Of a stretch of DNA of 35,313 nucleotides, positions 1 to 35,313 are shown one piece after another. The translations under genes were made by a program, and so were the position numbers. The DNA comes from Oscillospiraceae bacterium (GTDB taxonomy: Bacteria; Bacillota; Clostridia; Oscillospirales; Oscillospiraceae). The stretch is taken from positions 1-35,313 of the forward strand of contig JAFTGE010000094.1 in NCBI GenBank assembly GCA_017458085.1. Reading direction: 5' to 3'. The notes under the pieces were generated by a model. It ran no database searches and was not told the DNA's origin. It was given only the letters and a program-made list of their open reading frames with translations. Position 1 is the stretch's first letter. Each line of letters starts with the position of its first letter.

Positions 1-356
1 CGCCCGCGCCCGGCGGTCTGCTCGGCGGCGACCAGCGCAAGTCCTGCCGGCTCGCCCGCCGCGGCCAGTTCCTTGAGCGCGGTATTGGTTGAGCCGATGC
101 GTTCATAGACCCGCAGCCGCAACTCGTCATGCCGCAGGTATCGGCGGATCATGGCCTCGCTCAATACGTCGGCGTCCGGCGCAAGGCGATAGCCCCGGTT
201 GGTGACGGACTCGATGGGATAGCCCTCGGTTCGCAGCTGGTCGATGGCCTTCCACACTGCCGTACGGCTGACAGAAAGCGCTTTGGCCAGCTCCGCGCCG
301 GAGAGATACCGGCCCTCCTGCGCCATCAGCGCAGAGAGCACCGCGTCCCGGGTCAT
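1..356 (-). CDS. birA: Biotin-[acetyl-CoA-carboxylase] ligase / biotin repressor BirA, N-terminal part
   Basis: The gene runs off the left edge, so only about the first 118 residues can be read. Residues 1-60 form a winged helix-turn-helix (SGAELAKALSVSRTAVWKAI is the recognition part), the DNA-binding half of the group II BirA proteins. The ligase domain then begins (ERIGSTNTALKEL), and the last readable residues, AAEQTAGRGR, are the conserved biotin/AMP-binding loop. BirA attaches biotin to acetyl-CoA carboxylase and related enzymes through biotinyl-AMP, and represses biotin genes when loaded with biotinyl-AMP. The start ATG overlaps the bioY stop by four bases (ATGA), so the two are translationally coupled. 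A BirA box lies in the shared promoter, which implies autoregulation. The identification is firm; the C-terminal half cannot be checked. Confidence 0.93.
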   Translation of the reverse strand, partial: MTRDAVLSALMAQEGRYLSGAELAKALSVSRTAVWKAIDQLRTEGYPIESVTNRGYRLAPDADVLSEAMIRRYLRHDELRLRVYERIGSTNTALKELAAAGEPAGLALVAAEQTAGRG

Positions 357-901
357 GCGATCCCTCCCTTTTTCAGCAGCGGGTACAGCCGCCCGGTCAG
401 AAAGCTTGCCAGCGCGATTTTCAGCGCGTCGGGAATCAGGTAAGGAAACACGCACAGGCTCAGTGCCGCCCCCACGCCGATGGGTCCCCGGGTCCGGGTA
501 TAGACCAGGACAAACCACACCGTCCCAAAGGCATAACACAGGGCAATGCCCAGCGCCATGGACAGAATCAGAACCAGCGGCCGGCGGCCCAGGCGGTTCA
601 CCGACAGGCCGACAACAAGCGCCGTGAACAGAAAGCCGACGAGATACCCGCCGGTGGGACCGAGCAGGGAAGCAACGCCGCCCTTGAACCCAGCAAAGAC
701 CGGCAGACCGACCGCACCCATCAGCAGATAGACAGCTACGGTTAAAAGGCCCATGCGCAGGCCGAACAGCGCCGTGATCAGGCACACGGCAAAGGTTTGC
801 AGTGTGAAGGGGACAATGCTTGGCACGGAGAGCCAGGAGCATACGGCGATCAGCGCCGCGCCCATGGCTACGGCGGCAATCTGCCGGGTTGTGATTTTCA
901 T
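353..901 (-). CDS. bioY: Biotin ECF transporter S component BioY
   Basis: BioY is the membrane substrate-binding subunit of the biotin energy-coupling-factor transporter. The 182-residue protein is almost entirely hydrophobic, with about six membrane segments. It has the family hallmarks: the start MKITTRQIAAVAMGAAL and the central loop GLPVFAGFKGGVASLLGPTG, where biotin contacts are made. No EcfA/EcfT genes are next to it, so it probably shares a housekeeping ECF module encoded elsewhere. I chose the start at 901 because an upstream in-frame ATG at 949 would lie before the predicted transcription start (the -10 box is at 934-939), and because AGAGG sits seven bases before this ATG. The gene ends in a four-base overlap with birA. 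Confidence 0.95.
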   Translation of the reverse strand: MKITTRQIAAVAMGAALIAVCSWLSVPSIVPFTLQTFAVCLITALFGLRMGLLTVAVYLLMGAVGLPVFAGFKGGVASLLGPTGGYLVGFLFTALVVGLSVNRLGRRPLVLILSMALGIALCYAFGTVWFVLVYTRTRGPIGVGAALSLCVFPYLIPDALKIALASFLTGRLYPLLKKGGIA

Positions 902-933
902 AGAAAAGCCTCTTTTCTCCTTGAACTGGGCAG

Positions 934-988
934 ATCGTATCATGAACACGACGGATTGTCAACTCGAAATTAAATAAGAGGTTGACAA
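934..988 (-). promoter_or_regulatory. bioY-birA promoter with BirA operator
   Basis: Read on the minus strand there is TTGACA (962-957), a 17-base spacer and TACGAT (939-934). The -35 hexamer lies inside a long dyad, TTGTCAAC...GTTGACAA, spanning 956-988. Its 9-base arms around a 15-base spacer match the known bacterial BirA box (TTGTAAACC-N14 to 16-GGTTTACAA) at all but a few positions. Binding there would block RNA polymerase, so bioY and birA should be repressed by biotinyl-AMP-loaded BirA. Confidence 0.88.
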
Positions 989-993
989 TTGAA

Positions 994-1017
994 ATGGCGG
1001 CGCCTAGGCGCCGCCAT
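994..1017 (-). terminator. Hairpin, probable cysKE terminator
   Basis: A perfect 24-base GC-rich palindrome (ATGGCGGCGCC/TA/GGCGCCGCCAT as stem, loop and stem) lies 35 bases past the cysE stop. On the minus strand it is followed by ATTTCAATTG, a weak T-rich tail. It separates the cys operon from the bioY promoter. The strong stem supports termination; the tail is poor. Confidence 0.6.
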
Positions 1018-1051
1018 CCAGGAAAGAGAGTGAAGAGGGTAAAGAAAGACC

Positions 1052-1819
1052 TTAGTTTTTGTAGACGACCGTTTGCCCGGCGTCGACCGAGCGGGTCAGC
1101 CAGACGTTACCGCCAATGACACAGTCGTTTCCGATCCGTGTCTCGCCGCCGAGGATGGTAGCCCCGGCGTAGATGACCACCCGGTCGCCAATATCGGGGT
1201 GGCGCTTGATGCCCTTGACAGGGCTGCCATCGGGGTTGAGGGCAAAGCTTTTGGCCCCGATGGTCACATTCTGATAAAGCTTGACATGCTCGCCAATGGT
1301 GGTGGTTTCGCCAATGACAACGCCTGTGCCGTGGTCGATGAAGAAATGCCGCCCGATCTTTGCGCCAGGGTGAATGTCGATCCCGGTCAGCCGGTGGGCA
1401 TACTCGGTCATGGCCCGCGGAACGATGGGGACATGCTGTGCATAGAGCGCATGGGCCACACGGTAGGTAAAGATGGCCCGGAAAGCGGGATAGGTGAGGA
1501 TAACCTCCTCGTGACTCATAGCAGCCGGATCACCGAGATAGGCCGCCTCAATATCGGTTTGCAGCGTGTCGGCAATTTCCGGCAGCGCGGCGATAACCGT
1601 GTCAGTCACGGCGCTGCGTGCATCGTCTGCCAGGACGTAGCGCAGCACAGTGTTCAACTCATCCCGTACGGCTGCCAGATCCGGGGCCGACCCATCCCCG
1701 GCGCTGAAAAACGCCGGGAAGAGGTAGGCGCGGATGACGCTGAGGCAGTGCTCTACCGCGTCCTCAAAACCAAGGAAGCCGCGCATGGCGGATTCTGGTG
1801 TGGCTGTGCCTTCTGCCAT
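1052..1819 (-). CDS. cysE: Serine O-acetyltransferase CysE (EpsC type)
   Basis: CysE acetylates L-serine with acetyl-CoA to give O-acetylserine, the precursor for CysK. The 255-residue protein has an alpha-helical N-terminal half and a C-terminal left-handed hexapeptide beta-helix, with repeats such as DIHPGAKIG, VVIGETTTIG and NVTIGAK. The catalytic His region is HFFIDHGTGVVIGE. An open frame continues upstream to 1975 but that part overlaps cysK and looks like noise. The ATG at 1819 lies four bases after the cysK stop, so coupling is likely despite no clear ribosome site. The protein ends in VVYKN and not in the C-terminal isoleucine that docks CysE into CysK in enterobacteria, so a classical cysteine synthase complex is not expected. 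Confidence 0.93.
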   Translation of the reverse strand: MAEGTATPESAMRGFLGFEDAVEHCLSVIRAYLFPAFFSAGDGSAPDLAAVRDELNTVLRYVLADDARSAVTDTVIAALPEIADTLQTDIEAAYLGDPAAMSHEEVILTYPAFRAIFTYRVAHALYAQHVPIVPRAMTEYAHRLTGIDIHPGAKIGRHFFIDHGTGVVIGETTTIGEHVKLYQNVTIGAKSFALNPDGSPVKGIKRHPDIGDRVVIYAGATILGGETRIGNDCVIGGNVWLTRSVDAGQTVVYKN

Positions 1820-1823
1820 AGGC

Positions 1824-2756
1824 TCAGTCGGCAAACAGGGCCGTGGAGAGGTAACGGTCGCCAGTGTCGGGCAGGAGGGCAACGATGACCTTGCCTGCGT
1901 TCTCCGGCCGTTTTGCCAGTTCGATGGCAGCTGCGGCCGCGGCGCCGGAGGAGATACCCACCAGCACACCCTCACGCCGGCCGATCAGCTTGCCGGTGGC
2001 AAAGGCATCTTCATTGCTGACAGCGATGATCTCATCGTAGATCGCGGTGTTGAGCACGTCGGGAACAAAGCCCGCGCCGATGCCCTGAATTTTATGGGCA
2101 CCCGCAACGCCGGTGGACAGAACCGCGGAGCTCGCGGGCTCGACGGCGACGATCTTGACGTCGGGGTTCTTGCTCTTGAGGTATTCGCCCACGCCGGTGA
2201 CGGTGCCGCCGGTGCCGACGCCGGCGACGAAAATGTCGACCTTGCCGTCGGTGTCATCCCAGATCTCGGGGCCGGTGGTCTCAAAGTGGGCCTTGGGGTT
2301 GGCGGGGTTGACACACTGGCCGGGGATGAAGCTGTCGGGAATCTCAGCGGCCAGCTCATTGGCCTTGGCGATGGCACCCTTCATGCCCTTGGAGCCCTCG
2401 GTCAGGACCAGCTCCGCGCCGTAGGCCTTCATGAGCTGACGGCGCTCAACGGACATGGTCTCGGGCATAACGATAATGATCCGATAGCCGCGGGCCGCCG
2501 CGACAGAGGCCAGGCCGATGCCGGTGTTGCCGGAGGTCGGCTCGATGATCGTGGAGCCGGGCTTGAGCGCGCCGGTGGCCTCGGCGTCGTCCAACATGGC
2601 CTTGGCGATGCGATCCTTGACGGAACCGGCGGGGTTAAAGTATTCCAGCTTGGCGTAAATCTTGGCGTTCAGGCCCTCGGCCTGCTCCGTGTGAACCAGC
2701 TCCAGCAGCGGGGTTTTCCCGATCAACTGATCGGCGGATGTATAAATGTTAGACAT
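1824..2756 (-). CDS. cysK: Cysteine synthase A (O-acetylserine sulfhydrylase)
   Basis: This PLP enzyme makes cysteine from O-acetylserine and sulfide. All landmarks are present in 310 residues, the usual length: the Schiff-base lysine (K47) in [12 protein letters not shown], the substrate loop TSGNTG near residue 77, the PLP-phosphate loop GTGGTVTG, and the C-terminal [19 protein letters not shown] precedes the ATG by six bases. It is the first gene of a two-gene operon with cysE, which supplies its substrate. The upstream promoter region has A+T-rich dyads of the kind bound by Rrf2-type cysteine regulators, but the regulator itself is not in the window. Confidence 0.96.
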
Positions 2757-2897
2757 AGTGATCCTCCTTTGATCTTGTCGTCAATGTTGATGTGGTTTCT
2801 TCCTATTGTATGAGAGAGGACCAACATCGACAACGCTGATCAAAGAGAAAGCACCTTTGCAGGTGTGCATCTGTCGGGTAGCGCATCCTTTTAAATC

Positions 2898-2957
2898 CCA
2901 CCTTTCAAGTAGGTAAGGAGAGCATAGCATATAATTCCTACCGTGTCAATAGGTAAA
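2898..2957 (-). promoter_or_regulatory. cysK promoter with AGGTA dyads; about 150-nt leader follows
   Basis: On the minus strand TTGACA (2949-2944), 17 bases, then TATGCT (2926-2921) make a strong promoter. Two short inverted repeats flank and overlap it: TTCCTA...TAGGTA (2935-2955), across the -35, and CCACCT-N7-AGGTAAG (2899-2917), at the start site. The motif TAGGAATT resembles what is reported for the cysteine regulator CymR (Rrf2 family), but I could not score it. The leader 2757-2914 can form a long imperfect hairpin (GTCGATGTTG with CAACATTGAC) ending just before the ribosome site. It has no T-box or S-box core. Confidence 0.6.
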
Positions 2958-3063
2958 ATGAAAGAATATTGCTGATCGTAGAAATGAATTACGTAAATAA
3001 AGTTATGTAAATAATATTATGGAAATGGAATTTGACCGAGCCGGAGATTACAAAAAACAACAC

Positions 3064-3092
3064 TTGACAAAGACGATTTACCGTGCTAAACT
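3064..3092 (+). promoter_or_regulatory. Promoter of the trpXYZ T-box transcript
   Basis: TTGACA (3064-3069), 17-base spacer, TAAACT (3087-3092). The start site would fall near 3099, just before the first stem of the T-box leader. Confidence 0.8.
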
Positions 3093-3098
3093 CCACTC

Positions 3099-3384
3099 AA
3101 ACCGTAGAGGAAGAGTGAGTAAGTCAGACCTCTTTTTCCACAGCGAGCTGCCGGCGGTGTGAGGGCGGCGGAAAACGTTTGACTGAATGGACTTCCGAGG
3201 GCGAGCGGAAAGGGCCTTGTGCCTGAGTATGTGAGCCGGGGCATGACTCCCCGTTATAAAAGGTCTGCGTATGTTGGTACGCGTAAAGTGGGCGCAGTTT
3301 ATTCGCGTCAAGCCGGGTGGCACCGCAGGTTCGATTTTGATCCTGTCCCAGCAAAGAAATTTGCAGGGACGGGATTTTTGTTTC
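3099..3384 (+). promoter_or_regulatory. T-box leader with tryptophan (UGG) specifier
   Basis: A canonical T-box riboswitch. Stem I carries the AGCGAGC...GGTGTGA elements near 3150-3172. The specifier loop reads GACTGAA-TGG-ACTTCCGAG, which puts TGG (Trp) at 3188-3190. The T-box proper, GGGTGGCACCGCAGG, is at 3315-3329. The terminator is a 15-bp stem with arms 3341-3355 and 3360-3374, a GAAA loop and then TTTTTG. Uncharged tRNA-Trp pairing with the specifier and with the T-box bulge would stabilise the antiterminator and switch on the transporter. The specifier is the main evidence for the transporter substrate. Confidence 0.95.
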
Positions 3385-3412
3385 CTGTCCCAGAAAGAAA
3401 GGACGTATCCCC

Positions 3413-4486
3413 ATGAAAAAAAGCATTTCCATCCTCCTCGCCGTCGTACTGATCCTCGCGCTGGCCGCCTGCGGCTCCGGAACACCTGCCGCAACTGCCG
3501 CGCCCGCCGCGGCTGCTCCCGCCGCCGAGAGCGCAGCCCAGACCGTCTACACCGTTGGTATCTGCAACTTTGTCGACGATGCTTCCCTCAACCAGATCAT
3601 TGCCAATATCCGCGCCCAGCTTGACGCCCTCGGCACCGATGAGGTTCGTTTTGAGGTACTGGAGGATAACTGCAACCTGGACGCCAATGTCATGAATCAG
3701 ATCATCACCAATTTCATGGCACAGAAGGTCGACCTGATGGTCGGCGTGGCCACGCCGGTGGCCATGGGCATGCAGGCCGCCACCGAGGAAAGCGGGATCC
3801 CTGTGGTCTTTGCCGCCGTGTCCGATCCGCTCGGCGCGGGGCTGGTGGACTCCCTGGAGGCTCCCGGCGCCAACATCACCGGCACCTCTGATTTTCTGGA
3901 CACCACGGCCGTTATGAACCTGATCTTCGCCGCCGATCCCGACGCCGATCTCATCGGCCTGCTCTACAATGTGGGGGAGGATTCCTCCGCTGCGCCCATC
4001 GCCGCGGCCAAAGCGTACCTGGACGCCAAGGGCATTGCCTATGTTGAGCGTACCGGCACCACGGTGGACGAGGTCATGCTTGCCGCCGAAGCCCTTGTCA
4101 CCGACGGCGTTGACGCGGTCTTTACCCCCACCGACAATACCATCATGACCGCTGAGCTTGCCATCTACGAGACTTTTGCCGAGGCTGGGATCCCCCACTT
4201 CACCGGCGCTGACAGCTTCGCCCTCAACGGCGCGTTTCTGGGCTATGGCGTGGACTACGCAAACCTCGGCGTTGAGACGGCGAACATGATCGCCGAGATC
4301 CTGCTGGAGGGCAAGGACCCCGGCACCGTCCCCGTCAAGACCTTTGATAACGGCACCGCCACCGTCAACACCGACATCTGCGCCGCCCTCGGCCTGGACT
4401 ACGACGAAATCGCCGCGACCTTCGCGCCCTTCTGCACGCAGGTGCAGCCCATCACCACCGCCGAGAGCTTCGACGATCTGGCATAA
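3413..4486 (+). CDS. trpX: ABC transporter substrate-binding lipoprotein, predicted tryptophan binding (TrpX)
   Basis: A 357-residue secreted lipoprotein: basic start MKKS, hydrophobic stretch, lipobox LAAC with Cys at about residue 20, then an Ala/Pro-rich linker. The rest matches the ABC_sub_bind family (two-lobed, Leu/Ile/Val-binding-like fold), e.g. TVGICNFVDDASLNQI and GVATPVAMGMQAATEESGIP. It should capture substrate outside the membrane for TrpY/TrpZ. The family as a whole is poorly characterised. Tryptophan is inferred from the UGG T-box directly upstream and from earlier genome comparisons that named trpXYZ. AAAGGA precedes the ATG by nine bases. Confidence 0.85.
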   Translation: MKKSISILLAVVLILALAACGSGTPAATAAPAAAAPAAESAAQTVYTVGICNFVDDASLNQIIANIRAQLDALGTDEVRFEVLEDNCNLDANVMNQIITNFMAQKVDLMVGVATPVAMGMQAATEESGIPVVFAAVSDPLGAGLVDSLEAPGANITGTSDFLDTTAVMNLIFAADPDADLIGLLYNVGEDSSAAPIAAAKAYLDAKGIAYVERTGTTVDEVMLAAEALVTDGVDAVFTPTDNTIMTAELAIYETFAEAGIPHFTGADSFALNGAFLGYGVDYANLGVETANMIAEILLEGKDPGTVPVKTFDNGTATVNTDICAALGLDYDEIAATFAPFCTQVQPITTAESFDDLA

Positions 4487-4537
4487 GATAAAAAACGAGG
4501 GGCGGTGTGAACCGTCCCTCTTATGAAGGAGTAAAGC

Positions 4538-5458
4538 ATGCTGTCTATTCTGCAAACCGCGCTGGAGCTGGGGCTGATCGGCTCGCTGACGGTGCTGGCG
4601 CTGTTTTTGAGCTATACAATGCTGAATGTCTGCGACCTGTCGACCGATGGGTGCTTCACCCTGGGCGCGGCCGTCGGCGCGGTGGTCGCCATTGCAGGGC
4701 ATCCGTATCTCTCCATCCCCGCCGCCATGGGCGCGGGTGTGCTGTCCGGCTTCGTCACGGCCCTGCTGCAAACCAGGATGGGCATTGACAGCCTGTTGTC
4801 CGGCATCATTGTGAATACGGGCCTTTATTCCATCAATATTGCTGTTATGGGCGGGGCCTCCCTTTTAAACATGAACAAAACCGAGACGGTCTTTACCAAG
4901 GCAAAAGCCCTGTTTACGGGCACGGCGCTGGCCGGTATGTATAAGACGGCAGTGGCGCTGTTGGCCGTCGCGCTGGTGATCGCTTTTTTGACGGCCTTTC
5001 TGCGCACGCGCCTCGGCCTTGCCATCCACGCCACCGGCGATAACCCGGACATGGTGCGATCTTCCTCCATCAATCCCGGCATGACTACCGTCGTGGGGCT
5101 GTGCGTTGCCAACAGTCTGACCGCCCTGTCCGGGTGCCTGCTGGCCCAGTCGCAAAAGTCGGTGAACATCGACATCGGCTCCGGCATGGTGACCATTGCG
5201 CTGGCCTCCCTGCTCATTGGCCGCGCGTTTGCGCCCCGAGGCGGCACGGCAAGGAAGGCTGTCGGCGCGGTGGTCGGCGCAATCGTTTTTCGCCTGGTCT
5301 ACGCCGTTGCCCTGCGCCTGAACATGCCGGCCTTTATGCTCAAGCTGGTTTCCTCTGTCATTGTGGTTATTGCCATTGCGGGGCCGTATCTGCGCTCCCG
5401 TTACCCAGAGTTGCATCGGCGCTTGTCCCACCGGAAGGGAGGTGCGCAGGATGCTTAA
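4538..5458 (+). CDS. trpY: ABC transporter permease, predicted tryptophan uptake (TrpY)
   Basis: A 306-residue membrane protein of the branched-chain amino-acid/ribose permease type (BPD_transp_2), with about eight to nine hydrophobic segments. The conserved stretch LRTRLGLAIHATGDNPDMV is the cytoplasmic loop that contacts the ATPase. GAAGGAG lies six bases before the ATG. The gene lies 51 bases after trpX and overlaps trpZ by eight bases. Only one permease gene is present, so the transporter should use a homodimer, as is usual for this subfamily. Confidence 0.86.
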   Translation: MLSILQTALELGLIGSLTVLALFLSYTMLNVCDLSTDGCFTLGAAVGAVVAIAGHPYLSIPAAMGAGVLSGFVTALLQTRMGIDSLLSGIIVNTGLYSINIAVMGGASLLNMNKTETVFTKAKALFTGTALAGMYKTAVALLAVALVIAFLTAFLRTRLGLAIHATGDNPDMVRSSSINPGMTTVVGLCVANSLTALSGCLLAQSQKSVNIDIGSGMVTIALASLLIGRAFAPRGGTARKAVGAVVGAIVFRLVYAVALRLNMPAFMLKLVSSVIVVIAIAGPYLRSRYPELHRRLSHRKGGAQDA

Positions 5459-6239
5459 CCTGAGCCATATCTCCAAGACCTTTAACCCCGGCACGGTCAA
5501 CGAAAAGCGCGCGCTTACCGATTTGACGCTGGAGGTAAAACCCGGGGACTTCATCTCCATCATCGGCGCAAACGGCGCGGGCAAGTCCACGCTCTTTAAC
5601 GCCATTGCCGGCACCTTCTTTACCGATACCGGCGCCATCCTGCTTGACGGGCGGGATATTACCCTGCTGCCGGAGCATAAGCGGGCCAAGCTCATCGGTC
5701 GGCTCTTTCAGGACCCCATGCGCGGCACCGCCCCAAACATGAGCATCGAGGAAAACCTCGCTCTCGCGGCGGGACGCGGCGGCTGGCTCAGCCATGTGTC
5801 AAAGGCTGATAAAGCCGAATTTCGCGACCGGCTGGCCCTTTTGTCCATGGGATTGGAGGACCGGATGCAGCACCCGGTGGGTTTGCTCTCCGGCGGCCAG
5901 CGTCAGGCGCTGGCCCTCATGATGGCGACCGTCAACCCGCCGAAGCTCCTGCTGCTGGATGAGCACACGGCGGCTCTTGATCCCGCTACGGCGGAGAAGG
6001 TGCTGGCCCTCACGCGGCAGATCGTGGAGGATGAGAAGCTAACCTGCCTGATGGTGACGCACAACATGCAGTCTGCCCTCGATCTCGGCAATCGAACCTT
6101 GATGATGGACGGAGGCCGAATTATCTTCGACGTTGAAGGCGAGGAAAGAAAGAAGCTCACTGTGGCCGATCTGCTGGTGCTCTTCAAGGAGGCCGCGGGC
6201 AAGGCTCTGGACAACGACCGCATGATGCTCGGAAATTGA
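5451..6239 (+). CDS. trpZ: ABC transporter ATP-binding protein, predicted tryptophan uptake (TrpZ)
   Basis: A 262-residue ABC ATPase that powers TrpY. Walker A is GANGAGKS (about residues 39-46), the signature LLSGGQRQA, Walker B LLLLDEHTAALD and the switch His in VTHNM. The Walker B glutamate is present, so it should hydrolyse ATP. The start at 5451 follows GGGAGG by eight bases and lies inside the end of trpY. An in-frame ATG 90 bases upstream would be deep inside trpY with no ribosome site. It is the last gene of the T-box operon and is followed by a strong hairpin terminator. Confidence 0.9.
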   Translation: MLNLSHISKTFNPGTVNEKRALTDLTLEVKPGDFISIIGANGAGKSTLFNAIAGTFFTDTGAILLDGRDITLLPEHKRAKLIGRLFQDPMRGTAPNMSIEENLALAAGRGGWLSHVSKADKAEFRDRLALLSMGLEDRMQHPVGLLSGGQRQALALMMATVNPPKLLLLDEHTAALDPATAEKVLALTRQIVEDEKLTCLMVTHNMQSALDLGNRTLMMDGGRIIFDVEGEERKKLTVADLLVLFKEAAGKALDNDRMMLGN

Positions 6240-6256
6240 TACGATTCCCCGATAAA

Positions 6257-6310
6257 ATGAATCAAGCCCCGCCGGATGTGCTCCGGCGGGGCTTGGTTCA
6301 TTTTTGCAGG
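6257..6310. terminator. Bidirectional intrinsic terminator
   Basis: A 13-bp GC-rich stem (AAGCCCCGCCGGA with TCCGGCGGGGCTT, loop TGTGC) is extended by outer ATGAA/TTCAT pairs and followed by ATTTTTG on the plus strand. It ends trpXYZ and can also serve the converging symporter gene, where the minus-strand tail is less T-rich. Confidence 0.85.
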
Positions 6311-6323
6311 CGGATGCCGTTCT

Positions 6324-7754
6324 TTACTTCTTTCCCGCGTGGGTGCCGATATGCTCCTTCGTGAGCTTTGCGGTCACACCCGAGAGGGCCAGCAGAGCGA
6401 TCAGGTTCGGGATCGCCATGAAGCCGTTGAGCGCGTCAGCCAGGTTCCAGGCGTCAGCCAGACTCATGGTGGCGCCGATGATCACAAACAGGATAAACAG
6501 GAGCTGGTAGATACGCGTGGCCTTGACGCCGAAGAGGTATTCAAAGCAGCGCGAGCCGTACAGCGACCAGCTGAGTGTGGTGGACAGGGCAAAGAGACTG
6601 AGGCAGACGGCGATGATGACCGCGCCGAGCCTGGAGCCGAAAACGGTGCTCATGGCCTGGGCTACGTTGGACGCGCCGCCGCCAACACCCCAGGTGATGT
6701 CAATGCCGCCGGAGCAGTAGGCGCAGAGCACCGTGAGGCTCGTGAGCGTGCAGATGACAATGGTGTCCATGAAAACCTCAAAGATGCCGTAGAGTCCCTG
6801 CCTGACCGGGTCAGACTCGGAGGTGGCGGCATGGGCGATGGGGGCCGAGCCGAGACCGGCCTCATTGGAGAAGCAGCCGCGTCCCACGCCCTTTTTCATG
6901 GAGGTCAGAATCGTAATGCCGACGGCGCCGCCGATGGCCGCGTCCGCGTTGAAGGCACCCTTGAAGATCATGCCGAACACCTCGCCCACATGGGAGATGT
7001 TGGAGAAAATGACGACCAGCGCGGCGACGATGTACACAACGGCCATGAAGGGCACCAGCTTTTCCGTGACCTGGCCGATGCGCTTGATGCCGCCGAAGTT
7101 GACCAGCGCCACGATGACCGCAACGATCAGACCGATGATAAAGGTGCTCACGCGCACCGGGTTACCGAGAAACTGAAAAGTGCCCGCGGCGTTGGGCGTA
7201 AAGCTGTCGACGGCGTTGTTGATGGCGTCGGCGATGGACTGCACCTGCGTGGCGTTGCCGATGCCGAAGGCGGCCAGCGCAGCCAATACGCAGAATACGC
7301 CGCCGAGCCAGGCCCAGTTCTGGCCGAGACCGTTTTTGATATAGTACATCGGGCCGCCGACCCAGTCGCCCTTGGCGTTGCGCTCGCGGTAGCGGACGGC
7401 AAGCACGACCTCGGAGTACTTGGTCATCATGCCAACCAGCGCGGCGATCCACATCCAAAACACGGCGCCGGGGCCGCCAATGAAGATGGCGCCGGTGACG
7501 CCGGCAATGTTGCCGGTGCCGACGGTTGCGGCCAGCGCCGTGGTAAGTGCCTGCAAAGGCGTGACCTCGCCCGCGCCGGCTTCGTGCTTGTCAAAGAGCT
7601 TGCCGGCGGTATTCTTCCACCAGTAGCCGATTTTGGTAAACTGGATGAAGCCCAGCCGGATGCTTAAATACAGGCCGGTGCCCACCAGCAGGATGAGCAT
7701 GACCGGACCCCAGGCGAGGTCGTCTACGGCAGAGATAAACTGGCTGATTGTCAT
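6324..7754 (-). CDS. Sodium:alanine/glycine symporter (AGCS family)
   Basis: A 476-residue inner-membrane protein with about ten to eleven membrane segments, matching the AGCS family (AlsT, AgcS, DagA) along its whole length. Signature stretches are PLQALTTALAATVGTGNIAG, GGPGAVFWMW and the glycine-rich EAGLGSAPIAHA. It imports alanine or glycine with Na+. I chose the start at 7754 because AAAGGA lies ten bases before it. The frame is open to 7823, but those extra residues would come from the leader. The gene is monocistronic, behind its own promoter, and converges on trpXYZ. Substrate preference cannot be read from the sequence. Confidence 0.93.
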   Translation of the reverse strand: MTISQFISAVDDLAWGPVMLILLVGTGLYLSIRLGFIQFTKIGYWWKNTAGKLFDKHEAGAGEVTPLQALTTALAATVGTGNIAGVTGAIFIGGPGAVFWMWIAALVGMMTKYSEVVLAVRYRERNAKGDWVGGPMYYIKNGLGQNWAWLGGVFCVLAALAAFGIGNATQVQSIADAINNAVDSFTPNAAGTFQFLGNPVRVSTFIIGLIVAVIVALVNFGGIKRIGQVTEKLVPFMAVVYIVAALVVIFSNISHVGEVFGMIFKGAFNADAAIGGAVGITILTSMKKGVGRGCFSNEAGLGSAPIAHAATSESDPVRQGLYGIFEVFMDTIVICTLTSLTVLCAYCSGGIDITWGVGGGASNVAQAMSTVFGSRLGAVIIAVCLSLFALSTTLSWSLYGSRCFEYLFGVKATRIYQLLFILFVIIGATMSLADAWNLADALNGFMAIPNLIALLALSGVTAKLTKEHIGTHAGKK

Positions 7755-7823
7755 GAGTGATCCGTCCTTTCCGAATGATGCTTGCCGCGCATGTGACAGC
7801 GAAGCAAAAAAATATATGCGCAT

Positions 7824-7852
7824 AAGATATCATCCATGAAACGGGAATGCAA
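7824..7852 (-). promoter_or_regulatory. Probable promoter of the symporter gene
   Basis: On the minus strand TTGCAT (7852-7847), 17 bases, TATCTT (7829-7824). The divergent spacer 7855-8033 toward thiN is A+T-rich and shows no convincing riboswitch. TTGACA at 8003 lies too close to the thiN start to be its promoter, and I could not place that promoter. Confidence 0.5.
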
Positions 7853-8033
7853 GCAATTTTTCTTTATTTCAGCAAAGTGCTAAAGAAAACGGCGGGAAAA
7901 AGAGATCGAAATAAACGAAACACACAATTTCAATGTTAATTTTCCCACAAAAATGCGTTTTTCCGCCGCTTGCTTTTATGTTGGTCTTATGATAAGGTAA
8001 CTTGACAATACATCCTATGAAGGAAGCGAAAAT

Positions 8034-8651
8034 ATGAAGCGATGTGTCATCGTTGCCGGGGGCGATTATGCGCCCATTGCTCCCCTGGAGGCAGGGGATT
8101 TTATCCTTGCCTGTGACCGGGGCTATGTCCATACGCAGCGGGAGGGGCTGACGCCCGATCTGCTGATGGGGGATTTTGATTCCTATGACGGCGCACTGCC
8201 GGAGGACGTGCCGGTCGAGCGATTCCCGGTCGAAAAGGACGACACGGATACCATGCTGGCCATCCGCTGGGCGGCGGCACACGGCTTTGAGGCGGTGCGG
8301 ATCTGCTGTGGTTTTGGCGGGCGCTTTGATCACACCCTGGCCAATATCCAGTCGCTGCACTTTGCGGTGCGCGCGGGGATGGAGGCCGCGATGGATGACG
8401 AAAGAACGACGGTGCGCGTGCTGCTGCCCGGGGAATACCGGGTGCCCTGCCATGAGGGATGGACGCTGTCGGTATTCGCGCTGACCGATCGGTGCGAGAA
8501 TCTGCGAATCCACGGAACAAAATATGAGGCGGAGGGCGTGACGCTGACCAACGCCTTTCCCCTCGGTGTCAGCAACGCCTTTCGCGGTGATGCGCGCCTG
8601 GCCTTTGACAGCGGCGTGCTTTGCTTGGTCTGCGCAAGACTGGAGGCATAG
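8034..8651 (+). CDS. thiN: Thiamine pyrophosphokinase
   Basis: Transfers pyrophosphate from ATP to thiamine, giving thiamine diphosphate. The 205-residue protein begins with the family start CVIVAGGDYAP. It then shows ACDRGYVHTQREGLTPDLL followed by MGDFDS (metal- and ATP-binding acidic residues) and CGFGGRFDHTLANI (thiamine site). The C-terminal third is the beta-sandwich thiamine-binding domain. GAAGGAAG precedes the start. In many Firmicutes this gene closes the ribosome-assembly cluster rpe/rsgA; here those genes are absent and it is paired with a SprT-like gene two bases downstream. Confidence 0.93.
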   Translation: MKRCVIVAGGDYAPIAPLEAGDFILACDRGYVHTQREGLTPDLLMGDFDSYDGALPEDVPVERFPVEKDDTDTMLAIRWAAAHGFEAVRICCGFGGRFDHTLANIQSLHFAVRAGMEAAMDDERTTVRVLLPGEYRVPCHEGWTLSVFALTDRCENLRIHGTKYEAEGVTLTNAFPLGVSNAFRGDARLAFDSGVLCLVCARLEA

Positions 8652-8653
8652 GT

Positions 8654-9181
8654 ATGCCGCATACACTGGAGGAGGTACGCGCCGAGTACGACCGGCTGGA
8701 CCGGCTGCTTGGGATCGATACCAAGGGAATTGAGCTGAAGATTTCCAAGCGTGCCGTTCGACAGTTGGGAAGCTTTCGGTCTCCGAGCGTGGGAGGAAGG
8801 AGCGGTCTGCGCATCACCCTGTCGGCCTTGATCCTGGATGATGACGAGCAGTTCTGGGACACGGTACGGCATGAGTACGCCCACGCCGCAGTCTACCTGC
8901 TGCACCCCGGCGAGCGGCACGGACACGACGCCGTCTGGAGAGAGATGTGCAGACTTGTCGGCTGCCGACCGCGGCGGCTGGCGTCCGACCAGGGGAAGGC
9001 CGCGCAGGCGCGGCAGGCCAGGGTCAAGTACATCATTCGCTGTGATGCCTGCGGCAGTGAGAGCAAGTATCTGCGCCGGGGCAAGGCGGTGGAGCTGATG
9101 CTGCGCGGAAGGGGAAAGCGCCTGCGCTGCTACCGCTGCGGCGGCAATCGCTTTACGCTGCTGATCCCAAATAATACTTGA
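8654..9181 (+). CDS. SprT-like zinc metalloprotein
   Basis: A 175-residue protein with the SprT/Spartan-like zincin signature HEYAH (HExxH, near residue 79) and a third histidine in HGHDAVWREMCRLVG. A C-terminal zinc ribbon follows (CDACGSES and CYRCGG). The fold is that of Spartan proteases, which cut DNA-protein crosslinks in eukaryotes; the role of the bacterial members is mostly unproven. I took the ATG at 8654, with GGAGG seven bases upstream and only two bases after the thiN stop. An ATG at 8621 would sit within thiN. Probably a cytoplasmic peptidase co-transcribed with thiN. Confidence 0.82.
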   Translation: MPHTLEEVRAEYDRLDRLLGIDTKGIELKISKRAVRQLGSFRSPSVGGRSGLRITLSALILDDDEQFWDTVRHEYAHAAVYLLHPGERHGHDAVWREMCRLVGCRPRRLASDQGKAAQARQARVKYIIRCDACGSESKYLRRGKAVELMLRGRGKRLRCYRCGGNRFTLLIPNNT

Positions 9182-9211
9182 CAGGAGACACGACGCTGCC
9201 GTGTCTCCTGT
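9181..9211 (+). terminator. Hairpin after the SprT-like gene
   Basis: A perfect 12-bp stem (ACAGGAGACACG with CGTGTCTCCTGT, 7-base loop) starts at the last base of the stop codon. It lacks a T tract (GTCATAGG follows), so it may slow polymerase or protect the 3' end and not terminate. TATACT at 9233-9238 could be the -10 of the next gene. Confidence 0.55.
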
Positions 9212-9267
9212 GTCATAGGAGAAAAAAACGCATATACTGTAGGGTGAATAAAATCAGGGAGGAAACT

Positions 9268-9804
9268 ATGAATCGTACATTCTTTTTGGCGGCAAACTCC
9301 GGCCGAGGCTTTTTCTCATTGTATGAGCAGTTCCCGCCGGAGGGCGTATTTCTGCATGTCATCAAGGGCGGGCCGGGAACGGGAAAGTCCGGATTCATGC
9401 GGCGCATTCAGCAGGCGGCGGCTGAACGGGGGCTGGATACGGAAACGATATTGTGCTCCGGCGATCCGGATTCGCTGGACGGACTGTATATTCCGGCGCT
9501 GGGATTGGCCTGGGTGGACGGCACGGCGCCCCATGTGCAGGAGCCGAAGGTCTTTGGCGGAGATGGAGATTATGTAAACCTTGGCGTCTTTTGCCGGACA
9601 CCGCTGTCTGAACAGGATCGGGCGCGGGCGGCGGAGCTGAACCGTGCCTACAAGGAATGCTACGCGCAGGCGACGGAGAAGCTGACCGAAGGGAAGCGGC
9701 TCCACGACGAGCTGGAGGCGATTTACCGGCCCTATGTGGATTTCGACGCGCTGACGGAATACACCGACAAGACGATCGAGAAACTGTTTGATACTAAACT
9801 TTAA
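9268..9804 (+). CDS. P-loop ATPase, probably missing its C-terminal half
   Basis: A 178-residue protein with a clear Walker A, IKGGPGTGKSGFM (about residues 34-46), preceded by the start NRTFFLAANSGRGFFSLYE. From memory these features belong to an uncharacterised clostridial ATPase family (of the PRK06851 type) of roughly 360 residues with two P-loop halves. Only the first half is here. The frame ends in KLFDTKL with two stops (TAATAA), and no second Walker motif appears in any frame before the RAYT gene. GGGAGG precedes the ATG by six bases. It could be an intact short version or a gene that lost its 3' half. Function unknown. Confidence 0.6.
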   Translation: MNRTFFLAANSGRGFFSLYEQFPPEGVFLHVIKGGPGTGKSGFMRRIQQAAAERGLDTETILCSGDPDSLDGLYIPALGLAWVDGTAPHVQEPKVFGGDGDYVNLGVFCRTPLSEQDRARAAELNRAYKECYAQATEKLTEGKRLHDELEAIYRPYVDFDALTEYTDKTIEKLFDTKL

Positions 9805-10115
9805 TAAGAAGACAAAGATTTGCGAGATGGAACGGCCCAGGCCGCCCTCTCTTGTCGCTACGCGGCAATTCTGTTGTGCCAGGCAAGACGCTTTCCGCAG
9901 AGCATAATGGAGATATATGGTCAAGGAAAGCAACCCGGCATGGCGAGCGTTTTGCCAAGGGCGATTTAATAGGTATAAATACAGGGAGCGTACTTACACC
10001 GCCGAATGGCGGTGAATAAGTGCGCTCTTGCGCTTGTCATTCTGCGATTCCTTTGGTATTATGGATTCGGGAAGGGCTCATGTCTCACCCAAAAAGCGAA
10101 TAGAGAGTTTCTGCC
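9805..10115. other. Gene-free spacer with large hairpins between the ATPase and RAYT genes
   Basis: No credible gene. It holds a loose inverted repeat (GGCAAGACGCT at 9882-9892 against AGCGTTTTGCC at 9946-9956, 10 of 11 matching). It also holds a compact nested hairpin at 9986-10027 (GAGCGTACTTA...TAAGTGCGCTC around ACCGCC-GAAT-GGCGGT). No T tract follows the hairpin. The position, between a truncated gene and a RAYT transposase, suggests the scar or edge of a mobile element. Confidence 0.55.
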
Positions 10116-10616
10116 ATGGAGTTACCCAAACGAAAATCAATTCGTCTGCAGGATTATGATTATTCCACTCCCGGCGCTTATTTCGTCACGATCTGCACAC
10201 ACGACCGTCGGTGCATCTTATCCCGGATCACCGTAGGGGCCGACGCCCTCGGCGGCCCGTGCCTGCAGTTGACGGACATGGGAAAAATCGTTGAACGGTA
10301 TATTCTGTCTACAGATCGCATGATCGGTTTTTGTGTCGATAAATATGTGGTCATGCCAAACCATATCCACATGATTCTGCGGATCGACAGTGAAGAAGCA
10401 CATTCCGACCTCGGGCCGCCGAGGGCGTCGGCCCCTACAGTTTCGGATGCGGTCGGCGCGTTGAAGCGGCTCGTCAATCGGAAACTGGGCCATGACATCT
10501 GGCAGCGATCTTTTCATGAACATGTGATCCGTAATGAGCACGACTACCGTGAAATCTGGGAATACATCGACCAAAACCCCGCCAAATGGGCTGAAGATCG
10601 CTACTATGAGCAATAA
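10116..10616 (+). CDS. REP-associated tyrosine transposase (RAYT, Y1_Tnp/HUH family)
   Basis: A 166-residue HUH single-strand nuclease of the IS200-like REP-associated family. It has the start RKSIRLQDYDYSTPGAYFVT with ICTHDRR, the metal-binding HIH in MPNHIHMIL (about residues 88-96), and the catalytic tyrosine region EYIDQNPAKW near the end. RAYTs cut and move REP-type hairpins and are usually single-copy housekeeping-like genes. Oddity: two copies of a 27-base repeat lie inside the frame in opposite orientation and encode the insert-like segments TVGADALGGP and LGPPRASAPTV. Both sit in surface-loop positions, and the frame stays open. No strong ribosome site is visible before the ATG. Confidence 0.88.
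   Translation: MELPKRKSIRLQDYDYSTPGAYFVTICTHDRRCILSRITVGADALGGPCLQLTDMGKIVERYILSTDRMIGFCVDKYVVMPNHIHMILRIDSEEAHSDLGPPRASAPTVSDAVGALKRLVNRKLGHDIWQRSFHEHVIRNEHDYREIWEYIDQNPAKWAEDRYYEQ
10233..10259 (+). repeat. 27-bp GC-rich repeat, copy 1, inside the RAYT gene
   Basis: Begins GTAGGGGCCGACGCC and ends CGGCGGCCCG. An exact inverted copy lies at 10412-10438. The repeat is partly self-complementary (GGGCCG with CGGC.GCCC). TAGGGGC-type palindromes are widespread in Oscillospiraceae genomes and resemble REP elements; I recognise the style but could not count copies. Confidence 0.85.
10412..10438 (-). repeat. 27-bp GC-rich repeat, copy 2 (inverted), inside the RAYT gene
   Basis: The exact reverse complement of the copy at 10233-10259, with 152 bases between the two. 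Together they could pair into a 27-bp stem in the mRNA or in single-stranded DNA, leaving the HUH motif codons in the loop. Confidence 0.85.
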
Positions 10617-10655
10617 GGAGATCGGACGGTTGGAGGGAAGCACCACAATCAGACG

Positions 10656-10684
10656 TTGATTGCGATGCATTGCTCTGGTATAAT
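10656..10684 (+). promoter_or_regulatory. Promoter upstream of the hydrolase gene
   Basis: TTGATT (10656-10661), 17 bases, TATAAT (10679-10684). It lies 112 bases before the hydrolase start and downstream of the RAYT gene, so the hydrolase is transcribed on its own. A second TATACT near 10768 is a weaker candidate. Confidence 0.65.
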
Positions 10685-10795
10685 CATCCCGACAAACCGG
10701 TAATTTCGACAGCCAATCCACCTTCATCATAAAGGAAAAGTGAAGGCTGTTAAACCTTTGCTTATATACTAATCGGTATTTAACACGGTGATACT

Positions 10796-11608
10796 ATGGA
10801 ATATGTCGAAATTGACAATCATAAAATGCATGTATTCGCGGTCGGAGATGAGAACAAGCCAAAACTTGTATTGATGTCCGGATCGGGAACTGTCGCCCCT
10901 GTGTATGATTTTAAGATTCTGTATGAGAAACTTGTCAGCAATTACAGAATCATTGTAATTGAGAAGTTCGGTTATGGATATTCAGATCTGTACGAAGGCT
11001 CATGCGATATCGACTCAGTAATCGCCTTCCAAAGAGAGGCATTGGAAAAAGCCGGAGAAATGGGGCCTTATATTCTGGTGCCCCATTCAATGTCCGGGCT
11101 GGAAGCAATCCGTTGGAAACAGAAATATCCGAATGAAGTCAAGGCAATTGTCGGATTGGATATGGCTGTCCCGGGGTTTTATCTGCTTTGGAAACAAGAA
11201 ATCGATCGGCGCATTCGATTTATGAAGATAATACGAAGGCTCAATGACCACGGATTACTTTTCTGGTATCCTCTAAGCAAACGTGGACTGAACAGGGATG
11301 AAATCAAACAGCAGCAGCTTCTGAGAAGAAGAAACGCAATGAATCCATGCTATGAGAACGAGGCAAAAGCCATATTGAAAAATGCAAGAATCGTGGACTC
11401 AGCCGGATGGATTGATTGCCCGATTTTGATGTTTGTATCTGATGGCAAGCAGGTATCATCCGGATGGATTGATCATGAACGTGAGTTTGCCGAACGGATG
11501 AATGCAAGGACGGTATATTTAAACTGCGGGCATTACATTCATTATTACGAAAGTGAACGCATTAGCCAGGAAATCAGAGTGTTTGTAAACCAGATCATGG
11601 AATCATAA
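10796..11608 (+). CDS. Alpha/beta-fold hydrolase
   Basis: A 270-residue cytoplasmic alpha/beta hydrolase. It shows the oxyanion-side strand KLVLMSGSGTVAPVYDF, the nucleophile elbow VPHSMSGLEA (Ser in HSM), an acid-strand candidate CPILMFVSDGKQ and a C-terminal CGHYIHY with the catalytic His. The elbow is P-H-S-M-S instead of the usual G-x-S-x-G, which is unusual but seen in related families. Codon use is much more A+T-rich than in the flanking genes, suggesting transfer. It stands alone behind its own promoter, next to a RAYT gene, and is closed by a hairpin terminator. The substrate cannot be inferred. Confidence 0.85.
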   Translation: MEYVEIDNHKMHVFAVGDENKPKLVLMSGSGTVAPVYDFKILYEKLVSNYRIIVIEKFGYGYSDLYEGSCDIDSVIAFQREALEKAGEMGPYILVPHSMSGLEAIRWKQKYPNEVKAIVGLDMAVPGFYLLWKQEIDRRIRFMKIIRRLNDHGLLFWYPLSKRGLNRDEIKQQQLLRRRNAMNPCYENEAKAILKNARIVDSAGWIDCPILMFVSDGKQVSSGWIDHEREFAERMNARTVYLNCGHYIHYYESERISQEIRVFVNQIMES

Positions 11609-11685
11609 TACAGCTTCCAGTTGGCCAAATCAGCAAACCGAGTGCGAGAGCTTGACCTTGTCCTTTCTTTCGGAAGACGGTAAAA

Positions 11686-11721
11686 GATGATGGAGAGATT
11701 TTACGGTCTCTCTATCATTTT
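11686..11721 (+). terminator. Terminator of the hydrolase gene
   Basis: ATGATGGAGAGA pairs with TCTCTCTATCAT (one mismatch) around a 9-base loop and is followed by TTTTC. It lies 78 bases past the stop. Confidence 0.6.
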
Positions 11722-11880
11722 CACATATAACCTTTCCTGCTGTATCACTCTTTGCCACAAATGAGCCGCAGTCAGGGTTAATTGCGTGAGGATAAATTCC
11801 TCCTTGACAGAATAAACCCTGGTGCAATTCCAGCCGCAAAGATTGTCTGATTTCTATTAGAGTTTAGAATGAATAAACGA
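11722..11880. other. Unassigned stretch between two terminators
   Basis: A moderately A+T-rich spacer. A minus-strand open frame of 69 codons (11839-11630) crosses it and the preceding terminator, but it has no ribosome site and no recognisable motif. I see no RNA gene here. Confidence 0.4.
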
Positions 11881-11917
11881 ACTCCCGGAGAGCGTCCTCT
11901 CCGGGAGTCTTGTTTTT
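11881..11917. terminator. Terminator after the J-domain gene
   Basis: A perfect 12-bp stem, ACTCCCGGAGAG with CTCTCCGGGAGT, and loop CGTC. The plus-strand tail is CTTGTTTTT. On the minus strand, where the J-domain gene ends 11 bases before it, the tail is TCGTTTATT. Works for either direction. Confidence 0.8.
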
Positions 11918-11918
11918 C

Positions 11919-12593
11919 TCAACAGCAGAAGATCAGCGGCAGGCCGCAGCGCCCGCCGGTGCACAGCGAGGCGGCACACAGTCCCAGCCACAGGGGGTTG
12001 AGGTTGATGGAGCGGGTATAGTTGCCGGCGTAGCGGTCATAGAAATCGCCGCCGCTTTGCAGTTGGTTGAGCAGCTGGCGGTACTCCTCGTTATCGGGCT
12101 CGATCTCCACGGCGCGTTTGGCGTGCTCCAGCGCGGCGACCTTGTTGCCCATGTACATGTTGGCCCCGGCGGAGAGGTAATACCACTTCCCGTCGCGCTC
12201 GGCCAGAGGAACGCCGGAGAGGGCGTTGAGCGCTTCTTTATACATGCCGTTGCGGATATAGTTCTTGGCGGCGGTGTACTCACTGCGTTCGGTCTGCTGC
12301 TGATTGGGAGCTGCCTGCCAGCCGCCCCAGTTTGTCCAGCCGCTCCAGCCGTTATAGTCGGCGTAGCCGCTGCTGCCGTAAGCCTGCTGCTGCGCATAGC
12401 CGCCGGCAGGTACATTGCCGCTTTTGATCTGATCGTAGGCGGTGTTGATGTCGTTCATCATCTGGGCGGCATGGGCGTCGCCGGGGTTGAGATCGGGATG
12501 GTATTTTTTTGTCAGCTCGCGGTAGGCTTTTTTGATCTCCGCGTCGGTGGCGTCAGGCGAGACGCCCAACACCTTATAGGGATCCTGAACCAT
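11919..12593 (-). CDS. J-domain (DnaJ-like) co-chaperone with TPR-like tail
   Basis: A 224-residue protein. Residues 1-60 are a J domain (DPYKVLGVSPDATDAEIKKA, HPD motif in KKYHPDLNPG), which stimulates the ATPase of an Hsp70 such as DnaK. A Gly/Tyr/Trp/Gln-rich linker follows (YADYNGWSGWTNWGGW), then helical repeats like TPRs (EYTAAKNYIRNGMYKEAL and EHAKRAVEIEPDNEEYRQL). A Cys-containing hydrophobic C-terminus (GLCAASLCTGGRCGL) may insert in or touch the membrane. The ATG directly abuts the stop of the DUF5685 gene (TAAATG), with AAAGGA seven bases before. It lacks the zinc-finger and substrate domains of DnaJ proper, so it is a specialised J protein, probably working with its operon partners. 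Confidence 0.85.
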   Translation of the reverse strand: MVQDPYKVLGVSPDATDAEIKKAYRELTKKYHPDLNPGDAHAAQMMNDINTAYDQIKSGNVPAGGYAQQQAYGSSGYADYNGWSGWTNWGGWQAAPNQQQTERSEYTAAKNYIRNGMYKEALNALSGVPLAERDGKWYYLSAGANMYMGNKVAALEHAKRAVEIEPDNEEYRQLLNQLQSGGDFYDRYAGNYTRSINLNPLWLGLCAASLCTGGRCGLPLIFCC

Positions 12594-13418
12594 TTAGGGG
12601 TCCTTTCTGCTGTATTTCTGATTGAAGCCAACCCACAGCCCAACACACAGAATATTTTTCATCAGTCCCTCATCCTGAACGAGAGGGAGTTTATCAAACC
12701 AATAGAGACATTCGCCCAGCTGCATCTTCAAAATATCCCGGAAGCGCGCTTCATTTTCCGCGTCTCCGGCATAGGCTTTGAAGGGGTTATAGCTGCCGCT
12801 TTTTAGGTCGTCGTCCAGATCCATGACCGCGTCCATCAGGTAAATGAACCGACCCAGGGCATGGGCCAGATGACGCAGCGTCGCAGCCCAGCGGTCCTCC
12901 CGCCAGACAAAGATCTCCTCCATCAGCGCGCCGAAGCAGTCCGCCGCGGCATCGGGAGCCTCCTCGCCGGACTGCTCCAGGAGGGAGAGACGGTCCAGCG
13001 CGGCTTCAATCGCGGCACACTGCCGCGGATAAAGCCGCTGCACCTCGCGGTACGCGGCCTCAAGCGTTTTCGCCTCCGCCAACGCGGTCAGCCGGCGGTC
13101 ATCCTTCCAGTCATCCAGGCACTTGAGATAGGCCATGGCGATGTTCATATGCGCGGCATAATCCGAAACGGCGCTGGTGACATAGGGCTGCGCCTGCATG
13201 GGATGGCGGGGACAGCGGAGCGCATCCGCGGCCTCCGCCGGCTCGTACAGGGAGCCGAGCAGGAGCACCAGAAAGGTCATGTCATAGTTGAGCGTCAAGC
13301 GCGCGGTCTGACTGAAGCAATGCTCCAGGCTGCGGCACAGGCCGCAGTAACAGGCCCTGTAGCGCTGAAGCTCCGCCTCCGGCAGGACATTCGCCGCCGC
13401 GACGAGATAGCCAAACAT
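12594..13418 (-). CDS. DUF5685 family protein
   Basis: A 274-residue helical protein matching DUF5685: start MFGYLVAAANVLPEAELQRY, conserved CYCGLCRSLEHCF (a C-x2-C pair that might bind metal), LTLNYDMTFLVLLLGSLYEP, and a C-terminal acidic cluster YLMDAVMDLDDDLKSGSYNPF. The DxxxDLDDD pattern recalls metal-binding aspartates of helical prenyl-synthase-like folds, but activity is unknown. The ATG at 13418 lies one base after the upstream gene's stop (TGACATG), so the frame extension to 13730 overlaps another gene and is rejected. It sits between a membrane zinc-ribbon gene and a J-domain gene. I infer that the three work together. Confidence 0.8.
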   Translation of the reverse strand: MFGYLVAAANVLPEAELQRYRACYCGLCRSLEHCFSQTARLTLNYDMTFLVLLLGSLYEPAEAADALRCPRHPMQAQPYVTSAVSDYAAHMNIAMAYLKCLDDWKDDRRLTALAEAKTLEAAYREVQRLYPRQCAAIEAALDRLSLLEQSGEEAPDAAADCFGALMEEIFVWREDRWAATLRHLAHALGRFIYLMDAVMDLDDDLKSGSYNPFKAYAGDAENEARFRDILKMQLGECLYWFDKLPLVQDEGLMKNILCVGLWVGFNQKYSRKDP

Positions 13419-13419
13419 G

Positions 13420-13824
13420 TCAGGTCTTCCCCGTGAAGGAGTTGCCGCACTTGCGGCAGACGACCTTGATTTTGCCGTGACCGCGGGGTACGCGCAGCGT
13501 GGCCTTGCAGGAGGGACAGGTGAAGAACTTGTAATCCTTGCGCTGCACCCATTTCTCCTTGCGCACCTTGACGGCGGCGGAGACCTTGTAATACAGACGG
13601 ATAAACTTTCCGTTTTCCTCCCGGCGGCGCACCAGATTGCGCGAGAGACGGCGGAAATACGTGTAACCCAGCAGCACAAGCACCAGAATATACACGACGC
13701 CGCTGGCCCGACCCCGCAGGAGCGTGGCAAGGATGAGCAGAACCAGATCCAGCCCCAGCAAAAACAGATTCAATTGATCGTTGCCGTTTCTTCCGGCCAT
13801 GAAGCGAATCAGCTTTTCTCTCAT
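13420..13824 (-). CDS. Membrane protein with C-terminal zinc ribbon
   Basis: A 134-residue protein. Two adjacent membrane segments (LNLFLLGLDLVLLILATLL and GVVYILVLVLLGYTYF, about residues 18-60) are followed by a basic stretch (RRLSRNLVRRREE). The C-terminal zinc ribbon has CPSCKATLRVPRGHGKIKVV and CRKCGNSF. The topology should leave the ribbon in the cytoplasm. I chose the ATG at 13824 with AGGTGA upstream; an in-frame start at 13893 has no ribosome site. First gene of a three-gene unit with DUF5685 and a J-domain protein. No specific function is known to me. Confidence 0.78.
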   Translation of the reverse strand: MREKLIRFMAGRNGNDQLNLFLLGLDLVLLILATLLRGRASGVVYILVLVLLGYTYFRRLSRNLVRRREENGKFIRLYYKVSAAVKVRKEKWVQRKDYKFFTCPSCKATLRVPRGHGKIKVVCRKCGNSFTGKT

Positions 13825-13967
13825 GATCTCACCTAGTCCATTGTTTCCAGCTTTTCTGTCAATAAATATTATCACAACGCGTCTGGAAAACATTTAAGAA
13901 ACTGTAAAATTCTTAAATCAACTTAAAAGAGAATACCACGCTTTCGGCGCTCTGGCAAGGGCAAAAG

Positions 13968-13995
13968 AAATCCCCCGCCATCGGCGGGGGGATTT
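13968..13995 (-). terminator. Terminator of the DUF4914 gene
   Basis: On the minus strand AAATCCCCC-GCC pairs with GGCGGGGGATTT around a 3-base loop, with tail CTTTTGCCC. It lies 11 bases beyond the DUF4914 stop. Confidence 0.8.
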
Positions 13996-14006
13996 AAGGC
14001 TTTTTC

Positions 14007-15908
14007 TTACTTGAGGTTCTTCATCGGGGTGAGGGCGAGGTAATCGTCCAGCGGCGCGTCATTCATGACAAGGTCGATAATCTGACGGCCCAGGGGATCG
14101 AGATCGTCGGTCATGAACTGCTGCAGCTGCTCCTTGAAGAAATCGGTGACGATCTTGGCGCCGGCATCGTAGCCCTCAAAGCCCAGCCAGGACTGGAGCT
14201 CGGGACGCAGGAAGGTACGGCGGACATACTGACCGTCCAGCTTCATCTCCTCCAGCGAGTAGCCAAAGAGCGGGCAGCGGGCCGGCACCAGATGCTTGAG
14301 GCGGACCACGCCGCTGCGCCGGGCCAGATACTCACGGGTGATCCACTCGCCCATGAAGCCAACCTGATAGGCGCCGATGTGCTGGTTGGGGATGAGGATG
14401 TTCAGGGTGTTGGGGCAGGCGAGCATCTGCTCAAGCAGCAGGTTTGCCTGCGTGACCTTCATACCGGTGGCAAAGGGCCAGTAGGAACCGACGCCCTCGG
14501 CCTTCAGGCCGCTGCCGGCGTTGGAGTCGGCAATGGAGGGGTTCTTGAAGCCGCGCGGGGAGATCAGACGCCAGAGCCAGGCAATGGAGACAGGCACAAA
14601 CTGTACCATACCCATGACGCCGTAGTTGGGCGCCATCTTCGTGGAGGGCGGCATACGCACGCCGAAGGAGCGGACATTGACCTCCTGGGGCTGGTCGCCG
14701 GGAATGATGTTGTCGATCATGGCACGGGGGATGATGACGCGGGGGTTGGTGCAGGGCTTGCCGTTGGAGTCGGGGATATGCTCCCAGATCAGGCAGGTCG
14801 CGCCGGGCACGGCGTCCATGTTGAAGAACTCCAGCGGCTCCGAGGGATGGATGCTGATGCGCTCATACTCGGCGTTCTTGCCGTAGCTGGTATCACCGTC
14901 CATGCGGAGGAACCAGCCGTCCTCGGCATCGGCAATGACGAGGTAGCCGGAATCGTTCTGGAAGTCCTTGTGGGCCAGAACCATGTCGTCGGCAATGGGG
15001 TGGATCTGGCAGGTCTCACCCAGGGACAGGTAGTATTTCTCACCGGAAACCGTATGGATACCCATGAGGATCTTGCTGTCCGGCTCACGGTGGATCTCCT
15101 CGAGCATCTCGCTCTTGCCGCCGCCGGAAGCGCCCTCATGCATGAAGACGACTTCGTTTTCATAGGGGGACTCCAGCATGGCGGCGGAGGCGTGGTCGGT
15201 GATCCAGCCCTCATGCTCGCCAATATCCAGCAGCATGGAGAACACGCCCTTCTTCGCGGAGGGACCGGGATAGAGGTTGTAGGCAAAGACCTCATGCAGG
15301 GTCTCGCTGCGCTGGTGGACGACCACCTGCTTGCCCGCAAAGTGTGTGTGACGGAAGGGCGGCGCGACATAGATGATGGCGCGGGGATTGTAGCCCTCCT
15401 TGACGTCAAAGATGCTCTTGAAGCCCTGCATCTCCGCCAGAGACAGGGCGAAGAAGGCGGCGTTCATGGGGCAGATCATCAGACTGTCATAGCCATAGAA
15501 GCGTCCGCCGGCACGGAAGGGGAGCATGATCAGGCGCTGCGCGGAGAGCCAGTCCATGGTCTCCTTGCGCAGGTCGGCAAAGTCATAGCCGTAGCGGTCC
15601 TTGAAATAGGGCTTGTCGGAGGGCAGATCGTCACCGATGCGCATGCAGTCGGGATCGCGGCGGCGCATGTAGTCCTCCATGAAGTTGACAACGGTGCCGT
15701 TCTTGCAGCGGACAACCTCGGCCTCCTTCACCAGACCCTTGCCCTCGATGCTGTAGGAAACGTCATAGCGGTCGGAATGTGTGGGGCCGTAGGCCATCTC
15801 CATCAGCTGTTCCTTGGATTCGGGATAGACCAGATAGGTGCACTTGAGCAGCGCGGCCCTCAGATCCTCCGGCAGAATAAAACGGTTGAAATAAGAATCA
15901 GAATACAC
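14007..15908 (-). CDS. DUF4914 family protein with PEP-carboxykinase-like P-loop
   Basis: A 633-residue cytoplasmic protein that I recognise as DUF4914 from VVRCKNGTVVNFMEDYMRRR, RIGDDLPSDKPYFKDRYGYD and its length. Near residue 265 it has a kinase-type P-loop, MHEGASGGGKSEMLEE, close to the GxSGxGKT of PEP carboxykinase and HPr kinase. Basic and acidic clusters follow (HPIADDMVLAH) that could bind metal, as in PEPCK. A nucleotide-dependent reaction is likely, but substrate and product are unknown; do not read it as PckA. Translation probably starts at GTG (15908-15906) behind GGGAG. It is monocistronic, with its own promoter and terminator. Confidence 0.82.
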   Translation of the reverse strand: MYSDSYFNRFILPEDLRAALLKCTYLVYPESKEQLMEMAYGPTHSDRYDVSYSIEGKGLVKEAEVVRCKNGTVVNFMEDYMRRRDPDCMRIGDDLPSDKPYFKDRYGYDFADLRKETMDWLSAQRLIMLPFRAGGRFYGYDSLMICPMNAAFFALSLAEMQGFKSIFDVKEGYNPRAIIYVAPPFRHTHFAGKQVVVHQRSETLHEVFAYNLYPGPSAKKGVFSMLLDIGEHEGWITDHASAAMLESPYENEVVFMHEGASGGGKSEMLEEIHREPDSKILMGIHTVSGEKYYLSLGETCQIHPIADDMVLAHKDFQNDSGYLVIADAEDGWFLRMDGDTSYGKNAEYERISIHPSEPLEFFNMDAVPGATCLIWEHIPDSNGKPCTNPRVIIPRAMIDNIIPGDQPQEVNVRSFGVRMPPSTKMAPNYGVMGMVQFVPVSIAWLWRLISPRGFKNPSIADSNAGSGLKAEGVGSYWPFATGMKVTQANLLLEQMLACPNTLNILIPNQHIGAYQVGFMGEWITREYLARRSGVVRLKHLVPARCPLFGYSLEEMKLDGQYVRRTFLRPELQSWLGFEGYDAGAKIVTDFFKEQLQQFMTDDLDPLGRQIIDLVMNDAPLDDYLALTPMKNLK

Positions 15909-15968
15909 AATACTCCCTCATTTCTATAAAAATATTAACGCCGATTTTATCCATTCTACTTGGTTAGT

Positions 15969-15997
15969 ATTTTAACACTTTCTAAAATTTTCTTCAA
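15969..15997 (-). promoter_or_regulatory. Promoter of the DUF4914 gene
   Basis: On the minus strand TTGAAG (15997-15992), 17 bases, TAAAAT (15974-15969), about 60 bases before the GTG start. Confidence 0.65.
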
Positions 15998-16106
15998 CTC
16001 GAAATAAGTCCTAAAAATCTCACGCGTTCGCGCAGAAAAACACAGAGAAACTGTGCAGTTTGACCATAGTATTGCCCAGCTATCCTATGAAGCGGACAGG
16101 AAAATG

Positions 16107-16135
16107 TTGAAAAGTAGAGGGGAATCGAGTAAACT
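16107..16135 (+). promoter_or_regulatory. Promoter of truA
   Basis: TTGAAA (16107-16112), 17 bases, TAAACT (16130-16135). It is close to the gene, leaving a 5' leader of only about 17 bases that contains the ribosome site GAGGGGGAG. Confidence 0.6.
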
Positions 16136-16158
16136 GAAGCAAAAGAGGGGGAGAAAAG

Positions 16159-16896
16159 ATGCGAAATTTCAAGCTGACTCTCTGCTACGACGGGGGCCGC
16201 TATCGCGGCTGGCAGCGGCAGGGGAACACGGATAACACCATCCAGGCCAGAATGGAAACGCTGCTGTCCCGCCTGCTGGAGCAGCCGGTGGAGCTGGCGG
16301 CCTCGGGGAGGACCGACGCTGGTGTTCACGCCCGGTGGCAGGTCTGTTCCTTCCGGGCGGATACAGATATGGAATGCAATGTTATGTTAACAAAATTACG
16401 TAAATTTCTCCCGGAGGATATCGGCGCGATCAGCCTGGAGGAGGCTGAACCGCGTTTCCACGCCCGGCTCAGCTGCCGGGAGAAGACCTATGTCTATCGC
16501 GTCTGGAACAGCGAGGCGCCCAACGTCTTTGAGCGGCGCTATCTGTATACCTATCCCGCCGCGCTCGACGAAGAGGCCATGCGCGCTGCGGCGGCCCTTT
16601 TGACAGGCACCCACGATTTCGGCGCCTACTGCTCGCTCAAGCGAATGAAGAAGTCCGCTGTGCGCACGCTCTACGCCCTTGAGATCGAGCGAGCGGGGGA
16701 GGAGCTGCGCTTTACGCTGACAGGGGACGGCTTCTTATACAATATGGTGCGCATCCTGGTGGGAACGCTGCTGGAGGTCGGCAGCGGGCAACGCACGGCC
16801 GAGAGCGTGGCCGAGGCGCTGGAGGGGCGCGACCGGGCGCTTGCCGGGTTTACCGCTCCGGCGCAGGGCCTGACACTCTGGGAGGTCAAATATTGA
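16159..16896 (+). CDS. truA: tRNA pseudouridine(38-40) synthase TruA
   Basis: TruA isomerises uridines 38-40 in the anticodon arm of many tRNAs. The 245-residue protein has all the landmarks: start FKLTLCYDGGRYRGWQRQ, catalytic Asp in SGRTDAGVHA (about residues 49-58), FHARLSCREKTYVYRV, and the C-terminal GDGFLYNMVRILVGTLLEVG. Length is normal. GGGGGAGAAAAG precedes the ATG. It is probably transcribed alone. The next genes belong to a separate potABCD unit with its own promoter 54 bases after the truA stop. Confidence 0.96.
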   Translation: MRNFKLTLCYDGGRYRGWQRQGNTDNTIQARMETLLSRLLEQPVELAASGRTDAGVHARWQVCSFRADTDMECNVMLTKLRKFLPEDIGAISLEEAEPRFHARLSCREKTYVYRVWNSEAPNVFERRYLYTYPAALDEEAMRAAAALLTGTHDFGAYCSLKRMKKSAVRTLYALEIERAGEELRFTLTGDGFLYNMVRILVGTLLEVGSGQRTAESVAEALEGRDRALAGFTAPAQGLTLWEVKY

Positions 16897-16949
16897 AGGA
16901 CGCTGTTTTTAATAAAATCAACAACTGCCGGTTTTGTGCATAAAATGTG

Positions 16950-16978
16950 TTGACACTTGTGTAGAATCCTGATAAAAT
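16950..16978 (+). promoter_or_regulatory. Promoter of the potABCD transcript
   Basis: TTGACA (16950-16955), 17 bases, TAAAAT (16973-16978). The start site should fall near 16985, giving a leader of about 358 bases before potA. Confidence 0.8.
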
Positions 16979-16984
16979 AAGGCG

Positions 16985-17342
16985 TCTCAATTGGATAAGA
17001 GTTTATCCGAAGCAAGATATCGACCGCTCATTTCGATGAGCTAAGGCCACACGGACAGCCGGGTCGGATGCCGATGAGCCGCAGGTGCGGTGGCAACTTC
17101 TGTTGCCTTATTGATTGAGTTAAAAGCTCAAGTTTTATAAATTTGTAAAAGCATACAAATCTGTGAAATGGTCAATAAGAGTAGTAAAAGTAATCTTTGC
17201 TATATAGACTCTCAACATCCATTTGGGCCGCCGCCCCCACGCCGGGGGTGGAAGCTTTGCGTAGCATATTTTTACGCGAATTTGGCTTTTCAAACAGTCT
17301 ATGCTTTTGCATGGGCTGTTTTATTTTTGGGGGGAAGGGAAC
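16985..17342 (+). promoter_or_regulatory. Long structured leader of potABCD, candidate riboswitch or attenuator of unknown class
   Basis: The leader contains a compact fold. Stem GGATAA-GAGT-TTATCC is at 16993-17008. CGACC (17021-17025) pairs with GGTCG (17062-17066) and encloses GCTCAT-TTCG-ATGAGC (17026-17041). CCGC-AGGT-GCGG is at 17079-17090 and GGCAAC-TTCT-GTTGCC at 17092-17107. CTCAAT at 16986-16991 can close the domain by pairing with ATTGAG at 17114-17119, or that strand can pair instead with CTCAA at 17127-17131. An A+T-rich linker, further hairpins and a strong terminator follow. ATAGACT (17204-17210) is complementary to part of the terminator's 5' arm and could act as antiterminator. 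None of the riboswitch cores I know (guanidine, PRPP, SAM, c-di-AMP, Moco, T-box) fits. Confidence 0.6.
17293..17328 (+). terminator. Attenuator terminator directly before potA
   Basis: AACAGTCTATGC pairs along its full 12 bases with GCATGGGCTGTT (two G-U pairs), loop TTTT, tail TTATTTTT. It ends only 14 bases before the potA ATG. A terminator in this place can only act to control entry into potABCD. Confidence 0.85.
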
Positions 17343-18491
17343 ATGAAGAAAATCATAGAGCTGAAAAATATCAGCAAATCCTTCGATGGGGAGGTCGTGC
17401 TCGACCACATCAACCTCGACATCTATGACAATGAGTTTATCACCCTGCTGGGGCCTTCCGGCTGCGGCAAGACCACGACGCTGCGCATCATCGGCGGTTT
17501 TGAGACCCCTGACACCGGCGACGTGATCTTTATGGGCGAAAACATCAACGATATGCCCCCGTATAAGCGCAACGTCAATACCGTGTTCCAGCGCTACGCC
17601 CTGTTCCCCCACCTGAACGTTTACGAAAACGTCGCCTTCTCCCTGCGGGAAAAGAAATGCTCCAAGGACGAGATCCACCAGAAGGTTACGGAAATGCTGG
17701 AGCTGGTTGCCCTCAAGGGCTTTGAAAAGCGCAGCGTGTCCAGTCTCTCCGGCGGACAGCAGCAGCGCGTCGCCATCGCGCGGGCGCTGGTCAACCGGCC
17801 CAAGGTCCTGCTGCTGGACGAGCCGTTGGCGGCCCTTGATCTCAAGCTGCGCAAGGATATGCAGAAGGAACTGAAAAACATCCAGAAGGCCACGGGCATC
17901 ACCTTCGTCTTTGTCACCCACGACCAGGAGGAGGCCCTGTCCATGTCCGACACGGTGGTGGTCATGTCCGAGGGACGCATCCAGCAGATCGGCACCCCCA
18001 TCGACATCTACAACGAGCCGGAAAACGCTTTCGTGGCCGACTTCATCGGGGAGAGCAACATCGTCGACGGCATCATGCTTGAGGACCGAAAGGTCTCCTT
18101 CTCCGGCCATGTGTTCGACTGCGTGGACGCGGGCTTTGCCAAGCGTGAGGCGGTGGACGTGGTCGTCCGGCCCGAGGACGTGGATGTCGTGCCCGAGGAG
18201 AAGGGTATGCTCCGCGGCGTGGTCACCTCCGTCACCTTCCTGGGTGTGCACTACGAGATCATCGTGGATATCAACGGCTTCAAGTGGATGATCCAGACCA
18301 CCGATTTTGTGGACGTGGACGAGCATATCGGCCTGTACATCGAGCCGGACGCTATCCACATCATGAAAAAGTCCGAGTACTCGGGCATGTTCGGTGACTA
18401 CTCCACCTTCTCCGACGAGATGGAGGAGATCGGCGGCGTCGAGATCGAGGAGCTGGGCGAGATCGAGACGGAAAGCGAGCAGGCAACATGA
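17343..18491 (+). CDS. potA: Spermidine/putrescine ABC transporter ATP-binding protein PotA
   Basis: A 382-residue ABC ATPase. Walker [12 protein letters not shown] (about residues 37-47), signature [16 protein letters not shown], Walker [13 protein letters not shown] and switch [10 protein letters not shown] are all intact. The C-terminal 130 residues form the regulatory TOBE domain typical of PotA/CUT1-type importers ([14 protein letters not shown]). The protein ends in an unusual acidic tail ([19 protein letters not shown]). The start at 17343 lies two bases after GGGGGGAAGGGA; the in-frame upstream ATG at 17301 sits inside the terminator hairpin. The gene ends in ATGA, a four-base overlap with potB. 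Polyamine substrate is inferred from the four-gene order. Confidence 0.92.
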
Positions 18492-19357
18492 ACAAGAAAA
18501 CCAACGCCCTGGTGCAGCGTCTGACGCTGACGCCCTATTCGGTGTGGGCGGTGCTGTTCATCGTGGTGCCGCTGATCTTTGTGGCCTACTATGCCTTCAC
18601 CGATTCCTCCTTTAGCTTTACCTTTGACAATATCAGCCGCTTCTTCACCGCCACCTCCGTTATCGACGACGGCGAGACTGTGCGCGAGGTGCACACCTAT
18701 CTTGTCATCTTCTGGCGCAGTCTGAAGCTTGCGGTGATCTCGACGCTGATCTGCCTGCTGATGGGCTATCCGCTGGCCTACATCATGTCCCGTGCCAGCG
18801 CCCGTACCCAGAACGTCCTGCTGACGCTCATTATGATTCCCATGTGGATGAACTTCCTGATCCGCACCTACGCCTGGATGACCATTCTGCAGGACACCGG
18901 TATTCTCAACGGCTTCCTTGCCGCTCTCGGCCTCGGCCGTATTCATATCATCGGCACCGAGTCCGCGGTCATCATCGGCATGGTCTATGACTACTTTCCG
19001 TATATGGTGCTGCCGATCTACTCGGTCATGGCCAAGCTGGACGTTAAGCTCCTCGAAGCCGCGCGCGACCTCGGCTGCCCCTCTGTCAGCGTGCTGCGCC
19101 GCGTGATCTGGCCGCTGAGCATTCCCGGCGTCCTCTCCGGTGTGACCATGGTCCTGATCCCTTCCATCAGCACCTTCTACATCTCCCAGAAGCTGGGCAA
19201 CGGCAAGTTCTTCCTCATCGGCGACGCCATTGAGGGACAGTACACTGCCAACAATCTGCATTTTGCCGCGGCCATCGCCTTCATCCTGATGGTGATCCTG
19301 CTGGCCTGCATGGCCCTGATGCAGAAGCTTGCCAACCGCAAGCTGATCGTGGCATAA
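18488..19357 (+). CDS. potB: Spermidine/putrescine ABC transporter permease PotB
   Basis: A 289-residue inner-membrane permease of the MetI-like type with six predicted membrane segments. The ATPase-contact EAA loop reads [20 protein letters not shown]. Its N-terminus [21 protein letters not shown] is the usual PotB start. It forms the translocation channel with PotC. The start codon overlaps the end of potA (ATGA), so translation is coupled. Confidence 0.92.
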
Positions 19358-19369
19358 GGAGGCGGAGCT

Positions 19370-20206
19370 ATGAACCGTGCATCGAAAATCTACACCGCGC
19401 TCATTATGATCTTCCTCTTTGCGCCCATCGCCATCCTCCTGGTCTTTTCCTTTAACCAGAGCAAGAGCCTGTCGGTTTTCTCCGGCTTCTCGCTGTACTG
19501 GTACAGGGAGCTGTTCCGTGACGCGGAGACGCTCAAGGCCGTTCGCAACACGCTGCTGCTGGCCGTGTCCGCCTCGGTGATCGCCACGCTCATGGGTACG
19601 GCCGCCGCGGTCGGCATCCACCGCCTGCGCAGCAGGGTGCTCCGTTCCGCCATGGACACCGTGACCAACATCCCCATGATCAACCCCGACATCATCACCG
19701 GTATCTCCCTGATGCTCATGTTCGTGTTTGTCGGCCGTCTGTTCGGCGCCGCCACCAGCCTGAACTTCGGCACCATGCTCATCGCGCATATCACCTTCTG
19801 CCTGCCGTATGTCATTTTGCAGGTGCTGCCCAAGCTCCAGCAGATGGATAAGTCCCCGCCCGAGGCGGCAATGGATCTGGGCTGCACGCCGCTGCGCGCC
19901 TTCTTCAAGGCGGAGCTGCCGGAGATTATGCCCGGCGTGGTCACGGGCCTGATCATGGCCTTTACCCTGTCGCTGGACGACTTCGTTATCAGCTACTTTA
20001 CCTCCGGCAACGGCTTCCAGACCCTGCCGATCCGCATTTACAACATGACAAAGAAAACCGTCACGCCGAAGATGTACGCCCTGGCAACCATCATCTTCTT
20101 CGTGATCCTGGCCCTGCTGCTGATCTCCAACCTCTCCGACCCTGAGGCCGCCGAGACGACCCGCAAGGCAAGAAAAAAACGCAAGGCTGCCAAGACCAAA
20201 GCATAA
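19370..20206 (+). CDS. potC: Spermidine/putrescine ABC transporter permease PotC
   Basis: A 278-residue permease, partner of PotB. Six membrane segments, the PotC-type start YTALIMIFLFAPIAILLVFSFN, EAA loop PEAAMDLGCTPLRAFFKAELP and the family stretch SLDDFVISYFTSG. A basic Lys/Arg-rich tail (RKARKKRKAAKTKA) ends the protein in the cytoplasm. AAGGAGG lies eight bases before the ATG, twelve bases after potB. Confidence 0.92.
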   Translation: MNRASKIYTALIMIFLFAPIAILLVFSFNQSKSLSVFSGFSLYWYRELFRDAETLKAVRNTLLLAVSASVIATLMGTAAAVGIHRLRSRVLRSAMDTVTNIPMINPDIITGISLMLMFVFVGRLFGAATSLNFGTMLIAHITFCLPYVILQVLPKLQQMDKSPPEAAMDLGCTPLRAFFKAELPEIMPGVVTGLIMAFTLSLDDFVISYFTSGNGFQTLPIRIYNMTKKTVTPKMYALATIIFFVILALLLISNLSDPEAAETTRKARKKRKAAKTKA

Positions 20207-20227
20207 TTCATGTGAAGGAGGACAACT

Positions 20228-21340
20228 ATGAAAAAACTCACCGCCCTGCTGCTTGCCGCCGTGCTGCTGTGCAGCGTGTTCCTCACCGGCTGCGGCTCCA
20301 AGTCCAAGACCCTGACCCTCAATGTCTACAACTGGGGCGAGTATATCTCCGACGGCTCCGACGATTCCTTCGACACCGTGCGTGAGTTCGAGAAGTGGTA
20401 CGAGGCTGAGTATGGCCAGAAGATCCACGTTAACTACGACACCTACGCCAGCAACGAGGATATGTTTGCCAAGCTCTCCAGCGGCGCGGTCAGCTTTGAC
20501 GTGGTCATCCCCTCCGACTATATGATCGCCCGCATGCGGGAGAACGATATGCTCCTGCCCCTCAATTTCGATAATATCCCCAACTATCGGTACATCGACG
20601 AGAGCTTCCGCGGGCTGTACTATGACCCGGAAAATGTCTACACCGTGCCCTATACCTACGGCGTGGTGGGCGTGATCTACAACGCCGAGGTCGTGGATGA
20701 GGCCGACGCCCAGGGCTGGGATCTGCTGTGGAACGAAAAGTACAGGGGCGATATCCTCCAGTTCAATAACTCCCGCGACGCCTTTGCCACCGCCCAGTAC
20801 AAGCTGGGGCTGGACGTCAACGACACGGCGCACGCTTCCTGGGAGAGCGCCCTGGCGGAGCTGAAGAAGCAGGCCCCGCTGGTCAAGAGCTATGTCATGG
20901 ATGAAATCTACAACATGATGGAGTCCGGCGAGGCGGCCATCGGCGCCTACTACGCCGGCGACTACTTCACCATGCTCGATGCCCAGGCCGACGGCGTGGA
21001 GCTCAAGTTCTACTATCCCGATCCCACCAACTACTTCGTGGACGCCATGTGCATCCCCAGCTGCTGCCAGAATCAGGAGCTGGCCGAGATCTTCATCAAC
21101 TACATGCTCTCCGAGGAGCCGGCCATCGCCAACGCCGAGTATATCTACTACGCCAGTCCCAACGCGCTTGTATATGAAAACGAGGACTACATCGACGAGA
21201 TGGGCGAGGAGGCCATGGAAATCCTTTATCCCGGCATCGACGACTTCGGCGCGCTGTACAATCAGTACGCCTACCGCAGCCTGGACGAGCAGACCCTGGA
21301 CTACGTCAACAGCCTTTGGGAGTCGCTGAAGATCAACTGA
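20228..21340 (+). CDS. potD: Spermidine/putrescine-binding lipoprotein PotD
   Basis: A 370-residue periplasmic-binding-type protein exported as a lipoprotein: MKKL start, hydrophobic core and lipobox LTGC (Cys about residue 18). The mature start LNVYNWGEYISDG is the classical PotD/PotF polyamine-binding signature. It continues with VNYDTYASNEDMFAKLSSG and VPYTYGVVGVIYN, also conserved. The Asp/Glu and Trp/Tyr residues in these stretches form the polyamine site in characterised PotD proteins. GAAGGAG is eight bases upstream. Last gene of the operon; the segment right after its stop is a hairpin-rich repeat element and not a plain terminator. Confidence 0.93.
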   Translation: MKKLTALLLAAVLLCSVFLTGCGSKSKTLTLNVYNWGEYISDGSDDSFDTVREFEKWYEAEYGQKIHVNYDTYASNEDMFAKLSSGAVSFDVVIPSDYMIARMRENDMLLPLNFDNIPNYRYIDESFRGLYYDPENVYTVPYTYGVVGVIYNAEVVDEADAQGWDLLWNEKYRGDILQFNNSRDAFATAQYKLGLDVNDTAHASWESALAELKKQAPLVKSYVMDEIYNMMESGEAAIGAYYAGDYFTMLDAQADGVELKFYYPDPTNYFVDAMCIPSCCQNQELAEIFINYMLSEEPAIANAEYIYYASPNALVYENEDYIDEMGEEAMEILYPGIDDFGALYNQYAYRSLDEQTLDYVNSLWESLKIN

Positions 21341-21343
21341 TAT

Positions 21344-21555
21344 AATACTAGTTTCCCATTAAAAGTAGACAACGTCTACTTTTAATAGCGCGTAAGCGCG
21401 TCGGAAACTGTATGATAAGTGAGGCTCGAAATCTTTGATTTCGTTAAGCCGAACTTATGCAGAGCAGACGTCATCTGCGCTTTCGCGCAGATGGGCGACG
21501 CATCAAGCGGCGCCTTTTCAATAAAAAGTGTCTACTTGTTATTGAAAAATAGTAT
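21344..21555. repeat. Chain of perfect hairpins, MITE-like element
   Basis: About 210 bases without coding capacity made of consecutive hairpins. A 13-bp perfect stem (21358-21386) sits inside GTTTCC/GGAAAC (21351-21356 and 21403-21408) beside CGCG-TAA-GCGCG. A nested stem ATAAGT...ACTTAT lies at 21415-21458, CATCTGCGC-TTTC-GCGCAGATG at 21472-21493, and a 10-bp stem TTTTCAATAA...TTATTGAAAA, extended by AAGT/ACTT, at 21515-21548. The ends are weakly inverted (ATACTA at 21345-21350, TAGTAT at 21549-21554). This fits a miniature inverted-repeat element or a structured RNA; no transposase is nearby. Also possible: multiple stems acting as 3'-end protection for potD mRNA. Confidence 0.6.
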
Positions 21556-21557
21556 AA

Positions 21558-21589
21558 GCAAATCGCCGCCCGGCCGGGCGGCGATTTGC
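21558..21589. terminator. Perfect 32-base palindrome, bidirectional terminator
   Basis: GCAAATCGCCGCCCGG followed by its exact reverse complement. It lies between the convergent pot operon and the split-barrel gene. On the minus strand the tail TTATACTATTTTTC supports termination of the latter. Confidence 0.75.
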
Positions 21590-21606
21590 TGTGAAAAAAC
21601 TGGATA

Positions 21607-22083
21607 TCAGGATTCGTTGACAAGCTTGCCGGTCATGTGCTCCGGCGTCAGGGAAAACATGAGCGTGTTGGGGCCGGAGCGGGCGATGTCGGACTCGATA
21701 TACGCCTCGTCGTCGGTGAATTTCCGGCTGAGACGGCGGGCAAGCTCGTACACCGTGTCCCGGTCCTCTACGATTTCAATCCGGCCAAAGACGACGACGC
21801 TCTTGATGTTGAGCGCCCATTCGCTGTCCCGACGGTAGCCCGCGTCATAAACGCAGAAGGACGCCTTGTCGTGACGCCGGAAGGCATCGATCTTGTGCCC
21901 CTTCTTTCCGCCGTGGGAATAGAGCTTGCCGTCCTCCTCACAGTAATAATGGTTGATCGGAACGCCGTAGGGATATTCATCATCACCCAGCACGGACAAA
22001 ACGCCGCGCTTTTCCTGCTTCAGAATTTCAATGCATTCGTCCTGGCTGAGCTGCTGCTTGCTGCGGAGCATATCGCGAAACAT
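21607..22083 (-). CDS. Pyridoxamine 5'-phosphate oxidase-like FMN split-barrel protein (NimA-like)
   Basis: A 158-residue FMN-binding split-barrel protein. It shows the family core: EILKQEKRGVLSVLGDDEYP, YGVPINHYYCEEDGKLYSHG, GGKKGHKIDAFRRHDKASFC and the C-terminal LMFSLTPEHMTGK. These small flavoproteins reduce or bind a range of substrates (nitroimidazole reductases, heme-degrading and F420/FMN enzymes), so the substrate is open. AAGGAGG lies eight bases before the ATG. It is downstream of a TetR gene on the same strand (57-base gap), which suggests the regulator may control it. Confidence 0.85.
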   Translation of the reverse strand: MFRDMLRSKQQLSQDECIEILKQEKRGVLSVLGDDEYPYGVPINHYYCEEDGKLYSHGGKKGHKIDAFRRHDKASFCVYDAGYRRDSEWALNIKSVVVFGRIEIVEDRDTVYELARRLSRKFTDDEAYIESDIARSGPNTLMFSLTPEHMTGKLVNES

Positions 22084-22140
22084 GGATCTGACCTCCTTGA
22101 ATGATCTCTTTTATGATGATACCACAGAACGACGTTCCTG

Positions 22141-22692
22141 TCACTGGCCGCCGTAAATTTTTTGCAGGCCGCCAGAGAGAAAGGCGCTGACCGTGTCGAT
22201 CAGCAGCTCCTGATCCGGCTCGTCACTGAGCAGCCAGCAGACACAGGAGTCCAGAATGGCCCCGGCGACACAGGCGATGACGATGGCCTCGCGGTCGGTG
22301 TGATGCTCCTGCTTTTCTGCCAGCGCCTGGGTGAGCAGCGCCTTGAGCTTGTTGAACAGGCGGGTGTTCCCCCCACGCTGGATCAGCGCCCGGTATTCCT
22401 CCCGCCGCTCAAGCATGTGGGTCAGCATCCTGCGCACCTGCTGGCGCGGGTCCTCCATCAACTGGGCCAGGGTTGCCTCACTGAGAATATCGCGCCAGGT
22501 CTCGGCAATGTAATTCTCCAGATGCTCCGAGAGATCCTGAATGTCCCGATAGTGGGCGTAGAAGGTGCCGCGGCTGACATCCGCCTCAGCCAGAATGTCA
22601 TTCACGGTGATGCGCTGCACGCCCTTTTTCAGGCAGAGCTCGTAATAGGCTGACTCAATTCGTTTCTTCGTCCGGATCACATCGCGCCGCAT
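22141..22692 (-). CDS. TetR family transcriptional regulator
   Basis: A 183-residue repressor. Residues 1-50 hold the TetR helix-turn-helix (IRTKKRIESAYYELCLKKG, ITVNDILAEADVSRGTFYAH, YRDIQDL). The rest is a helical ligand-binding and dimerisation domain with the C-terminal pattern of the DUF/TetR_C_33-like group (AGAILDSCVCWLLSDEPDQ). I chose the ATG at 22692 with GGGGGA seven bases upstream; the in-frame ATG at 22710 lacks a ribosome site. The palindromes at 22727-22749 just upstream are candidate operators. The ligand is unknown. Confidence 0.88.
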   Translation of the reverse strand: MRRDVIRTKKRIESAYYELCLKKGVQRITVNDILAEADVSRGTFYAHYRDIQDLSEHLENYIAETWRDILSEATLAQLMEDPRQQVRRMLTHMLERREEYRALIQRGGNTRLFNKLKALLTQALAEKQEHHTDREAIVIACVAGAILDSCVCWLLSDEPDQELLIDTVSAFLSGGLQKIYGGQ

Positions 22693-22726
22693 AAGCAGTC
22701 CCCCATACATGAGAAAATCAATTTTA

Positions 22727-22749
22727 GTATAATATTATACAAGTGTATA
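22727..22749. promoter_or_regulatory. Overlapping palindromes in the tetR / VTC-gene divergent region
   Basis: GTATAATATTATAC (22727-22740) is a perfect 14-base palindrome. TATAC-AAGT-GTATA (22736-22749) overlaps it. Minus-strand TATAAT sequences here can serve as the tetR -10 box. The position fits an autoregulatory TetR operator. A+T-rich palindromes also arise by chance around -10 boxes, so this is tentative. Confidence 0.5.
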
Positions 22750-22873
22750 GATGCATTATAGCAGAGAACGAAAAAAACGCAAGAGCCTTATAGAGAATTA
22801 AAAAATTTTCTTTTTTTAAGTTTACTTTCAGGAACGAAAGGTATACTGTGAAACCAGAAAAGGAGGGATGCGT

Positions 22874-23551
22874 ATGGATATCCGCTACCGCCACGAGTGG
22901 AAGCATGAGATCAGCTATTTGGATCTCCTGTGTATCCGACAGCGGCTGCGCCTGGTCGCGGAGAGCGATCCCCACGCCGCGGATGGAAAGTACCTCATTC
23001 GCAGCTTGTACTTCGATAACCTCGAGGACAAGGCGCTGCGGGAAAAGGTGGACGGCGTGAATATGCGCGAAAAGTTTCGCATCCGTTTTTATAACGGCGA
23101 CACATCGCTGATCAAGCTCGAGAAAAAGAGCAAGCGCAACGGCCTCGGCACCAAGTACAGCGCGCCGCTTTCGGCAGACGAGGCGCAGCGGATCGTGGAC
23201 GGGGAGATCAATTGGATGATGGATTCCGACCGGCCGCTGGTTCAGGAGCTGTACTGTAAGATGAAGTACCAGGGCATGGCGCCGAAAACCATTGTGGACT
23301 ACACGCGCGAGCCCTTTATCTACCGCCCCGGCAATGTCCGCGTCACCTTCGACTACAACATCCGCACGGGCTTGAGCTGCACGGATTTTCTCAATCCCGA
23401 CTGTGTGACCATCCCCGCCGGAGACGCCGGCATCATCCTTGAGGTCAAGTGGGACGATTACCTGCCCGATATTATCCGCGACGCCGTGCAAACACCGGGC
23501 CGCCGGGTGACGGCCTTTTCCAAATACGCCCAGTGCCGTATCTACGGCTAA
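22874..23551 (+). CDS. VTC-domain (polyphosphate-polymerase-like) protein
   Basis: A 225-residue protein matching the VTC domain, whose eukaryotic version makes polyphosphate from ATP inside a tunnel lined with basic residues. Conserved features visible are RYRHEWKHEIS, the paired basic strands YLIRSLYFDN, MREKFRIRFYN and LIKLEKKSKRNGLGTKY (tunnel Arg/Lys and Glu), VDYTREPFIYRPGNVRVTFD, and the C-terminal acidic ILEVKWDDYLPDII. I chose the ATG at 22874 because GGAGG lies seven bases before it; the ATG at 22868 is directly joined to the ribosome site. First gene of a unit with DUF4956 and Cthe_2159-like genes. Polyphosphate synthesis by the bacterial version is plausible but not established here. 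Confidence 0.85.
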   Translation: MDIRYRHEWKHEISYLDLLCIRQRLRLVAESDPHAADGKYLIRSLYFDNLEDKALREKVDGVNMREKFRIRFYNGDTSLIKLEKKSKRNGLGTKYSAPLSADEAQRIVDGEINWMMDSDRPLVQELYCKMKYQGMAPKTIVDYTREPFIYRPGNVRVTFDYNIRTGLSCTDFLNPDCVTIPAGDAGIILEVKWDDYLPDIIRDAVQTPGRRVTAFSKYAQCRIYG

Positions 23552-23573
23552 ACATAGATAAGGAGTTACGATC

Positions 23574-24245
23574 ATGACTTTCAACGACATCTTCAAATCC
23601 AGCTTTCTGGAAAACGTCAGCGCGGTGAGCGCGCTGGATATCGTCCTGGCCCTGGCGCTGGCCTTCGGTCTGGGCATGTTTATCTTCCTGGTATATAAGA
23701 AAACCTACGCCGGGGTGATGTATTCCTCCAGCTTTGGCGTGACTCTGGTTGCGCTGACCATGATCACAACGCTGGTGATCCTCGCCGTCACGTCGAACGT
23801 GGTGCTGTCGCTCGGCATGGTGGGCGCCTTGTCTATCGTCCGTTTCCGCACCGCCATCAAGGAACCGCTTGACATCGCCTTCCTGTTCTGGGCCATTGCC
23901 GCCGGCATCGTGCTGGCCGCAGGGATGATCCCTCTGGCCGTGTTCGGCAGCGTGCTGATCGGCGTGATCCTGCTGATCTTCGCCAACCACAAGGACAGCG
24001 CCAACCCCTACATCGTGGTGCTGCGCTGCGACGGACGCGACAGTGAAAAGGCTGCCACCGCGTTCCTGGAGGGCCAGACCAAGCGCTGCACCGTCAAGAG
24101 CAAGACCGTCCAGAAGGGCCTGACCGAGCTGAATCTGGAGATCCGACTCAAGGGCGACGACACCGATTTCATCAACGATCTGTCCGAGATCCCCGGTGTG
24201 CAGAGTGCGGTGCTCGTCAGCTATAACGGAGATTACATGGGGTAA
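23574..24245 (+). CDS. DUF4956 membrane protein
   Basis: A 223-residue membrane protein matching DUF4956. It has an N-terminal helix (IVLALALAFGLGMFIFLVYKKTYAGV) and two to three more membrane segments around VVLSLGMVGALSIVRFRTAIKEPLD, the most conserved stretch. A C-terminal cytoplasmic domain of about 80 residues has a ferredoxin-like or ACT-like pattern (YIVVLRCDGRDSEKAATAFL ... IRLKGDDTDFINDLSEIPGV). AAGGAG precedes the ATG. It is 22 bases after the VTC gene. DUF4956 is repeatedly found beside VTC-domain and CotH-kinase genes, which points to a joint membrane function, still unknown. Confidence 0.85.
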   Translation: MTFNDIFKSSFLENVSAVSALDIVLALALAFGLGMFIFLVYKKTYAGVMYSSSFGVTLVALTMITTLVILAVTSNVVLSLGMVGALSIVRFRTAIKEPLDIAFLFWAIAAGIVLAAGMIPLAVFGSVLIGVILLIFANHKDSANPYIVVLRCDGRDSEKAATAFLEGQTKRCTVKSKTVQKGLTELNLEIRLKGDDTDFINDLSEIPGVQSAVLVSYNGDYMG

Positions 24246-24266
24246 ATCCCGCGAGAGGTGTAAGCT

Positions 24267-26294
24267 ATGTCAACGCATAAAAGGATCGATTTCATCTGCG
24301 TTGCCGTGCTGGTTGTCACCCTGCTGCTGACCGTGCTGTTTATCAACGGCGAGGCCCTGGGCATCCAAAAGATTGTCGACGAGGACGCGGAGGCAAACTC
24401 CGATTCGCAGTATTTCACCACCGGCGACTGTAACGGCGACTGGGATTCCTCCGGCGCCACCGTCATCACCTTAAACGGCGCGACGGCCAAGGTTTCCGGC
24501 CCCGGCGCCTACGGCTATGACGGCGGGGTGGTCATCTCCGGCGGTGGGACCTACGTGATCTCTGGGGAGCTTTCCGACGGCAGCATCACGGTCGACGCCT
24601 ACAGCTCGTCCAAGGTCTGGATTCTGCTGGACGGGGTAACGGTGAACTGTTCCGATGACGCCTGCCTGATCATCGACCAGGCGGACAAGGTCTTCCTGAC
24701 GCTGGCCGAGGGGAGCGAGAACTGCTTTATCAGCGGCGCGGAATACAGCGAAGACGCCTTGGCCGACAATACCGACGGCGCCATCTTCGCCCACGATGAT
24801 CTGACCATCAACGGCAGCGGTACGCTCACTGTGACCGCTGCGTACAAGCACGGCATTGCCGCCAATGACGATCTGGTCATCACCGGCGGCAGCATCACCG
24901 TTGAGTCCGCGGCCGACGGCATCCGCGCCAACGACAGCCTGCGCATCTGCAACGCCGACATTACCGTTACCGCCGGAGACGACGGCGTGGTGACGGCGAA
25001 TGAAAGCGCCTATCTGTACATCGAGTCGGGTACGCTGACCATCGACGCTAAGGACGATGCGATCCATACCACTGGGGATATCACCGTCGACGGCGGCAGC
25101 ATCACCATCAGCGCCGGAGACGACGGCATTCACTCCGACACCGCCTTTGCCATGACCGACGGCAGCATTCTCATCGAAGATTGCTATGAGGGGATCGAGG
25201 CCATCACCATCAACATTGCCGGTGGAGACATTACCATTTATCCCGGCGACGACGGGCTGAACGCCAACGGCGGCAGCGGCGACGGCTTTGGCATGATGGG
25301 TGGCTTTGGCGTCGGTATGCGGCCCGACGAGAATGCCGATGCGCCCGATTTTGCGGGCGGTGAGCTGCCCGAGCTGTCCCGGAATTCGGACAGCGAAAGC
25401 GAACAGACCTGGGTTCACATCAGCGGCGGTACTATCACCATCGTCAACGAAAGCGCACAGGATGCCGACGGCATTGACTCCAACGGCGATATTGTCATCT
25501 CCGGAGGCGTCATCCGCGTCAGCCTGACGGACAACGGCAGCAACAGCGCCTTGGATTACGGCAGCGAGAACGGCGGCGTCTGCGAAATCAGCGGCGGTGA
25601 AATCGTCGCCTGCGGCAGCTACGCCATGGCGGAGGGCTTCGACTCCACGTCCGAGCAGTGCTCCATCCTCTATAACCTCTCCGAGGGAGCGGCGGCAGGT
25701 ACGACCGTCAGTCTGGAAGATTTGGACGGCAACGTGCTTTTGCGTTACGAGGTGCCGTGCAGCTTCTCGTCGGTCAATCTCAGCTGCCCCGCGCTGGAGC
25801 TGGGGGAGAGCTACCGCGTGGTCATCGGCGACAGCGCGGAGGAGATCACCCTCGCTGAGATCGCGGCCTCCTACGGCGACGCAAAGAGCAGCGGCTTCGG
25901 CGGCACAATGAACTGGGGCGGCATGCAGCAGCGCGGCGATGCGGACAGCTCTGCGGGCTTTGGCGGCTTCGGCGGACACCGCCGCGGCAGTGAGGACGGA
26001 ACAATGCCCGCCTTTGGCGGTGGCGAGCTGCCGGATATGAGCGGCATGCCGAGCCCGCCGGACGGCGAGATGCCGGACATGGGAGACATGCCCGGTCCGC
26101 CGGACGGAGAAGCGCCCAACATGGGCGGTATGCCCTTTACACGGGACGATTCCACGGAGGTAGAAGGCACCGCGGAAGCAGCAACGGAGACGGCAGCCTA
26201 TACCCAAGGGACCTGGCTGGTATTCGGCCTGTCTGCGGCCGCGCTGGTTCTGGCCGTGGCCTTTGCCAAGATCTTCCGCCGTCGCGGGAAATGA
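24267..26294 (+). CDS. Cthe_2159-like carbohydrate-binding beta-helix surface protein
   Basis: A 675-residue protein with an N-terminal membrane anchor (FICVAVLVVTLLLTVLF) and a C-terminal membrane segment followed by a basic end (TWLVFGLSAAALVLAVAFAK, then FRRRGK). Between them lies a repetitive parallel beta-helix with many ITISGGD-like turns (TITVDAYSSSKVWILLDGVT, GDITIYPGDDGLNANGG). This corresponds to the Cthe_2159/DUF4353 family, whose studied member binds cellulose and acidic sugars with calcium. Residues about 530-640 are low complexity, rich in Met, Pro, Gly and Asp, with three PPDGE-type repeats. A weaker similar patch (FGMMGGFGVGMRPDEN) interrupts the helix. It probably sits on the cell surface, anchored at both ends. 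Third gene of the VTC/DUF4956 unit. Confidence 0.82.
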   Translation: MSTHKRIDFICVAVLVVTLLLTVLFINGEALGIQKIVDEDAEANSDSQYFTTGDCNGDWDSSGATVITLNGATAKVSGPGAYGYDGGVVISGGGTYVISGELSDGSITVDAYSSSKVWILLDGVTVNCSDDACLIIDQADKVFLTLAEGSENCFISGAEYSEDALADNTDGAIFAHDDLTINGSGTLTVTAAYKHGIAANDDLVITGGSITVESAADGIRANDSLRICNADITVTAGDDGVVTANESAYLYIESGTLTIDAKDDAIHTTGDITVDGGSITISAGDDGIHSDTAFAMTDGSILIEDCYEGIEAITINIAGGDITIYPGDDGLNANGGSGDGFGMMGGFGVGMRPDENADAPDFAGGELPELSRNSDSESEQTWVHISGGTITIVNESAQDADGIDSNGDIVISGGVIRVSLTDNGSNSALDYGSENGGVCEISGGEIVACGSYAMAEGFDSTSEQCSILYNLSEGAAAGTTVSLEDLDGNVLLRYEVPCSFSSVNLSCPALELGESYRVVIGDSAEEITLAEIAASYGDAKSSGFGGTMNWGGMQQRGDADSSAGFGGFGGHRRGSEDGTMPAFGGGELPDMSGMPSPPDGEMPDMGDMPGPPDGEAPNMGGMPFTRDDSTEVEGTAEAATETAAYTQGTWLVFGLSAAALVLAVAFAKIFRRRGK

Positions 26295-26302
26295 TAACGG
26301 TA

Positions 26303-26352
26303 TCAAAAAATCCGGGGCGGATTCGTACACGCGTTACGAATCCGCTCCGGAT
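26303..26352 (-). terminator. Terminator of apbE-recG
   Basis: An 18-bp GC-rich stem (ATCCGG.GCGGATTCGTA with its complement, one mismatch) around a 7-base loop. On the minus strand it is followed by TTTTTTGATA, so it ends the recG transcript. On the plus strand the tail has no T tract, though it may still stop the Cthe_2159 unit. Confidence 0.85.
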
Positions 26353-26392
26353 CTGCATATATGTAAGAGATCAAAAGATAAGTTTACATAAT

Positions 26393-28447
26393 CTAATTGA
26401 AGCTGTCCGCATTTACCCGCAGCAGGCGGTCAACGCTCTCTCGCAGGGCGGCATGCTCCGGCAGAGAAAGGGCTGGGTCAGAGGCGAGCAGGAGATTGGC
26501 CTCCTGTTGTGCCTTTTGCAGCACGTTCACATCTGCGCCGAGATCGGCCACGTGCATCTCCGGCAGCCCGTGCTGGCGGGAGCCGAAAAAGTCGCCGGGA
26601 CCGCGTAAGCGCAAATCTTCCTCCGAAATCTTAAAACCGTCGTTGGTCTTGGTCATGATCGAAAGCCGGGCCTTATTCTCCTCGCCGTCGTTATCGGAGA
26701 CAAGAACGCAGTAGCTCTTATGCTGCCCGCGTCCGACCCGGCCGCGCAGCTGATGCAGCTGGCTCAGACCGAAGCGCTCGGCATTCTCCACAATGATCAG
26801 CGCCGCGTTGGGAACGTCCACACCGACCTCAATGACCGTTGTGGCCACAAGAATGTCGATCTCCCCGGCAACCATGGCGGCCATGATCGCATCCTTGTCC
26901 TTGGCCTTTAGTTTGCCGTGAATGCAGCCCACGCGCAGATCGGGGAAGGTTTCCGAAAGCTCCGCTGCGTGCTCCTGTGCCGATTTGAGCTTGACGGCCA
27001 GCTCCTCGTTTTCCTCCACCATGGGGCAGACCACAAAGACCTGGCGGCCTTCTTTGACCTGCTTGCGGATAAAAGTGTTGAGGCGTTGACGGTAGCTTTC
27101 GTTCACGGCGAAGGTATCCACCTTCTGCCGTCCGGGGGGCAGCTCGTCAATGACGGAGACGTCCAGATCGCCGTAGATGATGAGGGCCAGGGTACGGGGA
27201 ATGGGCGTGGCCGACATGACCAGCACATGGGGCTTCTGCCCCTTGCCGATCAGGGCCGAGCGCTGCCCGACGCCGAAGCGGTGCTGCTCGTCGGTGACCA
27301 CCAGAGCCAGCCGCTCATATTCCACGTCCTGGCTGAACAGAGCGTGCGTGCCGATAATGAGGTCGAGCTGCCCCGCCTTGAGTGTCTCCTTGACCTGGCG
27401 CTTTTCCTTTGCTGTCATCGAGCCGGTCAGCTTCCCGATCCGCAGCCCGAGCGGGCCCAACAGCTCGGTCAGAGTGTGATAATGCTGCTCGGCCAGGATC
27501 TCGGTCGGCGCCATGAAAGCGCTCATGTACCCATTGGCCGCGCAATGCCAGATCAGCGCGGCGGCCACCAGGGTTTTGCCGCTGCCCACATCGCCCTGCA
27601 CCAGGCGGTTCATCACCGCGCCGGAATCCATGTCCGCCATGGCCTGCTCCACCGCACGCCGCTGAGCGCCGGTGGGGGAGAAGGGCAGCGCGGCCCAAAA
27701 GCGGGAAAGGTCGCTGCCTGTCATACGGATACCCTGCTCCCGTGTGCGCTCACCGCGCATACGGCCCAGGGCACAGGCCAGAACAAACAGCTCCTCAAAA
27801 ATCAGGCGGCGACGCGCCAGCTCCAGCGCCTCAAAGTCGGCGGGGAAGTGGATGTTTTCAAAGGCGTAGCCTGTCTGCGCAAGCTGGCAGCGCTCCCGCA
27901 CCTCGTGGGGCAGCACGTCCGGCAGCTGTTCCAGACAGGCGTCCAGCCCCTGGCGCACAGCCTGCAGCATGGTGCGCTGGTTCAACCCCGCGCAGACGCG
28001 GTACACAGGGATGATCCGCCCCGTGACCCGGCCGGTTCCGTCCGCCTTTTCGTAGACGGGGTTGATCAAGCTCCGGCGCACGCCGTTGACCTCTATTTTC
28101 CCGAAGAAAACGTAACTCTCGCCCCGGTGCAGATTGTCTTTGGCGTAGGGTTGATTGAAAAATGTTATGTCAACCGATCCACTCTCATCTACGGCGCGCA
28201 GCTTGACAAGCTCCAGTCCGCGGCGCACGCGGGTCAGGCGCGGCGTGTCGGCAACCATCGCTTCAATGCACACGCTCTCACCCTCACAGGTGAGGGCAAT
28301 GGGTTTGACGGTGCTGCGGTCCTCATATTTGCGGGGGAAAAAAGAAACAAGGTCACGCAGAGAAAAGACGCCGAGCTTAGACAGCGCCTGCGCCTTTTTC
28401 TCTCCGATGCCCTTGATGTAACGAACGTCTGTGTTCAGATCTGTCAT
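26393..28447 (-). CDS. recG: ATP-dependent DNA helicase RecG
   Basis: RecG reverses stalled forks and processes branched DNA. The 684-residue protein has the full layout: N-terminal wedge domain with OB fold (YIKGIGEKKAQALSKLG), Walker A in LVQGDVGSGKTLVA, the DEQH box VVTDEQHRFGVGQR, the SATPIPRTLAL motif, and helicase C-terminal motifs TTVIEVGVDVPNA and QLRGRVGRG. The C-terminal TRG-type region ends normally. It lies two bases after the apbE stop on the same strand, so the two are co-transcribed. No strong ribosome site is seen, which suggests coupling to apbE. Confidence 0.97.
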   Translation of the reverse strand: MTDLNTDVRYIKGIGEKKAQALSKLGVFSLRDLVSFFPRKYEDRSTVKPIALTCEGESVCIEAMVADTPRLTRVRRGLELVKLRAVDESGSVDITFFNQPYAKDNLHRGESYVFFGKIEVNGVRRSLINPVYEKADGTGRVTGRIIPVYRVCAGLNQRTMLQAVRQGLDACLEQLPDVLPHEVRERCQLAQTGYAFENIHFPADFEALELARRRLIFEELFVLACALGRMRGERTREQGIRMTGSDLSRFWAALPFSPTGAQRRAVEQAMADMDSGAVMNRLVQGDVGSGKTLVAAALIWHCAANGYMSAFMAPTEILAEQHYHTLTELLGPLGLRIGKLTGSMTAKEKRQVKETLKAGQLDLIIGTHALFSQDVEYERLALVVTDEQHRFGVGQRSALIGKGQKPHVLVMSATPIPRTLALIIYGDLDVSVIDELPPGRQKVDTFAVNESYRQRLNTFIRKQVKEGRQVFVVCPMVEENEELAVKLKSAQEHAAELSETFPDLRVGCIHGKLKAKDKDAIMAAMVAGEIDILVATTVIEVGVDVPNAALIIVENAERFGLSQLHQLRGRVGRGQHKSYCVLVSDNDGEENKARLSIMTKTNDGFKISEEDLRLRGPGDFFGSRQHGLPEMHVADLGADVNVLQKAQQEANLLLASDPALSLPEHAALRESVDRLLRVNADSFN

Positions 28448-28449
28448 GC

Positions 28450-29496
28450 TTATTCTACGTAAGACAAAGTATAGTTGTTGTTGGTCAGGGTGAATTTTTC
28501 GATCAGGCCCTTGGTGCAGGTGACCTGATACTCCTTGTTGACCAAAATCATGTCAAAGCCGCCGTAGGTGCGCCAATAGTTGATGGCCTTGCTCTCACCC
28601 AGGATAAACATCGCGGTGGACAGGCAGTCGGCCAGAGTACCGTCCTCGCAGATAATGGTGGCCGAGAGAAGGGTATTGTTGATGGGGCGGCCGGTCTCAG
28701 GGTTGATGAGGTGGTGGTATGTTTTGCCGTTTTGGGTGAAGAAGCGCTGGTAGGTGCCGGAGGTGACAACGGCCGTCTCTCCAACAGAGACAACGCCCAG
28801 GAAGCTGGCCGTGTTGTTGGGGTCCTGCACAGCGATGGTCCAGTTGGAGCCGTCAGGCTTGAGACCCAGGGTCTGCACGTTGCCGCCCAGGGAGACGATG
28901 CCGCTGGTGACGCCGGCGTTGCGCATGGCGGTGATGGCGTTATCGGCCGCGCAGCCCTTGGCCACCGCGCCAAAGCTGATCTCCGTGCCGCTGGGGAAGG
29001 AGACCGCATAGGAGCCGGAGCTGGGAAAGCTGGTCAGCGTCATCTGTCCGTATGCCCGGCGGGAAAGATCCTCGTAAAGCTCCTCATCCGTAGGGACATA
29101 GTAGCGCCCGCTGTCAAAGCCCCAGCGTTGAATGACCGGATAAATGGACAGATCCAGCGCGCCGCCGCTCTGCTTATAGACTGTCGCAGCGGTACTGAGC
29201 ATCTTGGCGACCTGGCCGGAAACAGAGATATTGGCGCCCTGCGCGTGGTTGATAGCATAGGTGGTGCTGGTCTCAATGTCGGGGTCGAGCATATCGTTCA
29301 TGGACTGAATGACACCCTGCGCGGCGTTGAGGCCGTTTTCCGCCTTCTTGCCGTAGGCGGTGAGGGTCATGACCGTGTCCATGGCAAAGACCTGCCGCTG
29401 GCTCATGCGGGTCTCGCCGCAGGCGGACAGGGACAGCATGGCGCAAAGGCACAGCACAATGGCGACAATGCGTTGGGGAGATATGGAGTGTTTCAT
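28450..29496 (-). CDS. apbE: FAD:protein FMN transferase ApbE, lipoprotein
   Basis: Transfers FMN from FAD to a threonine in target proteins such as Rnf/Nqr subunits, outside the membrane. The 348-residue protein has a signal sequence with lipobox LSACG (Cys near residue 26) and the family motifs: FAMDTVMTLTAYG, ISFGAVAKGCAADNA, GIVSLGGNVQTLG and HHLINPETGRP. The binding-loop segment VVTSGTYQRFF replaces the more usual SGDY. The start at 29496 follows AAGGAA by 11 bases; an in-frame ATG at 29535 has no ribosome site and would precede the signal sequence. Co-transcribed with recG, an arrangement with no obvious functional link. No Rnf genes are in the window. Confidence 0.92.
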   Translation of the reverse strand: MKHSISPQRIVAIVLCLCAMLSLSACGETRMSQRQVFAMDTVMTLTAYGKKAENGLNAAQGVIQSMNDMLDPDIETSTTYAINHAQGANISVSGQVAKMLSTAATVYKQSGGALDLSIYPVIQRWGFDSGRYYVPTDEELYEDLSRRAYGQMTLTSFPSSGSYAVSFPSGTEISFGAVAKGCAADNAITAMRNAGVTSGIVSLGGNVQTLGLKPDGSNWTIAVQDPNNTASFLGVVSVGETAVVTSGTYQRFFTQNGKTYHHLINPETGRPINNTLLSATIICEDGTLADCLSTAMFILGESKAINYWRTYGGFDMILVNKEYQVTCTKGLIEKFTLTNNNYTLSYVE

Positions 29497-29554
29497 GTAG
29501 ATATGCGTTCCTTTTCTATGTTGGGGCAGACCCAAAAAACTTGCAAATCAGCCC

Positions 29555-29583
29555 TTTACTTTGAACGGAGAATCTGTTATAAT
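29555..29583 (+). promoter_or_regulatory. Promoter toward the tRNA-Arg locus
   Basis: TTTACT (29555-29560), 17 bases, TATAAT (29578-29583). It points at the truncated and the intact tRNA-Arg and is the only good promoter I see for them. Confidence 0.6.
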
Positions 29584-29669
29584 ACGCCCTGCACCCGCGG
29601 AATGAGGGCTTGATAGCGGCTATATTATAGCAGAACTCGTCCCCCTTGTAAATACGGGGGTTTCCAGAT

Positions 29670-29713
29670 GGGCCCGTAGTTCAGCCGGATAACGTGCCGG
29701 ACTCCGACGTTAC
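29670..29713 (+). pseudogene. Truncated tRNA-Arg(CCG)-like 5' half
   Basis: From GGGCCCG-TA-GTTCAGCCGGATA to CCGGA-CTCCGAC the sequence follows a tRNA-Arg through the anticodon loop, closely resembling the intact tRNA 177 bases downstream. It then diverges: the 3' anticodon strand, T-arm and acceptor are missing. It cannot be functional. It may mark an old integration or deletion event at a tandem tRNA site. Confidence 0.7.
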
Positions 29714-29846
29714 AGGCCAATCCGGCAGAGATGTGTCGCAAAGCCTTGCAAACACCGGCCTCGCACCTTTTCCGGTCAGAGATGCCGGATCTTTTGACCA
29801 CCTTTTTGAAAAGCAGATTACCGCCTCCGGGCGTTGATCGATATAT

Positions 29847-29923
29847 GCGGCTGTAGCTCAGCTGGATAGAGTGCCAGACTCCGACTCTGGAGGTCGTGGG
29901 TTCGAATCCCGTCAGCCGTACCA
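29847..29923 (+). tRNA. tRNA-Arg (anticodon CCG)
   Basis: A full 77-base cloverleaf including an encoded CCA. The parts are acceptor GCGGCTG, D-arm GCTC-AGCTGGATA-GAGT, anticodon stem CCAGA/TCTGG with loop CTCCGAC (anticodon CCG at loop positions 3-5, reads CGG), T-arm GTGGG-TTCGAAT-CCCGT, then CAGCCGT-A-CCA. The first acceptor pair is G-U rather than G-C. tRNA-Arg genes are common integration sites, and the accessory region starts directly after it. Confidence 0.95.
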
Positions 29924-29941
29924 AGTAATCATTACACTAAA

Positions 29942-29979
29942 GATGCCACTGGCTGAAAAGCCAGTGGCATCAACCCTTT
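29942..29979 (+). terminator. Hairpin after tRNA-Arg
   Basis: A 13-bp perfect stem GATGCCACTGGCT with AGCCAGTGGCATC, GAAA loop, weak tail AACCCTTTCC. It probably ends the tRNA transcript. The following 120 bases hold two further small hairpins (near 29984 and 30020) and no gene. Confidence 0.65.
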
Positions 29980-30100
29980 CCGGAGTTTTTGAAGGCCAAA
30001 AAAACTCAAATCTTTCCAAAGATGCCAAAGGCATTTTTCGAGGCGTTAACAGGATTCGAACCAAGTTATCGCCATAGATAAACAAATATTGCTGAGAAAA

Positions 30101-30156
30101 GCGCCGTTCTGCGGTTCCGTTTATTACGGAACTACAGGACGGCGCTTTTTTATTTT
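30101..30156 (+). terminator. Strong terminator before the DUF2798 pseudogene
   Basis: GCGCCGT.CTG..GTTCCGT pairs with ACGGAAC..CAG.ACGGCGC, then TTTTTTATTTT. It is 22 bases before the start codon of the next gene, so it either insulates that gene from the tRNA transcript or acts as an attenuator. Confidence 0.85.
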
Positions 30157-30177
30157 CCGTAAAAAAGGAGATGCACA

Positions 30178-30700
30178 TGAAAAAAGAAATGAACAGCAGT
30201 AACTACCCCGTAAGAGAAAATTATGAGCAGCTCATGCGCAATGGCCGTCGGGATGGAGGTCTACAACATCGCCATCAAGATGGGGGTTGATTTGCAGATG
30301 GGCGGCTTCTCGTCCATGACCAGCGCTGTCTTTCCCGCGGTGCTCCTTGAAGCCAGCTACATGGGTCTGTTCGTTTTTCTTTTCTCCAATCTCTATGGCA
30401 ACCGTGTCGGAGCGTCCTTTGCCGCCAAGGTGACAAACCCGGAGAGGGGACAATCTGTATTTCTGCCAGCTGATGCGGCGGGCGGGTACGATTGCCGTTA
30501 TGTGCCCGACCATGAGCATGGTGGCGTCCATCCTGTTCAATGTGATCCTGGCCGGGCAGCCGGTTACGCAGCTTCCCGCTATCTGGGTGGGGACGGTCAT
30601 CAAGAGTTTTCCCATGGCCTTTTTCTGGAACATGTTTGCCGCTGCACCGTTTACACGGTGGAGCTTTGGGAAGCTGTTCCCGGTAAAAACGCATGTATAA
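30178..30700 (+). pseudogene. DUF2798-type membrane protein gene, frameshifted
   Basis: AAGGAG and an ATG (30178) begin a frame that soon loses family similarity. The family part continues in a second frame from about 30234 (VGMEVYNIAIKMGVDLQMGG, FPAVLLEASYMGLFVFLFSN). It then shifts again near 30447, where a run of four G suggests one extra base. The third part (QLMRRAGTIAVMCPTMSMVA ... GTVIKSFPMAFFWNMF) ends with a stop at 30700. Joined, it is a four-helix protein like the intact minus-strand DUF2798 gene next door (compare MCPTMSMVASILF with MCPAMSFLAAFLY). Two separate shifts argue for decay over sequencing error, though read checking would settle it. Confidence 0.75.
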
Positions 30701-30703
30701 GCA

Positions 30704-30732
30704 GTCGCCGCAGTTCACAAGAGCTGCGGCGA
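30704..30732. terminator. Hairpin between the two convergent DUF2798 genes
   Basis: CGCCGCAG pairs with CTGCGGCG around a short A+C-rich loop. There is no strong T tract on either strand. Confidence 0.55.
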
Positions 30733-30750
30733 TAAAAGCATATAGGCTGC

Positions 30751-31317
30751 TTATGCGTGACGAAGGCGCGAGGTGATGAGGCGATTGACAAAGATTGCTT
30801 TAAACACGATACGCACCAGTGGCTGAATAAAGAACAGCTGGCTCAGCAGCGCAAAAGGGAAGTTGAAGCAGACCAGCTTGATCCAGTTGGCAAGGAAGGT
30901 CCAGACGTTGAAACCCGCATAAAACGGATAGTAGAGAAACGCGGCAAGAAAGCTCATAGCGGGACACATCAGCGCAACCGTGGCGCTGATGATCGCAGTT
31001 TCAAACAGCACGGGATGCGTTTTCTGCGGATTGAAATTCTTCATTGCCAGCTTCAGAGAGCAGGGGCTGCCCATGCCGATCTCCAGGGAATAGGCAAGGA
31101 TAAACTCGATCACAACCACCATCCAGATCGGGCGGTAGCCGCCCAGTATATACACGCCGCCCATCCGATCAATGGCGCCGAGAACGCTGGCGGCTCCTGT
31201 GAGAGACATGAGCGTCTGACCGTTGACCACATAGAGGCTGTAAAAAACATAGGCATGAACGGTGATCACAACGGTAATGAATGCGAAAATCATCTTCTGA
31301 AATTTGTTCTGTGGCAT
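30751..31317 (-). CDS. DUF2798 family membrane protein (double-length)
   Basis: A 188-residue integral membrane protein with four hydrophobic segments: IFAFITVVITVHAYVFYSLY, IWMVVVIEFILAYSLEIGMG, IISATVALMCPAMSFLAAFL and the final FPFALLSQLFFIQPLVRIVF. The two halves resemble each other, as expected for a duplicated two-helix DUF2798 unit. Function unknown. The start at 31317 follows AGGAGG by five bases. The leader contains a 20-bp inverted repeat with a T tract, so expression may be attenuated. A frameshifted relative converges on it from the other side. Confidence 0.8.
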   Translation of the reverse strand: MPQNKFQKMIFAFITVVITVHAYVFYSLYVVNGQTLMSLTGAASVLGAIDRMGGVYILGGYRPIWMVVVIEFILAYSLEIGMGSPCSLKLAMKNFNPQKTHPVLFETAIISATVALMCPAMSFLAAFLYYPFYAGFNVWTFLANWIKLVCFNFPFALLSQLFFIQPLVRIVFKAIFVNRLITSRLRHA

Positions 31318-31336
31318 AGATTCCTCCTGATTTTTG

Positions 31337-31426
31337 AGCAAAAAAGAACATGAGGCGCAAGGAGCGTCCATCTGTCAGGGATGCAAATAGTACCGTGATC
31401 AGATTTACGCGCCTTGCGCCACATGT
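31337..31426 (-). promoter_or_regulatory. Leader hairpin (possible attenuator) of the DUF2798 gene
   Basis: Arms 31426-31407 and 31367-31348 match at 18 of 20 positions (core GGCGCAAGG/CCTTGCGCC), enclose 39 bases and are followed on the minus strand by TTCTTTTTT. This is the form of an intrinsic terminator located between the promoter and the ribosome site. The 39-base loop shows no known riboswitch core. Confidence 0.65.
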
Positions 31427-31453
31427 GTCGTCTTTGCTTCAATTTTCCCACGA

Positions 31454-31482
31454 ATTATAACACCTGAATAGTTAAAAATCAA
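31454..31482 (-). promoter_or_regulatory. Promoter of the DUF2798 gene
   Basis: On the minus strand TTGATT (31482-31477), 17 bases, TATAAT (31459-31454). A short dyad TTTGT-GA-CAAA lies just upstream of the -35. Confidence 0.7.
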
Positions 31483-31552
31483 AGGAACTTTGTCACAAAC
31501 TTATTCCGAACAGATTTGCTTAAATTTGAAAAAAATTGCTTCGCATGGATAG

Positions 31553-31764
31553 ACTAAAGGATATTTAAAAGATCGCGGAAGGAATTGAGATCATAGTCCT
31601 CCATACCGCAGCTCTTTGCGTCGCCAATAGTGCAAATGCGGTTATGCCTCCTGCTTTTGCAGCCTCAATGCCGGCCTTCGCGGCTTCTATTACCACGCAA
31701 TCCGCGGGAGCGGTTCCCAACTTGCGGGCAGCAGTCAAAAAGACCTCCGGATCGGGCTTTGAGC
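31553..31764 (-). pseudogene. C-terminal fragment of a HAD-type beta-phosphoglucomutase-like gene
   Basis: The minus strand encodes SKPDPEVFLTAARKLGTAPA, DCVVIEAAKAGIEAAKAGGI, the conserved HAD motif III/IV region. One detail is telling: the usual D-A-KAG acid is replaced (EAAKAG). After about 31640 the frame is lost, and the ending continues in another frame as IGDAKSCGMEDYDLNSFRDL to a stop at 31553. The N-terminal two thirds (DxD nucleophile) are absent, and the sequence upstream of 31765 is unrelated. It is a dead remnant of a phosphatase or mutase. Confidence 0.75.
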
Positions 31765-32076
31765 AGAGAGAAATCCAACTGGATCGAGGCGAGGAACTAT
31801 ATGTCCATCTCTGGAGCTTTGACCTCGGCTGGAGCATCCAGACGGAGCAGGAACTCTTCGGGCAGATGCAGACGCAAGTTCCACCCCAACAGCAGATGGG
31901 AGGGATGAGCTTTGGGTAAGATCATGAGAATCTATCTCTGCGGGCGGGAATGGACAGAGAGCAACGAGGAAATGTATATGGAACTGCCCCAGTAAGGATA
32001 CGGAGTGAGGCAGTCCACAGAGGCCAGAAATGATGGGAAAACCCACCCCGCGATCTTTCACGAGATGGGTTGTGAG
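31765..32076. other. Unassigned remnant between the HAD fragment and the toxin gene
   Basis: No complete gene. On the plus strand 31768-31919 reads as the end of a frame (EELYVHLWSFDLGWSIQTEQ ... QQMGGMSFG). A 23-codon piece, starting MRIYLCGREWTESNEEMY, runs from 31924 to 31995. I do not recognise either. They look like pieces of mobile-element genes, but that is a guess from context. Confidence 0.35.
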
Positions 32077-32391
32077 TTATATCAGCTTCTTTAAATCACG
32101 TCTGCTGTAAATGATGGTTCGGACTTCCCTGATATCTCCGATCATGACATAGAAGATGGTGTAGTTCCGCACCGGAATCGTATAGTAAACATGCTCGCGG
32201 TTGCGCTTGGATTCGTATGGGGCAAATGCAAAAGGGCTTTTTAGACGCTCATAGATCGCAGTTTCCACATCATCTACAAATTGTTCAGCGGCGATGGGAT
32301 TTTTCAGCCGGAAAGTAATGTAATCCACAATCTCATTCAGATTATCCTCAAACAGCGGAAGAATCTTTAATTCATAACACTTGCTGTTCAC
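32077..32391 (-). CDS. RelE/ParE-family toxin
   Basis: A 104-residue protein with the RelE/ParE superfamily pattern: LPLFEDNLNEIVDYITFRLK helix pair, YERLKSPFAFAPYES, then the core strands HVYYTIPVRNYTIFYVMIGD and the end VRTIIYSRRDLKKLI. Whether it cleaves ribosome-bound mRNA (RelE) or blocks gyrase (ParE) cannot be told from sequence; the layout looks closer to ParE. Its start overlaps the antitoxin gene by 20 bases, the usual toxin-antitoxin arrangement. Confidence 0.85.
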   Translation of the reverse strand: MNSKCYELKILPLFEDNLNEIVDYITFRLKNPIAAEQFVDDVETAIYERLKSPFAFAPYESKRNREHVYYTIPVRNYTIFYVMIGDIREVRTIIYSRRDLKKLI

Positions 32392-32644
32392 GGATGCGTC
32401 CCCTTACACGGCTAAAAACTTCATCTGCGGAATAGCGCGTATCAGAAAGAGCGGCAGCGCGGTCCGCTTCGTCCAGTTTAATTTCGATTCCGTCTGTAAG
32501 CACGGAGTATTGCTCCAGACTCATAACAACCATGGAGCCGTAACCGTTCTTTGTGAGGAACACAGGTTCACCCGTCTTTAACACAAGATCTTCAATTTCG
32601 GGATACTTATTTCTAAGATCAGAGACCGGTCGAATGTTCAACAT
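32372..32644 (-). CDS. Phd/YefM-family antitoxin
   Basis: A 90-residue antitoxin. The N-terminal half (MLNIRPVSDLRNKYPEIEDL, LKTGEPVFLTKNGYGSMVVM) is the Phd/YefM DNA-binding fold, which represses its own operon. The charged C-terminal half (DEADRAAALSDTRYSADEVF) should wrap around the toxin. I chose the ATG at 32644, with GAGGGG eight bases before it, over an in-frame ATG at 32662. It precedes and overlaps the toxin gene. Confidence 0.86.
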   Translation of the reverse strand: MLNIRPVSDLRNKYPEIEDLVLKTGEPVFLTKNGYGSMVVMSLEQYSVLTDGIEIKLDEADRAAALSDTRYSADEVFSRVRGRIREQQVL

Positions 32645-32757
32645 ATCAATAACCCCTCTCAAGCTATACTATCAGAATTTTATCATAACTTTATTCAAAT
32701 GGCGATATCAATTTAGATTATCTGTGATGGGGGTGTTTTTATTCAGTATAGTAAGCT

Positions 32758-33147
32758 ATGGGGGAAAGAAGGAGGAATCTTATAATCCCTTGGCGTAGAA
32801 GGTTGTGTATGATCTTCTGCGCCATTCTCATTTTCAGCATAGTGTTGCCGGTCACGGCCGCGGGAGACTTCGGCAATGAAAGCTATACCGAGGACTTCCG
32901 GACTCTTGCCGAGGAGATGGCCTCTCTCAAAGAAAAGCGCAAGAGCATCGAAGCGCATCGCGCTGACAGTGAAGTCAGCTTCCGTATTAAAAAAGCTGTG
33001 GAGATTATGGAGAACAGCTCCGCAGCAATCACCACGTGGGAGGAGAGTACGATCCGCCAGCTCGTGGATTGGGTCAAGATACTCTCTGCGGAAGAAATCC
33101 TCGTCTGCCTGCACGGCGGAATCGAGATAAAGCAGAGAATGGAATAA
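32758..33147 (+). pseudogene. C-terminal remnant of a large serine recombinase
   Basis: From about 32866 the frame matches the coiled-coil and C-terminal end of large serine recombinases from clostridial mobile elements (FRTLAEEMASLKEKRKSIEA, ITTWEESTIRQLVDWVKILS, then ILVCLHGGIEIKQ). The catalytic resolvase domain and zinc ribbon are absent, and nothing upstream in any frame supplies them. The first 35 codons (CMIFCAILIFSIVLPVTA) look like a signal peptide but have no good ribosome site before the ATG. A chance secreted fusion cannot be excluded; decay of an integrated element is the simpler reading. Confidence 0.7.
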
Positions 33148-33151
33148 ACCT

Positions 33152-33182
33152 TTGACAGTCCAGAAACTCATGGGTATAATAT
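33152..33182 (+). promoter_or_regulatory. Promoter of the yhcG-type gene, with 18-bp repeat copy 1
   Basis: TTGACA (33152-33157), 17 bases, TATAAT (33175-33180): an almost consensus promoter. AACTCATGGGTATAATAT (33165-33182) recurs exactly at 34546-34563 in front of mntA. Confidence 0.85.
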
Positions 33183-33213
33183 AAAAATAGTTACAATAAC
33201 TGTGAGGTGTAGA

Positions 33214-34245
33214 ATGCCTTCTAACTCTCTTGTTGTCAATCCTGAATATCAGAATCTTCTCCAACACGTTGGTGAAACGCTGGAGAATGGCCGCGCTAAA
33301 GTAGCTGCTGCAGTCAATACTGCCACTGTTTCGACCTATTGGGAGATTGGGAGAGACATTGTTGAATTTGAGCAGGGTGGGAATGCGAAGGCAGAATATG
33401 GCTCTGAACTTCTGAAAAAACTATCCAGAGATCTCACAGACTTATACGGTAGTGGCTTCAGCATGAGCAATGTTGCAAAAATGCGCAAGCTCTATCTCAC
33501 CTATCCAATTTTGCAGACAGCGTCTGCAAAATTGAGTTGGAGTCATTATGTCGAGCTTCTAAAGATCGACGATCCGATGGAGCGATCCTTCTACGAAAAG
33601 GAAGCAGAGAACGAGCATTGGGGCGTTCGTGAGCTCAAGCGGCAGATGAAGAGCATGCTTTTCCATCGTCTTGCGCTCAGCACGAACCGTGAGGAAGTCC
33701 TGCGGCTGGCAAAAGAGGGCGAAATCATTGAGCGCCCGGAGGACATTCTGCGTGAGCCGTATGTTTTCGAGTTCACCGGACTGCCTCAACTTCCCGTTTA
33801 TACAGAAGGTGATCTGGAAGAGGCACTTGTCAACAATCTGAGCCTTTTCTTCCTTGAGCTTGGTAAAGGATTTACCTATGTGGGACGACAGCAGAAGATG
33901 GTGATCGGCGGAAGAACGTACAAAGTTGATCTTGTCTTTTACCACCGTATTTTGAAATGCTTCGTGCTGATTGACCTCAAGCGCGGCGAAGTCCAGCACG
34001 AGGACATCGGTCAGATGAATTTCTATCTGAACTATTACCGAGAGGAAATGAATACTGAAGGCGATACGGAGCCGATCGGTATTGTGCTCGGCGCGTATCA
34101 GGATAGGCTTGTGATGCAGTACGCTTTGCAGAACATTTCCAACCAGGTCTTTGTCAGTCGTTATCAGCTTTACTTGCCTGATCGAGATCAGTTGGAAGCG
34201 GAATTCAGACGCTATATGGGTGAGCACACTATCGACGAGGATTGA
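33214..34245 (+). CDS. YhcG/DUF1016-type PD-(D/E)xK nuclease
   Basis: A 343-residue protein with the two-domain layout of YhcG. The N-terminal winged-helix part (TYWEIGRDIVEFEQGGNAKA, YGSELLKKLSRDLTDLYGSG, MRKLYLTYP, KLSWSHYVELL) covers residues 1-170. The C-terminal PD-(D/E)xK nuclease has the VDLVFYHR and FVLIDLKRGE catalytic strands. The start at 33214 follows GAGGT by five bases; an in-frame GTG at 33202 lies within the ribosome site. Members are often carried with restriction-modification or retron-like defence islands. Activity is unproven. It contains a 13-bp perfect inverted repeat inside the coding region (33506-33534). Confidence 0.88.
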   Translation: MPSNSLVVNPEYQNLLQHVGETLENGRAKVAAAVNTATVSTYWEIGRDIVEFEQGGNAKAEYGSELLKKLSRDLTDLYGSGFSMSNVAKMRKLYLTYPILQTASAKLSWSHYVELLKIDDPMERSFYEKEAENEHWGVRELKRQMKSMLFHRLALSTNREEVLRLAKEGEIIERPEDILREPYVFEFTGLPQLPVYTEGDLEEALVNNLSLFFLELGKGFTYVGRQQKMVIGGRTYKVDLVFYHRILKCFVLIDLKRGEVQHEDIGQMNFYLNYYREEMNTEGDTEPIGIVLGAYQDRLVMQYALQNISNQVFVSRYQLYLPDRDQLEAEFRRYMGEHTIDED

Positions 34246-34285
34246 TGATCTGCAAACAAGGAAAGAGCTACCCCCAGACGTCGGA

Positions 34286-34324
34286 AAAATAAAACCGCCC
34301 ACGGTGCAGCTGCACCGTGGGCGG
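34286..34324 (-). terminator. Terminator after the HicB-type gene
   Basis: A perfect 30-base palindrome (CCGCCCACGGTGCAG and its complement, 34295-34324) with minus-strand tail TTTTATTTTT. It can also block readthrough from the convergent nuclease gene. Confidence 0.85.
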
Positions 34325-34332
34325 AGCGATCC

Positions 34333-34542
34333 TTAGCTTTCGAGCTTATAGAGCATGTACTGATTCAGGCTTACACCTTCGGCGGCAGCTTCTTCTTTGC
34401 GCGCCCTGTGGAGACTGCGTGGGATCCGAAGCACAAGCTTTCTGCTGAATCCCTCCAGGCCATCCTTGAACTCATGCAGAGAGACCACATCTTCTTTTTC
34501 TACCGCTTTGATATGTAGCTGCATTTCTTGACTTGCCTGCAT
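34333..34542 (-). CDS. HicB-family (ribbon-helix-helix) antitoxin, no HicA partner
   Basis: A 69-residue protein. The C-terminal half (GFSRKLVLRIPRSLHRARKE, EGVSLNQYMLYKLE) is an Arc-type ribbon-helix-helix that binds DNA as in HicB antitoxins. The N-terminal HicB fold is cut short (EDVVSLHEFKDGLEG). No HicA-like toxin lies on either side; the neighbours are a nuclease and MntA-HepT. The start could be 34542 or the in-frame ATG at 34524, as neither has a good ribosome site. An orphan antitoxin or a small repressor. Confidence 0.7.
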   Translation of the reverse strand: MQASQEMQLHIKAVEKEDVVSLHEFKDGLEGFSRKLVLRIPRSLHRARKEEAAAEGVSLNQYMLYKLES

Positions 34543-34563
34543 AGGAACTCATGGGTATAATAT
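34533..34563 (+). promoter_or_regulatory. Promoter of mntA-hepT, with 18-bp repeat copy 2
   Basis: TTGCCT (34533-34538), 17 bases, TATAAT (34556-34561), within the same AACTCATGGGTATAATAT block found before the nuclease gene. It overlaps the start of the divergent HicB-type gene, so the two directions may interfere. Confidence 0.75.
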
Positions 34564-34623
34564 GAATAGGGATGCGACTATTGGTGATAACTCTTTTGAA
34601 CAATTAGGAAAGTGGGGTTGAGC

Positions 34624-34950
34624 ATGGTTTATACAATCAATGAAATACAGGATCGGGTTCAGCCCATTGTGAAAAAGTATAATATTCCGGCAATCTATCT
34701 GTTCGGCTCCTACGCCAGAGGAGAAGCGAATGAAGATAGTGATCTCGATTTTCTGATCGATACCTCCGGAACCGGACTTACATCACTAACAAAGCTCGGT
34801 GCGCTATATTGCGATTTGGAAAGTTTGTTTGAGAAAAGATTGGATCTTATCACAGAAAGATCTATTATGCAGACAGGCAGTATGCCAAGTGATATTGAAT
34901 TCCGCGAAACCGTTATGAAAGAGAGGGTGCGCTTAAATGTTGTCTCCTGA
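34624..34950 (+). CDS. mntA: MntA-type nucleotidyltransferase antitoxin
   Basis: A 108-residue minimal nucleotidyltransferase with the exact family motif GSx10DxD (GSYARGEANEDSDLD, about residues 27-41) and a downstream acidic strand. In the studied MntA-HepT systems this enzyme adds AMP units to a tyrosine of HepT and so silences it. I prefer the ATG at 34624 (GGGG upstream); an in-frame GTG at 34612 is also possible. It overlaps hepT by 14 bases. Confidence 0.9.
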   Translation: MVYTINEIQDRVQPIVKKYNIPAIYLFGSYARGEANEDSDLDFLIDTSGTGLTSLTKLGALYCDLESLFEKRLDLITERSIMQTGSMPSDIEFRETVMKERVRLNVVS

Positions 34951-35287
34951 CCTACAGAGGCTAAAGCATATTCGAGATTACTGCGATGCTGTGGAAAAAA
35001 CGATTGCCCGTTACGGTAATTCATTCGAGACATATCGGTCAGATCCTGATTATCAGCGATCAATTTGTTTTTCAATCTTCCAAATCGGAGAACTCAGCGG
35101 CGGCTTATCTGAAGAATATCGAAAGTCAACTGCCACAAACATACAGTGGGGGCCTATGAAGGCAATGCGGAACTTAGTGGTTCACAGTTACGGCAAAGTG
35201 GATCATGAGGTCGTCTGGGAAACAGCGACAGTGGATATCCCCGCTTTGCGAAAGTTCTGTGAAAAAGAGATTTCTGAGCAGAAATGA
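34937..35287 (+). CDS. hepT: HepT-type HEPN ribonuclease toxin
   Basis: A 116-residue HEPN protein with the full RX4HXY motif (RNLVVHSY, about residues 78-85). Arg and His form the RNase site and Tyr is the residue modified by MntA. The upstream helices (HIRDYCDAVEKTIARYG and ICFSIFQIGELSGGLSEEYR) match HepT. The toxin cleaves RNA in characterised systems. The start ATG lies within the end of mntA. The gene is complete, ending 26 bases before the window edge. Confidence 0.9.
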   Translation: MLSPDLQRLKHIRDYCDAVEKTIARYGNSFETYRSDPDYQRSICFSIFQIGELSGGLSEEYRKSTATNIQWGPMKAMRNLVVHSYGKVDHEVVWETATVDIPALRKFCEKEISEQK

Positions 35288-35313
35288 AAAGTGAACGAAG
35301 TCCTCTTTTCGAA

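Follow-up and report, generated by a model that had tools for sequence, protein, structure and literature searches.

What the long leader of a polyamine uptake operon responds to, and whether it belongs to an RNA class of a new kind, are the questions raised by this locus. The window analyzed here (the whole 35,313-nucleotide contig JAFTGE010000094.1 of an Oscillospiraceae bacterium, assembly GCA_017458085.1) carries potABCD at 17343-21340, with the ATG of potA at 17343 and a leader of ~358 nt ahead of it. An earlier note, made from the sequence alone, described this leader as a possible new riboswitch for polyamines or related ligands. The structured, attenuating leader of polyamine genes holds up on closer analysis; the novelty of its core does not, and control by a ligand is our interpretation. 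We consider the leader to attenuate transcription in cis, most likely as a riboswitch whose ligand is a polyamine (spermidine being the first choice) and which turns uptake off when bound, and we hold this reading as probable.

A structured leader with a catalogued core

The consensus promoter recognized in the earlier note is indeed present, with 11 of 12 consensus letters (Table 1), and the 5' end of the RNA is predicted near 16985. Promoter-like sites lie upstream of 115 of 130 related leaders, as compared with 148 of 650 shuffled sequences, the end of the -10 element falling a median of 52 nt 5' of P2. The fold of the window's leader has z = -5.3, with 0 of 100 shuffles equally stable; together with the covariation in related leaders described below, this bears out the claim that the leader is structured.

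That known riboswitch classes did not match the core had been taken as a sign of novelty, and an Rfam hit to a known class had been held to count against the proposal. A cmscan search places Rfam family RF02440 (SpF59_sRNA, "ldcC RNA") at 17021-17074, at full length (1-54) and with 70 bits against a gathering cut-off of 37.2, the sole such match in the window's genome. The core of the leader is thus already catalogued, and hence not new. Rfam types this family as 'Gene; sRNA', models it as 54 nt with the P2 and P2a stems only, and names no ligand in its description. Besides RF02440, no Rfam family scores above its cut-off in the leader of the window.

Within the core, the stretches CGGACAG and GCCG are kept in 133 of 134 leaders. 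Because its letters are invariant, leaving no variation by which to judge the pairing, the CGG/CCG pseudoknot can only be called possible. In P3, on the other hand, 5 of 109 leaders have C-G in place of G-C.

Architecture and covariation of the conserved RNA

The conserved RNA is a cis leader of ~220 nt, running from P0 to P9 and about four times the length of the Rfam model. Its elements, with the promoter, terminator and operon, are collected in Table 1.

Table 1. Features of the potABCD leader and operon, in window coordinates
Feature	Position	Strand	Remarks
Promoter	16950-16978	+	-35 TTGACA 16950-16955, 17-nt spacer, -10 TAAAAT 16973-16978
P0 hairpin GGATA/TATCC	16993-17008	+	Loop AGAGTT can alternatively pair with the 3' end (P1a)
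P1 5' strand	16998-17018	+	P1a AGAGTTTAT 16998-17006; P1b AGCAAGAT 17011-17018
Core module (RF02440)	17021-17074	+	cmscan; covariation of P2 closing pair, P2a and P3
P2 CGACC/GGTCG	17021-17025/17062-17066	+	Closing pair covaries
P2a	17026-17041	+	Covariation
P3 GGC/GCC	17045-17047/17058-17060	+	Covariation
Possible pseudoknot CGG/CCG	17052-17054/17071-17073	+	Strands near-invariant
Extra hairpin CCGC/GCGG, this lineage	17079-17090	+	Predicted fold; recognized by eye in many aligned potA leaders
P4 hairpin GGCAAC/GTTGCC	17092-17107	+	6/6 pairs with changes on both sides; among top mutual-information pairs
3' domain (P5-P9)	17108-17190	+	In no Rfam family; covariation; own model R1
P5	17108-17114/17172-17178	+	3' domain
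P6	17115-17119/17127-17131	+	3' domain, conserved hairpin
P7	17132-17139/17162-17169	+	3' domain
Distal stem replacing P8 and P9 in the window	17141-17147/17154-17160	+	3' domain
Antiterminator strand	17147-17164	+	AAAAGCATA 17147-17155 with TATGCTTTT 17300-17308; CTGT 17161-17164 with ACAG 17294-17297
Conserved tail AGAGTAGTAAAAG	17178-17190	+	3' domain
P1 3' strand	17193-17212	+	P1b ATCTTTGCT 17193-17201; P1a ATAGACTCT 17204-17212
Intrinsic terminator	17292-17328	+	13-pair stem 17292-17321, T-rich tract to 17328; 14 bases before ATG 17343
potA, spermidine/putrescine ABC transporter ATPase	17343-18491	+	NCBIfam NF043075, 575.6 bits, cut-off 550
potB	18488-19357	+	Best NCBIfam match PotB, below curated cut-off
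potC	19370-20206	+	Best NCBIfam matches MMSYN1_0195 then PotC, below curated cut-offs
potD	20228-21340	+	Best NCBIfam match PotD, below curated cut-off

Covariation was judged on 109 leaders below 80% identity and 134 below 90% (gaps counted as differences), drawn from a set that excludes 10 loci that are too short, one chance pattern match (L078) and 18 whose insertions are large or whose spacing is odd. Across 65 proposed pairs, 85.7% of cells in the 109 leaders can pair, as compared with 33.6-44.4% for slid partners, in a plain MAFFT alignment unfitted to structure and with the structure drawn on one of the aligned sequences, which favors its own pairs over slid ones. Both sides change in 48 of the 65 pairs, the kind of covariation asked for in the earlier note. 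Cells with double changes number 488, against 191.5 after shuffling and with 0 of 500 shuffles reaching that figure, a test inflated by relatedness in that kin sequences can beat shuffles even without structure. Mutual information over the 134 leaders, which assumes no structure, places P2a, the P2 closing pair, P4, P6 and P3 among its top 18 pairs, 7 of the 18 being other than helix pairs of the model. Pairing in the 109 leaders is weak at P9 (62.7 and 70.3%) and at both ends of P7, the outer A.C position there reaching 30.4%; most pairs of P5 and P2 are nearly invariant there and thus uninformative. Also in the top 18 is the pair 17132-17169 that ends P7, where A.C and G.U replace each other (72 A-C, 33 G-T and 11 A-T in 134 leaders), a pattern of letters that suggests a conserved wobble pair.

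The long-range helix P1 was assessed by an alignment-free comparison over 130 leaders, with 4 set aside for want of landmarks, in which the pairing energy averages -21.6 kcal/mol for a leader's own strands, -16.2 for swapped and -12.5 for shuffled ones; in 35 of the 130, none of 30 swaps does as well as the own strands. In the alignment, P1b pairs in 83.5% of cells, and all 7 pairs in its main run change on both sides; P1a, whose columns are badly aligned, pairs in 43.3%. The 40 nt 5' of P1b, the region of P0, have a mean fold of -6.7 as compared with -4.2 when shuffled.

P1, P5, P7 and the conserved antiterminator were all missing from the stem list of the earlier note, which is extended accordingly. 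That note had also proposed mutually exclusive partners for ATTGAG (17114-17119). The letters are there on both sides (CTCAAT at 16986-16991, CTCAA at 17127-17131), and the downstream pairing is the conserved hairpin P6; the upstream partner is not general: of the 130 leaders, 24 have CTCAA(T), and 22 of those 24 stand before potA. Within the window's genus, some leaders carry insertions of ~100 nt or more in a variable hairpin (L012, L026/L149 and L187 in the P8 region, L007 in the P6 region), rich in inverted repeats by eye, with the conserved strands staying in place.

An attenuator worked by a leader peptide would be compatible in principle with a leader that ends in a terminator, and such an origin was considered. 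We give it almost no credence: no conserved frame runs between the core and the 3' strand of P5, the core-to-P5 length modulo 3 being spread over 33, 51 and 46 leaders, and the sequence changes track base pairs instead. A phage origin was likewise rejected, the leader having no match in 50,697 phage records.

Distribution and gene context

Among 149 relatives, the majority of them congeneric, RF02440 occurs in 95; the figures are 33 for 293 class genomes and 18 for 398 phylum genomes, and the samples overlap. A pattern scan of named genomes returned at least 118 stretches, the matches listed including Paenibacillus, Bacillus, Neobacillus, Acidaminococcus, Phascolarctobacterium, Blautia, Flavonifractor and one metagenome-assembled genome labelled Spirochaetes. 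In all, 190 loci were gathered, these pattern matches included; the motif could be located in 188 (all but L070 and L072, where the regular expression did not find it, and counting L078, the chance match), and after setting aside 13 without a readable downstream reading frame, L078 among them, 175 of the 188 are readable within the set distance.

The link to polyamines drawn in the earlier note from a single operon proves to be general: the first gene belongs to a polyamine cluster, in the same orientation as the leader, in 175 of 175 readable loci, which are not independent cases in that 10 locus pairs have an identical core stretch (some being one contig in two collections). These first genes fall into four clusters and one single: PotA 61, PotB 1, OKR-type decarboxylase 46, SpeD 44 and carboxynorspermidine synthase-like 23. 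Names were given to whole clusters through one NCBIfam-named representative each, rather than protein by protein, the window's PotA and the SpeD representative scoring above their cut-offs and the decarboxylase and carboxynorspermidine synthase being best matches below theirs. Further operon clusters are spermidine synthase, agmatinase and carboxynorspermidine decarboxylase, with representatives above NCBIfam cut-offs, and PotD, below; nine large protein clusters hold 376 of the 396 operon reading frames. A PotB homologue is visible in 29 of the 61 potA loci, most being cut short downstream, and in 26 of the 30 potA loci among the pattern matches listed.

The Rfam typing of RF02440 invites the alternative that the RNA is a small RNA acting in trans, and a terminated leader would indeed appear as a short RNA, as F59 did in pneumococcus (PMC3395615). 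We regard this as very improbable, given the placement and orientation of all 175 readable loci before polyamine genes and an antiterminator matched to the downstream terminator; F59 itself, as far as the pertinent part of that report goes, lies between SP0915 and SP0916, apparently in the direction of SP0916 (PMC3395615).

Terminator and antiterminator

The near-perfect terminator that had been noticed ahead of potA is confirmed (Table 1), and terminator-like hairpins are found in 107 of 130 leaders, as compared with 5 of 60 shuffled stretches. They precede potA in 34 of 35 leaders, OKR-type decarboxylase genes in 35 of 40, SpeD genes in 26 of 36 and carboxynorspermidine synthase-like genes in 7 of 14. 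In the 23 of 130 leaders where no terminator was detected (7 of the 14 carboxynorspermidine synthase-like and 10 of the 36 SpeD leaders among them), the P7/P9 strand was paired against the region of the ribosome site, as a gauge of possible translation control, giving -13.1 for own and -11.4 for shuffled sequences (n=20, with sites assigned by a crude pattern).

When a 30-nt segment is slid along the leader and paired with the 5' arm of the terminator, one sharp peak appears at the P9/P7 3' strand (-15.1 vs -8.3 shuffled). With a 34-nt strand from the 107 terminator-bearing leaders, the mean is -15.3 kcal/mol for own, -12.0 for swapped and -8.8 for shuffled partners, where, as in all the energy tests, letters and not dinucleotides were shuffled. 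The share of shuffles that equal the own pairing falls below 5% in 79 of the 107 leaders, and that of swaps in only 22. This conserved pairing and the prevalence of terminators support the earlier claim of attenuation, and, judged by sequence, the structured domain is coupled to an expression platform, with terminator and antiterminator sharing the P7/P9 3' strand. The antiterminator would then be the aptamer's own strand, which is the usual logic of an OFF switch.

A different antiterminator, ATAGACT at 17204-17210, had been put forward in the earlier note. As a general antiterminator this region, the P1 3' strand, was rejected, its pairing over the 107 leaders being at chance level (own -7.8, swapped -7.8, shuffled -7.6). 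The pairing is nonetheless present in the window (-8.3), and forcing it there gives -110.2, nearly equal to the -111.8 of the conserved antiterminator, so that ATAGACT is a possible antiterminator within the window itself.

The window's conserved antiterminator duplex, at -11.3, is weaker than the mean. In its leader, the antiterminator state (-111.8) is some 15 kcal/mol less stable than the best fold (-126.9), and in a transcript ending at 17308 the mean pair probability of the antiterminator is 0.000. With the antiterminator thus energetically disfavored, switching would have to be kinetic or aided by a factor.

Leaders that lack the core

The 3' domain was searched for on its own with a model, R1, trained on 46 leaders and limited to P5-P9 and the tail. 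R1 matches the window at 75.6 bits, the window's leader being one of its 46 training rows, and finds 91 of the 100 pattern loci examined (of at least 118), training rows included. It also finds 38 of the 293 class genomes, all 33 RF02440 genomes among them, 96 of the 149 relatives (relative to RF02440, 7 genomes lost and 8 gained) and 19 of the 398 phylum genomes (1 lost, 2 gained).

This search brought out 14 leaders, in 14 genomes, with the 3' domain and without RF02440 (G107, G216, G283, G312, G425, G024, G056, G059, G064, G068, G074, G087, G457 and, as a second locus, G008); a check of every one against Rfam, with E values as high as 5 allowed, gave no RF02440 match. On visual inspection, the core has been excised from eight (L238, L239, L240, L244, L245, L242, L196, L201) and replaced or diverged in the others (L204, L215, L195, L241, L243, L230). 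With R1, the core-less leaders of the genus score 73-101 bits, inside the range spanned by core-bearing ones. The terminator is kept in 12 of the 14, with an antiterminator pairing of -14.7 (vs -8.8 shuffled), and a P1-type pairing reaches -15.9 (vs -10.7 shuffled). Their first genes all belong to polyamine clusters (PotA 8, OKR 5, SpeD 1). Genome G008 has both forms: core-less L245 (C27:36021-36119) before potA-potB, and core-bearing L025 (C92:6133-6319) before potB-potC with no potA between. Faults of draft-genome assembly could lie behind single core-less cases.

Since core-less leaders stand before the same kinds of gene, the RF02440 core is separable from the 3' domain, and the persistence of such leaders at polyamine genes complicates the idea of the core as the ligand binder. 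A tentative reading, to which we lend well under an even chance, is that of a two-module switch, in which polyamine sensing and switching would both lie in the 3' domain (P5-P9 and the tail), the core (P2/P3) being a detachable second sensor or tuner. Either this holds or, alternatively, the core-less leaders have recently lost sensing. The coexistence of the two forms amounts to a natural experiment on which part senses.

The same data bear on an attenuator worked by protein or ribosome, in which a polyamine-responsive protein would bind the RNA, or polyamines would act indirectly on transcription or translation, with no RNA pocket. A site bound by a protein might well outlast the core, as the 3' domain does, and the antiterminator state is disfavored by energy alone. 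We nevertheless consider such an attenuator rather unlikely, as a large RNA with many near-invariant unpaired positions across clostridia, Paenibacillus/Bacillus and Acidaminococcus/Phascolarctobacterium looks like an aptamer, and no recurrent regulator gene is present in the operon stretches examined.

The putative ligand and the direction of the switch

For the polyamine-binding riboswitch that we favor, direct binding, the identity of the ligand and the OFF direction are what we infer from these patterns. With polyamine bound, P1 and P5-P9 would close and occupy the P7/P9 3' strand, the terminator would form, and polyamine uptake would be shut off; with no polyamine, that strand would instead pair to the terminator's 5' arm, letting transcription proceed into potABCD. 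Through uptake or synthesis, all the genes downstream serve to enlarge the polyamine pool, and negative feedback fits both routes.

SpeD, spermidine synthase and the carboxynorspermidine enzymes make triamines, and their presence in these operons therefore points to triamines as the ligand. OKR-type decarboxylases make agmatine, cadaverine or putrescine, and with such a gene first in 46 of 175 loci, a riboswitch for another ligand (agmatine, putrescine, cadaverine or a SAM derivative) has to be weighed; pneumococcal SP_0916, according to the part of PMC7531197 that concerns it, is an arginine decarboxylase. We think another ligand unlikely, in view of the triamine-making enzymes and of the window's own genome. 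That genome (93.5% complete) has no match to PF01564 (spermidine synthase), PF01276 (OKR decarboxylase), TIGR03331 (SpeD) or NF043000 (carboxynorspermidine synthase), models that find control matches in 11, 4, 1 and 1 of 14 genomes, respectively, other decarboxylase folds and Bacillus-type SpeD lying outside this search. The bacterium thus probably imports the polyamine that it senses, and pathway intermediates are less likely ligands there. A Spermine_synth-domain match is present in 29 of 55 genomes of the genus (none in the window's), mostly in reading frames of ~530-600 codons (e.g., G819:C15:33816-34229), longer than ordinary spermidine synthase.

Relation to known polyamine-responsive RNAs

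Our search, confined to open-access papers, found one validated natural polyamine riboswitch class and no account of the full architecture described here. That class, the spermidine riboswitch of Salvail et al. (2023, PMC10853860), is presented there as a SAM-I variant with a four-stem-junction aptamer and 13 representatives, an OFF switch acting through a terminator on ldcC, speB, speE and speD; further polyamine riboswitch classes are expected in the same paper. The window's leader resembles it in polyamine genes and in terminator OFF logic and differs in its core. Membership in that class was ruled out, the window having no SAM-I match at gathering level, nor any at E up to 1 over 16900-17400. 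By analogy, the leader may work as that class does though not a member of it. If polyamine binding holds for this RNA, natural polyamine riboswitches would gain a second, far commoner class, governing both uptake and synthesis in many Bacillota, and this would explain an RNA listed as an sRNA at least since 2012.

That listing is of F59 (srn235, SN20) of Streptococcus pneumoniae, the RF02440 RNA, which shares the 54-nt core (P2, P2a) and, in the relevant portions of PMC3395615 and PMC7531197, also precedes a polyamine gene, SP0916; F59/srn235 is entered as an sRNA in lists in PMC12323649 and PMC4387999. Whereas the RF02440 model is a 54-nt sRNA, the RNA of the window adds P0, P1, P3-P9, a terminator and an antiterminator, and stands before potABCD. 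Search terms returned nothing on this RNA from the text available in PMC10043782, PMC7266159 and PMC11109978. The Rfam alias 'ldcC RNA' suggests earlier naming by somebody, and a prior description is possible.

Other structured elements have been described near polyamine genes. The ABC-leader before potABCD in Haemophilus and Pasteurella (Naville and Gautheret, 2010, PMC2965389) is, in the section devoted to it, likewise a candidate attenuator, belongs to Gammaproteobacteria, and is likened to the present leader by gene context and description rather than by sequence. The potE motif, a weak candidate, and the odc1 uORF motif, a uORF element (Brewer et al., 2021, PMC8632094, in the entries for these motifs), are set beside it by description only.

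Two further RNA features were observed in passing. A tRNA gene lies at 29847-29920 on the plus strand of the window (66 bits), and a c-di-GMP-I riboswitch match (78.4 bits; L058:2514-2605, plus strand) is found within ~1 kb of a polyamine-decarboxylase leader on the opposite strand.
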